From NCBI GenBank assembly GCA_021014945.1, contig MU266448.1:1-59383 (forward strand): DNA of 59,383 nt. The letters run 5' to 3'. This stretch comes from Leucogyrophana mollusca (lineage: Eukaryota > Basidiomycota > Agaricomycetes > Boletales). This document shows positions 1 through 59,383 of this stretch, piece by piece (the first letter of the stretch is position 1; the number at the start of each line of letters is the position of its first letter). Below the pieces are notes generated by a model. The model did not search any database. It saw nothing but the letters and a program-made list of their open reading frames with translations, and was not told the origin of the DNA. The position numbers and the translations under genes were made by a program.

Positions 1-169
1 TGGGAGGGGTACTATTGCTTCGGCTTAAACATTAAAGGGGACATAAATGCCGCACCAATTTTTCGGAAGGTATACATCCCAACAGACTTGTCTAATGTGC
101 GTCATGCTCGATAATGGTATGCCACTTTCAAGACAGATTCCAGGAAAAGTACAGTACGGGTCCGTTAAT

Positions 170-406
170 TCATCCACCTTGAGCTTCGCGGTTCAACAAG
201 ATGACAGAAGTGCTATTCCACATATAATTCCAGTCCCATCTTGCAACGGGATTGCGCAAAGCGTCGTCAGATTTTAGTACTCCTATAAAGCCTTTCACTA
301 TCTGAACAATATTCTTCAGCACTACACTTGGTGAGTAATCTGTTTCAAACGTTGTATGAGAATATAATGCTTTATCATTGCCTGGCATGGCTGACGAGTA
401 TTGCAC
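170..406 (-). CDS. Short unassigned ORF downstream of the transposase fragment
   Basis: A 78-codon reading frame with protein-like composition (a hydrophobic stretch VVLKNIVQIVKGFIGVL, then RWDWNYMWN). I do not recognise a family. It lies in the direction of the truncated transposase and could be a terminal exon of a gene extending beyond the fragment, a piece of the element, or chance. No start context or partner exons could be established. Confidence 0.15.
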   Translation of the reverse strand: MQYSSAMPGNDKALYSHTTFETDYSPSVVLKNIVQIVKGFIGVLKSDDALRNPVARWDWNYMWNSTSVILLNREAQGG

Positions 407-419
407 ATCTGAGACAATT

Positions 420-1551
420 TTATTTGTTCCTACATATGCTTATAAGGTAATATAAGGGTTTAGCCTCCGCAAGCATTATTGGAGAGATGGGAAAGTTGAA
501 TATGGTCAAATCACGATCTGTTAGTTTCAGTGATGTCTTGTCGGCGTCGTCAGGATAACATCGTAAAATCGCCTCTCGTGCGCTATTATATGTCTCTTGC
601 GAAGCATTGCTGACCGCAAGAAAGAGATCAATTGAAAGACGTAGATGTCGGTCACTAAGGTCAAGTGTATGGGTAAGAGGGTACCGTAGTCGATGAAGGG
701 ACTCGGCATCAAGATCGCCTTCGTCAAGTGAGGCACGCTTGAGCGCATCAATAAATTCCTGGGTGTATTTGAGGTCGTCCAAGTATATCGTCGGCGGATC
801 AATCTCCCTTTGCTCGTGCGCACCCGGAATTACACCAGCCACGTTAGATGCAGCCTGGTGCACTTCTTCAACTGTTGCAATACTCCCTGGATCGGCACTC
901 TGCTCTGCCTGTGCGCGAGGTTAGTGGAACGGTGCTACCCAGGACAGAGGGTACCCACTTGGATTTGCTGCCGGGTAGCCTCTTCCTGGTCCTCGTTTGA
1001 TTCCGTGGACTCTGGCATGTCGCCAGATGCACCACCGCCGTGCTGCATGAATGCCTCATCCTGGACGCGAGGCTCGGGGCTACTGCAGTGTGTTCCTGCA
1101 TGTCAGAAACATAATTGTTAGGGACAATGTGATACAGCAGCGTCATCATGCATCATGTACCTTGCTCGGGCTGGAAATCACTTTGTTCGAGCGCACTCAA
1201 AGCTGCCTGCCGCAAGGTCTCACCATCGACTTGCATGTCCGGGTCTGTGAAGCCATTGGAAACTGGGAATGTGCAGGGAACGGGTGTAAACATACTGATT
1301 CTACCGGATTTCTCTGTAGCACAAGGCTCCGGGTCCAGTCGCCTCTTTTTCGTGTGGTTCTGTGATTCCTGCGCACTGCTCGCCATCACAGAACTGCCGG
1401 GTGCGACGATTGTATCGAGATACGCCGCGATATGCGTTAACGCAGGCTTCCTGTACTTTGCGTGATCATAGTAAGTCGTCCGGCTGACAATTTTGCGTTG
1501 TTTGCAGATCACTGGACAATCGCAATAGAAGGCGGGGGGGTTCTCTGGCAT
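420..1551 (-). mobile_element. Truncated Tnp2-type (CACTA-like) transposase N-terminal region
   Basis: Three exons read on the minus strand from an ATG at 1551. Exon 1 opens with a short Cys-containing motif (CDCPVICKQ, then RKIVSRTTYYDHAKYR), which resembles the N-terminus of basidiomycete transposon proteins of the Tnp2 family. An intron runs from the donor after the PEQ codons to an acceptor near 1101. A second intron of about 48 nt precedes the exon that begins AEQSADPG. The last exon contains a segment (LRLSIDLFLAVSNASQETYNSAREAIL) of the kind that precedes the catalytic part of these transposases. The frame then ends at 420 without any transposase core. This is therefore a 5' fragment of an element, not a working transposase. 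I see no terminal repeats or target-site duplication. Family assignment is by recognition only. Confidence 0.5.
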
Positions 1552-2600
1552 GACAAGACACGAGAGCTATGACAAGATGACAGACACAAGTAAAAGCACA
1601 CTGCACCGATTGTAGAAACAGTGACAAGTCTCACTAGATCTCACATAGTCTCACTGATCGAATCCCTCGCTCAACGTCGCGTGAAAGCCAAATGGAGGCA
1701 GTAATCTACTTGGCATTTCCGTCAATCCGAACTCCTCCATTTTACACTGGCTCATCCACTCTAAACCGAACCACTCCGGCTGGCTCCGCCGCGATTTTCA
1801 CTGGGCTTGAAGCTTGAAGTGTAGACGAGGTCGTGCGCTGGAGTAGAATGTCGCGAGAGCTGGCTAGGCTTGATGCGTCAGTAACACATAGCTTAGGGCA
1901 ATGCCTGATCTGATGGAAGGCAGCCAGGCAAATTTACAATGAGAGCCAATGCTGATAAGGTCTGAAAGGGCAGGCCTGTGGGAGTCAAGACGCTGGAATT
2001 GAATGCACTTCGAGAGTGAACGAAACGTACTTCAGCCCAGTTCGATTCGCTTTGGTTCGCCTTGCGGGAACACGGAACACGCAAGGCGGGGGGGAGGGGG
2101 GGTTAGACAGGGAGGGAACATGAAGGAAATATAGATATGTAATCACGAAGAGGAAGGGACACGCACCGTCGCGAATGTGCTCACCTTTCGATATTTATGT
2201 TATTGCCCTTCCTTTATGCACGTCGTTTCCCTCCATCCTGATTATGTTAGGTCGTACTTGCTTTCCTTCCCGTTCTCTTTCTGTTGTCTTACCGACAAGA
2301 CCCATTTATCCCAATGAAAACTGTTCTGGGACCAGCCAGCGTCGCGACCAAATGTATTCGCATCTGAAGTTGACATTACCTAGCCCACGAGATGCATCGA
2401 GATGGTTATAGATGTCGGCGAGCTGACAGGCAGGAGCGGTTCCATCTATATGACAAAAATTAACCGTAGAAATGACAAACGCAGAAACTCTGTAGTTGTC
2501 ATACTTCTTATACTCTTCCGTCGAGGAGCTTCCCCTACTCGCGCCATCTGTTCGTTGACTTGAACAAACGCCGCTGCGTGCAACAGGTTTAAGATGCAAG
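1552..2600. other. Gap without recognisable gene
   Basis: Between the transposase fragment and the hydrolase pseudogene I find only short frames without family resemblance. The sequence CTTGAAGCTTGAAG lies near 1806 and recurs at 4621. A G-rich run is present near 2088-2101. Confidence 0.5.
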
Positions 2601-2604
2601 AGCG

Positions 2605-4143
2605 CTCTCAGCGAATTACAGCATATTCTGTTAAGTCACCGGTGCGGAGTAGTGGATATTGGTCATTTTATCATGGCCATCAGCTAAGCACGAAAGAAAC
2701 CGTGACAGATGACATGCACGAGGTGGCTGGAGGTATGTATGTCGAAAATCCACTCCTCGCAGGGAACAGCTCACGTGCGTAGTCGAGGATGCTTGAGTAC
2801 GGGCTTCCGGGTGGAACGGCGTAGCAGTTTGCGAGACAAAAGACTCAGTCTTTCGCACCTGTGACCTAGATGACGGTGGATAAAATGAGCTGAAGTATGC
2901 ACCCACATGATGGGACATGTGGTTGACTCACAATGTGCACCGGGACTGTGAAAGCCGACGATACTTTCGAGGGGGCGCCAAAGGTGGAGACAAGGCCTTG
3001 CACTACGGGCTGTTGAATCGCCACGGCCGCGTCAAAGGCTGCCTGTGAAGTAAGGGTAGTACCAGAAGTTGAGTTGGAAAATTTGAGGCTACCAAGGGAT
3101 TCGCTATCAGTCAGGAGGAAAGAAAGGCAAGAGATGCGTACGGCGAGTGCCACCAGATATGCGTTTGGAAATTCGTCAACGGGGAAGTTAGTTGGGGATA
3201 CCAACGGGAGGACGACAGGGATCACAGAGCTGCACCGTTTGATTATAGGCGACGAAAGGCGGATTGCGAATTGGCGGAATATCCAGTAAAGATCACCCCA
3301 TCCAACGCGGTGGGGGCATGCGATGTTGCTGCGTGCATCTCCATCGACCCGAAGCTATGCGCGACGCCAATGGTCTTAGAATATGGTTTTCCTATGGAAC
3401 CATCTCGAGGCATCTGCGCGAATTCGACTGCGATGGTTAAATCTGTTGCGTATTGCACGACGGTGAGGAATTTGGTAGTGTCTTGAGGACGGACGAAAAT
3501 ATATTAATTGTACTTGCACGCGTCGCGCGGCTTTTCTGAAAGCCTAGTCCCAAGACGGTCATACCGGAAAATCTCAATGCCAATTGATGCAGATGAAGCC
3601 ACGTTACTGTACTCTTCGTTGTCTACGGTGGGGACGAAGTCCAGTACCTTGCGGACATAGAGAGGTATGTCAGATTTGTGGTTCTCCTGCTATAGATATC
3701 ACATGCGCACCGTGAATCGAAGTCAATTCCATGGATGAAGTACTGAAAATGCGAACTATTTTTTTCCCCAACCAAGAGAACGCAGAACATCCCGGAGAGC
3801 AAGTATCTGTTACTGGCGGTGGATAAATCCGGCTCCTGATAAGTCGCAGTCAAATTAGAGCCAGAGGCAATAAAATCCTGGAGCAGCTTGGTGAGATATG
3901 TTTGTGGTGTTAAGGCCTCGGAGAAGCGCGGTCGAAAGGAACGCACCTCACCGGCATCACTATCGACGGTCTTGAACACGACATTGCCACTAGTGATGAT
4001 AAGCTGGTACAGCTGCTCGCGTTGAGTGGACCTAAGCAAGAAGTGGTATCCTCCCTTCTACGGCGAGCCATACCGTCGGTCGCGGAAAGAATAGACAGCG
4101 AGTGAACGCATAGCTGAGTGACAGAGAAGAAAGCTGTGCGCAT
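2605..4143 (-). pseudogene. Pseudogene of a secreted alpha/beta hydrolase (paralogue of the gene at 9649)
   Basis: The minus strand carries a complete but disabled relative of the intact hydrolase at 9649-11277. It starts at 4143 with a signal-peptide-like MRTAFFSVTQLCV, and the same exon order can be followed. Three lesions are visible by alignment with the intact copy. A 10-nt deletion near 4027 shifts the frame just after the SCLGP codons. A 2-nt deletion near 3046 shifts the frame at the FWYYPY segment. A TGG-to-TGA change at 2845-2847 replaces the Trp of the KDW motif with a stop. The nucleophile elbow is also altered, from GHSYG to AHSFG. Homology continues past the stop to about 2605. 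Introns are recognisable at equivalent positions, so the copy arose by DNA duplication and not by retroposition. Confidence 0.85.
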
Positions 4144-4991
4144 TGTGTTTCATTTTGGGATGTGTATGAGACGACAGACGCTACTGAGCTTCATACCTCG
4201 ATGGTGTGGGCGGAATTGAATCATAGGATGTGAAATAGTAAGAGACGGGCACCAGGCATCGATTTTTGATATGGGTCACTTTCGAAACTCTCAAATAGAC
4301 CCGGTGGAGTGGCTCGAAGATCCGCTATTGTCGTAGGTATATTACCTCCGTGGACCCATTGGCGCCAGCGAAATGCAAGTAGTGGTATACCTTGAGTTTT
4401 GTGAGTGAGGACCACGCTTCGGACATGAAGGACGCGTCAACGTACCGGTGGAGAGGACTTGAGCGAGTAGACGACCCTGGTGGGCATATACCCTGAGGAT
4501 GCTCTGTGCATCCTGAAGTTCCTATAGATCGCCTGGGCGTAATTTTTGAGATGGGGACCCACATCGTTGATATGTCATGCTCAACGCATCTTCCGACTCG
4601 GACTGTGGCTAGCGCTGATCCTTGAAGCTTGAAGCCTCAGAAACGGGACCGCCGGCCGATTGATAGTTACTCGACGTGATACTCCATTCGCTCAGATAGA
4701 GCTATCGCACCGAAGCAAAAGAAATCTGAAGTACAAATTTACCTGCCACTCACAACTGCATAACCCGTATTCTCTGCTTGAGATCGTCCGAGACTCCGAG
4801 TCATCTCGCGGGCGCGTGAAAGTGATAGCAATAGCTATCAGCGCCACCTCGTACCTCGTAAAGTACATTTTCTCTGGCAGAGAATGTATTCATGGGGGAT
4901 ATTGGTCTTGCAGGAAATCACGAAAGACACCGGTACCTATCGCCAAACTCCAAATCGTCGAGACTCGAGAACGAGTGGCACTTGGCCCGAG
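4144..4991. other. Gap without recognisable gene
   Basis: Upstream of the hydrolase pseudogene. A 133-codon frame on the plus strand (4660-5061) and a 79-codon frame on the minus strand have no family features that I recognise. No other signal was found apart from the CTTGAAGCTTGAAG motif at 4621. Confidence 0.4.
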
Positions 4992-5774
4992 TCACGATGA
5001 TGGTTGCGCAGTTTGCACTTTGTGGGGAAGTGTCGGCGTGGGAATTTTGACCTTGTACTGAGCACTTCCCCTTCTGTTGCCAGCTGCAGGAGTCATCAGC
5101 TTTCCTGAGTCTCCTTGATCGCTAGTGCCACCAGGGACTCCCCATCGATCGCTTTCGGAGTACACTGCGGTGTCATGGTCCCGAAGCTTGGGCGACCCGT
5201 ACGGGACGACGAGATACGCCTCCGAGCCTGGGCGCTCAAGCCTCACACGAAACAGCGATATGAGCAATACGGCAAGAGCAGAAACCCTACCAATGAAATG
5301 CTGGTTGTTGTTCCCGACGATTGTGGTGCACCTAGAATCACCCATCCGGAACCCGCTGCAAGGGGATCGGGAAATAGCATTGACTATGCCAATATCGAGG
5401 CTCAAAATAATGCCGGCCCGCCAGAACCGCCAACGAACGAGGCTTTGAACTCGATAGATTGGCTGTGGACATGGCGCCCCGAATCGAATCCAAGGTCTTC
5501 TGAACGTACGTCCAGGACTTAGCTTCATCATAGATATTCCACCCGTGTATCCGCGTCAACGCTCGCCTACAGACGATCACCAAGATTGCTGTCCTCGTTC
5601 ATTATGAATCGCTGCACTGTTGTACTGTAACTTCAGCAAGCACCTTGCTCGCATGGACCGAGGCCAAGATGAAAAATAAGCCCTGCGCCCTCTAGTTCTG
5701 CAGCGGCTTGGATATTCTTGCGTCTGAACGTTCGTCAGTCGGTGACTTGGACTTATCTCCTTCCTACATATCAA
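4992..5774 (-). pseudogene. Possible decayed single-pass membrane protein gene
   Basis: Weak call. The longest minus-strand frame ends at 4992. It contains one hydrophobic stretch (VSALAVLLISLF) followed by a basic residue and a Ser/Gly/Pro-rich tail, the layout seen at the C-terminus of many basidiomycete single-pass membrane proteins. Upstream frames in 5338-5774 (for example GWNIYDEAKSWTYVQKTLD) could be earlier exons, but I could not join them without stops. It may be a degraded gene, a gene with introns I misread, or noncoding sequence. Confidence 0.2.
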
Positions 5775-6005
5775 TCAATGATGCGGGCGTTCGGTTGAAT
5801 GACAAGGCAGAGTACCGACCGATGGGATCGCTCGCATCTAGCAGTCGGATGGAGAGCACTAGCACATAATCCTAACCTATTGTAACGTGCGTAGTGCGAT
5901 TGCCGTGTGCCAGCAGGATGCCCGCCGAGATGACGTACACTATTTTCCCACGGCTTGGCTGTAGTAAATTTTGGGCTTGTGTTGCGGTGTGCTGTTCCGA
6001 ACGCC

Positions 6006-8395
6006 ATGTCGTCCACAACTCCCGTCTCTTCCCCTTCTTACATCGACCGCCTCCAGGATTTCGTCTCAGAAAACAGACGAGCAATCCTCATTGGCGCAGC
6101 GGCGGCAGCCGTCGCTGTCGGTGGAGTCGTTTACTATGCTTCGTCGTCTCGGTCGGGTCCAGGAGACGCCGAGCAAGGTAGGAAGAAGAAACATTCTAAA
6201 AAGCGGAAGACGACCAAGGATTCCGACGGTCCCATACTAGAGGAGCGGAAACCCAAGGTCTCAGAGGTGCCTCGTGAGTGGTTGTTTCTGACGTGTCGAA
6301 AGCCACCACTAATACAATTCACTCCGATAGAAGATGAAAGACTGTCGGCAGAGCAGATCGCAGTCATGCCCAACGACGTCGGTCAACCCACTCGTATAGC
6401 TTTGCGCGACTGACAAGTGCTGTAGGAACGGTCAAAAGTCGCTGCAGAACTCAAGACCAAAGGCAACAGCCTCTACCAAAAGCGCCAATTCCAGCAAGCG
6501 ATAGACCTCTATACTCAGGCAATCGAAGTTTCCCCCAAACCTGAGCCGGTGTACTACAGCAATCGCGCCGCATGTTTGTCCCTTACGCCCAGAGAACCTT
6601 CAGCGGCGCTGATCAATTACCTTAGGTTACATGAACATGACGCCGCCTAAACTCGAGAATGTTGTCGGCGACTGCGACGAAGCTCTCAAGCTGGACAAGA
6701 ACTACGTCAAAGCGCTTAACCGACGCGGTAACGCTCTTGAAGGGCTTCTGAAATACGAAGAGGCGCTGCGTGGTAAGTACTACACGAATCCGCTGCAGCT
6801 GATATCGTAACGCGGCTACCGCACAGACTTCACTGCTGCTACGATCCTCGACAAATTCCAGAACGAATCGGCTGCACAATCCGTGGAGCGCGTCCTGAAG
6901 AAGCTCTCGTCTGAAAAGGCCGCCGCCATTCTCTCGGTACGTCTCCGGATATTATATCCTACCCGCCATAAAGCTAATGTCTGCGGTAGACCCGCGAGCC
7001 GAGACTACCCTCGTTTACTTTCATTTCCGCCTATTTCGCTGCTTTCCGTCAGCGTATGTCCAATGTTATCCATCACCCTAGTTATGGCTTACTGATTCTC
7101 ATACACAGGTCCTCTCCCTGTCCTTCCCGAAACGCCCAGCACCGGCGACAACACGCTCATTCTCGCCCTCGAAGCACTCGCAGCTGCAGATTACACGCAC
7201 AGCGTCACGCTTGTGAATGCTGCAATTGAACAGGGTATCTCATGGGATGTCGGACGTGCGGAAGCCCTAAATCTCCGCGGAACGTTCAAGTATGCCGCGC
7301 TTTATCGTCACCCACGCGTATTTATCTCATCTTTGCACGCAGGTTCCTGATGGGCGATGTGTCTGGCGCGAAAGACGACCTCTATGAGTCGATTAAAATC
7401 GTGCCGTCGTTCACACAGAGCTGGGTGAAGATCGCGAGCGTACATATGGAGCAGGGTGATAACACGAAGGCTTTCGAGTGCTTCGAGGAGGCTATCAAGC
7501 ACAACCCCGACGATCCCGACATCTACTACCATCGTGGTCAAGGTCAGTGCCAACCCTTATTTCCCACCATTTACGCTGAGCATCTGGACCCCATCATAGT
7601 GTTGTTTATCACGAATGAATTCACCCAGGCTGCGGAGAACTACACTAAGTCTACGGAGCTCGATGATCAATTCGTGTTCAGCCACATTCAACTCGCGGTT
7701 GCACAGTACAAATTGGGCAATATCGCGAACAGTATGGCGACTTTCCGCCGGACGTTGACTGCGTTCCCACAGAGAAGCGAACCTCAAAACTACTAGTGAG
7801 TGAAGTGTGTTTTCATGTGGGTCAGGAATGCTAACGAAGCATGGGTGCAGTGGTGAACTCTTGCTGGACCAGCAGCGGTACCAGGATGCGGTAGATAAAT
7901 TCGACCGTGCCGTCGAGCTCGAACGCGCAAAGTATGTGTTCGTCACACCGATATGCTTACCGATTGAATCAACAATTTTGAAACAGGCCACCCCCGATGA
8001 ACGTTCTCTCCTTGGTGAACAAAGGTCTCGCGCTCTACCAATGGAAGCAAGACATCGGTGCAGCAGAGCGATGCTGCACGGAGGCTCTTCGTATTGACCC
8101 AGAGTGCGAGCCCGCCGTGGCGACGCTCGCTCAGCTGAGTCTCCAGCAGAGCAGGATCGACCGTGCTATTGAGATGTTCGCGCGGCAGGCAGAGCTTGCG
8201 AGGAGCGAGTTGGAATTGATAAACGCGTTGACGTATCAATATGTGAGTGCCCATTTTCTTCGGTTGTTACTTGTTGGTAATCGGAGGGCGGCATGCTGAT
8301 GCTTGATGCAGGCATCTGCGGCACAGCTGGAATTCTTGAACAACTACCCGGCGATGGCCCAGCAGTTGACGCAGTTGGCGAGGGGGATGGTGTAA
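6006..8395 (+). CDS. TOM70: Mitochondrial import receptor TOM70 (TPR protein)
   Basis: Outer-membrane receptor that binds chaperone-delivered preproteins, especially carrier proteins, and hands them to the TOM channel. The start at 6006 (MSSTTPVSS) gives a short N-terminal tail and then one transmembrane anchor ([20 protein letters not shown]). A Lys-rich linker follows ([14 protein letters not shown]), then a series of TPR motifs spread over about nine exons. Recognisable TPR pieces include [29 protein letters not shown] repeats near 6550, [19 protein letters not shown] near 7430 and [19 protein letters not shown] near 8010. This N-terminal anchor plus TPR layout is the family's standard. 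The frame ends ARGMV at 8395. Introns are short; the 7553-7630 intron precedes [15 protein letters not shown]. Confidence 0.93.
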
Positions 8396-8692
8396 GCGAG
8401 CGTTTCGGATTATTGGGTGGGATGACATGTCTTCACAATGGGATGGACGCACTTTGACGGTCAGAAGTGGGCTCCAGTGCCCGAGTTATCGTATTTCTAA
8501 TATCTACATCTTTGCACATCACTTTCGCAATACCACTCCTCTCATGCAACCTTGATCAATTACCTGGCCCCATATCCCTGCGTGCCAGTAAGAACCAAAG
8601 AGTCTTACAAGTGGAAATAGGGACGTGGAGTACACGGTCACGTGCATCGTGATAGAGGTCATTTTCTTCCTCGAAGGACAACACGCGCCCTA
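8396..8692. other. Short intergenic region
   Basis: TOM70 3' flank and putative promoter of the following small ORF; no distinctive element was seen. Confidence 0.4.
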
Positions 8693-9046
8693 ATGACTCC
8701 CATTCTCAGCAATTTTGTAAGTGAAAGCCAGCTGGTTTTCTGTCTACCACCCTCCGCATGGAAAATTCGCTATTATCTCGGATACCTATTGAACGAAGAC
8801 TGGGTCCTCAAACGTGGATATGAAATAGGGCATGAGGGCGATGACGATGTCTTCATCCACCTGGTGGAAACCTCTCAGTTCAACCCGAGGGTGTTGAGCG
8901 AGGAAGGTGCGGACCACGGAAGGAAACTCTATTGGTGTATCGTGCTCGCATCCACCGATAGGCATGATCCTTTACCGTTGAAGGCTCCGCCACCGGAACA
9001 GTACGCATTGTTGAAGGTGTTAGAGAAGGAAGTGGAACCACACTGA
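8693..9046 (+). CDS. Small hypothetical protein
   Basis: A 117-codon intronless frame from the first ATG at 8693 (MTPILSNFVSESQ). The protein has no signal peptide or membrane segment. It has an acidic central stretch (EIGHEGDDDVFIHLVE) and ends KEVEPH. Composition and codon use look coding, but I recognise no family. It could also be the last exon of a longer gene whose upstream part is not evident. It stands alone between TOM70 and the hydrolase gene. Confidence 0.45.
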   Translation: MTPILSNFVSESQLVFCLPPSAWKIRYYLGYLLNEDWVLKRGYEIGHEGDDDVFIHLVETSQFNPRVLSEEGADHGRKLYWCIVLASTDRHDPLPLKAPPPEQYALLKVLEKEVEPH

Positions 9047-9648
9047 TACATCTTGTCGAACTGAAACAGGAACCAGTTGTTTGTCCTATGGCGGACCTGC
9101 TGACTCGGAGAGTCGTATTGTGGTCATTCTATCTTTCACAGCCACGGTTTCCCGTCGCCAACTAAAAGGGCTTGTGATCTCCTCGTGGCGCATCCATATT
9201 TACTCCCAATCTCGCATCAGTTGCGTAATCCCCAGTTGATGCATGTTCGAGTAAGTATTCTTGCGCTAGCACCATGGTACGAAGTATCTACGATTTCCAC
9301 ATCCGCGACATTATTGGGCAGACACTGGTGCGCACGTTGGTCCCTTCCAGGGACCATTTTCTATCTGCGCGGTGGTCCAGTGTTCACATAGTGTCTGACA
9401 GAAATTGTAGTTTCCAAAGTTCCTTCGTGTGGTGACGTCAGCCATAGGGATGAAACACCTACGAAAAGCCCGGACTTATGAGTCAGTTGGCGAGCGGATT
9501 CATTCATGAGGTATCAAAATGACCCGCATCAGTAATCCATATTTCTTACCAATCCGCATATAATGCTAGCGCCGTCGCGGTATAAAGGCGGCAAGTAATG
9601 GGTACAGAGGGGCACCTGTCCCTTCTTACGCGTTGGTCCTCATACAAC
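9047..9648. other. Intergenic region upstream of hydrolase gene
   Basis: No gene seen. It should hold the hydrolase promoter; a TATA-like TATAAAGG lies near 9581, about 60 nt upstream of the predicted start codon. Confidence 0.4.
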
Positions 9649-11277
9649 ATGCATGCAGCTCTCTTCTCTATTGCCCAGCTGTGCGTCTGTTTGCTCGCTG
9701 TGCTTTCCGTGTCCGGACATGTGGTTCGTCGAGGGACGGGAAACAGCACCTCGCGTTTAGGTCCACCTAACGCGAACTGCACGCGCCAGCTGTACCAACT
9801 AAACATCACAAGCGACAATATCATGTTCAAGAAAGTCGATAACAATGCCAACGAGGTATATTCCTTTCCCGATGCGTTTGTTCCCAGGTCCTTACCTCAA
9901 CAACCACCAGACGTACCTCACCAAACTCCTCCAAGACTTTATCGCGTCCGATTCTAATTTCACTGAAATATACGAGGAACCAGACCTGTCTACGGTGTCG
10001 AACACCTATACTCTCTCTGGGACACTTTGCGTCCCCTTGACTGGCGAAAAGAATAGTTCGCATGTTCAGTACCTCGTCCATGGCATCGGTTTCGACTCAC
10101 GGTGCGCATGGGGTGTTTCTTTGTGGGTCTCTCATTCGAGGCTGACATGGGTTCGTGATTCTCTGAAGATACTGGGACTTTTCCCCGGGTTCGTCAGAAG
10201 ACTACAGCTATGTCGCGGCGTCTGCGTCTGCAGGTATCGCAACTTTCCGTTACGACCGTTTGGGAACAGGGCTCTCAGAAAAACCGTACGACGCGTATAA
10301 GTACGATTTCAACGTTTTCGTCCCGTGTTTAAGCAACTGACATATTTTCAGTGTCGTACAATACGCGACGGATGTCGCCATCGCAGTCAAATTCGCGCAA
10401 ATGCTCCGAGATGGCTCGATAGGACGAAAATTCTCCAAGGTCGTCGGCGTCGGGCATAGTTACGGCTCGATTCAGACACAAGCTATCACCGCGCTTGCGC
10501 CAACGGCGCTTGATGCGGTGATTCTGACTGGATACTCTGTGAACGCGTACGTCCAGCATTTATCCTGGTAGTTTTAGTGATGGGACTGATGGTGCAATAG
10601 CTCTGCACTCCCTATCGTCCTCACGTCCATCGTGTATTCGACAGCATCACAGGTTTCACCCACTGATTTCCCCGCTGATGAATTCTCGAATGCTTACCTT
10701 GTCACTCTCGCTGTGCGTGCCTTGCCTTGTCTAACACCCTTGCAGGTCCTCAGTTATTACGGACTTCCTTGTAGCCGCAAACCTTCCAACTCAATTTCTG
10801 GTACTACCCTTACTACTCGCAGGCTGCCTTCGACGGTGCTGTGTCGATCGAGCAGCCCGTTACGCAAGGTGTGATCTTCACCTTCGGCACTACCCCGCCG
10901 GTATCTTCGTCTTTCACTGGCCCAGTACACGTTGTGAGTCTTCGTGTCGCCACACCCATACGGATGAAACGATATTCATCGGTTTTCTTCAGGTCACGGG
11001 AGGGAAAGACTGGATCTTTTGTTTCGAGAACTGCTACGCGGTCCCTTCTGGTGGGCCCTACACAAGCGTCCTCGACTATGTACAGGAGTTGTTCCCGGCG
11101 ACGAATGGATTCTCGACTTACATCCCCCCGAATACCGGGTATGTGCCATGACCCTCCTTCCGTGGCTGGTCTCTTGTACTGATAGGTTCGCTGAATAGGC
11201 ACGAAGTCAATCTGCATTACTCTGCGCCGACGACGTACCAAAACATGCTGCAGTTCGCGGAGAGCATCTTTTCGTAG
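9649..11277 (+). CDS. Secreted alpha/beta hydrolase
   Basis: Predicted extracellular alpha/beta-hydrolase-fold enzyme of unknown substrate. The start ATG at 9649 gives a signal peptide (MHAALFSIAQLCVCLLAVLSVSG), then NxT/S glycosylation sequons. Exons join to give GIGFDSRYWDFSPG, RYDRLGTGLSEKP and the nucleophile elbow GVGHSYGS (catalytic Ser) near 10450. A later exon gives FWYYPYYSQAAFD, then GPVHVVTGGKDWIFC (the region where the acidic residue is expected) and NTGHEVNLHYSAP (the catalytic His). Introns begin at 9856, 10102, about 10303, 10548 and 10710, with two more near the 3' end. The frame is open across all joins, unlike its disabled paralogue at 2605-4143. Similar secreted hydrolases are common in wood- and litter-decay fungi. 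The substrate cannot be inferred. Confidence 0.85.
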
Positions 11278-11845
11278 CTGTCTCCAGCTTCATAATTCAT
11301 CTCGTCTACATTCGCTTCCGCCTCTTAGATGAGACTTTCTTCTTGTATATAGCAATATACAGTTAGTGTTTCACCTGCGATGCGTAGTTGATGCGTAGCG
11401 GACATTTGTGCACTGATCTAGAGTCACAAATGTTGAAGCATCATCCATCAGCCGTCAATGAATGACCGGACACAGTCCGGTCGCAGTGTTCCTGATGATG
11501 ACGCCCTCTGCAGGAATATTTTCGAGAGATTCATGTTATGACCCCGCTCATGAAGCTGCCACTCGGGATAGTATGTGGCAGATATACGCACCACCGCCAA
11601 CTCGCCTTGTTCCTTTACACCCTCCCCGCATTTTATACCTCACGTATACTCAGGGCGGCAGCATACTGCTGATCAAGAGTGAGGAACAGATTTTCTCCAA
11701 CTTTGCGAAAGTAATACATAACTGGAAAGCACATAAAACGGAGTGATACGATAGAGTAGCCAAAAACGACGAAGAAAAAAGTGAGCAATGGAATGGAGTG
11801 TCGAAATTATAAACGTGAACAGATCCAACAAATAATCGTCCTCGG
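11278..11845. other. Convergent 3' region between hydrolase and EPL1
   Basis: Tail-to-tail intergenic region. A 94-codon plus-strand frame at 11462-11746 has no coding features that I trust. Nothing else was found. Confidence 0.5.
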
Positions 11846-14800
11846 CTAGTATCCCCCCTGAGAGCTCCCCACAGGCTGCTGCTGATGCTGTAGTGACGGT
11901 GAGGTCATCTTCATTGTCGGCGTCAAAGGGGGGCGAGGGGGAGACTGGTGAGCAGGTAGTGCCAGCGCAGAAGATAGCGGCGATGGGCTATGCTGGAGAT
12001 GAGGGGAAAGCGAATGTGATGAATACTGGCCGTTGCCCATCATGTGGCCCACTGGCACGCCATTGACGCTCGGCGTTCGGTTTGGCGGACGCGAACCGTT
12101 CGCTGATGGCGTGCGAGCAGGGAGACTCCCAGGTGCTGCGTGCGGACTGGAGGCCATCGCTCCAGCTCCGGTCACCCCGTCCGCACCATTTCCGAGAGGT
12201 GCGGGTTGCTGAAGTGGAGATGCCCATTGGCGTCCTGCTGGAAGCTTCAGGTTTACATTCGCGCCGGCGCTCAACTGCATGTTGAAGTGGGCCCCAGCAG
12301 GGACAACGTGCCCCATATATGGAGTGGACAGAGGTCGTCCCTGATTGGCGTGCATCGCAGTAATGTCCTGTCCTGGTGCAAACACCATCTTCACGTTCTG
12401 CATATTCTGCATGTGCTGCATAGGCAATCCACTGTGCTGCCGCGAGTGCGCGTACGCGGTACCGTTTGTCATGGTGGGATAGCCATTCATAGTGACGTGG
12501 TAGCCGTTCGCAGCGACAACGCCTGCGTGCTGAGCATCCGACTTTGGCCGAGCAGGGGATCCTGCTTGCTGTTGCGCTTGCTGCACACCATCCAAAGGAG
12601 ATAGGTTCACCTCATTGGTGGGCTGTTGCGCAGCCTGCGGAGTGGTGTTGTTGTGGGATACTCCGTTGACGTTTGAGGTCAGCTTCACCGTATCGCCGTC
12701 AGCCACCGGAAGGGTGCCGTTCACTCCGCCGCCTGTGGGGGTACTCGGTGTACGAGGAGGTGACGACTGTTGTGAGGCGGGAGTCGTCACATTCGCAAGA
12801 ACGGGGGGACGCATACCCCCATTCGAGGATATGCGCATGTGCGGGATAGCCGAAGGTGGTTGCATGGCCTTCATATGCGCTTGCATGGCAATCGGGACGC
12901 CGTTCGGTAAGGATGGGAGCGGCATACCATTGACTGGCCGTGATGCTGCGATCTGTGGAACAACTCCAGGGGTGTATACCCTCTGCGCGGCTTGAAGATC
13001 CCGGCGAACGTATGGTTGCTGTGTGCCAGTCCGAAAGGGCACGACGGGCTGTTGGCGACCCTCAGGTGTGACGAAAATCAGCGTAGGATCATTGTTAATG
13101 TACTGCTGATCCTGATCGGTGAGAAGCGTCATCATGTGGCGGAGGTACCTGAGCTTCATGTTAGCGCTGCTGTCACGATATGATGGGCCTATACCAACTT
13201 TGTATCGTAGTCGTCGACGAGAAGACGGTCCTGCTCCTCAGACCCCTCGGGAGCGATTACAGGGTCGTCGTCTTGATCAAACTTCCACCTTTCACGCAGC
13301 CTCGATCGGTGCTCCTCATCCTCGTCAGTGACAAGTTCTTCCAGGCGTCGCGTAAATGCGTCCCTTCGCTGGGGCACAGTTGCATCATCAACGCGGATCC
13401 CAAGCCGTTGCAAAAATGCGTCCCGTCGATCGACAGCGGCACCGCCAGTCCGAGTGTGGCGAAGGCGAAGGTAGCGAACATGAGAGTCGCTGTCCATGTC
13501 ACCCTCTTCATCGAGTGGCGGAGATGCTGACGTTCGCGATGAATGGATAGCTTTCCAGAGACGTCGGTGGGTGGGAAATGCAGGTCTTTGATATGCATTC
13601 TGTGACGTGATTCAAGTCAGATTGAGCGACTACTAAGCAAGCTAAAGCTCACCTCCGTCACGTCTTCATAGCCATGATCACGCTCTTTCTTGCGGAGGAG
13701 GTCCCTATCCATAGCTGCAGAAATCATGCTTAGACGTTCCTTGGGGCGAATGGCGATCTCCACGGGCAATGCAGGGGATCCAGGATCGCCATTGCCTCCC
13801 GTCCGTAGCTTGATACCAAGCCGCCTGTAATGCTTCCGTCAGCGTCATAGTTTACAATATGTGACAATGAGCGAACCCGTTGGCTTCGACTTTGATCTTC
13901 TTCACAGCCCTCTCCTTGTCGTAAAGCAGCTCGTCGTCTTCCTTGACGCCCAAAGATGGGAATTTCCGCTTCAGGTCAACGAACTCTAAGCGCTTCTCGC
14001 AGACTTGTAGTGCCTGCTGAACCGAATCTTGTTTCATTGTCTCGCGAGACAGTAGCATTTTTGCGAGCTCCATTGATTGTACGAGCTCGGCTTGCAAGCG
14101 TATAAGTTTATCTGACGATGTTGCCTGTGAAGCGCGTGTCTTCCGAATCGCCTTGATTTCACGACGCCGGAAACATATGTAGGACTCGTTCGTGACGTCC
14201 GATTCATCATACTGAAAAGAGATGAGCCAAGACATCAAAAGCGAAAATTACCAACTCACATTGAGGACCGGTATGATCCTGTGTCCTCCCCTTTCCTGCC
14301 GGCGTTCTCGCCAATGAGGGTAGATGCTGCGGGCGAGCCGAAGAAGCTGCGCTGGTGGTGGTATCCACGACGGCACTGTGAACGTCGCAAACGTCGAAGG
14401 CGCGAGCGGTGATGAGAAAGTGTCTTGATAGTCGGTGAACGGCGGGAATGCCATCCCAGATTCGAGTCCCTGAGGGAAAGGATCAGCGTCCGCTCGTCGT
14501 CGTGGAGAAGATGAAGCTTACATGGTGAAGAAACTCGGTCTTTTCATGCGTTACTTTCTCAAATATGCCCATCACAAGCTCAAACTCGTCCTCGGTGATG
14601 CCGACAGGCTGAGCAGACTCGGGTTCTTTGCCCTTTGACTTTGCACTTCTTTGAGACAGTCCCGACCGAGTGGTAGTTCCTGGTGTGGATACTGCGCCTT
14701 GAGCACTGGTACCTTCGCCCCTGGCCTCCTCGTTATTGCGGTCGAGCCAATCCTTGTCGCGTTCGTCCATGAGATACGTGAACGCATCAATGAGGGCATT

Positions 14801-15342
14801 GGAGCAGGCCTCTTCGACGGTTTCTGAAGACTTGATATACGACGCTGGGTCCCTCCAGCGATCAGGGGGATACAGCTCGGCATAGTTGTCGACCAGTCCA
14901 TTAGAATCTGGTGTGGGGATGAAGGCGGCAGGAGCGGCGGGTTTCTCGGCCGCTCCTCCCCGGGTCGGCCGACCGACCGATTGGTGGCGCTGTGAGGCTG
15001 CGGAAAGCACTGCCTGCAAGTGATGCTCCTGTGGTGGGAAAAAAGGGGGAATGAGTCAGCCATCCGATAATCGATCTCCCACGGTCTCAGCCAATGAGAG
15101 CACGCCACGTCAGGAAGTTCAACAAGGGCGGGCGACGACGCTCGACGAGCAAAAAGACGACTTACGTTGGCATCCTCAGCGTCGACGCCTGCAGTACTGA
15201 CAATCCTTGCCTTCTCCTCGTCTTCGTCGAGCACCAGGGGGTCCGCATCAATGGTGCCATGGACGACTTTGAGGCGAGTCTTGTTGGTAACGCGATTGCG
15301 ATTTCTGAGGGTCGAAGTGCCCAGATTGTGGTTGCGGGGCAT
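11846..15342 (-). CDS. EPL1: Enhancer of polycomb-like protein 1 (NuA4 subunit)
   Basis: Structural subunit of the NuA4 histone acetyltransferase and its Piccolo core, linking the Esa1/Yng2/Eaf6 module to nucleosomes. The start at 15342 gives MPRNHNLGTSTLRNRNRV, the conserved EPL1 N-terminus; an ATG 42 nt upstream exists but adds a non-conserved segment. The EPcA region covers the first exons (FIPTPDSNGLVDNYAELYPP, IKSSETVEEACSN, TEDEFELVMGIFEKVT, FPPFTDYQDTFSSPL, then YDESDVTNESYICFRRREIK). A coiled-coil-like segment follows (LIRLQAELVQSMELAKML), then a charged domain. The large last exon is Gln/Pro/Asn-rich and low in complexity, ending QPVGSSQGGY. About eight exons. The gene is convergent with the hydrolase gene. 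Confidence 0.92.
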
Positions 15343-17220
15343 ATCATGGAGTGCGTGCAAGAGTAGGCTAGAATATCTGGGCAAAAGGGAGCAGCGGGTG
15401 AAGCGGTCGTCGTCGACGGTGGCAGCGGCGGCGCTGGGGTCGGAAAATTGGCCGAAAAGTCTTCGGGCCGAGACAATAAAATGAGTGATGTGACAAATAA
15501 TTCGCCTTTCTCCGGTATTTGGTAGTCACAAACAACCCCCCGGGTGGCTGAAGCCCGATAATGCCTCACCAAGCACTGGCAGCTGTTGGGGGCTCGCAAG
15601 GTCAGTCACTACACTACGTGGAGGCCTTGTGCTTATTACAGCTCAGGCGTAGTCTACTTTAGATAGCGTCGGCACAATGTGATAGCTTAAGAGGTATTCT
15701 GGTGTGAATGCAAGTCAGTCAACCCCCTTTGGATTGGGTTGAGCGAATGACGCACCTTTGATTCAAAAGTACAACATTGTAGTAGTGTCTGTCGAACACA
15801 ATCGGATTAGAATACGCCAAAGCCGGTAAGGAGAGCCGCAGAGCTAGGACGAACAAATTATAATGCACATGGGCATGCCGCCTGAAATGCAAAATATCAA
15901 TTTGGGGGTCGATGAATGGGAAATAAAACAGTGCTACTCACGCTCAATGATTATGAAACGCAGGGATATGGATGATCCGACGTGAAACCACAAGCGTATG
16001 CGTGGCGCGGCGCCGCTTAGCTGCCGCCCAGCGTCCAGCGAGCGATACTGATGCAAATTTTAGACGAGATGCTCATACAGGTGGAAGGAATGTGCAAGGC
16101 AAGGATCGATGAGCATCTCGAGGCATTGCATAGCATATGGGAGAGCTCGGCGTAAATCGCTTCCAGTGTAGGGCAACATGATTTCGAGCGACCTCGGACA
16201 AGGCAACGAGCACATCAAAGGCCCGGACGGTTCTAATGTAAATCTGGTGATGCCACATAAAATGGGGCTGTCAGGTAAAATGAAGTTTTCGGCTCACTGG
16301 AAGCAAGTCTGAGGAGTGAGACTCCACGCATCGAGCTCATCGGAGAGCATGGTGAGCCCGTCTCATCGAAGGAGACGCCCCCCGAAGCTGTGAGCGTTGA
16401 GTAACGCACATCTGCTAGCTACTGGCGACACGACTCGTCAGCTTCACCGATGCCCACGTCTCAGCGGCGGAAAACGTCACCTTGCCCTAATCCCCACCAC
16501 ATTCTCTACCTAATCGCGGATCAAAAAAAGCCGCTTGAATGCAAAGATGCCCATGTTGAGAGTTTGGAAGGCCATTGAGAAGGGAAAGTTCGCAAGTATG
16601 CGTGGAGATGAGAATGGGGCGGGAGGGAATGGTGGATGCACTGAACAAGCTCTTACGCCCCCTCGAGTCCTTCCGGCGCGTGGCTCCGCCACGTGGGTAT
16701 CTGTACAGCTATACCTGTCACATCAGCCACCGAGGTTGCATCTCCATGCACCAAGCTCGGTCGATTCACCTGCAAGAAGATCAAGCAAGGCCCTCGAGAT
16801 TTGAATGTGACGGGATATGAAATCAATTCGGTGTTGTGAAGTTGGATGGTCATTCTACCGATGATGTGCGATGTGCGTGTGCATACATACCCTGGGCGAT
16901 GACACCCTAGCAGTGACAGGGCTTATGACAGCCATATGGCGCGGTCATGTTCGTCGTCCGATCCCTCTTCGGTTGGGATACATACAGGGTAATATGGTAC
17001 CTCGGCGAAAGGAGAGGGTATCCACAACACATTGTGATTGCTAGCCTGAGCAGGTCCCTACTATTTAGGTGTAGGCACGTGCGCCCGGGGCTGGCACGGG
17101 TATCCCCAAAGACACTTTCTCGTGCAATATCTCCCAGACTCTCTCCCAACAATCAACCAGTACAATATCATGAGGGGCGCTGGACTTGATAAAAACGATT
17201 TCACCATGTAGCAAAATAAA
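15343..17220. other. Long intergenic region between EPL1 and tRNA-Tyr
   Basis: About 1.9 kb with no gene that I can support. Short frames at 16073-16258 and 16510-16820 lie over one another on both strands and lack family features. It includes the EPL1 promoter on its left side. Confidence 0.5.
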
Positions 17221-17313
17221 TCCGACCTGCCTGGCTCGAACAGGCGACCTCAAGATTATTCAAGCAATCGTTCCCATTACAGTCTCGCGCTCTTCCAACT
17301 GAGCTAAGGTCGG
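17221..17313 (-). tRNA. tRNA-Tyr (GUA) with 20-nt intron
   Basis: Read on the minus strand, a full cloverleaf is visible. The acceptor stem CCGACCT pairs with AGGTCGG, and the discriminator base A is at 17221. The D stem is GCTC/GAGC, the anticodon stem CGAGA/TCTTG with anticodon GTA, and the T arm GCCTG-TTCGAGC-CAGGC. A 20-nt intron (17257-17276) sits one base 3' of the anticodon, the canonical position; nuclear tRNA-Tyr genes typically carry such an intron. Mature length is 73 nt before CCA. Confidence 0.96.
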
Positions 17314-17458
17314 CTATAGCCAGGAGAGGTACTTGTGCTATATATCATTAATTATTAATCATAAACCCGAGGGCCCCCCAAGCTACGGCCCAGTCTATAC
17401 TACTTAGACCATAGCTTGACCTCATCGGGTCTCCAGGCTTGCAGCGATCCATCTCTTC

Positions 17459-19336
17459 ATGGCTCTGTCTCTCAGACGCCATACCTTGACAAAATTCTTC
17501 TTCCTTCTATCTCTGTTTTTTATTGCTCGCATTATCTTTGGTTCGTCGTCCCAGAATCCGCCTTCCGTCTTAGAGTTTCAAGAACATAATGTATTCGAGC
17601 GCGTAACTGGGACCGACAAATCTCTCAATGTCCAAAAATACAAGTTTATGCAAACAAGGATGGGAAGAGACGACAGGGAGGACATATTTGCCGACATCAT
17701 TGGAAACGGTGTCAGAGACTACTGGGAGCGATTCCAAGCACCTTTGTAAGTTCCAAGTCCAGCGATCCTCTTGAAGCAATCTAAAGCCGTCTCATCTGTG
17801 ATATAGTATTACTGGAGCAGAGACTGCCCACACAGACGTCCAGAATGTCCTCAACTCCATCGAACACCTATTATCTCTGAACGGATGGGTCGCCGCATAT
17901 TGCCCGACGCTTGTTCGCCCCTTTGGTCAAAACAAGAACGAAGACGAGGATGCATACGATGACCTCGCCAAAGAGGACCACCTATACTATATAGGCATAG
18001 CCATTCACTCCGCAGACCACTTCCTAGTGGATCAACTCGCAGTCATTGTTCAACTCGCGAAACGCCTCGGCACCTCGAACCTGTTCGTCTCCATGCTCGA
18101 CTACGAGTCTACGGATTCTACTTCGACCTTAACGGACCTCTGCGAAGCAGTTCTTACCCTTTTGGGCGTTCCTTTCCGGATACGCAGGGTACCAGGCATG
18201 ACTGAGGACCCTGCCGCAGCATATTACCCCTCGGAGGAGGCTTATATGAGAAATCTCGCGCTCGAACCTCTGGTTGAGCTATATTCGAAGCGCGAGATCA
18301 AATTCCACCGCGTTATATGGATCAAGGGATTTACCTGCCCCAACGATATACTAGAGACGCTCAGAGTCAGCATCACAAACGAGGCTGCCATGGTATGCGG
18401 AATGGACTGGGCAGAATCAGGCGGTCACTTCATATTCTCGGATAGGTCTGTCTCACCTCCCAAAATCCTTCGCGTTGGTGTTCGTTGAATGATACTCTTC
18501 CAGATGGCGCACGCGTGATATACATGGCGACCAATTCCGACAGTCCACGTCTTCCTCGAAACCCGACGCCGTCCCTCCTAGAGACGAAACAGGGGCAGCA
18601 CGCTACGTCAAGCACTTACCATTCCAGGTGTTTTGCTGTGAAGCTGGAACTCACGTCGTCGACCCCGCACAATCCTATTACAAAGGCATCAGATACCGCG
18701 CTGGGGAGGATTTCCACAATTCCTCCTTATCTGAAGGCGTACCGCAGAGGGCCCCTGATGCACCATGTCTTGACAGCACTCAAGCTTGGTTCTGTCGAGA
18801 TCTGTGGGTCAGCAAAGCACGTGAAGGCGTTCATGAGAATGAATCCGAAGACGATCGCCAACAACTGCGTCCTGACGCGCAGGAGAAACAGCCGCTTGCT
18901 CGTCGTCAGCTCCCGCCAACAGATCCCGATGCCAACGCAGGCTCTGACTATGATGCGATGCCGGATTCGGACCAGCCCTTGGACTCTTTGCCCGCTGTTC
19001 GCCTTGCTGTACCGAACTCTGTATACCAGCCCGCGCGTATACTGGTAAATCCTCGTTGTGTGACTACTTACGCTGGTGTCAGTCATACCCAGCTCGCATT
19101 AGACCTCTTTGGAACGGGAGAGGACGACGAGGCTCAAGGGAACACAACCAAGTACATCTTGGATGATTGGGAAGGGGCCCCGGAAAGCTTTGTGTGTCAA
19201 GAACAGAGGTATAGTACCATCACTTCACCTGGGACAGCATCTGACACAACGCTACAGACAAACCGGAGGGCGGAAGGCCGCTAAGACTCAGCGTCTGCTA
19301 GGATTCTCGATCCACGAGGAGTTGGCCGCATTATAG
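17459..19336 (+). CDS. GT69-family (CAP59/CMT1-type) mannosyltransferase
   Basis: Predicted Golgi type II membrane glycosyltransferase of the family that includes Cryptococcus Cap59 and the alpha-1,3-mannosyltransferase Cmt1. An N-terminal signal anchor follows the start at 17459 (TKFFFLLSLFFIARIIFG). The catalytic region includes ETAHTDVQNVLNSIEHLL, NLFVSMLDYESTDSTS (family motif FVSxLEYxSxD) and CGMDWAESGGHFIFSDRW. The C-terminal part has PFQVFCCEAGTHVVDP and the conserved ILVNPRCVTTYAGVSHTQL. The last intron donor is after the CQEQ codons at about 19209, and the final exon ends HEELAAL at 19336. It is convergent with NBS1, with 106 bp between stop codons. The acceptor is unknown; a role in cell-wall or glycoprotein mannosylation is inferred from the family. 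Confidence 0.88.
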
Positions 19337-19442
19337 TGGACATTACTGCCTACGGACTTCATGGATAAGCGCCGTCGCATATATAGACTATATAATACCT
19401 GCTGTGGTTTACCACTATGTTGTTCTACTTCCAACATACTAC

Positions 19443-22400
19443 TCAACGACCTATTTTCCTCCGCTTCTTGCCAAATCCTTTAAAGGTCGCACCGTCATCC
19501 GATTCATCATCTGCGATGACGGGGCGCTTCTTAGGTGCGCGTTTAGTTTGCGTCAACGATGGGCCGGATGGAGGGAGTGTGCTGTCCTCCACATCAAGAG
19601 CTTCGCTTATCGGTGGGTCAGGACGGGCGGGCTTTTCATCCTCGTCGTCAGAGTCCAGGAAAAGACGATCTGCGGAGGCCTCGAACGTCGAAATAGGAGG
19701 TCGAGAGGTTTGTCTTCCGCCTCCAAATATCGAGTCGTCTCCGACGTTTTCCTCGTCATCGGATTCGGCTACGGTGAACGCTCGCCGCTTGCCTTTAGTA
19801 GGGCGCGATTCTGCCTTAGCTTTCTGGCTGGCCACAGGTGCCTTGGTTTGGGAAGGCTGCGAGTTATCCTTCCAGTAACCTATGGGATAGGGTTTGCTCG
19901 TTTGCATTTGAACAAGGATTCCGAATGTACGCACCAGAGCCCATCCCGTAGTCGTTTTCTGTGTTGACGACGACTTCAATCGGCTTCCGCGCACTGCTTT
20001 CGGATTTCTGTTGACACAATTAGATCCGAGACGTGAATGAAGGTATGCAGACCCACCTTCTTGAACTTCTTGAAGTTAGGCCGATGGTCCCAGAGTGGGT
20101 TTCGATTGCCTCCGCCCACGTGAGCATTTTCCGCACCCTTGAAGACATCCATATCCAGGATCACCATAAAATTCCCTCTAATATTCCGCACATCATCAAA
20201 GTCTCCAAGGACTTCCCAGGCCTCCTCTTGCTCCTCCCTTTGCAGATCAGGTTTTGAAATACGCAGGTTGTTGAACTCGCGATCGAAGCTGTCCTCCGTC
20301 TTCTTCCCCCTCTTGGTCGAAGCCACGGCAGTCAAGAAGGCGTCGTCGGTGTCGACAACGTGCTGAGTTGAAGGAGGTTTCTTGGACTTTGTTGCGTTCT
20401 TTGACACAGGGGGCTCGGAAGCGGGCACAGAGGTGCTGCGTGGGACAGACTTGCCGCGGGTCGTGGTTTGCACCTTCGCTCTGGCCCCTGCCTGGGTTGA
20501 GCCACCAGGAGCATCAACATCCATCGCGCTTTCGATAGCGTCAGCAGAAGTAGCCCCACGGCGCTTCGAGGCCAAAGAAACACCATCGCGTGCCGTCCCT
20601 TCCTCTTCCTCCTCTGCGACCACATCCAGCCGCCTTGTAGCGCCAGATCCAGTTCGAAGAGTGTCACTTTGCGTGACACTCTGAAGCTCCGGTGGATTCC
20701 CTGAGCTCCCGCCAATGGGAATGTCATACGCGGCCCCGACGCTCTGGGTGCCACCGTCAGGGCCTTTGTCAGGATCGCTCGCATCGAAGAGCGCTTTGAA
20801 TTTCTTGAGCGGAGGTTCCTGAGCGCTTTCAGTTTCAAGATCGTCCATCATTAGCATTTGCTCGACAGTGCGGGGTGCCGCTGTCCCAGCTCGCCTTTTT
20901 AGTCTCATAGGGCGGGCGGGTGCCTGGGCGTAAGTGTCAGATTAGGTGCACTCGACAAATCAAACTAGATACACACAGGGTCTTCGGGAGACTCAGATGG
21001 AGACTCCCCCTTGGCTTCCACAGAATTCCCTCGGGGAACAACGTCCATGGACGTAGAGTCATCTAAGATATTCTGGCGCGCAAGGTGCGCACGACGGGTG
21101 AGAAGCTAGATAGAATGAGCTAATCGTCAATGTGTGCTGACTAAATTGCTGCGTACCCTTCGCGGACGTGCTGGCGATTCTTCATCCGACGGCTGCGAAG
21201 GCGCGCGCTCAGGCGGATCGTCAGGAGGCGGAGATGCCGGCCTGTCCTGGTTCTTTGCGGCCGCCTTTGGCGCCATGCCTAGTAAAGAGGGTTCATCCGG
21301 ATGGGTGTTCGGTATGAAGTCGGGCAACTGGGACAAGTCTAACAGAAACATCCAACGCTAGATCGGTAGAAAACGATATACCGCACGAACCTTGAGACGG
21401 CGCATCGTTACCGCCACCCAGATATGACGTGTCAACGTGGACTGCGGTCTGTAAGAGAGCACTTTGACTGACAGTGTGCAAGCCAAGGCTAAAGCAAGTG
21501 TGAGGTGAGACACTATGGAAGGAAAGAACATCTGACCTCTTGGCATCCGCAACGAAATTTTTCCAGCTGGCGGATCCGAGAGCATCTTGCATCTTGGCAT
21601 CTTCAGCAACGATAATCAACTCCTTGCCAATGGAACCCAGCTCTTCCACCTTCCGCTTCCCTTTAGCCAGTAGCTGACGCCACTTCCCGTGACCCGATCG
21701 AATGTTGAATCCCTCATACTCCCCGCCTCCGCGCACCACTAATTCCCTCAAGTCTCCGTCCACCTCGCCGTCCCTTTCGGCTACGAGTACGAATCTATAT
21801 CCTCGCAGTATATTGATACGTTCTTCGTTTGGTTCCCAGACCTTGAACAACTTCAGAGGAGTAGGTAGGCTCGGAGAGAAAACGGGGCGATATTTGTTTT
21901 CTAGGGGCGGGTGGAAGGCTTGCTCGAGGGCAGAACAGCTGAAGGGGTTGCTTTCATCCGGCGTGTCACCAAGACGTATGAGTTCATTCAACCACTCTGG
22001 TTTAACAAGCTGGGTAGCTGACAAAAGGGAGGTCATCACAGGTACAGAAGTTTCGAATTTCGCCGTTAGATGATGTGTATGGAGAGCATGAGGTTTTGTG
22101 AGAGCACTGATGCCTGCAGCCAGATGTTAGTGGTGGTCAGCATGAGTCGTTGCGACTAGCCTATTGCTACACATGCTTCCTGCGAAATGGAGGGATAGCG
22201 TGCTGGCGGCACAAAACATGATACTCGTCGCCACTTCACTCTGCGAAGGGTCATTGTACAGCACACTAGGACAGAAATCAGACAGACTTACTCGAGTACT
22301 ATACCTGCCAGGATGCACACCCTATCCCCATCCTCTAGTTCCTGCACAGATAATGGCTCGATGACCTTGCTGTCGCCCGTGTCTCCGCGCGTGAGAGCAA

Positions 22401-22751
22401 TAGGTTTGGCCTTGGAGTTGTAAACCTCCAGTTTCGGAATAAACGATGGGTTGGCCTTTATCAAAGAAAGTCAGAGGGAGAGGGCTGGACATAAGTTTGG
22501 ACTGCTCGCCAGGTCGTTCTCCGTGCATGCAGCCACAATAAACTCGCTATGGTCATGAGATATCTTCTTGTTGTTGATCACCAGTGGGCGTTCCTTGCGT
22601 CCTAAGGCGTATTTCTTGCCCGACTTCAGAAGTTTCGTTTCTGCTCTCATTTGTAAGTGCATTGCTTTTTCAAGCTATTCTGCTGGGACTCACTAGAGGT
22701 GTTGATATCCCCCTGAGCTTCTCCATCGAATGGTCCGGTGATTGTCCACAT
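19443..22751 (-). CDS. NBS1: Nibrin homologue NBS1 (MRN complex)
   Basis: Regulatory subunit of the Mre11-Rad50-Nbs1 complex in DNA double-strand-break sensing, resection and Tel1/ATM activation. The first exon, from ATG 22751, reads MWTITGPFDGEAQGD and leads into an FHA domain (LKSGKKYALGRKERP, then INNKKISHDHSEFIV, with the phosphopeptide-binding Arg and Ser-His). A BRCT segment follows near 21950-22050 (TSLLSATQLVKPEWLNEL), then a second BRCT-like region (GYRFVLVAERDGEVDG...). The middle is long, low in complexity and Ser/Pro-rich. The Mre11-binding region near the C-terminus is recognisable (NPLWDHRPNFKKFKK) at about 20055-20090. The last exon is rich in acidic and basic patches and ends KKRRKIGR, a likely nuclear localisation signal. 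Domain order matches animal and fungal nibrins. Confidence 0.9.
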
Positions 22752-23132
22752 GCCTAGCACCAGACACGGCAGCTGCTCGAACCTTTGAGTGCAGCTTTAT
22801 TGTATGCACAGTGATTGACCGTTATTTATTGGACCAGGTCAAAGCTCAGAGTCAAAAGTCGTCGCGTCGGTCGCGTCCTCACGTGCCAAAATTACATTGC
22901 ACGTGGCACCCCAACCTCTTCAGCCAGAGGATCAGTAAAGCTTAGAATTATTATGTGCAATTCTTCGGTTTCGTGATCGACTACAGTAGAGAAGAAAATA
23001 TTGGAGAAGCTATATACCTATCAGCCCGACAAAAAAATATAATTGCTCCGCATACAACCAGAAAGGTCTGGCAAACCAGTCCATAAAAGTACAAGGTGGA
23101 GGTGGGAACGATCACAAGGTTGGTACCCACCG
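22752..23132. other. NBS1 promoter and KDM4 3' flank
   Basis: A 380-bp stretch without a gene. It serves as NBS1 promoter on the left and 3' flank of the next minus-strand gene on the right. No distinctive element was identified. Confidence 0.4.
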
Positions 23133-28286
<5,154 letters not shown>

Positions 28287-28492
28287 TAATTGTGACCAGC
28301 TTTAAACTTCCAGTGCCTCGATGCACACTTGCTCAGTGCACCAGCTTACATTGTCGTAGTAGCTGCCTGTATCCACTCTCACATACCTGTCCATACCCCA
28401 ATGCGAATATTGCAGACGATCAAATTGATATCATGTTCGTGAAGATCATTTGATGAAACGTTATGTACAAGCTAGTGCTCGTTTATATGTAA

Positions 28493-29728
28493 ATGATCGA
28501 GCACCCCGCTTTCACTCCCTTCTGTCTCTCCCCCATGTCCTGGTCTACATTTCCAGTCGTGCCCTTGAGCGTAGCTACCCTCCTTAGTGTGCATGGCGCT
28601 CGTTCACGCTCTCTTTCCCCCTCGGGTGCAGCAGCGGCCTTTATAATTGGCTTCTCCACGCTCGCAGTGCCCGTGCGTGCCATTGGAATCTCGCTCATCG
28701 TTTTTTACCTGGTTGGGTCGCGTGCTACCAAATGTATGTCCTGCAACTACTCTCGCCTCGCCGCCTGGCTGAAATAAAACACTCATCAGACGGTAAGAAG
28801 CGAAAAGCACAGCTTGAGGACGGATTTCAAGACGCTGGCTACCGCACCGCGTGGCAGGTTCTCTGCAATTCGTTTACAGCGTTCATAGCAAGTGCGGTGT
28901 GGAGTATACTCTTCGCACCAGATGCTCTTCCATGGTCGCTACTCAAGAACTCGATTCACATCTCTCGGACTGTCATCTACAACGGGGATGACTGGTGCCC
29001 GCTCTCACCAAGTGTTTCAGGAGGGCTGAGTCGCGCTCTAATGTTCGCTACGCTGGGGTGAGTGCTCTCATCAAGCGTGGTTCTTGATGAGCATCGAATC
29101 TAATTATAATTTCCCAGCCATTTCGCATGCTGTTTAGGCGATACCCTCGCATCTGAGCTCGGGATTCTCTCCCGCTCCTCTCCCATCCTCATCACCACCT
29201 TAAAATCGGTTCCGCCTGGCACTAATGGTGGCATATCTCTCGGCGGGACCCTCGCCTCCATAGCGGGAGGCCTCATCATGGGACTCACTCTCTTCGTCAG
29301 CCTAATAGTCGGAAATCGTACGTGCAGAGGGGAGTGGGTCGATATCCTCGTTCCGTTGGCTACATGGGGAACCGCCGCGGGTGGCCTCGGATCGCTAGTG
29401 AGCTTCCTCGCGCTGATCGCTTTCATCTTGCTCACGGCCTATCGCAGCTCGATTCATTAATGGGAGCGACAATTCAACGGACGCGATACTCAGTCGAGAC
29501 AAAGAAGGTTCTCCAGGACGAGTCTGCGCCCGCTCCCAACGACGCTATCAAGGTTATTAGTGGCCTGAATCTATTGACAAATAACCAGGTTCGTCTTCCC
29601 CTTGCCGAAATATTTTCCTTCCAGAAATCTACCCGGCCTGGGCCTATTCGCAAGTAATTGACAGAATCAAGTAGGTCAATCTGATTTCGTCCACGGTAAC
29701 GGCACTTGTTGTCGCAATACTTGCCTAA
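28493..29728 (+). CDS. TMEM19/DUF92 family integral membrane protein
   Basis: Polytopic membrane protein of the DUF92 family, related to vitamin E pathway VTE6 and TMEM19, whose biochemical role in fungi is not established. Visible features are an N-terminal TM (FPVVPLSVATLLSVHGA), then PSGAAAAFIIGFSTLAVP and IGISLIVFYLVGSRATK. After an intron come GKKRKAQLEDGFQDAGYRT and the conserved HFACCLGDTLASELGILS (GDTxxSExG). Then GTNGGISLGGTLASIAGGLIM and, after a further intron, LLDSLMGATIQ. The end is NNQVNLISSTVTALVVAILA at 29728. I chose the ATG at 28493; an in-frame ATG at 28535 (MSWSTF) is an alternative. About five exons. Confidence 0.85.
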
Positions 29729-30063
29729 GAGTGGTGGGCTACTGGATCGATGGGAGCGCCCGTCTGGAGATATCATGACGCTTGGAGTTACTTCGCTGGC
29801 CCGGGGGATGCAGGATCGATAAACGGGAGACTGGGATGGGATAGTCTTGTGGTGACTGGTGGAGTTATCTGTTATAGTTACCGATTTAGGTAATTGTTTT
29901 CCACGTGGATATGTCTATGAGGTCAATCGCAGGTTATCCAAGGGCGCTCCTTGTGAGGCTCCATATCGGCCATATCCTCCCTCCTCCCGCCCTTCTTCTA
30001 CCCTCACCTGAACTTTTTTTTCCCCGTTCATCTAGATATTCAACAAAATCTCAAGCGCGACAA
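29729..30063. promoter_or_regulatory. Glycogen synthase promoter region
   Basis: 335 bp without a gene between TMEM19 and the glycogen synthase start. A CT-rich stretch with a T-run (30007-30022) lies upstream of the ATG, as is common in fungal promoters. An in-frame upstream ATG at 29911 would add about 50 non-conserved residues. Confidence 0.4.
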
Positions 30064-32660
30064 ATGTCAGAGGAAAAACGCGACGTGCACAATTCCGTCC
30101 TTTTCGAGTGTGCTTGGGAGGTTGCAAACAAGGTCGGGGGGATATACACTGTCATCAAGACGAAGGTCCCCGTCACAGTCTCGGAATATGGAGACAGATA
30201 CTGTCTTATTGGCCCTCTGATGTACAAGACCGCGCCCATGGAGGTTGAGGCACAGGAACCTACCGACCCTGCTCTCGCAGCCTCGCTTGAGCTTATGCGC
30301 TCCCAAGGTGTAAAATGCCTTTATGGCCGGTGGTTGATCGAAGGCGCTCCTCATGTGCTACTTTTTGATACTGGTAGCGCGTACAACCGCCTCGACGAAT
30401 GGAAGGGCGACCTCTGGAACCTGGCTGGCATCCCGTCCCCTCCCAATGATCATGAAACGAATGAAACTATTGTTTTTGGTTACTTGGTTGCTTGGTTCTT
30501 GGGCGAGGTATGTTCGGTTGAAAAATTTCACTTCTTTACTTATCTGAAGCTTCGTCTTAGTATGTATCCCGACAACTGCACACCGCAGTCGTCGCACACT
30601 TCCATGAATGGCAGGCCGGTCTCGCAATTCCCCTCTGTCGGAAGCGTCACATCGACGTCACCACTGTCTTCACCACCCATGCCACCCTCCTCGGTCGTTA
30701 TCTATGTGCCGGCAGCGTCGACTTTTACAACAATCTCCAGTACTTTGACGTTGATCACGAAGCAGGCAAGCGGGGGATATATCACCGCTATTGCGTCGAG
30801 CGCGCCGCCACACACTGCGCTGATGTTTTCACCACTGTGTCTCACATCACCGCTTACGAATCCGAGCACCTGCTGAAACGCAAGCCGGATGGTGTGCTTC
30901 CAAATGGGCTGAATGTAGTTAAGTTCCAGGCTATGCACGAGTTCCAGAACCTCCATGCCACAGCTAAGGCGAAGATCAACGAGTTTGTCCGAGGGCATTT
31001 CTATGGTCATTATGATTTTGATCTGGAGAACACGCTATACGTCGGTGACCATACTCTTCTCCATATTGTGAAATACCGACCTCCTTCTTAGATGTTTACA
31101 GCTGGTCGATACGAGTATCGAAACAAGGGTGTTGACATGTTCATCGAGTCCCTTGCACGTAAGTCGCCCATTCAACGTCGATATTACCCACACTGATACT
31201 CACACAGGGTTAAACTACCGCCTCCAAAGTTCGGGTTCCAAGACCACCGTGGTCGCATTCATCATTATGCCTGCCGCCACCAACTCGTATACCATCGAGG
31301 CTCTCAAAGGTCAAGCGGTGATGAAGCAGCTTCGCGACACCGTTACCGAGATCCAGAATAGAATCGGTGCTCGGCTCTTTGACCACGCTGCGCGCTTCCA
31401 TGGGTCAGTATCGTCTTCTTCGACTTCTATGATCGACGCCCCCTGACGTCACACTATCGGAACAGTGAAGGTCGGACTGAAGTTGCCCCAGAGGAAATTC
31501 TGTCCGCTGAGGATGAGGTCCTCCTGAAACGACGCATATTCGCTCTCAAGCGCAACACTCTTCCGCCCATCGTGACGCACAATATGGCAGATGACGCCAA
31601 CGATCCGGTTTTGAACCAGATCCGGCGCGTCAAGCTGTTCAATGCATCTTCTGATCGAGTTAAAATTGTCTTCCATCCTGATTTCCTCAACTCAAATAAT
31701 CCCATACTCGGGCTAGACTATGAGGAGTTTGTGAGGGGATGCCATTTGGGAGTATTCCCAAGCTACTACGAGCCTTGGGGCTACACACCCGCCGAGTGCA
31801 CAGTGGTCAGTGGTTCTTATCTGGCTTTTGCTGTAATCTGTCTGACGCTCAAAACCAGATGGGTATACCTTCCGTAACAACCAATCTCTCAGGTTTCGGT
31901 TGCTTTATGCAAGACTTAATCGAGCGGCCCGAGGATGAAGGCTGCTACATCGTCGATCGGCGTATGCAGTCCGTCGAGGAATCTGTCAACCAACTTACGG
32001 ATAATATGTTCACCTTCTGCAACAAAACGCGCCGGCAGCGAATCAACCAGCGCAACCGAGTCGAGCGTCTCAGTCCTCTTCTAGACTGGAAGAACCTTGG
32101 TATCGAATACTCCAAGGCCCGTCAACTGGCGTTAAGGCGGGCGTATCCGGACGCTTTCTATGGCGTGGGTGGCGCGGAAAGTGAAGAGGAAGAGTTTGAC
32201 TTTGGCGGAGGTATTGAGCGCATGATACCCACGTCAATGCCAGCGAGCCCTAGACTGAGAGGCACGGCCACGCCAGGTGATATGGGAACTTTGACCGAAG
32301 AGGTGAACCTGCCCTGTCCAATTGTATGTGTGCGAAGCAGGTGCTGACCGATTACTAGATGCAAGCACTGGAGACCAGTGATTATCGTGGGTATAATTGG
32401 CCACGGTCGGCCGAGGAAGAAGAAGATTCCTATCCTTTGTAAGTGTGCCCTTATCAAGGTTTTATCAATTCTCGGGAGATTTGCTAACTTCCCCGCCTTT
32501 TAGCCCACTCGTGATGAAAGTTCGTTCACGTGCTAGTTCGGTCATATCTGGGGCAAGTACACCCGGAGGAGGCGCAATCAAAAGCTTGAGCGAGCGAGAC
32601 CTGCAAAAGGCAGACGCAGCGCTGAGCCAGGTGACTAACGGGGTCAATGGAACCTCATAG
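30064..32660 (+). CDS. Glycogen [starch] synthase (GT3)
   Basis: Cytosolic enzyme that elongates glycogen from UDP-glucose. The ATG at 30064 ([20 protein letters not shown]) is followed by the N-terminal [17 protein letters not shown], which binds UDP-glucose. After an intron at 30508 comes [20 protein letters not shown], then [14 protein letters not shown]. An intron with the unusual donor GTCGGT precedes [20 protein letters not shown]. The GT3 acidic motif is intact in [15 protein letters not shown]. The C-terminal tail has Arg/Ser-rich stretches ([17 protein letters not shown]), matching the phosphorylation-controlled tails of fungal and animal glycogen synthases. The last exon ends [11 protein letters not shown] at 32660. 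It may be a GSY1/GSY2-type gene; control by glucose-6-phosphate and phosphorylation is inferred from the family. Confidence 0.95.
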
Positions 32661-32958
32661 ACAATGTCACGTCGATACCCTATGCGTTGAGTGTACTTAC
32701 GGCGCTGAGAAATGTACATATGGTTTGCTTGCTCAGGATGCATCGATGACCCGAGAGTGCCGGCGGATGAGGCACGGCTCAGCGTATATACGACCCGGCT
32801 TTCCCCGGCAGGGTTGCGAGCTGTGGCTGAAAGGCAGGGGGAGATCGCTCTTTGCTCTGAACTTCCACAGTCAGTCTGTAGCCTAGCGGCGAGGGCTCAC
32901 TGGTCCTTTTCTTCACAATTTTGTATTATCTTACTTGAGCCGAAAGGCATTGGCCACC

Positions 32959-35032
32959 ATGAGCGCCCCAGGACCAACGATGAAGACAATTCAGAAACGC
33001 TTTTACACCGTCTTACCCCGCGCTGTATCGTCTTCGAGTTCATCACCGACATCTTCGATTTCGAGGGTTCGCTCAAATTCAGCACCATCTGCACGGTCTT
33101 TATATACTGCAAACCCGTCAACGGGCCCGCTTGCATTTTTCGATACTCCACCCCCGCCCCCCGCAAGCTCACGCCCAGGCAACCCTCATATACTATCTAC
33201 CTCGCGGCTACCTGTGAAAGCTGAGGGTGAAGGGCAAACGCACTCATCTGGCCAGCATCCACAGACCTCTGGGCCGCCACCTTTCTCCCTCGCGCTAACC
33301 TCGCCACAAGCGAGTTCATCGCCTCCTCACACGCCTGCCTCGTACCAGTCCTCGGGGTTTTTCCCATATTCTACGTTCTCCCCAATACCTTTCTATAATG
33401 TCGCTCAGGCTGAGCATGCAGAATCACATCCTCGTGCCAAGCGACCACGCATGCGATACCACCTGGATGTTGGCGCTTATGGTATACCGAAACGTGCCAG
33501 TGGCCATGGGAGAGATGGCTACGGTAATTCCGGTCTCGGCAGCGGTAGACTTTTTCAGGAGAGAGTGGCCGAAGATTTGAGCCTAGCGGTTCAGGTTGGC
33601 GAGGACGCATACTTTATTCGGGATAATGCTATGGGTGTTGCTGATGGTGTTGGTGGATGGTCGCGAGTAAAAACTCCAGGTAGTGTCACTTTTGAAAGTG
33701 AGACTGTACTATGACTGACAAATTTGTTAAGACCTCAGCACGCCAAAATGCTCAACATCGGATCCCTCTCCCAGCGCTCTCTTTGCCCGCCGGCTGATGC
33801 ATCACTGCTCGGCTGAGACTTTGCACACAGAGGAGAGTTCCTCTCGTCGACGCGATGCATCCAGGTCCTCATCCCCAGCAAGATCATCCTCTCCACTGCG
33901 GGGTGGTAACGCCGCTCTGAACAACTCGTGGCCTTGGAGTGCCGATGCCGATGAGCTCAACGAAGAGCTCAGCGATTCGCTAGAGGACCTCGAAGAAGGC
34001 CTCGATGTACTGATGATCCTCGAACGTGCCTATGAGACCACGATCAAAGCTCACGTCGTTCCCGAGCCTGCTGCAAGCAGACCCAATCCTCCGAGTGCAT
34101 CGACATCGGATCCCTCTCCTCCTTTCCCCGCTGCACTCGCATCCATTCCTGAGGAGGAACCTTTACCAGATCACTCAGCAACACCCGCCCCGTTCGGTGC
34201 TTCTCCGGAGCCGCCAGCCCCGCAACCCTCACCCCCGAGGACAATACCCTTGATGTCCGGCTCTTCCACGGCGCTGGTTGCAGTCCTACAGCACTCGCCA
34301 CGGAAGCCTCCTCGGGCGACCTCTCCACCGCGACCGACGCTCTTCCAGAATTCGAGTGGCCCATCAACAACAAAGCCTACGCATGATGCCGTGTTGAAGA
34401 TCGCCCACCTGGGGGATTGCATGGGGATGCTTGTTCGGAATGAGGATATGGTGTGGCGGAGCGAGGAAATGTGGTGGGGTGTAAGTGTGGTTTCAATATG
34501 TGATCCTCCCGACTGCTGTGTTGACATAACCATTTGCTTAGTTTAACACACCCGTTCAACTCGGCCCAAGTTCTTCGGCTCGGCCACGGGATGCGCAAAT
34601 CCTTGAACTACCAGTTCAAGCCGATGATATTCTGATCCTTGCCAGTGATGGTCTGAGTGACAATCTCTGGGATGAAGAGGTGCTCGATGAGGTGGTGCGC
34701 TTCAAGCGCTCGTTTTTGAAGACACGCCAGGATGCTGGGCAGGGGCTGCTGGGGCGTCGGACACTTGCGGGGATGCTGAGCGAGGCATTATGCTCCAGGG
34801 CACGACGTGTGTCGGAGCGGAGGGGCAAGAGCGCTTCAGAGGACATAGAGGATGAGGTTCCCTTCGCCAGACGTGCGAGGGAACAGGGACGACCGTTCCG
34901 CGGTGGCAAAATAGACGGTGAGCTTAATCGTTCTCTCATAGGACTAGAGCTGATCATATTTCGGACTCAGATATATCTGTGTTGGTTGCAGTGATTTCTC
35001 CTGCCACAGACGTCGCCCGCAGCTCGTTGTAA
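32959..35032 (+). CDS. PTC7-like PP2C-type protein phosphatase, probably mitochondrial
   Basis: Metal-dependent Ser/Thr phosphatase of the Ptc7/SpoIIE-PP2C branch; in yeast Ptc7 acts on mitochondrial proteins in coenzyme Q synthesis. The ATG at 32959 lies in the context GCCACCATGAG and opens a basic, Ser-rich presequence (MKTIQKRFYTVLPRAVSS). PP2C motifs are GEDAYFIRD, GVADGVGGWS, LKIAHLGDCMGMLVR, DDILILASDGLSDNLWDEEV and DDISVLVAVISP. Two long low-complexity inserts split the core: a Ser/Arg then acidic segment (about 33835-34020) and a Pro-rich one (about 34070-34260). The last intron (34920-34970) splits the DDISV codon, and the frame ends VARSSL at 35032. The yeast equivalent would be PTC7. 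Confidence 0.88.
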
Positions 35033-35274
35033 TATTCACATCGAAGCTTGCTCTCGTATGTATTTGACTCGATCCTAGTACTTTATCACCAACCATACAT
35101 TTGTATCACATGTCCTTCACTTCACGATAGCTTTTTCTTGTATAGATATACACAGCATACACTAAGGAATATTCTCTGTAGGCATTTTTGTAGGCTCATG
35201 AATGGAATGAAGATTCACTCTCGGGAACGAACCGAGTTTTTGACGGAAAGTACAGCTGGTATTAGTTGATACAT

Positions 35275-36306
35275 CTAGTCTGTGTCCATAGCTTCGCCTC
35301 CTACTGGAGTGACTTCTTCGCTAACAACCAGACTACGGATATTCTCGGTCTTCCACGCCGTCGTCCCCCGTCTGAAACCATACTTGCGTTCCTTCTCCAC
35401 CCGCTCATTCGGTTTCACAAAGTTCCGAAGCATCTCGGTGTGCGTGGCGGTGATGACGCATGCGTCAACATTGGAACCGGATCCGAGATCGTTGAAGATA
35501 CCAGCTGAGATGGCGGCTGTCACCAGTGCAAGCCCTTCTTCTCGCTATTGTGCGCAAGTCAGCTTTCGAATTGGTAGCATGGGTTCTTGATAATTTACGT
35601 TCATGTTTGGTTTCCAGCCAGTTTCAAAGACGGCCATTGCTGCGAGACTTCCAGAACCCATCGTAACATAAGGCAGTTTGTCTGTTGAGCCGTGTGGGGC
35701 GACGGTGAAAAGGTGAGGTCCCGTTGCATCGACTCCCCCGAGAACAAGCGCTGCCCCGATATGTCCTTGATGTCTACACATTTACCCCTACGATGAGTGC
35801 CAAAATCATACAAACACACGGTTGCCTACCGGAATAGATACTGCTTCAGCATCGTCATTGCAGTGACCACTCTTGGTTGGCGACCAGTTGACAGAGCGTG
35901 AAGCTCCATGTTAGAGGAGATCGACGCGGTGGTGAATTCGGTATCAGCTGCTGTACCTGCACCACAGCAGCGAATGGACTCTGTAATAAAGTGTATCTAC
36001 GAGAGACGTAAGATCATGGCGCATGCACATGAGATGATCGCGCACCTTTTCGCAGTTCTTGTCCGCGACAATTGGACCTTCCGTAGCACGCGTATCGGCA
36101 CCGAGTATTACACCATCCTTGTAGATGCAGCCTACGATGGTTGTACCAGTACTCGTAGCCTTGGGCAGTGGAATGCCCTTCTCCTGGAGGAACGAATTGC
36201 TGAGCCGGGAGTTAACATCAACTCCAACAGCAAGAACGAGGATCGCTCACCGCACTGCATTCGAGAAATCGAATCCTGGGCCATGGTAAGGGGATGCTGA
36301 GGGCAT
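35275..36306 (-). CDS. PUP1: 20S proteasome subunit beta2 (trypsin-like)
   Basis: Catalytic beta2 subunit of the 20S core, with trypsin-like activity. The start at 36306 ([20 protein letters not shown]) is confirmed by a conserved intron after the Val-Arg codons. A propeptide [11 protein letters not shown] precedes the mature N-terminus [20 protein letters not shown], with catalytic Thr1 retained. Later exons give [38 protein letters not shown] and [10 protein letters not shown]. The C-terminal arm ends GEAMDTD at 35275, like the long beta2 tail that wraps beta3. About six exons. It diverges from the BAR gene across 227 bp. Confidence 0.94.
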
Positions 36307-36533
36307 TGTTATAAGTTCAAACGAAAGCTACGACTGTATTACGATCACGGTGAAAGGGATACGCGTCGCAGCCACTGTCCCGCGCCAAGGACCCCGAACA
36401 CTGACTTCCATATCAGGCGTCTTATAGGCTATGTCACTCACTGCGGCCATCCTCAGCCTTTGACCTTGACCTTTACCCTTGTTGCTATTAGCTGTTACAT
36501 TTACCTTGTATCTATTAGCTTTCGCCCAACAAC
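36307..36533. promoter_or_regulatory. Divergent promoter between proteasome beta2 and BAR gene
   Basis: 227 bp between the two start codons. An ACGCGT hexamer (MluI cell-cycle-box core) lies at about 36361. No copy of the yeast proteasome element GGTGGCAAA was seen. Confidence 0.55.
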
Positions 36534-37786
36534 ATGGACGGCTGGAACAAACTCCAATCAAGCTTCTCCGGCCTCAACCTCGGCCAGTCTGCTAATAAGC
36601 TCGCAAAGGGCTTCAATTCCAGCGTCCAGGCAACCAGAGAGCGTCTCGGCCAGGTTGCTCCAGACGAAATCACTGAATTGCCCCAGGGTGTGTTCTTTCG
36701 TGTAGATATTTATGGTATTTCACTCATATCCTTGTCTCAGAGTACAAGGACCTCGAAGGCCGCGTCGACGCGTTGCGCCAAGCTCACCTTTCGTTGCTAA
36801 AGTAAGAGTTTTCACATTCGCCCCGTTGGGGTGCTAATTAGGTTGAAAGGATAACCAAAGCTTACGAAAACGAATCTTACGACTATCCTGTTCAAATTCA
36901 AGAGTCTATCTCGGAGCTCTCAACCACTATTGGCCAGGGTATCACCAACTTTGCAGCGACCAACCTGAAAGGCACAAACTTGCCCGCACCATCACCGGTT
37001 GCACCGTCTGCGGCTCAGCACAAGACTCTGCCCCATGCTCTCGGCAGAGCTGCTACCAATGCTGCCACTGCTATGCAAGGAACTGCAGGGGGGAGTGAGG
37101 ACAAGCTCGGCAAGGCACTGAGCCTCTACGCTGGAGTCTGGGACACCATTGCTGCCGCTCGCCTCCAGCAAGACGACTCTATCCAGAGACAGTATTTGCA
37201 ACCATGGCAGACAACCTTGTCAACCTCTATCAATGTGGCGATGAAAGCTCGCCAAGCCGTGCGCGTCAGTCGACTAGAGTTAGACGCTGCGAAACAATCG
37301 TAAGCACTGACCTAGGCGCTATATTTTTAGTCTGACGGTTTCGGACATCTAGTCTGAAGAGCGCTAATCCTGCACGGCAAGAGCAGGCACGGCTCGAGGT
37401 GGAGAATGCTGAGGACGATCTCGTGCAAAAGACAGAAGTGGCGATCACGCTCATGAAGACCGTACTTGAGAACGTATGTAATCCATATTTGGCAAATACT
37501 GGGTTTGCGACTAAATGTTCATGACAGCCTGAGCCCCTCAAGAACTTGAACGAGCTCGCGAAAGCTCAGGTGTGACCCGTTCTGGCATCCTCTGTTTCCA
37601 ACTGCTTACATATCATGTCTAGCTCCTATACTTTGCAGCTGCAGCTGAAGCACTTTCATCTGCACAAGGCGAGATTGAAGAGCTCAGTGTCGCTGCTGAG
37701 GGTGAATACAGGTAAAGACTACCGACAGGCCCGCACATGGATGATTGACCCATGCACTTCTTGCCAGAAAGTCCCGCGACCACTGA
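36534..37786 (+). CDS. BAR-domain membrane-curvature protein (first copy)
   Basis: Predicted cytosolic BAR-domain protein of the fungal Gvp36-like type, which dimerises and binds curved membranes in endocytic or Golgi traffic. Sequence from ATG 36534: MDGWNKLQSSFSGLNLGQSA, with an amphipathic N-terminal helix. Long coiled-coil helices follow (EYKDLEGRVDALRQAHLSLL; QESISELSTTIGQGITNF; SRLELDAAKQSLKSANPARQ; EQARLEVENAEDDLVQKTEV; LNELAKAQLLYFAAAAEALS). The terminal intron starts after GEYR (donor GTAAAG), and the last exon of six codons ends KSRDH at 37786. An ALDH gene follows on the same strand after 237 bp. A close relative of both genes, joined in one frame, lies at 42278. Confidence 0.88.
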
Positions 37787-38023
37787 AGTTCCTATCCGCT
37801 AGACTGCAGTTCGGTGACATGACTTTTACGAGTTTATGCTGTCTCTACTTGATGTAGTCCTTCTGCGACAGACTTGTCTTGTTGTTATTACCTTCTGTTC
37901 CGTTTACTCCGAATGCGCGTGTCCGTACCACTGGTCTAACCCGACCTCGTACTTAGATAACGTTTCACATAACAAATACTACCGATAGCCTAAAGTGATG
38001 TCAGTGGCTTGCTTTTAACCTCC

Positions 38024-40233
38024 ATGGCTCAACCGACATCTCAGACCACGATTAGCCCTCACGATCTGAGCGAGCTTGTGACTCGCCAATACCCAGACAA
38101 AGAATATCTAGATGGTGTCATCAACCGTGCTGCTGAGGCTCAGAAAGCGTGGCGCCGCGTTCCTCTCAAGGAGAGGATCGCGATTGGCGAGAAGTTTATG
38201 GCAAGTACACATGGATCTGATAATAGCGCAGATCGACGAGCTCCTTGCAGGCTGAGTTCAGCAAGCATGGCCACGAAATCCCCGAGGAACTCACCAAACA
38301 GATGGGCCGGTGGGTATCCCCGCCATAACCTCTGTCCCGAGCCTAGTTGACCATCTCCTACAGGCCTGTGAGTCAGGTCCCAGGAGAAGTACGCGGCTTC
38401 CTCTCGCGTGCAGCCTACATGCTATCGATTGCAGAATCGAGCTTATCGGATGTCTCTCTCAAAGACACGGATCTGCCAGGGTTCAGACGGTACATCAAGC
38501 GCGAACCCCTTGGCGTCGTATTCGTGATAGCTCCTTGGAAGTGAGTTCCCCAACATAAATGGTTGATCTGTGTATCAACTCCCCCCCAGCTTCCCCTACC
38601 TCGTTTCCATCAACTCCGTCCTTCCGGCGATCGTAGCCGGAAACGCCGTCCTCTTCAAGCCCTCTCCGCAAACGCCCCTCACAGCTGAGCGGTTCGCCCG
38701 TGCTCTTGTCTCTGCTGGTGTACCGAACGACCTCATTCAAGTCCTTCATCTGTCACCATTATTGACAGCACACGTCGTCCAGCACCCCTTAGTCGACTTT
38801 GTATCGTTCACTGGGAGCGTCGTGGGGGGTGAGACGATCGAGAAGCTTGCTGTCGAGGCCAAGGGGTTTAAAGGCGTTGCATTGGAGGTATGCATAGATT
38901 CATATTATATGAGTGTGTCGTTCTGCGTGCTGAGGCATCCACAGCTTGGTGGCAAGGATCCTGCATATGTCCGAGCAGATGCGGATCTCAAATACACGAT
39001 CGCTGAGCTCGTTGATGGCGAGTGCATCGTTCTTCCCTTTTGTTGCCACACCTCAACGCCGTGTTTGCAGGTGCAATGTTCAATTCTGGCCAGAGCTGCT
39101 GTGCCGTCGAGGTAAGCCCATAAGCCATTGATCCGCCCTTTTTGTATTCAGATAATTGATCCATCAGCGCATCTATGTACACGACTCCCTGTATGATGAA
39201 TTTGTCTCAGGATTCGTCGACCTTGTCAAAGTACGTCCTCAAGACCCTCATGACATCTGCATGGATGCTTACGGACCCCGAAAGCAATATAAACTCGGTG
39301 ATCCAACTCAGCCAGAGACGAACTTGGGCCCAGTGGTAAGTGTTGCAAGTGCACGGAGGATACGCAAACAAGTTGCGGATGCCGGTGTGCCCGATCTCTA
39401 CTTCTGCTGTGCGCACGGAGCTGATGATGATGTCATCGCAGTGAAAGCTGGCGCAAAGACACTGATACCGGAGGGCCTATTCCCTATCGCACAAGCGTAA
39501 GCATGCGCAGTGAATAGTACGGTTCCAATAATTATATCCTTCCAGCGATAATGCCTACGTCGCCCCTCAGGTGCTCGTGGACGTAGATCACTGTGAGCTT
39601 CTCTCTGCCCACTTCTTAACACGATACACTCTAACAAGCGCTCTTCTCGCAGCCATGGATGTCATGATGGTAAAGACTCCCACCCATCCAGCCAATTACT
39701 TAACCGAGCTTCCAACAGGAAGAAACTTTTGGACCTGTCATCGGCATCCAAAGGGTGTGGCTGTTGTTTCCTACACACGATGTACCTAGCTCACTCCTGT
39801 TCAACCTCTTATACATAGGTGTCGTCCGATGAGGAGGCCATCCGGCTAATGAACGACTCGCCTTACGGCCTCACCGCCTCCGTGTGGACTAACGCCGAGG
39901 CAAACCCAGAGTCTGAGAACGCTTTCCTGCGCATTACAGATGAGCTCCATACGGGGACTGTCTTCTTGAATAGGTGAGTCGCCCTTGACTTCCTCCTACC
40001 AAAGAAGGTAGCTTTCATACTGTGTCATCTTCACAGATGCGACTTCCTCGATCCTGCTCTTGCATGGACTGGTGTTAAAAACAGTGGCCGCGGTATCAGC
40101 TTAAGCAAGTTCGGTGCGTTATTTTGACTCTAGTGTCTCAGCTGTGTTGCAGGGTCTGTGCTGATGGGCCTGTCCAGGATATGACCAACTTACCAGGGCT
40201 AAGTCTATTCACATGAAAATCAAGACAACATAG
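38024..40233 (+). CDS. NAD(P)-dependent aldehyde dehydrogenase (active copy)
   Basis: Oxidises an aldehyde to the acid; the substrate is unknown. From ATG 38024 (MAQPTSQTTISPHDLSE), the joined exons give every ALDH hallmark: oxyanion-hole Asn in APWNFPYLVS, GNAVLFKPSPQTPLTAER, FTGSVVGGE, the general-base Glu in LELGGKDPAYV, catalytic Cys in NSGQSCCAVER (TGC at 39097-39099) and the cofactor-binding Glu in EETFGPVIG. About 14 exons. Two introns have GC donors (38201 and 39018) and are supported by alignment with the fused copy, which has GT there. The end is SIHMKIKTT at 40233. It directly follows the BAR gene on the same strand, and the fused paralogue downstream suggests that the pair works together. 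Confidence 0.9.
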
Positions 40234-40489
40234 GCGAGGCACGATGGTGCAAGTGCCAACCTACCGTACGAATAATGAAGGAACCAAATACGACAAAATT
40301 TTCAAGTGCTTATCGTCATCTGTGCATCAATACACGGGACGAGCCAAAGATCGGTACTATGAAATCGACATGTGTCGAAAGTCCGTACAGCTATGTATTC
40401 GTCATCATGTTACCTCTGGCCTTGATCAGGCGCTCCGTCTATATAAAGCTTCCAAGATCTTGTGAATCAAGCATAGCCCCGCTTTTCTG
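40234..40489. promoter_or_regulatory. Intergenic region upstream of GNAT gene
   Basis: 256 bp; contains TATATAAAG near 40440, about 50 nt before the start codon, a plausible TATA box. Confidence 0.45.
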
Positions 40490-41545
40490 ATGCCTGACAT
40501 CCAACTAATCGAGGTGGTCCTCGCTTCACAGGATGGTTTCTCTGCATTCGTCGACGTCTTATCTCCTCACGCGCCGTTCAGCCTCCACATTCTTGGTGGT
40601 ATACTGAACTCTCGTGAACGCACGGGGAAACTCGAAGTCTGTGATTCCCCCGGTGTAACCGCATGGACATCCAAGCCCTTGACCACCATTGATTCATCAT
40701 CAGATCTGTTCTCTGTGCTCATATTCTCCTCGCTCACTCACCAGTTCCACTTTTTCTGTTCCGCTGAATCCCTCACAGGGCCTCCAACGAAGGATGCAGA
40801 GGCTCACGTCCTGGGCACAATTAGAGCAGTCCTACGCCTCGCATACATACAGGCCCCCAGATACGATTCGGTGTTGAGGTTGGGCGGCGATACGGATGCC
40901 CCAACGGAGAGAATGGGGGATGAACCACCCATGATCATCATCGCAGCGGTACACGAGAAATGGACCTCATGTTTGCGTCCTCTTGCCGTGGCCCAATATG
41001 CATCTGTGCGATATGTACTCCCGCCTGGACACTCTAAAGACACATCCAATCTCTCCCATGAGTGGACCCTCTCCACTCTCCAGGAATCCGATATCGATGC
41101 TGTTCGCAGCACATCTCATATTCCTCGTCCCAAAGAATACTTCTTATCGAGGTCTGCGTACACGGTGTGCATCAGGAAGAAAGGCGAAGAGAGCGCTTCA
41201 CAGAAGCCTATCGCATGGGCGTTGATGCATGCGGACGGAAGCATCGGTGCATTGTACGTCAATGCCGAGTACCGAGGGAAGGGCCTCGCGCAGGTGGTGG
41301 TGAAGGAACTGACGAAGAAGTTGGATTTTACCGAAGGAGTGGGAGCGTCTTCGGTCGACGACGATATCGGAGGAGGGGCACTGGGATGGAATTGGACAGA
41401 TGTAGATTTACTGAACGAAAAGGCGATGGCGTTCTTCGATTCGGTTGGAAGTTGGGAACGGGGCTGGCTTTCCCATTGGACATACATGAACGTTGGATCC
41501 GATACTGGTCTACTCAACTCATTCGGGGACAGTCGTCAGTGCTAG
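40490..41545 (+). CDS. GNAT-family (FR47-like) N-acetyltransferase
   Basis: Intronless 351-residue protein. The C-terminal third has the GNAT fold: a strand (PIAWALMHADGSIGALYV) and then the acetyl-CoA-binding loop NAEYRGKGLAQVVVKELTKK (R/Q-x-x-G-x-G/A). It ends with a Trp-rich segment (ERGWLSHWTYMN) resembling FR47/glycine N-acyltransferase-like proteins. The N-terminal two thirds (VVLASQDGFSAFVDVLSPHA) match the N-terminal domain often found in such proteins. Substrate unknown. It sits between the two copies of the BAR/ALDH module and is a single gene there, so it either was inserted after the duplication or its second copy was lost. Confidence 0.8.
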   Translation: MPDIQLIEVVLASQDGFSAFVDVLSPHAPFSLHILGGILNSRERTGKLEVCDSPGVTAWTSKPLTTIDSSSDLFSVLIFSSLTHQFHFFCSAESLTGPPTKDAEAHVLGTIRAVLRLAYIQAPRYDSVLRLGGDTDAPTERMGDEPPMIIIAAVHEKWTSCLRPLAVAQYASVRYVLPPGHSKDTSNLSHEWTLSTLQESDIDAVRSTSHIPRPKEYFLSRSAYTVCIRKKGEESASQKPIAWALMHADGSIGALYVNAEYRGKGLAQVVVKELTKKLDFTEGVGASSVDDDIGGGALGWNWTDVDLLNEKAMAFFDSVGSWERGWLSHWTYMNVGSDTGLLNSFGDSRQC

Positions 41546-42277
41546 GTTGGTCCCAGGTGTTGATGATGCGGAACCAATCCTGTCGCCTTGCTTGTACGCA
41601 TCTGACCATATCAAAACGTCTTCTGGAGAATGTTTGGTGGCACTTAGCAGTTACATAAATTATTCATCACGGATTTTGCACCAGTCTGACCCTCTAATTG
41701 CGACCTTTGATGGTAGACCCGGTGTTCATATATGCATTCGAATGGCATCAAATGGCACCGCATGAACTGTGATGTGGAGCGGGCGCTCTTCTGCAAGAAT
41801 CGGGGTCGTAGGTACTTATATAGCTAACTCGAACAACCCGCGTAGACAAGGTCAGACTCCTGCCTTAAACCTTCCTTCGATAACTTACTGCCGAGTAGTT
41901 ACATATAGCGGCTTTCCAATGGTTTTGGGAGCGAAGGGTCTGCACGAGTGATTATCCATATCACCATACTGGCAGGAGCGAGGGCTGGCTGCTAAGCGCT
42001 AAGCACTCACGACCGCAGTCTGCTTGGCTGTGTTGAACCCTCCCCCCGTTGCACTCCCACAATCATACGATTGACGCTGGTTGGTGACAACACGGTCCAT
42101 CACAAACGAACACGTCACTATATCAATGGGTTATAACTTATATGCAGATGGACTCGGCCTTGCATACCGTCCTCCTACATAAACTGGCTGTGAAGCAGAC
42201 TGAAAGCCTCCTCTCGCTCCTTTCCACGACACTTACATCTTTCCGCTCCAGCAGTCAATTTGAACGATTCTAGAACT
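41546..42277. other. Intergenic region upstream of the BAR-ALDH fusion
   Basis: About 730 bp without a supported gene. It should contain the promoter of the fusion gene. A tandem GCTAAGC repeat lies near 41990. Confidence 0.45.
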
Positions 42278-45200
42278 ATGGATAAGCTATCCAATCTCTC
42301 CGCGACCGGGAGTTGGCTGGCAGCTGGCGTAGGCTCTACAATACAGGCTGCTAGTGGGCGACTATGGCGTACTGTCCCGGAAAATACGACGGAACTCCCT
42401 CAGGGTGAGTAAAGTATGTCCTTTCGGTGTGACAGAAATCGAACTCAGGACTTGGTTTGCAGAGTACATAGACTTAGAAGCTCGTGTCGACATGCTATGT
42501 CAAGCTCACTCTTCAATGCTCAAATATGGATTTCGGAGGTGAGCCTGTAATGGAAACATAATAGACGTTTGCGCTCTGACGGAAGACTCAGCAGAACCAA
42601 AGCCTTTGAGAACGAACCATATGACTATTCCGCACAGGTCCGGGAGTCTGTGACTGGCGTTTCCGCGAGTATCAGCCAGGGAGTGATGAACATTACTGCC
42701 GCCGCTAACATCTTCCGTACAAACTCGCCTGCTACTTCATCCGCTGCTCCTCACCCCGTACAACCAAAGTCGTTACCACATGCTCTCAGCAGGGCAGCGA
42801 CAGCTGCAGCCACCGCTATGCAAGGTGCCGAGGGAGGAACAGAGGAACACCTGTGGAAAGCGCTGTCAGTATACGCTCAAGTATGGGGGAACATCGCTAC
42901 TGCCCGTCTTCAGCAAGATGCTTTTGTCCAGAAACAATCCACAGAGCCTTGGCAGAGTGCATTGTCGACTTCTATATCCCTGGCTATGAAAACCCGTGAA
43001 GCGGTGCACAACAGTCGAGTAAACCTGGATGTTGCCAAGAGCGCGTGAGATTTCCGTCAATTCCTCCCAGTCTCACTTAAATCCTCATTGTCTGGTTCCA
43101 GACTAAAGGTCGCTGATGCTGCAAAGCAGGAGCAAGCTCAGCTTGAAGTGACAAATGCCGAGGTTGAGTTTGCGCAGAGGATCAAAGAGGCCATTGCTGT
43201 TATGAATATCGTATTGGACAATGTATGTGTATTCGCTTCCAATGATCGGATTGAAGCTGATCACAGAAGCATAGCCTGAACCAATCAAAAGTCTGAATGA
43301 ACTTGCAAAAGTTCAAGTGCGTTCCCATACTTTATATGCCCTACAACCAGCCATTGACCCCCCGAATTACCTCCAGCGCCTCTACTTTGCCTCTGCTGCC
43401 GAATCACTTGCGTCTGTACAGATCAAATTAGAGGAAATATCCATATCTGCAGAGAAAGACTACAGGACGCTCCTCCTGTCTGATCCACGTTCCCAGGCAA
43501 CGATCAGTCCTCACAACCAGAGGCTACTTGTTTCGCGAAAATATCCTACCGAAGGCGACTTAGACCAGGTTATACAGCGTTCAGTCCAAGCTCAGAAAGA
43601 CTGGCGTCGTTTCCCCCTGCAAGACCGGATTGCGATCAGCGAGAAGTTACTGGTATGCCCGGTCTTCGTTCAAATGAAAGCCTCGCTGATACGTGACATT
43701 TTCAGGAGGAGTTGCACACATTGACTGACGAAATAACCATGGAACTCACACTGCAGAACGGTCGGTGAGTTGGCAGCTTGCGTCCACGTTTGTGTTGCTT
43801 ACCTGAAATGCTACGCAAAGTCCAATTAGCCAGGCCCCTGGCGAAATACGCAACTTCTTCTCAAGAGGGGAATACTTGCTATCAATTGCAGGGTCGGATT
43901 TAGCAGATAAGTCAGTGGAAGACAGCGAACAGCCAGGGTTCAGGCGGCTGACCAAGCGCGACCCTATTGGCGTGGTGTTTGTGGCATCGCCTTGGACGTG
44001 AGTCTCGTGACGGAAGGGCTGCGAACATTGTCACTGACCAGGGAAGTTGCCAGTTTCCCCTACCTGACATCCATCGACGCCATTATCCCTGCCATCGTAG
44101 CTGGAAACGCCGTTCTTCTCAAACCTTCCTCGCAGACGCCTCTCACCGCTGAACGCTTCGCCCAGGCACTGGCCCGGGCTGGTGCACCAAAGGACATCCT
44201 CCAGGTCGTCAACCTGACCCCTTCTCTGACAACACACGTCGCGCGGCATCCGCGTGTGGACTTTGTATCCTTCACGGGGAGCTCCGTGGAGGGCCAGGCC
44301 GAAGAAAGAGCGGCGTTGGACTTTGATGGCTTTAAGGGCATTGTGCACGAGGTAATACGGCCTCCTGCTCTCCAAGTTTGTAATTTTATCTCACTGGGCC
44401 GTTGTAAGCTTGATGGCAAAAACCCTGCATATGTTCGTGCGGATGCGGACATTCGCTACGCAGTTGCAGAACTCGTGGAGGGTAGGTGCCCTTGACGCTT
44501 GGTGTTAAATAGGATGTAACTGAAAGCTCATCGCAGCCTCGATGTCTAACTCTGGTCAACACAGCTCTTCCGTCGAGGTCAGCTCCACACTTCCTGGTCC
44601 CTTCCGCGCGGCCTCCTGACTTATCCATTCACATAGCGTATCTATGTTCATGAATCTGTATATGATACATTTGTTGCCCACTTTGTGGATCTTGTCAAGG
44701 TATGAATGCTAAAAACTTGACGCACTTCACTGTTAATGCCAATGCACCAACAGGCATACAAACTAGGCGATCCCACTGTCCCAGAAACGACTTTAGGGCC
44801 CGTGGTCAGCATCGCCAGTGCGCAGAAGATCCGAGACCAAGTCGCAGAAGCTGGTCAGTCCTAGCCACGTCAAGGGCACAGGCACTCACGCTGCTGCCAT
44901 TATAGTTCAAGCGGGTGCAAAAGCTCTTATCCCAGACGACCTCTTCCCGATTGCCAACGAGTAGGTTTGCGTGTTACTTTCCCCTTGTGCGCCTCATTCA
45001 GTTGATCTTAGGCACAACGCGTATGTCGTACCTCAGGTCTTGGTTGATGTGGATCACTGTGAGCCGTTTCTGGGCAAATCATTCTTGGAAATTGTTTTCT
45101 AACCACGATTCGTCCCTCAGCCATGGCTGTCATGAAGGTAGGAGAGCTAGACTACTTAGCTGGTGGAGCAGCGTCTAACCCTCGCGCAGGCAGTAACCTT

Positions 45201-45657
45201 TGGGCCCGTAGTCGGAATTCAAAAAGTATGCTCATCATTTTCGCCGTCGACGTTTGACTCAGATCACTGCTACTGATCCAGGTTGCATCTGACGACGAAG
45301 CCATCCGCTTGATGAACGACACTTGCTTCTCGTTCACAGCTTCCGTATGGACCAACACCGAAACCAATCCAGACTCCGAGAGCGCTTTCCGGCGCATCAC
45401 GAATGAAGCGAATACTGGAGCCGTCTTCCTCAACAGGTGAGTACGTATGTCACGTTGGGAAGCCTCTGCTCAAGTATCGTCGATAATCAGGTGTGACCGT
45501 CTCGATCCTTGGACGAATATAAGCGGCATGGGGCAGGGCACAGCGCAGGGTGAGTGCATCTTTCTCGTTGTTGTTGGAACATCTCCGCTCACGAATACCA
45601 TCGGTAATAGGATACGATCAATTTACAAGGACCACAAGTGTAAACATTAAAATATGA
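42278..45657 (+). CDS. BAR domain fused to a catalytically dead aldehyde dehydrogenase (pseudoenzyme)
   Basis: One open gene equivalent to the BAR gene at 36534 plus the ALDH gene at 38024. The BAR part (ATG 42278, MDKLSNLSATGSWLAAG; QVRESVTGVSASISQGVMN; AVMNIVLDNPEPIKSLNELA) runs to EISISAEKDYR and passes in frame through TLLLSDPRSQ into the ALDH part (ATISPHNQRLLVSRKYPTEG). The splice donor after DYR reads GA instead of GT, and the former ALDH start ATG aligns with CTG. The ALDH part keeps the overall fold but has lost key residues: Asn to Thr in PWTFPY, Cys to Ser in GQHSSSVE (AGC 44563-44565) and Glu to Val in AVTFGPVVG (45193-45195). The general-base Glu is retained in HELDGK. PYGL is replaced by CFSF. 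All introns keep splice consensus and no frameshift is seen. Roughly 800 residues, ending TSVNIKI. Confidence 0.85.
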
Positions 45658-46155
45658 TAATATATTCGGGAGACCCTTTTATACCACGTGCTTGTTCTTC
45701 TCCCTCTCCCCGGCTTGGTGCGAACGGGGGGGGGGGGGGGGGGGGGGGGGGGTCCATCATGAGCACTCCTGTGACTCCTACTCTTTACCCAGGCGTTGTC
45801 GTCGTTTCCGCCGACAAAAGGTTCAATCTGTGAGGTTAGATTTCCAGCATCGAGCCAAGATAACCTCAGGGCATCGACTTCCCATACACCCTTCGGAGAA
45901 TAGACTCCGCTATTGCTTGAATTTATGGGGCGATGGCCCTCAAGCTTATCGTGGGGAGATGCTTTTCTCACTACTTTCAGGTTCTTTTCGAGGGTTTACG
46001 CGTCTGGTAAGTCTTCGAGTCATGCGTATGGTCCCCAGCTGACGCGTCCCGTGTCAATCGAATCAACCATACACTATAAAGCAGCTTCGGGCTCGTGCAA
46101 GTGCTTTAGCTGATTCGAGCCATCCTCTCGAGTTCTTGATACCCAGCGGAAAACC
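45658..46155. other. Intergenic region between fusion gene and proteasome beta5
   Basis: About 500 bp. It contains a 27-nt G homopolymer at 45726-45752. No gene was recognised. Confidence 0.5.
45726..45752. repeat. Poly-G tract, 27 nt
   Basis: Uninterrupted run of G. It lies between convergently unrelated transcription units (3' of the fusion gene and 5' of proteasome beta5). It could form G-quadruplex structures and is prone to length change; the exact length in the assembly may be unreliable. Confidence 0.9.
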
Positions 46156-47423
46156 ATGAACGCCATTATCCAGCGATTTTCGACTTCAGCTGCAAGCCAT
46201 GAGCGTCCGGTAGGAAGGCTGGCACTTGCAGAAGACGACGATGACACGATCTCTGGGGCCATGTGGGGATCTGAAGCTGGCTTTGGGAGTCTCGCCAAAG
46301 GCGTGCCCTCCTTCGTCATTCCTTCTGTTGCGGATGTGAGTCGAGTCCCCCCTAGATTATTGAGTGCGTCAGACCTGTGTTTGACCTACGCGGACATGAC
46401 AGCCCGCTGCGTTCTTGAAGCTGCATACCGATGATACGGATCAAGCATCCAGGATCAAGATCCACCACGGAACGACAACGTTGGCGTTTAGGTACCAGGG
46501 TGGTGTGATCGTCGCCGTCGACTCGCGATCGTCTGCTGGGAGTTACATCGGTTCGTCAATGACACATGCCGCGAGTTGTTTTTTGCTGACACCCTGCACA
46601 GGCTCTGGAACTGTCAAAAAAGTCATCGAGATCAACCAGTATTTATTAGGTACGATGGCTGGTGGTGCAGGTTCGTCTGAATTGTTTATCCTCGGTGCTT
46701 GTTTTATTGATGACCTGCGCTCTAGCTGACTGCCAGTATTGGGAGACATACCTGGGGATGCATTGTCGTTTGCATGAGCTCCGAAACAGGGAACGGATCT
46801 CGGTCGCTGCGGCGAGCAAGTATCTGAGCAACCTCGTATATAGCTTCAAAGGCACTGGCCTGAGTATGGTAAAGCATGTTTAACCTGGGGACTTTCTTGG
46901 CGGCTGAACCTGGTTGTTTCTTCAGGGCACTATGCTTTGTGGATGGGATAAGACAGTCAGTAACCATCTCCGCCATCCACGTTCCGAGTAACGTACCATG
47001 ACATCATAGGGTCCCGCGGTGTACTACGTCGACTCAGACGGCACCCGATTGAAGGGAGATTTATTCTCTGTTGGATCGGGGAGCACATTCGCCTACGGCG
47101 TGCTCGATCAAGGGTATCGATGGGACCTCACCGACGCGGAGGCGCAGGAACTTGGGAGGAGGAGCATCTATGCCGCTGGGCATCGCGATGCATTCACGGG
47201 TAATAGCTGTAACCTGTACCACATGAAGGAGGACGGATGGAAGTTTATTGGTACGTCGAGTCCGATTCCGCGACGTGGTCACGTCAGCTGACTGTTACTC
47301 GTTTTCCAAGGGAACTATGATTTGTCGGAGCTGCACTACCAGGGTGTGGAGGGTAAGGGCTATGGGTATGAAATCCGAGTTGAGGGTCGAAGCTCGGCGA
47401 ATCCGCCTTCTGGGTCTGTTTGA
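46156..47423 (+). CDS. PRE2: 20S proteasome subunit beta5 (chymotrypsin-like)
   Basis: Catalytic beta5 subunit of the 20S core, with chymotrypsin-like activity. The ATG at 46156 ([18 protein letters not shown]) starts a long propeptide ([17 protein letters not shown]). The mature chain begins [20 protein letters not shown], with the catalytic Thr preceded by HG, and SAGSYI follows. Later exons give [75 protein letters not shown] and [17 protein letters not shown]. The frame ends [10 protein letters not shown] at 47423. About eight exons. The beta2 gene lies only 10 kb away. Confidence 0.95.
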
Positions 47424-48316
47424 CGGGTGCGCTTCATCGCATCAGTTCCATACTGAAATGTACTCTGTGATATGCTGTACTGCTCTAGAACTAATGAGCT
47501 GTAGATTGGAGATTGAACTGGACTCGCAGTACATCACCTATCGTCTTGATTGCCACAAAGGCGTTCCCTGGTCATGATCGTCTGCAATCAGACTTCTGGG
47601 CTTCACTCATGACTTATGTTTGCGTCTAATTCAAGACATTCGAGCTCCCTGCCATCCTCAAAGGACGCGCCAGTAGAGCCAGCAAGAGGATGATCAGAAT
47701 GCGACGTGTGATTGGGAAACAGTACAACAATATCTATAGGCACTACCGCAGGACCTATATCACCGGACCCTCTGAATCCAATACACACTTTAGCAAACCT
47801 GAATGAGATTCGGTTGGTGAACTGGAAGGAAAAAGAAATAACTCGTTAGTCAAACACGCTGCGAAGAACAAAGGATTCGAAAGCAGAAAAGATCAGGACC
47901 CTCAAGCGTATTATAGAGGGTCTGGGAAAGTTATCCTCAACGCGCAAAAGCACTCGGTCTGGTGCACAGCAATAAGATCATCACGAAAGCCAGGAAAAAG
48001 CTGGAAGGCAAGGACAGGGAACGGCGATACTCACCTCGATCGAGATCGCGTTGGACGTTGTGGTCGAATGCAAGTCGAATGAAAGTGGGAATTGGTGAGT
48101 GGCGAAATTTTTTATACAGAATGCTGATGTAAGCCGGAGGGGTCAAGAGAGGGGTGTTGGGCAAAGTTTCATGGGAAACACCACGGCGAGCTGATGTTCT
48201 TCCACCAAGTTGGTGTTCCCCCCGGGGGTATATTCTCAGTTTCCCAAAAGAGAGTAAAGTGTGAGGGTAATGTAGTTTATATAAGACAGCATCAATCCCA
48301 ACGCAGCACCAGTCAT
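47424..48316. other. Convergent intergenic region
   Basis: About 890 bp between the stop codons of proteasome beta5 and the p24 gene. A 61-codon minus-strand frame (47603-47788) has no recognisable family. Nothing else was found. Confidence 0.45.
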
Positions 48317-49228
48317 CTACACTTTGTACCGACGACCCGTCTTTGTGAAGAAAGTTTGCAGGATATATACTTGCAGGCTGAAGGCTCGGTGAGCTATGCA
48401 AAGTGCGTCGTAGTAAGTTGAATGACTTACACTGCCATGCCGATGACCCCCACACTCTCAAACACGCCATACCAGAACAAACGACTGAAGCGGGGCGTGA
48501 GTCAAGCAAGGGCAAACCTAGAAGTATTGCTTACTTTTGAGTTGACGTCACTAGCGAGAACCCTCGCCTCTCGCGGGTGTGGAAGCTAGAACAACGGGAT
48601 AAGCGTGGGCGCAGAACCGTCAAAAACCCACAACATACATTCTCTGGGTCCGTCTGATATTCATGAGCATCCCATTCAGCCTGAAGATGCTCTCCTCCAG
48701 CGCGCTCGTGTGATCCGCCATAGAGCCGACTTTCGCAGGCGCCTCCCGCCGCGGCTCGCTCTCCACCATGATATCGAAGTCGACGAGCTTTTCCGTGAGA
48801 GTCGACATGTCGTTTTCGAAGCAGAAGGAGTACTCCCCGACGGTGTTTGCGGTGAGGACGTAGTCGCCCTGTCGTTCCCGCTGTCCGTCGAGGAGGACTT
48901 TATCGTTGGGGTCGATCACATCGAAGTCGATATCGAATGACCCGCCGGACTGGACCTAATTGCAAAACTAGTTGAATTTCTGCATCAGGGGGCTGTATGT
49001 GATACATAACGTACTGCAAAGTAGAACTATGCGCGTCTTTGGTCAGGGCAGGCGTGGGTTGGAGGGACGGGGGGTGCTTACACCAATCTTCTCGCCAGCC
49101 TTGTCCACGTCGGCATAGAAGCAAAGACGCTCGTTTGCGGCAATGGCGGTGGTCAACGCTGTGGCTCTCGCTAGACGGACGAAGGGCAGGAGGAGGAGGA
49201 AAGAGGAGAGGATATGTAGGAGTATCAT
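48317..49228 (-). CDS. p24 (emp24/TMED) cargo receptor
   Basis: Type I membrane protein of COPII/COPI vesicles that selects secretory cargo. The start at 49228 gives a signal peptide (MILLHILSSFLLLLPFVRLARA), then the GOLD domain with Cys at NERLCFYADVDKAGEKIG. A 12-nt microexon (49015-49026, coding FYFA) follows, then VQSGGSFDIDFDVIDPNDKV and GEYSFCFENDMSTLTEKLVD (second Cys). A coiled-coil helix is next (LEESIFRLNGMLMNIRRTQR), then RLFWYGVFESVGVIGMAV (TM). The cytosolic tail LQVYILQTFFTKTGRRYKV has FF and basic residues of the kind that bind COPII and COPI. About six exons. It diverges from the Rua1-like gene. Confidence 0.9.
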
Positions 49229-49499
49229 GGTCGTTCGTTATGTTTTGCAGCACCAGGCTGTTAATTCCAAGACTCCGTTGTGTCGTGGTCTGTTCTCGGC
49301 AGGTTCAGTGCCGAGGTGAGTCGGAGCTTGAAGCTTGGAGGGCGGGGTAAACAGATGTAAACTCATCGGACGCGTCCGACGCGTCTTTATCTCGCACCGC
49401 GATATTGTGAAGTGCGATACAGTAAGTGACACTATACAGCAGCGCGGACTTGGGCAGATTGCGACGAATTGCGATATATCGATAATACTGCAACGCGAT
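49229..49499. promoter_or_regulatory. Divergent promoter between p24 and Rua1-like genes, with two MCB-type sites
   Basis: 270 bp between start codons. Two ACGCGT hexamers (49370-49375 and 49379-49384) lie 9 bp apart, the first inside the palindrome GGACGCGTCC; ACGCGT is the core of the MBF-bound MluI cell-cycle box. Four GCGATA copies (49399, 49414, 49471, 49495) follow towards the Rua1-like start codon. Confidence 0.55.
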
Positions 49500-51499
49500 A
49501 TGGAAGCCCTCATCCTCGCTCCAGCATTCAACGGATGGTTCGATGGACCCTGCCTTTCCGACACATCTGCATTTTCCCAGCTCGAAACCCCTCCTATCCG
49601 ACGAGGAAGCCCGTCACTAACCCTCGGCACTCTATGCAAGACTCCGTCCTTGTCCCTATCTAACACTAACTCCGCGTCCTCCGGCCGGCCGACCCACCCC
49701 TCATCTTCTTCTTTCGCGACGATGTCGATCCCAGAGCGGCGGTCGCTATTATCGACGCCGTCGCGGCGTATCCTGGACTGGCAGCTCGCTTCGTCTCCGA
49801 GCCCCCTTCCGCCGAGCCTCGGGCGCGAGCTTGGTTTCTCTGATCTGTCGCCCCCGGCGAAGGGCCTTACTGGGACGCCGTTCGAGTACCAGTTTCTCCC
49901 ACCTTCTCAGGAATGGACCACGAGCGTGGACGAATCCCCGGTTGCTAGGAACGATTCCGCCCTCGTGCCGTCTCCTTGCGCCGCGGACGGGGGCGACGAC
50001 GACTGCGAACACCCCGCTCACGACAGCACCGTCTTCGTCCCAAGAGTATCCCTCGTCGAGAAGTTCCTGGCCGTACTGCCCTCCATGTCCCCTGGCCCGA
50101 CGTACCCTCCATCCCCGCGGTCGACGGTCTCGACGCTAACCCCGCTGCCATCTCCCCAACCATCTCACTCGGCGGAATATGACCTATCATATGACTCGGA
50201 CAAGATCCATCGATATAACACGCGTTCGCGCCCTGGCGAACCCGAGCTCAAACATGATGCTCCTCTCGACCTCGAGCCGCGCAAACGAGCCGCTCCCACA
50301 CCAGATTCCCCTCGTCCGAAGAAGCGGGCACGCAATGGATTACGACGTCCCGATCGCAATGGCTCACCGCAGAAATCCGATTCACATCTAGACCCAGACT
50401 CACGCTCACCTTTGTCTCCCGATAGCACCACTCCAGCCGCGCTTCTCCAGCGCACCTTCCCCACTGACATCCCCATTCACCCACAGCTCACCCTGCTCTA
50501 CAGGCGCTTCCCCGTCAGCTCGTACTTCCAGCAGCCCAGCGACGACCACACGTGCGTGCTGCTCCACAGCCGAGGATACTGACTCATCTGTCCACCAGCT
50601 CGCGCCCCCAAAACGCCCTGAAGCCCGAATTTGAGCGGCAGCACCCCGGGAGCGCGTACAACCCCCCGCGCGACGCGCTCGACCTCTACACGCCGCGCTT
50701 CGTGAAGGGGCGCGGGCACACGAAGGTCGGGCTGTGTCCTGTGTGCGCCGAGAGCCCCGCGAGGGGCGGGGCGGGGAAGCACATGTGGCTGTCGATGAAG
50801 TTTTCTGCGTTCAAGTGGTCGGTTCGCTCGTTCTCCAGCCATCCGCGCTACCGCTGATTCGCCCCGCCCCCCACAGCGTCCGCGTACCCCTGCTGACTCG
50901 TGTGCTAACCCCTCCCGCAGCTATCATATGCAGTATAGTCACGGTGGGGCGCTCTTGATCGATTGATCCCCTCATGCATTTCGCGTCCGTGTTTCCTGTT
51001 TGTGTGCTGACGGACGTTGATTGCGCAGGCATCTCCGCGCTGACGTCGCGGCCGTTCTCGCCCCCGGTTGCGTTCCGCGTCACGCCGCGGCGGAATCCGG
51101 GCAAGTACGAGCGCGCGAGGATCTTGGAGGGGCGGTGCCACCATTGCAGGAAGTGGGTTGCGGTGGAGGGGGTGAAGGATCTGGAGGTCAAGGTTAGTCT
51201 GCGCTTTGTCTGTGTATGTGTGGTGGTTGTGCGCTGTTGTTGTCGTTGTTGTGCGCGGATGTCCTGGGTGCGTGTGCGATGTCGTATGACGATGCTGACC
51301 GCCCACCATCGCAGGTCAAAGAGATGTTCTGGTACGTCCCCGAGCTGCGTCTGACATCTGACGTGGGACCGACGAACCCGACGTGCGCTGCAGGTGGAAG
51401 CATGCCGCTGCGTGCCACCAGGGGTCGACCCTGCCCGGCGAGGGCGGCTGTCATGTGGAGGACGAGGTGTTTGCGCGGGTTGGTGCGGGGGTGGTGTGA
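49500..51499 (+). CDS. Rua1-like (DUF4451) putative zinc-binding transcription regulator
   Basis: Similar over its C-terminus to the Rua1/DUF4451 family, named for the Ustilago regulator of ustilagic acid genes. From ATG 49500 (MEALILAPAFNGWFDGP) a long disordered Ser/Pro-rich region includes a basic NLS-like segment (PRPKKRARNGLRRPDR). The conserved C-terminus spans four exons: LYTPRFVKGRGHTKVGLCPV with CxxC, WLSMKFSAFNYHMQYSHGIS, TSRPFSPPVAFRVTPRRNPG, then GRCHHCRKWVAVEGVKDLEV and FWWKHAAACHQGS. The Cys and His pairs suggest two zinc sites. The end is RVGAGVV at 51499. The target genes are unknown; the name Rua1 reflects domain similarity only. Confidence 0.82.
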
Positions 51500-52089
51500 T
51501 GCTGGGATCCGTTGCTGCGATATTTTTCTTCTTTTTTTTTTTCAGGTGCTTTTTGCTGTGTTTTTTGTGCTTCTGGCTGTCGTTGTCGATGTGTTTGTTC
51601 CCGTGCACTTGACTTGTGCTTTGTAGCGCTAACGTGGATGCTATTTATTCTGGATTTCTTGTTGCTCGTGCTTGATGGTTCGGTACTTATGTATGGGTCT
51701 TTTTAATTATAATAATTGATTGCCGCGATGGTGCGGGTTGGCTTTTGGGTTGAGGAAGAATTGGAGTGAATTATGATCTTGAGAGTAGACTACGACTCGG
51801 AGGAAGAGACTGCTCAGCGCTCAGTCACTAGTCACACGCGTCGGGAAGATCTATGCATGACTTCAACGCCTAATATAGGACGCGTTCTGTCTTTCTCCGG
51901 AACCGCCATTCCGTGAACAAGGACGCTGCTTGGTTGAGTTCTACAACTCCATCGCGTCTCCGAGTCCACACACCCATCAACCGTCGCCAAACCCTCGCCC
52001 TCACCACACTCGGGTCCCAAACCCAAATCCTTACCACGCCCTCACCTCACCACACCCTCACCACACCCGCACCGCACCCCCGCACAGCG
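51500..52089. other. Intergenic region between Rua1-like gene and SUS1
   Basis: About 590 bp without a supported gene. A poly-T run is at about 51530-51542. A C/A-rich stretch with repeated CACC/CCTCACC units (51960-52080) lies just upstream of SUS1. Confidence 0.45.
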
Positions 52090-52975
52090 ATGCCAATACC
52101 CCAGCCCGAGCTCGACGCCCTCTACGTGCAGGTGCACAAGCGGCTCGTGGAGAGCGGGGAGTGGGACCGGTGCGTGCGGTTTGGGCTTGGGCTTGATTTT
52201 GGCGCTGGCTGATGCTGATTTGGTGTTGGTTGTTCGTTGCTGTGTGTTTGTGGTGTTTGGATTGTGTTGGTGGGGTGGCCGGTTGGGTGTGATGGAATGG
52301 GCTGATGTGTTTGGGTACAACGGGCTCGTCACGCACAGGATCCACCACCTCCTCGCGTCGAAGCTCTCCGAGAGCGGGTGGACGGACGACCTGAGGCACC
52401 GGACGAAAGGTGCGTTGTGTGCTTTGCGGGTGGGTGGCGGGTTGCTGATGGCGTGATGGTGCTTTCGGTTTGGTTGTGTGTCGGTGGGACGGGTGTGCTC
52501 GTGTGCTCTGCTGTTTATTCAACGTCCCCGCTGTTGGGATGGCGTCGTCACGTCTGTCTTCGCGCCGAAACACGCCCTGCTCGCATGTGACCGAATCGCC
52601 CGCCCCGTCACCCTCACCCGTACAGAACGCGCGCGTGTGATGGACCCGCTGACGTTCCAGGCGCTCTTGGAGGAGATCACGCCGCAGGCGAAGGGTGAGT
52701 GGCGGTTTTTTGGTTGTGTGCTTTGGGAGGGGAGACTGTGTGCCTTGGGATGGGAGATTGTGTGCTTTGGGAAGGGAGGCTGCTGCTGGGGAGGAGTACG
52801 CACAATTGCTCCAGCGATCTCGGGCGCGGGATCATTTTGTCCGGATGCGCGTTGTGGACTGGACTTGCTTGGACTGTGTATGCTGACGGGTTTCACAGCG
52901 ACTGTTCCGTTGGCGGTTAAGCGGGAGGTGACGAATGCTATCAAGGGCTATGTGAAGGAGCAGTTTGAGAAGTAG
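52090..52975 (+). CDS. SUS1: SUS1/ENY2, SAGA and TREX-2 subunit
   Basis: Small nuclear protein shared by the SAGA deubiquitinase module and the TREX-2 mRNA-export complex. The four exons join to about 100 residues: MPIPQPELDALYVQVHKRLV then EWDR; RIHHLLASKLSESGWTDDLR; RTKERARVMDPLTFQALLEE with ITPQAKA; and TVPLAVKREVTNAIKGYVKE then QFEK. Size and sequence match ENY2 throughout (the G-W-x-D helix and a C-terminal helix starting TVP). The three introns are long relative to the tiny exons. Yeast SUS1 is also known for its introns and regulated splicing; whether that applies here cannot be seen. Confidence 0.92.
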
Positions 52976-53020
52976 ATTAAAACGATATATGACATCTGGA
53001 GAGTAGATATAATGTATAGC

Positions 53021-53685
53021 TCATGACTGTGCTACCGAGGCAGCGTTCTTTTCTGCGAGAAGCTCCTGCTGCACGATTTTATCTGCGAGGGCCTTTACCC
53101 TCTGGGCGTCGGTGTCCTGCCTGAGTGACCCCACTGCGCTCTGCATCATCTCCCTGCCCACACCGACGGGGGCATGCTGCCACCTCGTGACCCTGATGCC
53201 GACGCCGGGGATGGTGTGTCTGACGAGATACTTGACCCAGCGGTCGACGACCTCGGGGTCGGCGTCCCAGGCCTTGATAGCGCGCTTGTGTACGCGGCGC
53301 TCAAAGTTCTCCTGGCTCTTCTTGTGGACAAAGGGCCCGCGGAGGACTGTCCAGAGGGAGCGCTGAGTGGGGAGGTGAATGGGGCGGGAGGCGGGGATGG
53401 CGAGGGCGGCTGCTGCGTGCTCTGCGAAGTGGGCGAAGAGGTCGAGGTGGAGGGGGTGGTGCGCACGGAGGTGGATGAGGGCGACGGGGACGCGGTGGGT
53501 GGGCGGGTGCTGGAGGGGCGGGTACAGACTGCGCCCGTGGATAACAGAGGCGGAGAACTCCGGCTCCGTCAGTGCGCTGGGTCTGCAGTTGATTAGCATT
53601 GGCACGTTTTGGCAGTGAATGGGCCTTACTTTGTGCTGTTATAGCGAGCCCATTTTGTGAGCACTCCAGTCGCCCGTCGAAGCAT
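53021..53685 (-). CDS. RSM10: Mitochondrial ribosomal protein uS10m
   Basis: Mitochondrial small-subunit protein S10. The start at 53685 gives a typical presequence (MLRRATGVLTKWARYNSTK, rich in Arg and hydroxyl residues). One intron starts right after it. The uS10 core follows: VPVALIHLRAHHPLHLDLFA, ALAIPASRPIHLPTQRSLWT, VLRGPFVHKKSQENFERRVH and KRAIKAWDADPEVVDRWVKY. The C-terminal extension ends KNAASVAQS at 53021. An ATG further upstream exists in another frame of exon 1 but lacks a presequence. It diverges from mago nashi, with 65 bp between start codons. Confidence 0.92.
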
Positions 53686-53750
53686 CGTTTGAAACAGAGG
53701 GCAGACCGGCAATTCCCGGTCATATCTTTCTTCAACACCAACACGTTCCA
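53686..53750. promoter_or_regulatory. 65-bp divergent promoter of uS10m and mago nashi
   Basis: Only 65 bp separate the two start codons, so 5' UTRs and promoter elements must overlap or reach into coding sequence. It contains a perfect 6-bp inverted repeat, GACCGG (53704-53709) and CCGGTC (53716-53721), with a 6-nt spacer. Confidence 0.75.
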
Positions 53751-54535
53751 ATGGCCTCACACGACAACGATCCCTTCTACCTCAGGTATGCCCTCTCAAT
53801 TACACCCTGTCACTGAGCTAACAGTCCTCTCTTGACGTAGATACTAGTGAGTCGGGTGCGCCTGCCCGCCATCACGCGCTGACGTCTTTTCCAGCACCGG
53901 CCACTCTGGCAAACATGGGCACGAGTTCCTCGAGTTCGAGTACTCCCATGGCCGTCTCCGCTACGCCAACAACTCAAACTACAGAAACGACAGTCTGATT
54001 CGCAAAGAGAGTGCGCTTCCTCGTCCTTTTTTGCACGGTGCACCTGCTGACGTCGCCCCGCCTCGCCCCAGTGTGGATCGGGCCAATGGTCGTCAAAGAG
54101 CTCAAACGCATCGTCGAGTCCAGCGAGATCACAAAGTGCGTTGTGGACTGTGTGGGCTGCGCTTGCGCTGACGATGCACATCTCTTGCAGGGAAGACGAC
54201 GTGAATTGGCCGAAGAAAAATATCGTCGGCAAGCAGGAGCTCGAGATCAGGGTTGGGAACGACCATATTGCGTTCGAGGTACGTTTTTCGTCCCTTACCT
54301 CCCGTTTCCTCCACCCATCCGCCCCGACAGACCGCCAAAATCGGCTCCCTCGTCGACATTCAGGACAGCGAGGACCCAGAAGGGCTCCGCGTGTTCTACT
54401 ACCTCGTGCAGGATCTCCGCGTAAGTCCGCGCTGCCCCCTCTCTCTCTATCTGTCTGCGGTCGAGCTCACGACGTGCGGCGCAGTGTCTCATCTTCTCGC
54501 TCATCTCGCTGCACTTTAAGATCAAACCCATCTAA
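53751..54535 (+). CDS. Mago nashi (MAGOH), exon junction complex core
   Basis: Core subunit of the exon junction complex, binding Y14/RBM8A. ATG 53751 starts [20 protein letters not shown]. Joining exons gives [100 protein letters not shown] and a C-terminus [19 protein letters not shown]. This is nearly the full length of the animal protein, one of the most conserved known. The Tyr-Tyr codons after YLR are made by a 6-nt microexon (ATACTA, 53841-53846) flanked by GT-AG introns. About six exons. It shares a 65-bp promoter region with uS10m. Confidence 0.95.
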
Positions 54536-55205
54536 GTCTCACCGCGTCTTCCTTTCGTGTTCCCTCTCCGATATTTGTCCTGTGCTGAGAATTACAATAA
54601 AATAAATGGTGTTAGTTGTCGCAAGAAAACGCTGCTGGGGCGGTGCAAGGTGTGTTTTTTGCCTCGTGTTCGTTGGTTGATGGGGGCTGATTGTGCTTCT
54701 TGGATAGATGTTGTGAACTAACACTTGAAAAAATCACGAAAACGAAAAGAAATCGCGAAAACGAAAGCGAGGGGGGCATCTTGGTCTACGTAGATGATCT
54801 CGGTCAGGCAAATAGAACTCAGTCGCAAGAAAATGCTGTGGGGGCGCTTGGAGGTACGTTGGCTCTCGTATTTCGTTGGGATTGTGGATAGTGCTGATGT
54901 GTTCGTGCAGATGTGGCGGCTGGGTGGTTGGCTAACGCAGACGTGGCTACTTATTGGATTGGTTCATGTTTTTGGGTCGCAGCGGGGGCCCGCGCTGCTG
55001 GGATTCGGTCGCAAGAGAAGCTTGCGCACTGGGGTTCGGCCGCAAGAATGTGCTGCGCTGCAGGGTGCGTTTGGGTTTGGGTCTTCGTTTTTATCGGGGT
55101 TTCGATGGTCGTTGGAGGTGTTGGCTGGCTAACTACTGACGTATCGGCTTGTGCGCGTGTGGTAATCTATCGGGGTGTCGGGGTGTGCGTGATTGTTGCT
55201 GTGTC

Positions 55206-55305
55206 GTATCGGTCTGCGCAGGGTTGTCGCCGTATCAGTGCGCAAGGGTGTTGCTGTATCGGCTGGGCAGGGTTGTTGCGGTATGGGTTTGCATACGGTT
55301 GTTGG
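55206..55305. repeat. Degenerate 24-26-bp minisatellite
   Basis: Four adjacent units begin GTATC/GTATG and contain GCGCAGGGTTGT-like cores: 55206-55231, 55232-55255, 55256-55280 and 55281-55305. More diverged units can be traced back to about 55140. Confidence 0.7.
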
Positions 55306-56087
55306 TGGATCTGAACTGTCCTGCACTGAAGTGCTTGCTGTCCTGGGGCCGGGGGGTGGGTGTTCGGTAAGGGGATGTGTGCTGACAAGGGAACTGACGT
55401 TGATTCATGAGTAGGCTAACCCAGTTCGTCTTTGTGCACAGTAGTCTGGCACCTTTCGTTCCTCTGCGCACTGCATGTCGTGGACGCACGTTGGTCTATG
55501 CGTACAGCAAGCAGCCCTCCGCGTGTAGCAGACAACCGGATATGTACAGCGGGGAAATTTGGGGCGCTGGGTGCGGATGTTGTGCTCGTCCTCGGCGTTG
55601 GTGGTACCCTTCGTATGCTGGGGGTGCTCGGTGCGCAGGGCCTGGGGTGTGCGGTACTCGGAGCCTGGAAGTGCAGCTGGCAGTGAGTGGGGACGCGGGG
55701 CGGGTTGGTCGAGTGACTCGATTGGGGTTCGATTGTTGTTCATCCAAAATGTTCGACGTCGGCGCTGGGGCTCTGTTTGACGAGGACTTGCAAGTCTTCT
55801 TCGAGACGGCTCCCAGGCCATTCCGCGGGTGGGTCTTGAGTGAGATGAAAGGAGGTATTCTATATATTCGGTGTCATGTAAGTCATTGGAGCTTTTGACA
55901 ATGAGCTTTGTTTGTGCTGCTGTTTTTCCGTCTACCGTCCCCCCGCGTGGAGGGGGTCGTATTGTGTGACGGGGGGGGCCCACTGATGTTTGCTCTAACT
56001 TTGAACCCACGGGGTTCTTGCATTCTGCGTGTCTGTCATGGGTGGTGCGTCTCAGGGTATGTGTTTCGTATTCGCCCCCTCGTGCAG

Positions 56088-56171
56088 CACACATGTCTCG
56101 TATGATGTATTAGTGCTGGTTCAACTGGCCCCCACACATGTCGTATGATGTATTAGTGCTGGTTTGGCCCC
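56088..56171. repeat. Tandem duplication, about 40-44 bp
   Basis: Two adjacent copies contain CACACATGT, CGTATGATGTATTAGTGCTG and GGCCCCCA. The second is a few bases shorter. An inverted repeat TTTGGCC...GGCCAAA follows at about 56164-56205. Confidence 0.75.
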
Positions 56172-56470
56172 CACACGGCGCGTCTTGCCCCCCCGTGGCC
56201 AAATGAAACCCCCCATGCGAATGTGGTGGGGACACCGCTCGGCCGCGGTCTCGGATCGCTTGTGGTGTTTCATTGGTTGTTGGCTGTTGGTTGATGTGTT
56301 TTGCGTCCTGGATCTGTTTCGGGTGGGTGGTTCACTCGGATGTGAGGCTAAATTCTGTGGGTGAGACCACGTACAACACGTAGACTGGGGCTTGTTTCAT
56401 TCATATTGCACTGAAAAGGATATATAATCGCCGCGTAGCACGGAGGGCATGTCTCAGTCGTGGCTAATTG

Positions 56471-56492
56471 ACGCGACGCGACGCGACACGCG
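56471..56492. repeat. ACGCG pentanucleotide repeat upstream of CK1
   Basis: Three to four ACGCG units (ACGCGACGCGACGCGACACG) about 180 bp before the CK1 start codon. It may be a simple repeat or a cluster of MCB-like sites. Confidence 0.6.
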
Positions 56493-56670
56493 ATCATGTG
56501 ACGGAATGGGTGGAGTGCCGACAAGAGCCGTGATTATCTAATCTTGTCCGTACTTGAACCTTGAACGCCACTGCAGAAACAAGGCCGCTCTCCCCCACAC
56601 CCACCCCAGCGGCGCTCGCATTCTCCCTCCCCCGCCTCAAGCTCAAGCCACACATACACGGCACGATATC

Positions 56671-58019
56671 ATGGAGTTCACGTTCGGCGGCAAATACAGG
56701 CTCGAGGAGGAGATCGCCATAGGCGGCTGTGGTGCGTCTGCGGTGTTTCGCTGGCTTGGGTCTTTTGAGTTATCTTGCGCCCTGCTGACACACGGCGCAC
56801 GGCGCAGGCACGGTCTTCTCCGGGATCCACACCATCGCGGGCAAGGAGGTCGCTATAAAACTTGAGCCCGCCGTCACGTCCTCGCGGAACGCCAGCTCAC
56901 CGCTGAAGCAGGAATCGAAGGTGTACAAGACGCTCATGGGCGGGCTCGGTGTCCCGTGGATTATGTGGTCTGGCAAGCAGGGGGACTACAACGTGATGGT
57001 GATCGATATGCTCGGTCCGAGCTTGGAGGACCTCTTTAAGATGTGCAATCGGCACTTTACGCTGAAGACGGTGTTGTTGCTCGCGGATCAGCTGGTGAGT
57101 AGACTTTTTTTGGTGGCGTGGTGTTGTGGGGGGCGTTTTGCTTTTTTGGGAGGGGCTGGTAGTGGGCGCGGGGTGTTTGCCGTTTGTGATATTTGGGGTT
57201 TTTTTTTTTTTTTCGCGTTTTATGTTTTCTGCTGGACTTGGGCCTCTGAAACGCCAACGACGCCATGCTGTGCACATAGATCGTTTTTCTCACGCTCTCC
57301 CTACAGATATCCCGGCTCGAATTTATACACTCGCGCGACTTCGTCCACCGCGACGTCAAGCCCGCTAACTTCGTCATGGGCACGGAAAAATCGGCCCACC
57401 TCGTCAACGTCATCGACTTCGGGCTAGCGAAGAAATTTAGGGACCCGAAGACAGGCGCGCATATCCCGTACCGGCAGGACGACCACCACGGCGTCGGAAC
57501 GTCGCTGTTTGCGAGTTTAAACGCACACGAGGGGATCGGTGAGTCCGCGAGATCATTGGTAGTATAACCAAATGTAGATTGACGCTCGTGGCTCGCCGCA
57601 CAGAATGTTCTCGGCGCGACGACCTCGAATCCCTCGCCTACATGCTAATCTATTTCCTGCGCGGCACCCTCCCCTGGCGAAAAACAAAAGGCGCCACCGT
57701 CTCCGCGACCTGGGACGCGATCCACGCCGCAAAGCTCGCCGCGCTCCCCCTCCTCACCGCGGGCCTTCCCGCCGAGTTCGCAGTCTTCTTTGAGTACGCG
57801 CGCGGGCTCGAGTTCGGGGACCTCCCGGACTACGAGGGCCTGCGGGAGCTGTTTCGGGGCCTCGCGGGGCGCGTGGGGGTGCGGTACAATGGGGTGTCCG
57901 ATTGGACGCTGGGCCCGGTGAGGGCGGGGACGAGGCGGTTTTGCGAGGCGTGTAATGCGAGGCGGGAGGAGATGGACGCGTCGCGGAGGGAGGAGGTGGG
58001 GGGTGATGTGAGGCGGTAG
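56671..58019 (+). CDS. Casein kinase 1 family protein kinase (divergent)
   Basis: Ser/Thr kinase of the CK1 group. The four exons give MEFTFGGKYRLEEEIAIGGC with GTVFSG (Gly loop), KEVAIKLEP (ATP Lys), DYNVMVIDMLGPSLEDLF, SRDFVHRDVKPANFVMG (catalytic Asp and Asn) and VNVIDFGLAKKFRDPKTG. The CK1 signature region reads GTSLFASLNAHEGIECSRRD, where conserved kinases have GTARYASxNTHLGxEQSRRD; DLESLAYMLIYFLRGTLPW follows. Catalytic residues are intact, but the activation-region Arg-Tyr is changed to Ser-Leu and the Gly loop lacks its last Gly. The tail is short and acidic/basic without a lipidation motif. Such divergent CK1 genes are often expanded in Agaricomycetes; the substrate is unknown. A 16-nt T-run lies in intron 2. 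Confidence 0.88.
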
Positions 58020-58901
58020 CTGTGGGAAGGGAGGCGGGGAGAAGGGGTGTTTGGTGGTGCGTTGAGCCGTGTTGTCTTGATTGGGGTGTGCGTGGAGCTG
58101 ATCGTGGATGTAGGTCCTTTGGTAGGAGCACGCGGCGGCGTAGCCGCATCATGTTTAGGTTGGCTTTTCGTGCCGGTTTCCTTATGTCGGGCACGGGTGG
58201 CTCTGCGCTCGCGCACATCGGCACCATTTCTTACCGGCCACCTTGCACCACTGAAATGGCCTCAAATATCACACTTCGGATACAGGCCGCCAGCATTGTT
58301 GAGTTGGCGCAAGGTTTGTACCCCTGTCGTGCACGCCGAGGGCTTGCGGGAAACTGATGTATATTCTTTCAGCAATGTTCCCGCCTCGTCAGCGGGGCAA
58401 AGTATCTTGGGTTGTGCTAGGCGGAAGTTATGTTCTTGTATTATGGGTTTTATGTGTTGTTGTTCTTTTCTGTTGTGCTGTTGTTTTGTACCGATCTTCC
58501 CCCTGCTATACAGTTTGTTATCCGACTGAGGTTTAGTGAGAGTGGCTCATGGCAGAAGATAATTATGGTGTATTTGGGTGATGTATCATTGCACCAGCCC
58601 ATGACAGAATTATTAGTTCTCGTTTGTGGCATCCTTACTCAGGGGGTATTCGAGAACAAGGTAGACCCTTAAGGTTAGGTAGGTGTAGAGATACTGACAG
58701 CTATGGATTGCATTTAAAACAAAAACTTACCATTACAATGAATCCACTTAAGTCTTAATATACAGATACAGTATCAGGTGTGGATTCTATATAACAGATC
58801 ATGCTATAGAGGTATACTAAGACATAAACAGACACAGGATTTAGAACATAGAGTTTTCCTCTGGTACAAATACAGAGCTATCCTCCTTGGATATCAAGAC
58901 T
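58020..58901. other. Intergenic region before the WD40 gene; composition shift
   Basis: About 880 bp with no supported gene. Base composition changes from GC-rich (58.0-58.2 kb) to AT-rich (from about 58.4 kb) and stays AT-rich into the WD40 gene. Confidence 0.5.
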
Positions 58902-59383
58902 TCATTCATCTTCTGACTCCACTGTGATAGCACCTATGGTCTCTGAACTGGTATAGAGCAAGGAAGGAAAGTCTACAACAATGACTTTGCCATCAGAACA
59001 TCCAATAGCAAGTGAAGTGCCCCAGGATGCTGTTGTGTGGTAATTAATATCAGATGGAATCTTGCCAAGTGTTTGGTTTTTGGACTGATCAACAATCCAC
59101 TGGCCTTTTAGTACAATTGAAAATGAAGGAAAGTTGGAGATATCATAGCTGGCAGATAGGAGGCCAGTTCTTGCATCCCACACCAGCCACACATCCCTAC
59201 TATCATGTGATAGGATGTGTGTCCCATCAGGTGAAAATGCAACTGATCGCACCGAACCCTGGTGCCCTTGGATTGGTGGGAGGACCCGAGCACCTGTAGA
59301 GGCATCCCACACACAGATGGTCTTGTCATCTGAGCCAGAGACAATGTGGGTCCCATCAGGTGAAAATGCAACTGATAGCACAT
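58902..59383 (-). CDS. WD40-repeat protein, C-terminal part (cut by window edge)
   Basis: The minus-strand frame runs off the right edge and stops at 58902. Two WD repeats are complete or nearly so: VAFSPDGTHIVSGSDDKTIC with VWDASTG, and GHQGSVRSVAFSPDGTHILS then VWDARTG. A non-repeat C-terminal segment ends AITVESEDE. The two repeats share a stretch of more than 20 identical nucleotides. Such near-identical repeats are typical of fungal NACHT-WD40 (NWD/HET-type) immune-like receptors, but no NACHT or effector domain is in the window, so that identity is inference. The AT-rich composition differs from neighbouring genes. Confidence 0.8.
   Translation of the reverse strand, partial: VLSVAFSPDGTHIVSGSDDKTICVWDASTGARVLPPIQGHQGSVRSVAFSPDGTHILSHDSRDVWLVWDARTGLLSASYDISNFPSFSIVLKGQWIVDQSKNQTLGKIPSDINYHTTASWGTSLAIGCSDGKVIVVDFPSLLYTSSETIGAITVESEDE

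Follow-up and report, generated by a model that had tools for sequence, protein, structure and literature searches.

An in-frame fusion of a BAR domain with an aldehyde dehydrogenase lacking catalytic residues in Leucogyrophana mollusca, with a counterpart in Hygrophoropsis aurantiaca

The window analysed here, a 59,383-nt stretch of DNA from the wood-decay fungus Leucogyrophana mollusca (Boletales), carries a gene in which a BAR domain runs in frame into an aldehyde dehydrogenase (ALDH) fold, downstream of a separate BAR gene (BAR1) and a separate ALDH gene (ALDH1). Protein comparison gives good support to the reading of its product as a BAR-derived arm that carries a dead ALDH. We favour, with moderate confidence, an account in which a copied gene pair became a fused gene, lost its ALDH activity and was retained as a tethered module that acts by assembly.

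The gene starts with an ATG at 42278, ends with a TGA at 45657 and keeps a single uninterrupted frame across 20 exons (Table 1), its 19 introns all being of the GT-AG type and 51–62 bases long. The spliced model is identical, letter for letter, to a deposited L. mollusca "ALDH-like protein" (P0001, 772 aa), and would be made from one mRNA. By Pfam, residues 36–286 belong to BAR_2 (PF10455; E 5.2e-39, profile positions 22–280 of 286, 134.6 bits versus a curated cut-off of 25.4), and the Aldedh match (E 1.5e-99, profile positions 7–440 of 461), likewise above the curated cut-off, places the second half in the ALDH superfamily (PF00171). The initial annotation had a full BAR domain pass into a full-length ALDH in one frame; the in-frame fusion stands, while "full-length" goes slightly too far, as about 20 C-terminal Aldedh profile positions are unmatched and nine residues of ALDH1 are missing near or at the C-terminus, as three gaps of three. 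An AlphaFold model of the fusion had a mean pLDDT of 71, with nearly all 10-residue blocks before residue 270 below 70, and is uninformative on dimers; weak pLDDT near the ALDH C-terminus is no sign of decay, because the model of the ALDH1 control shows the same. With the fusion model as query, all 50 rows shown by Foldseek and all 50 shown by VIA-align were ALDHs; the BAR half was barely probed by these searches.

Table 1. Positions, within the 59,383-nt window, of the fusion gene, its parts and its neighbours.
Feature	Position	Strand	Description
Proteasome subunit exon pieces (PF00227)	~35275-36460	-	1 piece, left flank of the BAR/ALDH block
BAR1	36534..37786	+	Parental-type BAR_2 gene; 7 exons, 311 aa; BAR_2 E 1.4e-52
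ALDH1	38024..40233	+	Parental-type ALDH gene; 15 exons, 476 aa; active site intact; identical to deposited P0008
GNAT-type acetyltransferase ORF	40490-41545	+	Intronless, 351 aa; FR47 (PF08445) and Acetyltransf_1; between the two BAR/ALDH copies
Fusion gene	42278..45657	+	Spliced model of 20 exons, 772 aa; BAR 1-302, linker TLLL 303-306, ALDH-like 307-772
BAR-derived half	42278..43465	+	Exons 1-5 and first part of exon 6; Pfam BAR_2
Junction exon	43377..43652	+	BAR end (SAEKDYR) runs directly into ALDH TLLLSDPRSQATISPHN, without a stop or an in-frame ATG
Junction-spanning peptide of the fusion			SAEKDYRTLLLSDPR
ALDH-derived half	43466..45657	+	Pfam Aldedh 310-753; catalytic residues lost
Proteasome subunit exon pieces (PF00227)	~46157-47291	+	2 pieces, right flank of the BAR/ALDH block

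At the junction, codons matching the end of the sixth BAR1 exon (EYR in BAR1, DYR in the fusion) are followed by TLLL and then by SDPRSQATISPHN, whose aligned counterpart is the N-terminal ALDH1 stretch AQPTSQTTISPHD. The sixth and last intron of BAR1, in phase 2, is absent from the fusion, and its position is the fusion point, after 43465. In copy one, 312 bases separate this intron boundary from the ALDH1 ATG; the corresponding distance in copy two is 10 bases.

BAR1 and ALDH1 are real genes, in the same order and on the same strand as the two halves, as the initial annotation had claimed for separate neighbours upstream, and ALDH1 ends 2 kb upstream of the fusion gene. The fused BAR half is 57.6% identical to BAR1 (171/297 aligned residues) and the fused ALDH half 63.5% identical to ALDH1 (296/466). 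The fusion has introns of the same position and phase for all 14 ALDH1 introns and, with alignment gaps counted, for four of the six BAR1 introns. BAR intron 2 of the fusion keeps the BAR1 phase, its donor lying five codons and its acceptor one codon further on, which preserves the frame and adds codons. Overall, 18 of the 19 introns sit at the ancestral position and phase and one is shifted nearby, and the single lost intron is that at the fusion point. The fusion thus arose when a block of two genes was copied and the spacer in the copy was lost; the same introns rule out a retrocopy. The proposed origin from the adjacent pair is thus borne out, introns and identity alike marking the fusion as a diverged second copy of BAR1 and ALDH1. 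In the 32.3-Mb assembly, a BAR exon had at least two matches, both inside the window, and an ALDH exon at least five, three of them outside the window and 33–37% identical.

A protein of Hygrophoropsis aurantiaca, P0005 (544 aa), has the same build. Its ALDH part is 70% identical to the fused ALDH half over 470 residues (70.9% between the two fusion ALDH halves, with derived states in common), and its N-terminus is a BAR remnant of about 72 residues in the protein model (54% identical over 76 residues), matching the fused BAR at 40 of 72 positions versus 35 of 72 for Hygrophoropsis BAR1. Its junction reads TALLSDPLSQATISP, both fusions sharing LLSDPxSQATISP, and it has undergone the same catalytic losses as in Leucogyrophana (N to T, CC to SS, E to V). 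An annotation artefact or sequencing error at the locus is ruled out by the open frame in the DNA together with this shared junction. Given the same junction and the same losses, both fusion and loss are most simply placed before the genera split, and on these protein comparisons the fusion probably predates Leucogyrophana and Hygrophoropsis. In a tree of 35 ALDH rows, picked for spread from the 120 matches listed, the two fusion halves grouped at 100/100. Moreover, at 215 columns conserved to at least 95% in the other 118 listed sequences, Leucogyrophana departs at 50, Hygrophoropsis at 64 and both at 41, with 27 identical derived states between them (two being gaps); four control ALDHs, each excluded from its own column count, depart at 1, 1, 3 and 0.

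In the same 35-row tree, the fusions did not join ALDH1 of the same two genera and, with midpoint rooting, fell outside all 33 other rows. In the BAR tree, the neighbour of the fused BAR was Hygrophoropsis BAR1 (91/52), within a group at 97/98, a position that carries a long-branch warning; P0002, P0004, P0136, P0138 and P0139 were left out of the BAR tree and columns, and the tree did not include the Hygrophoropsis remnant. A1 comprised 68 rows and A2 51. From both placements, the block copy may therefore be older than Leucogyrophana and Hygrophoropsis, with loss elsewhere. Hygrophoropsis also has BAR1 (P0126) and ALDH1 (P0006), with a longest contig figure of 40,522 bases for both, and in Gloeophyllum trabeum the BAR (P0131) and ALDH (P0028) proteins likewise share one figure (1,608,216), which suggests that the two genes may be linked in these fungi too. 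Among the 17 hits of the BAR search, none was an N-terminal BAR fragment under the Hygrophoropsis name, BAR1 being the only one so named.

The loss of the active site was assessed on the best 120 of 7638 ALDH matches among 7998 scored, setting the two fusions against the other 118. Residue roles were placed on the PWN, SCC and EETFGP-type motifs by ALDH2 numbering. The changes in the Leucogyrophana fusion are N443T, C576S, C577S and E676V, together with G544D. In the other listed matches, the Asn of PWN, both Cys of SCC and the first Gly of LGG are invariant (118/118 each) and the cofactor Glu of EETFGP is kept in 117 of 118; both fusions have T, S at both Cys positions, D and V, respectively. 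Loss of the Cys and Asn is confined to the two fusions among the 120 matches listed. The fusion thus no longer has the complete residue set of an active ALDH (Cys, Asn and Glu for catalysis, Lys and Glu for the cofactor), the roles of which are treated in passages of PMC8160307 and PMC10650815. With catalytic Cys, Asn and cofactor Glu gone in the 120-sequence comparison, the term pseudoenzyme used in the initial annotation is apt.

Its wording "membrane-bound" and "curved-membrane scaffold" fared less well. In the fused BAR half, 54 of 162 conserved BAR columns are changed, the C-terminal KSRDH of BAR1 is absent, and the putative amphipathic helix H0 looks weaker: by sequence calculation, N-terminal 18-residue windows starting at residues 1–13 have a hydrophobic moment (muH) of at most 0.22 and those starting at 14–16 of up to 0.41, versus 0.54 in BAR1. 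A window starting at residue 27 reaches 0.536 but contains two prolines. In addition, the Hygrophoropsis model retains only about 72 BAR residues. The scaffold reading is thus not well supported.

These features bear on the main competing explanation, namely that the gene is a slowly dying duplicate without a function of its own, still open in Leucogyrophana and with its BAR half perhaps partly gone in Hygrophoropsis. Both halves evolve fast, the fused BAR branch measuring 1.08 in the BAR tree versus 0.011 for BAR1, and the fused ALDH branch 0.15 versus 0.076 for ALDH1 in Leucogyrophana and 0.57 versus 0.097 in Hygrophoropsis. GC3 is 0.468 in the fused BAR half as compared with 0.582 in BAR1 (other parts, 0.568–0.582). 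The lost catalytic residues and the short Hygrophoropsis model on its long branch would be expected of such a duplicate, and the long fused-BAR branch, the low hydrophobic moment, the short Hygrophoropsis BAR and the long ALDH branch are compatible with decay or with relaxed constraint. The two copies differ with a pN/pS of 0.31 for ALDH and 0.34 for BAR, in a paralog comparison that mixes both lineages, and pS is near saturation (0.70 and 0.75, respectively). We simulated neutral drift along the Leucogyrophana branch in 300 runs, each continued until the ALDH half had gained 65 amino-acid changes, with substitutions and no indels. For the entire fusion gene, a mean of 4.8 stops accrued and only 3 of 300 runs had none, whereas none is observed in 772 codons; in a weaker test on the ALDH half alone, 25 of 300 runs were free of stops. 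At the same neutral rate, 5.3 hits would be expected in the 76 invariant splice-site bases and none is observed, an outcome with a chance of about 0.005. These results suggest that the gene was probably kept open by protection through at least most of the Leucogyrophana branch; recent death would still be compatible with them. As the fusion ALDH halves are, moreover, 70.9% identical with common derived states, we consider an idle, dying duplicate a possible but clearly less likely explanation than a retained module.

We regard it as improbable that the fusion exists on paper only, with separate transcripts or alternative splicing still yielding BAR-type and ALDH-type products. The fusion point carries an alternative in-frame acceptor (TACAG, ending at 43465) of the kind that such a scheme would use. 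In the Hygrophoropsis protein model, BAR exon 3 seems to be spliced onto the equivalent boundary, which would drop BAR exons 4–6. Yet neither spacer nor stop is left between the halves, and the deposited annotation also is one predicted protein. In addition, no in-frame Met codon occurs between fusion codons 252 and 376, so that an independent ALDH start near its usual N-terminus is impossible. Still more improbable is that the ALDH half retains some altered chemistry, for instance with Ser as the nucleophile, or binds NAD(P) without catalysing a reaction: although the fusion still has the Lys of KPS and the Phe of TFGP, and the Leucogyrophana copy also the catalytic Glu (Glu542) and FTGS, neither species retains the Asn, either Cys, the cofactor Glu or the first LGG Gly, and in Hygrophoropsis Glu542 is replaced by R and the FTGS Ser by N.

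In the account that we favour, that of a retained module, an adjacent pair of BAR (BAR_2 type) and ALDH genes was copied in tandem, and the second copy, as its sequence shows, lost the BAR stop, the spacer of about 300 bases and the ALDH start codon, giving one BAR-ALDH gene. Protein comparison places the loss of nucleophile Cys, oxyanion Asn and cofactor Glu most simply before the Leucogyrophana/Hygrophoropsis split, and simulation suggests that, along the Leucogyrophana branch or at least the greater part of it, the gene was then held open. The product, a non-catalytic ALDH module on a modified BAR arm, may, if it folds and assembles, use its ALDH oligomer surface to pair with ALDH1 or its BAR dimer surface to pair with BAR1, and such pairing might place or damp the active ALDH. 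Assembly is the weakest link of this chain; recruitment or regulation of active ALDH1 through subunit assembly is nevertheless plausible. Its most specific form, a dead ALDH on a BAR arm, peculiar to Leucogyrophana and Hygrophoropsis, that co-assembles with ALDH1 and anchors this partner to membranes of the Golgi or of vesicles, we consider doubtful. If such a pseudo-subunit did exist, a dead, fused copy arising in the gene neighbourhood of a metabolic enzyme would have given that enzyme a membrane address, an idea open to testing since the genes of both partners lie side by side. The locus is in any case a clean example of a new architecture made by tandem copying of two unrelated neighbours, spacer loss and a subsequent loss of catalysis; the intact single-gene copies next door serve as controls, and the second genus helps in dating the event.

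The architecture appears to be rare, in line with the initial annotation, which had proposed a check for BAR/Aldedh co-occurrence: among the matches listed, it was found in two genera only. In a search with the BAR half (residues 1–330), in which scoring covered the 7993 candidates with the most words in common, four matches were about 425–1351 aa long, and only P0001 carried Aldedh. P0005 was missed by this search, its BAR remnant being short, so that other eroded fusions may have been missed as well. Conversely, BAR domains were marked on one of the 120 ALDH matches listed (the best 120 of 7638 among 7998 scored), again P0001. Two other composite entries, P0002 (kinase and BAR) and P0094 (PF01105 and ALDH), appear to be database merges. 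No BAR-ALDH fusion was found in the titles or abstract starts of the open-licence papers listed.

BAR domains joined to enzymatic domains exist, e.g. in Fes/Fer kinases and BAR-RhoGAP/ArfGAP proteins, the BAR domain taking its partner to membranes. There, the partner is active or regulatory, whereas here it is a metabolic enzyme fold with its active site lost. Gvp36-type N-BAR proteins, which we take to belong to PF10455 (BAR_2), are similar in that both the N-terminal half of the fusion and BAR1 match BAR_2; the fusion differs by its joined ALDH, the low hydrophobic moment of its first windows and its 54 changed columns out of 162. A passage of PMC6997364 describes yeast Gvp36 as an N-BAR protein of the early Golgi, able to join Rvs167/Rvs161 complexes. 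The proteins nearest to the fused ALDH half among those listed are fungal ALDHs, the top matches being deposited as succinate semialdehyde or NAD-aldehyde dehydrogenases; ALDH1 has the catalytic residues, in contrast to the fused half, from which Cys, Asn and cofactor Glu are missing and which is joined to BAR. A functional parallel may be ALDH16A1, described in parts of PMC10650815 and PMC8160307 as an ALDH fold without the catalytic set that is thought to work via protein contacts. The fusion, too, is an ALDH fold lacking that set, although the Leucogyrophana protein keeps the catalytic Glu; unlike it, ALDH16A1 comes with no mention of a BAR domain in those parts, and the loss in the fusion would have occurred in fungi, within a different type of ALDH. 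ALDH pseudoenzymes and BAR domains with other partners are thus known, while the BAR-ALDH combination occurs, among the matches listed, in two genera only.

Several further observations concern the surroundings of the fusion gene. The deposited BAR1 model (P0125, 306 aa) ends five residues before the spliced 311-aa model and seems to read past the last donor site into an immediate TAA (37712–37767); the KSRDH terminus of P0126, P0002 and P0003 agrees with the spliced model, and P0128 ends differently. ALDH1 introns 1 and 5 (38201, 39018) have GC donors (GCAAGT, GCGAGT), and the matching fusion introns have GT. The proteasome pieces that flank the BAR/ALDH block look to us like beta-2 and beta-5. 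A run of 27 G lies at 45726–45752, shortly 3' of the fusion gene.
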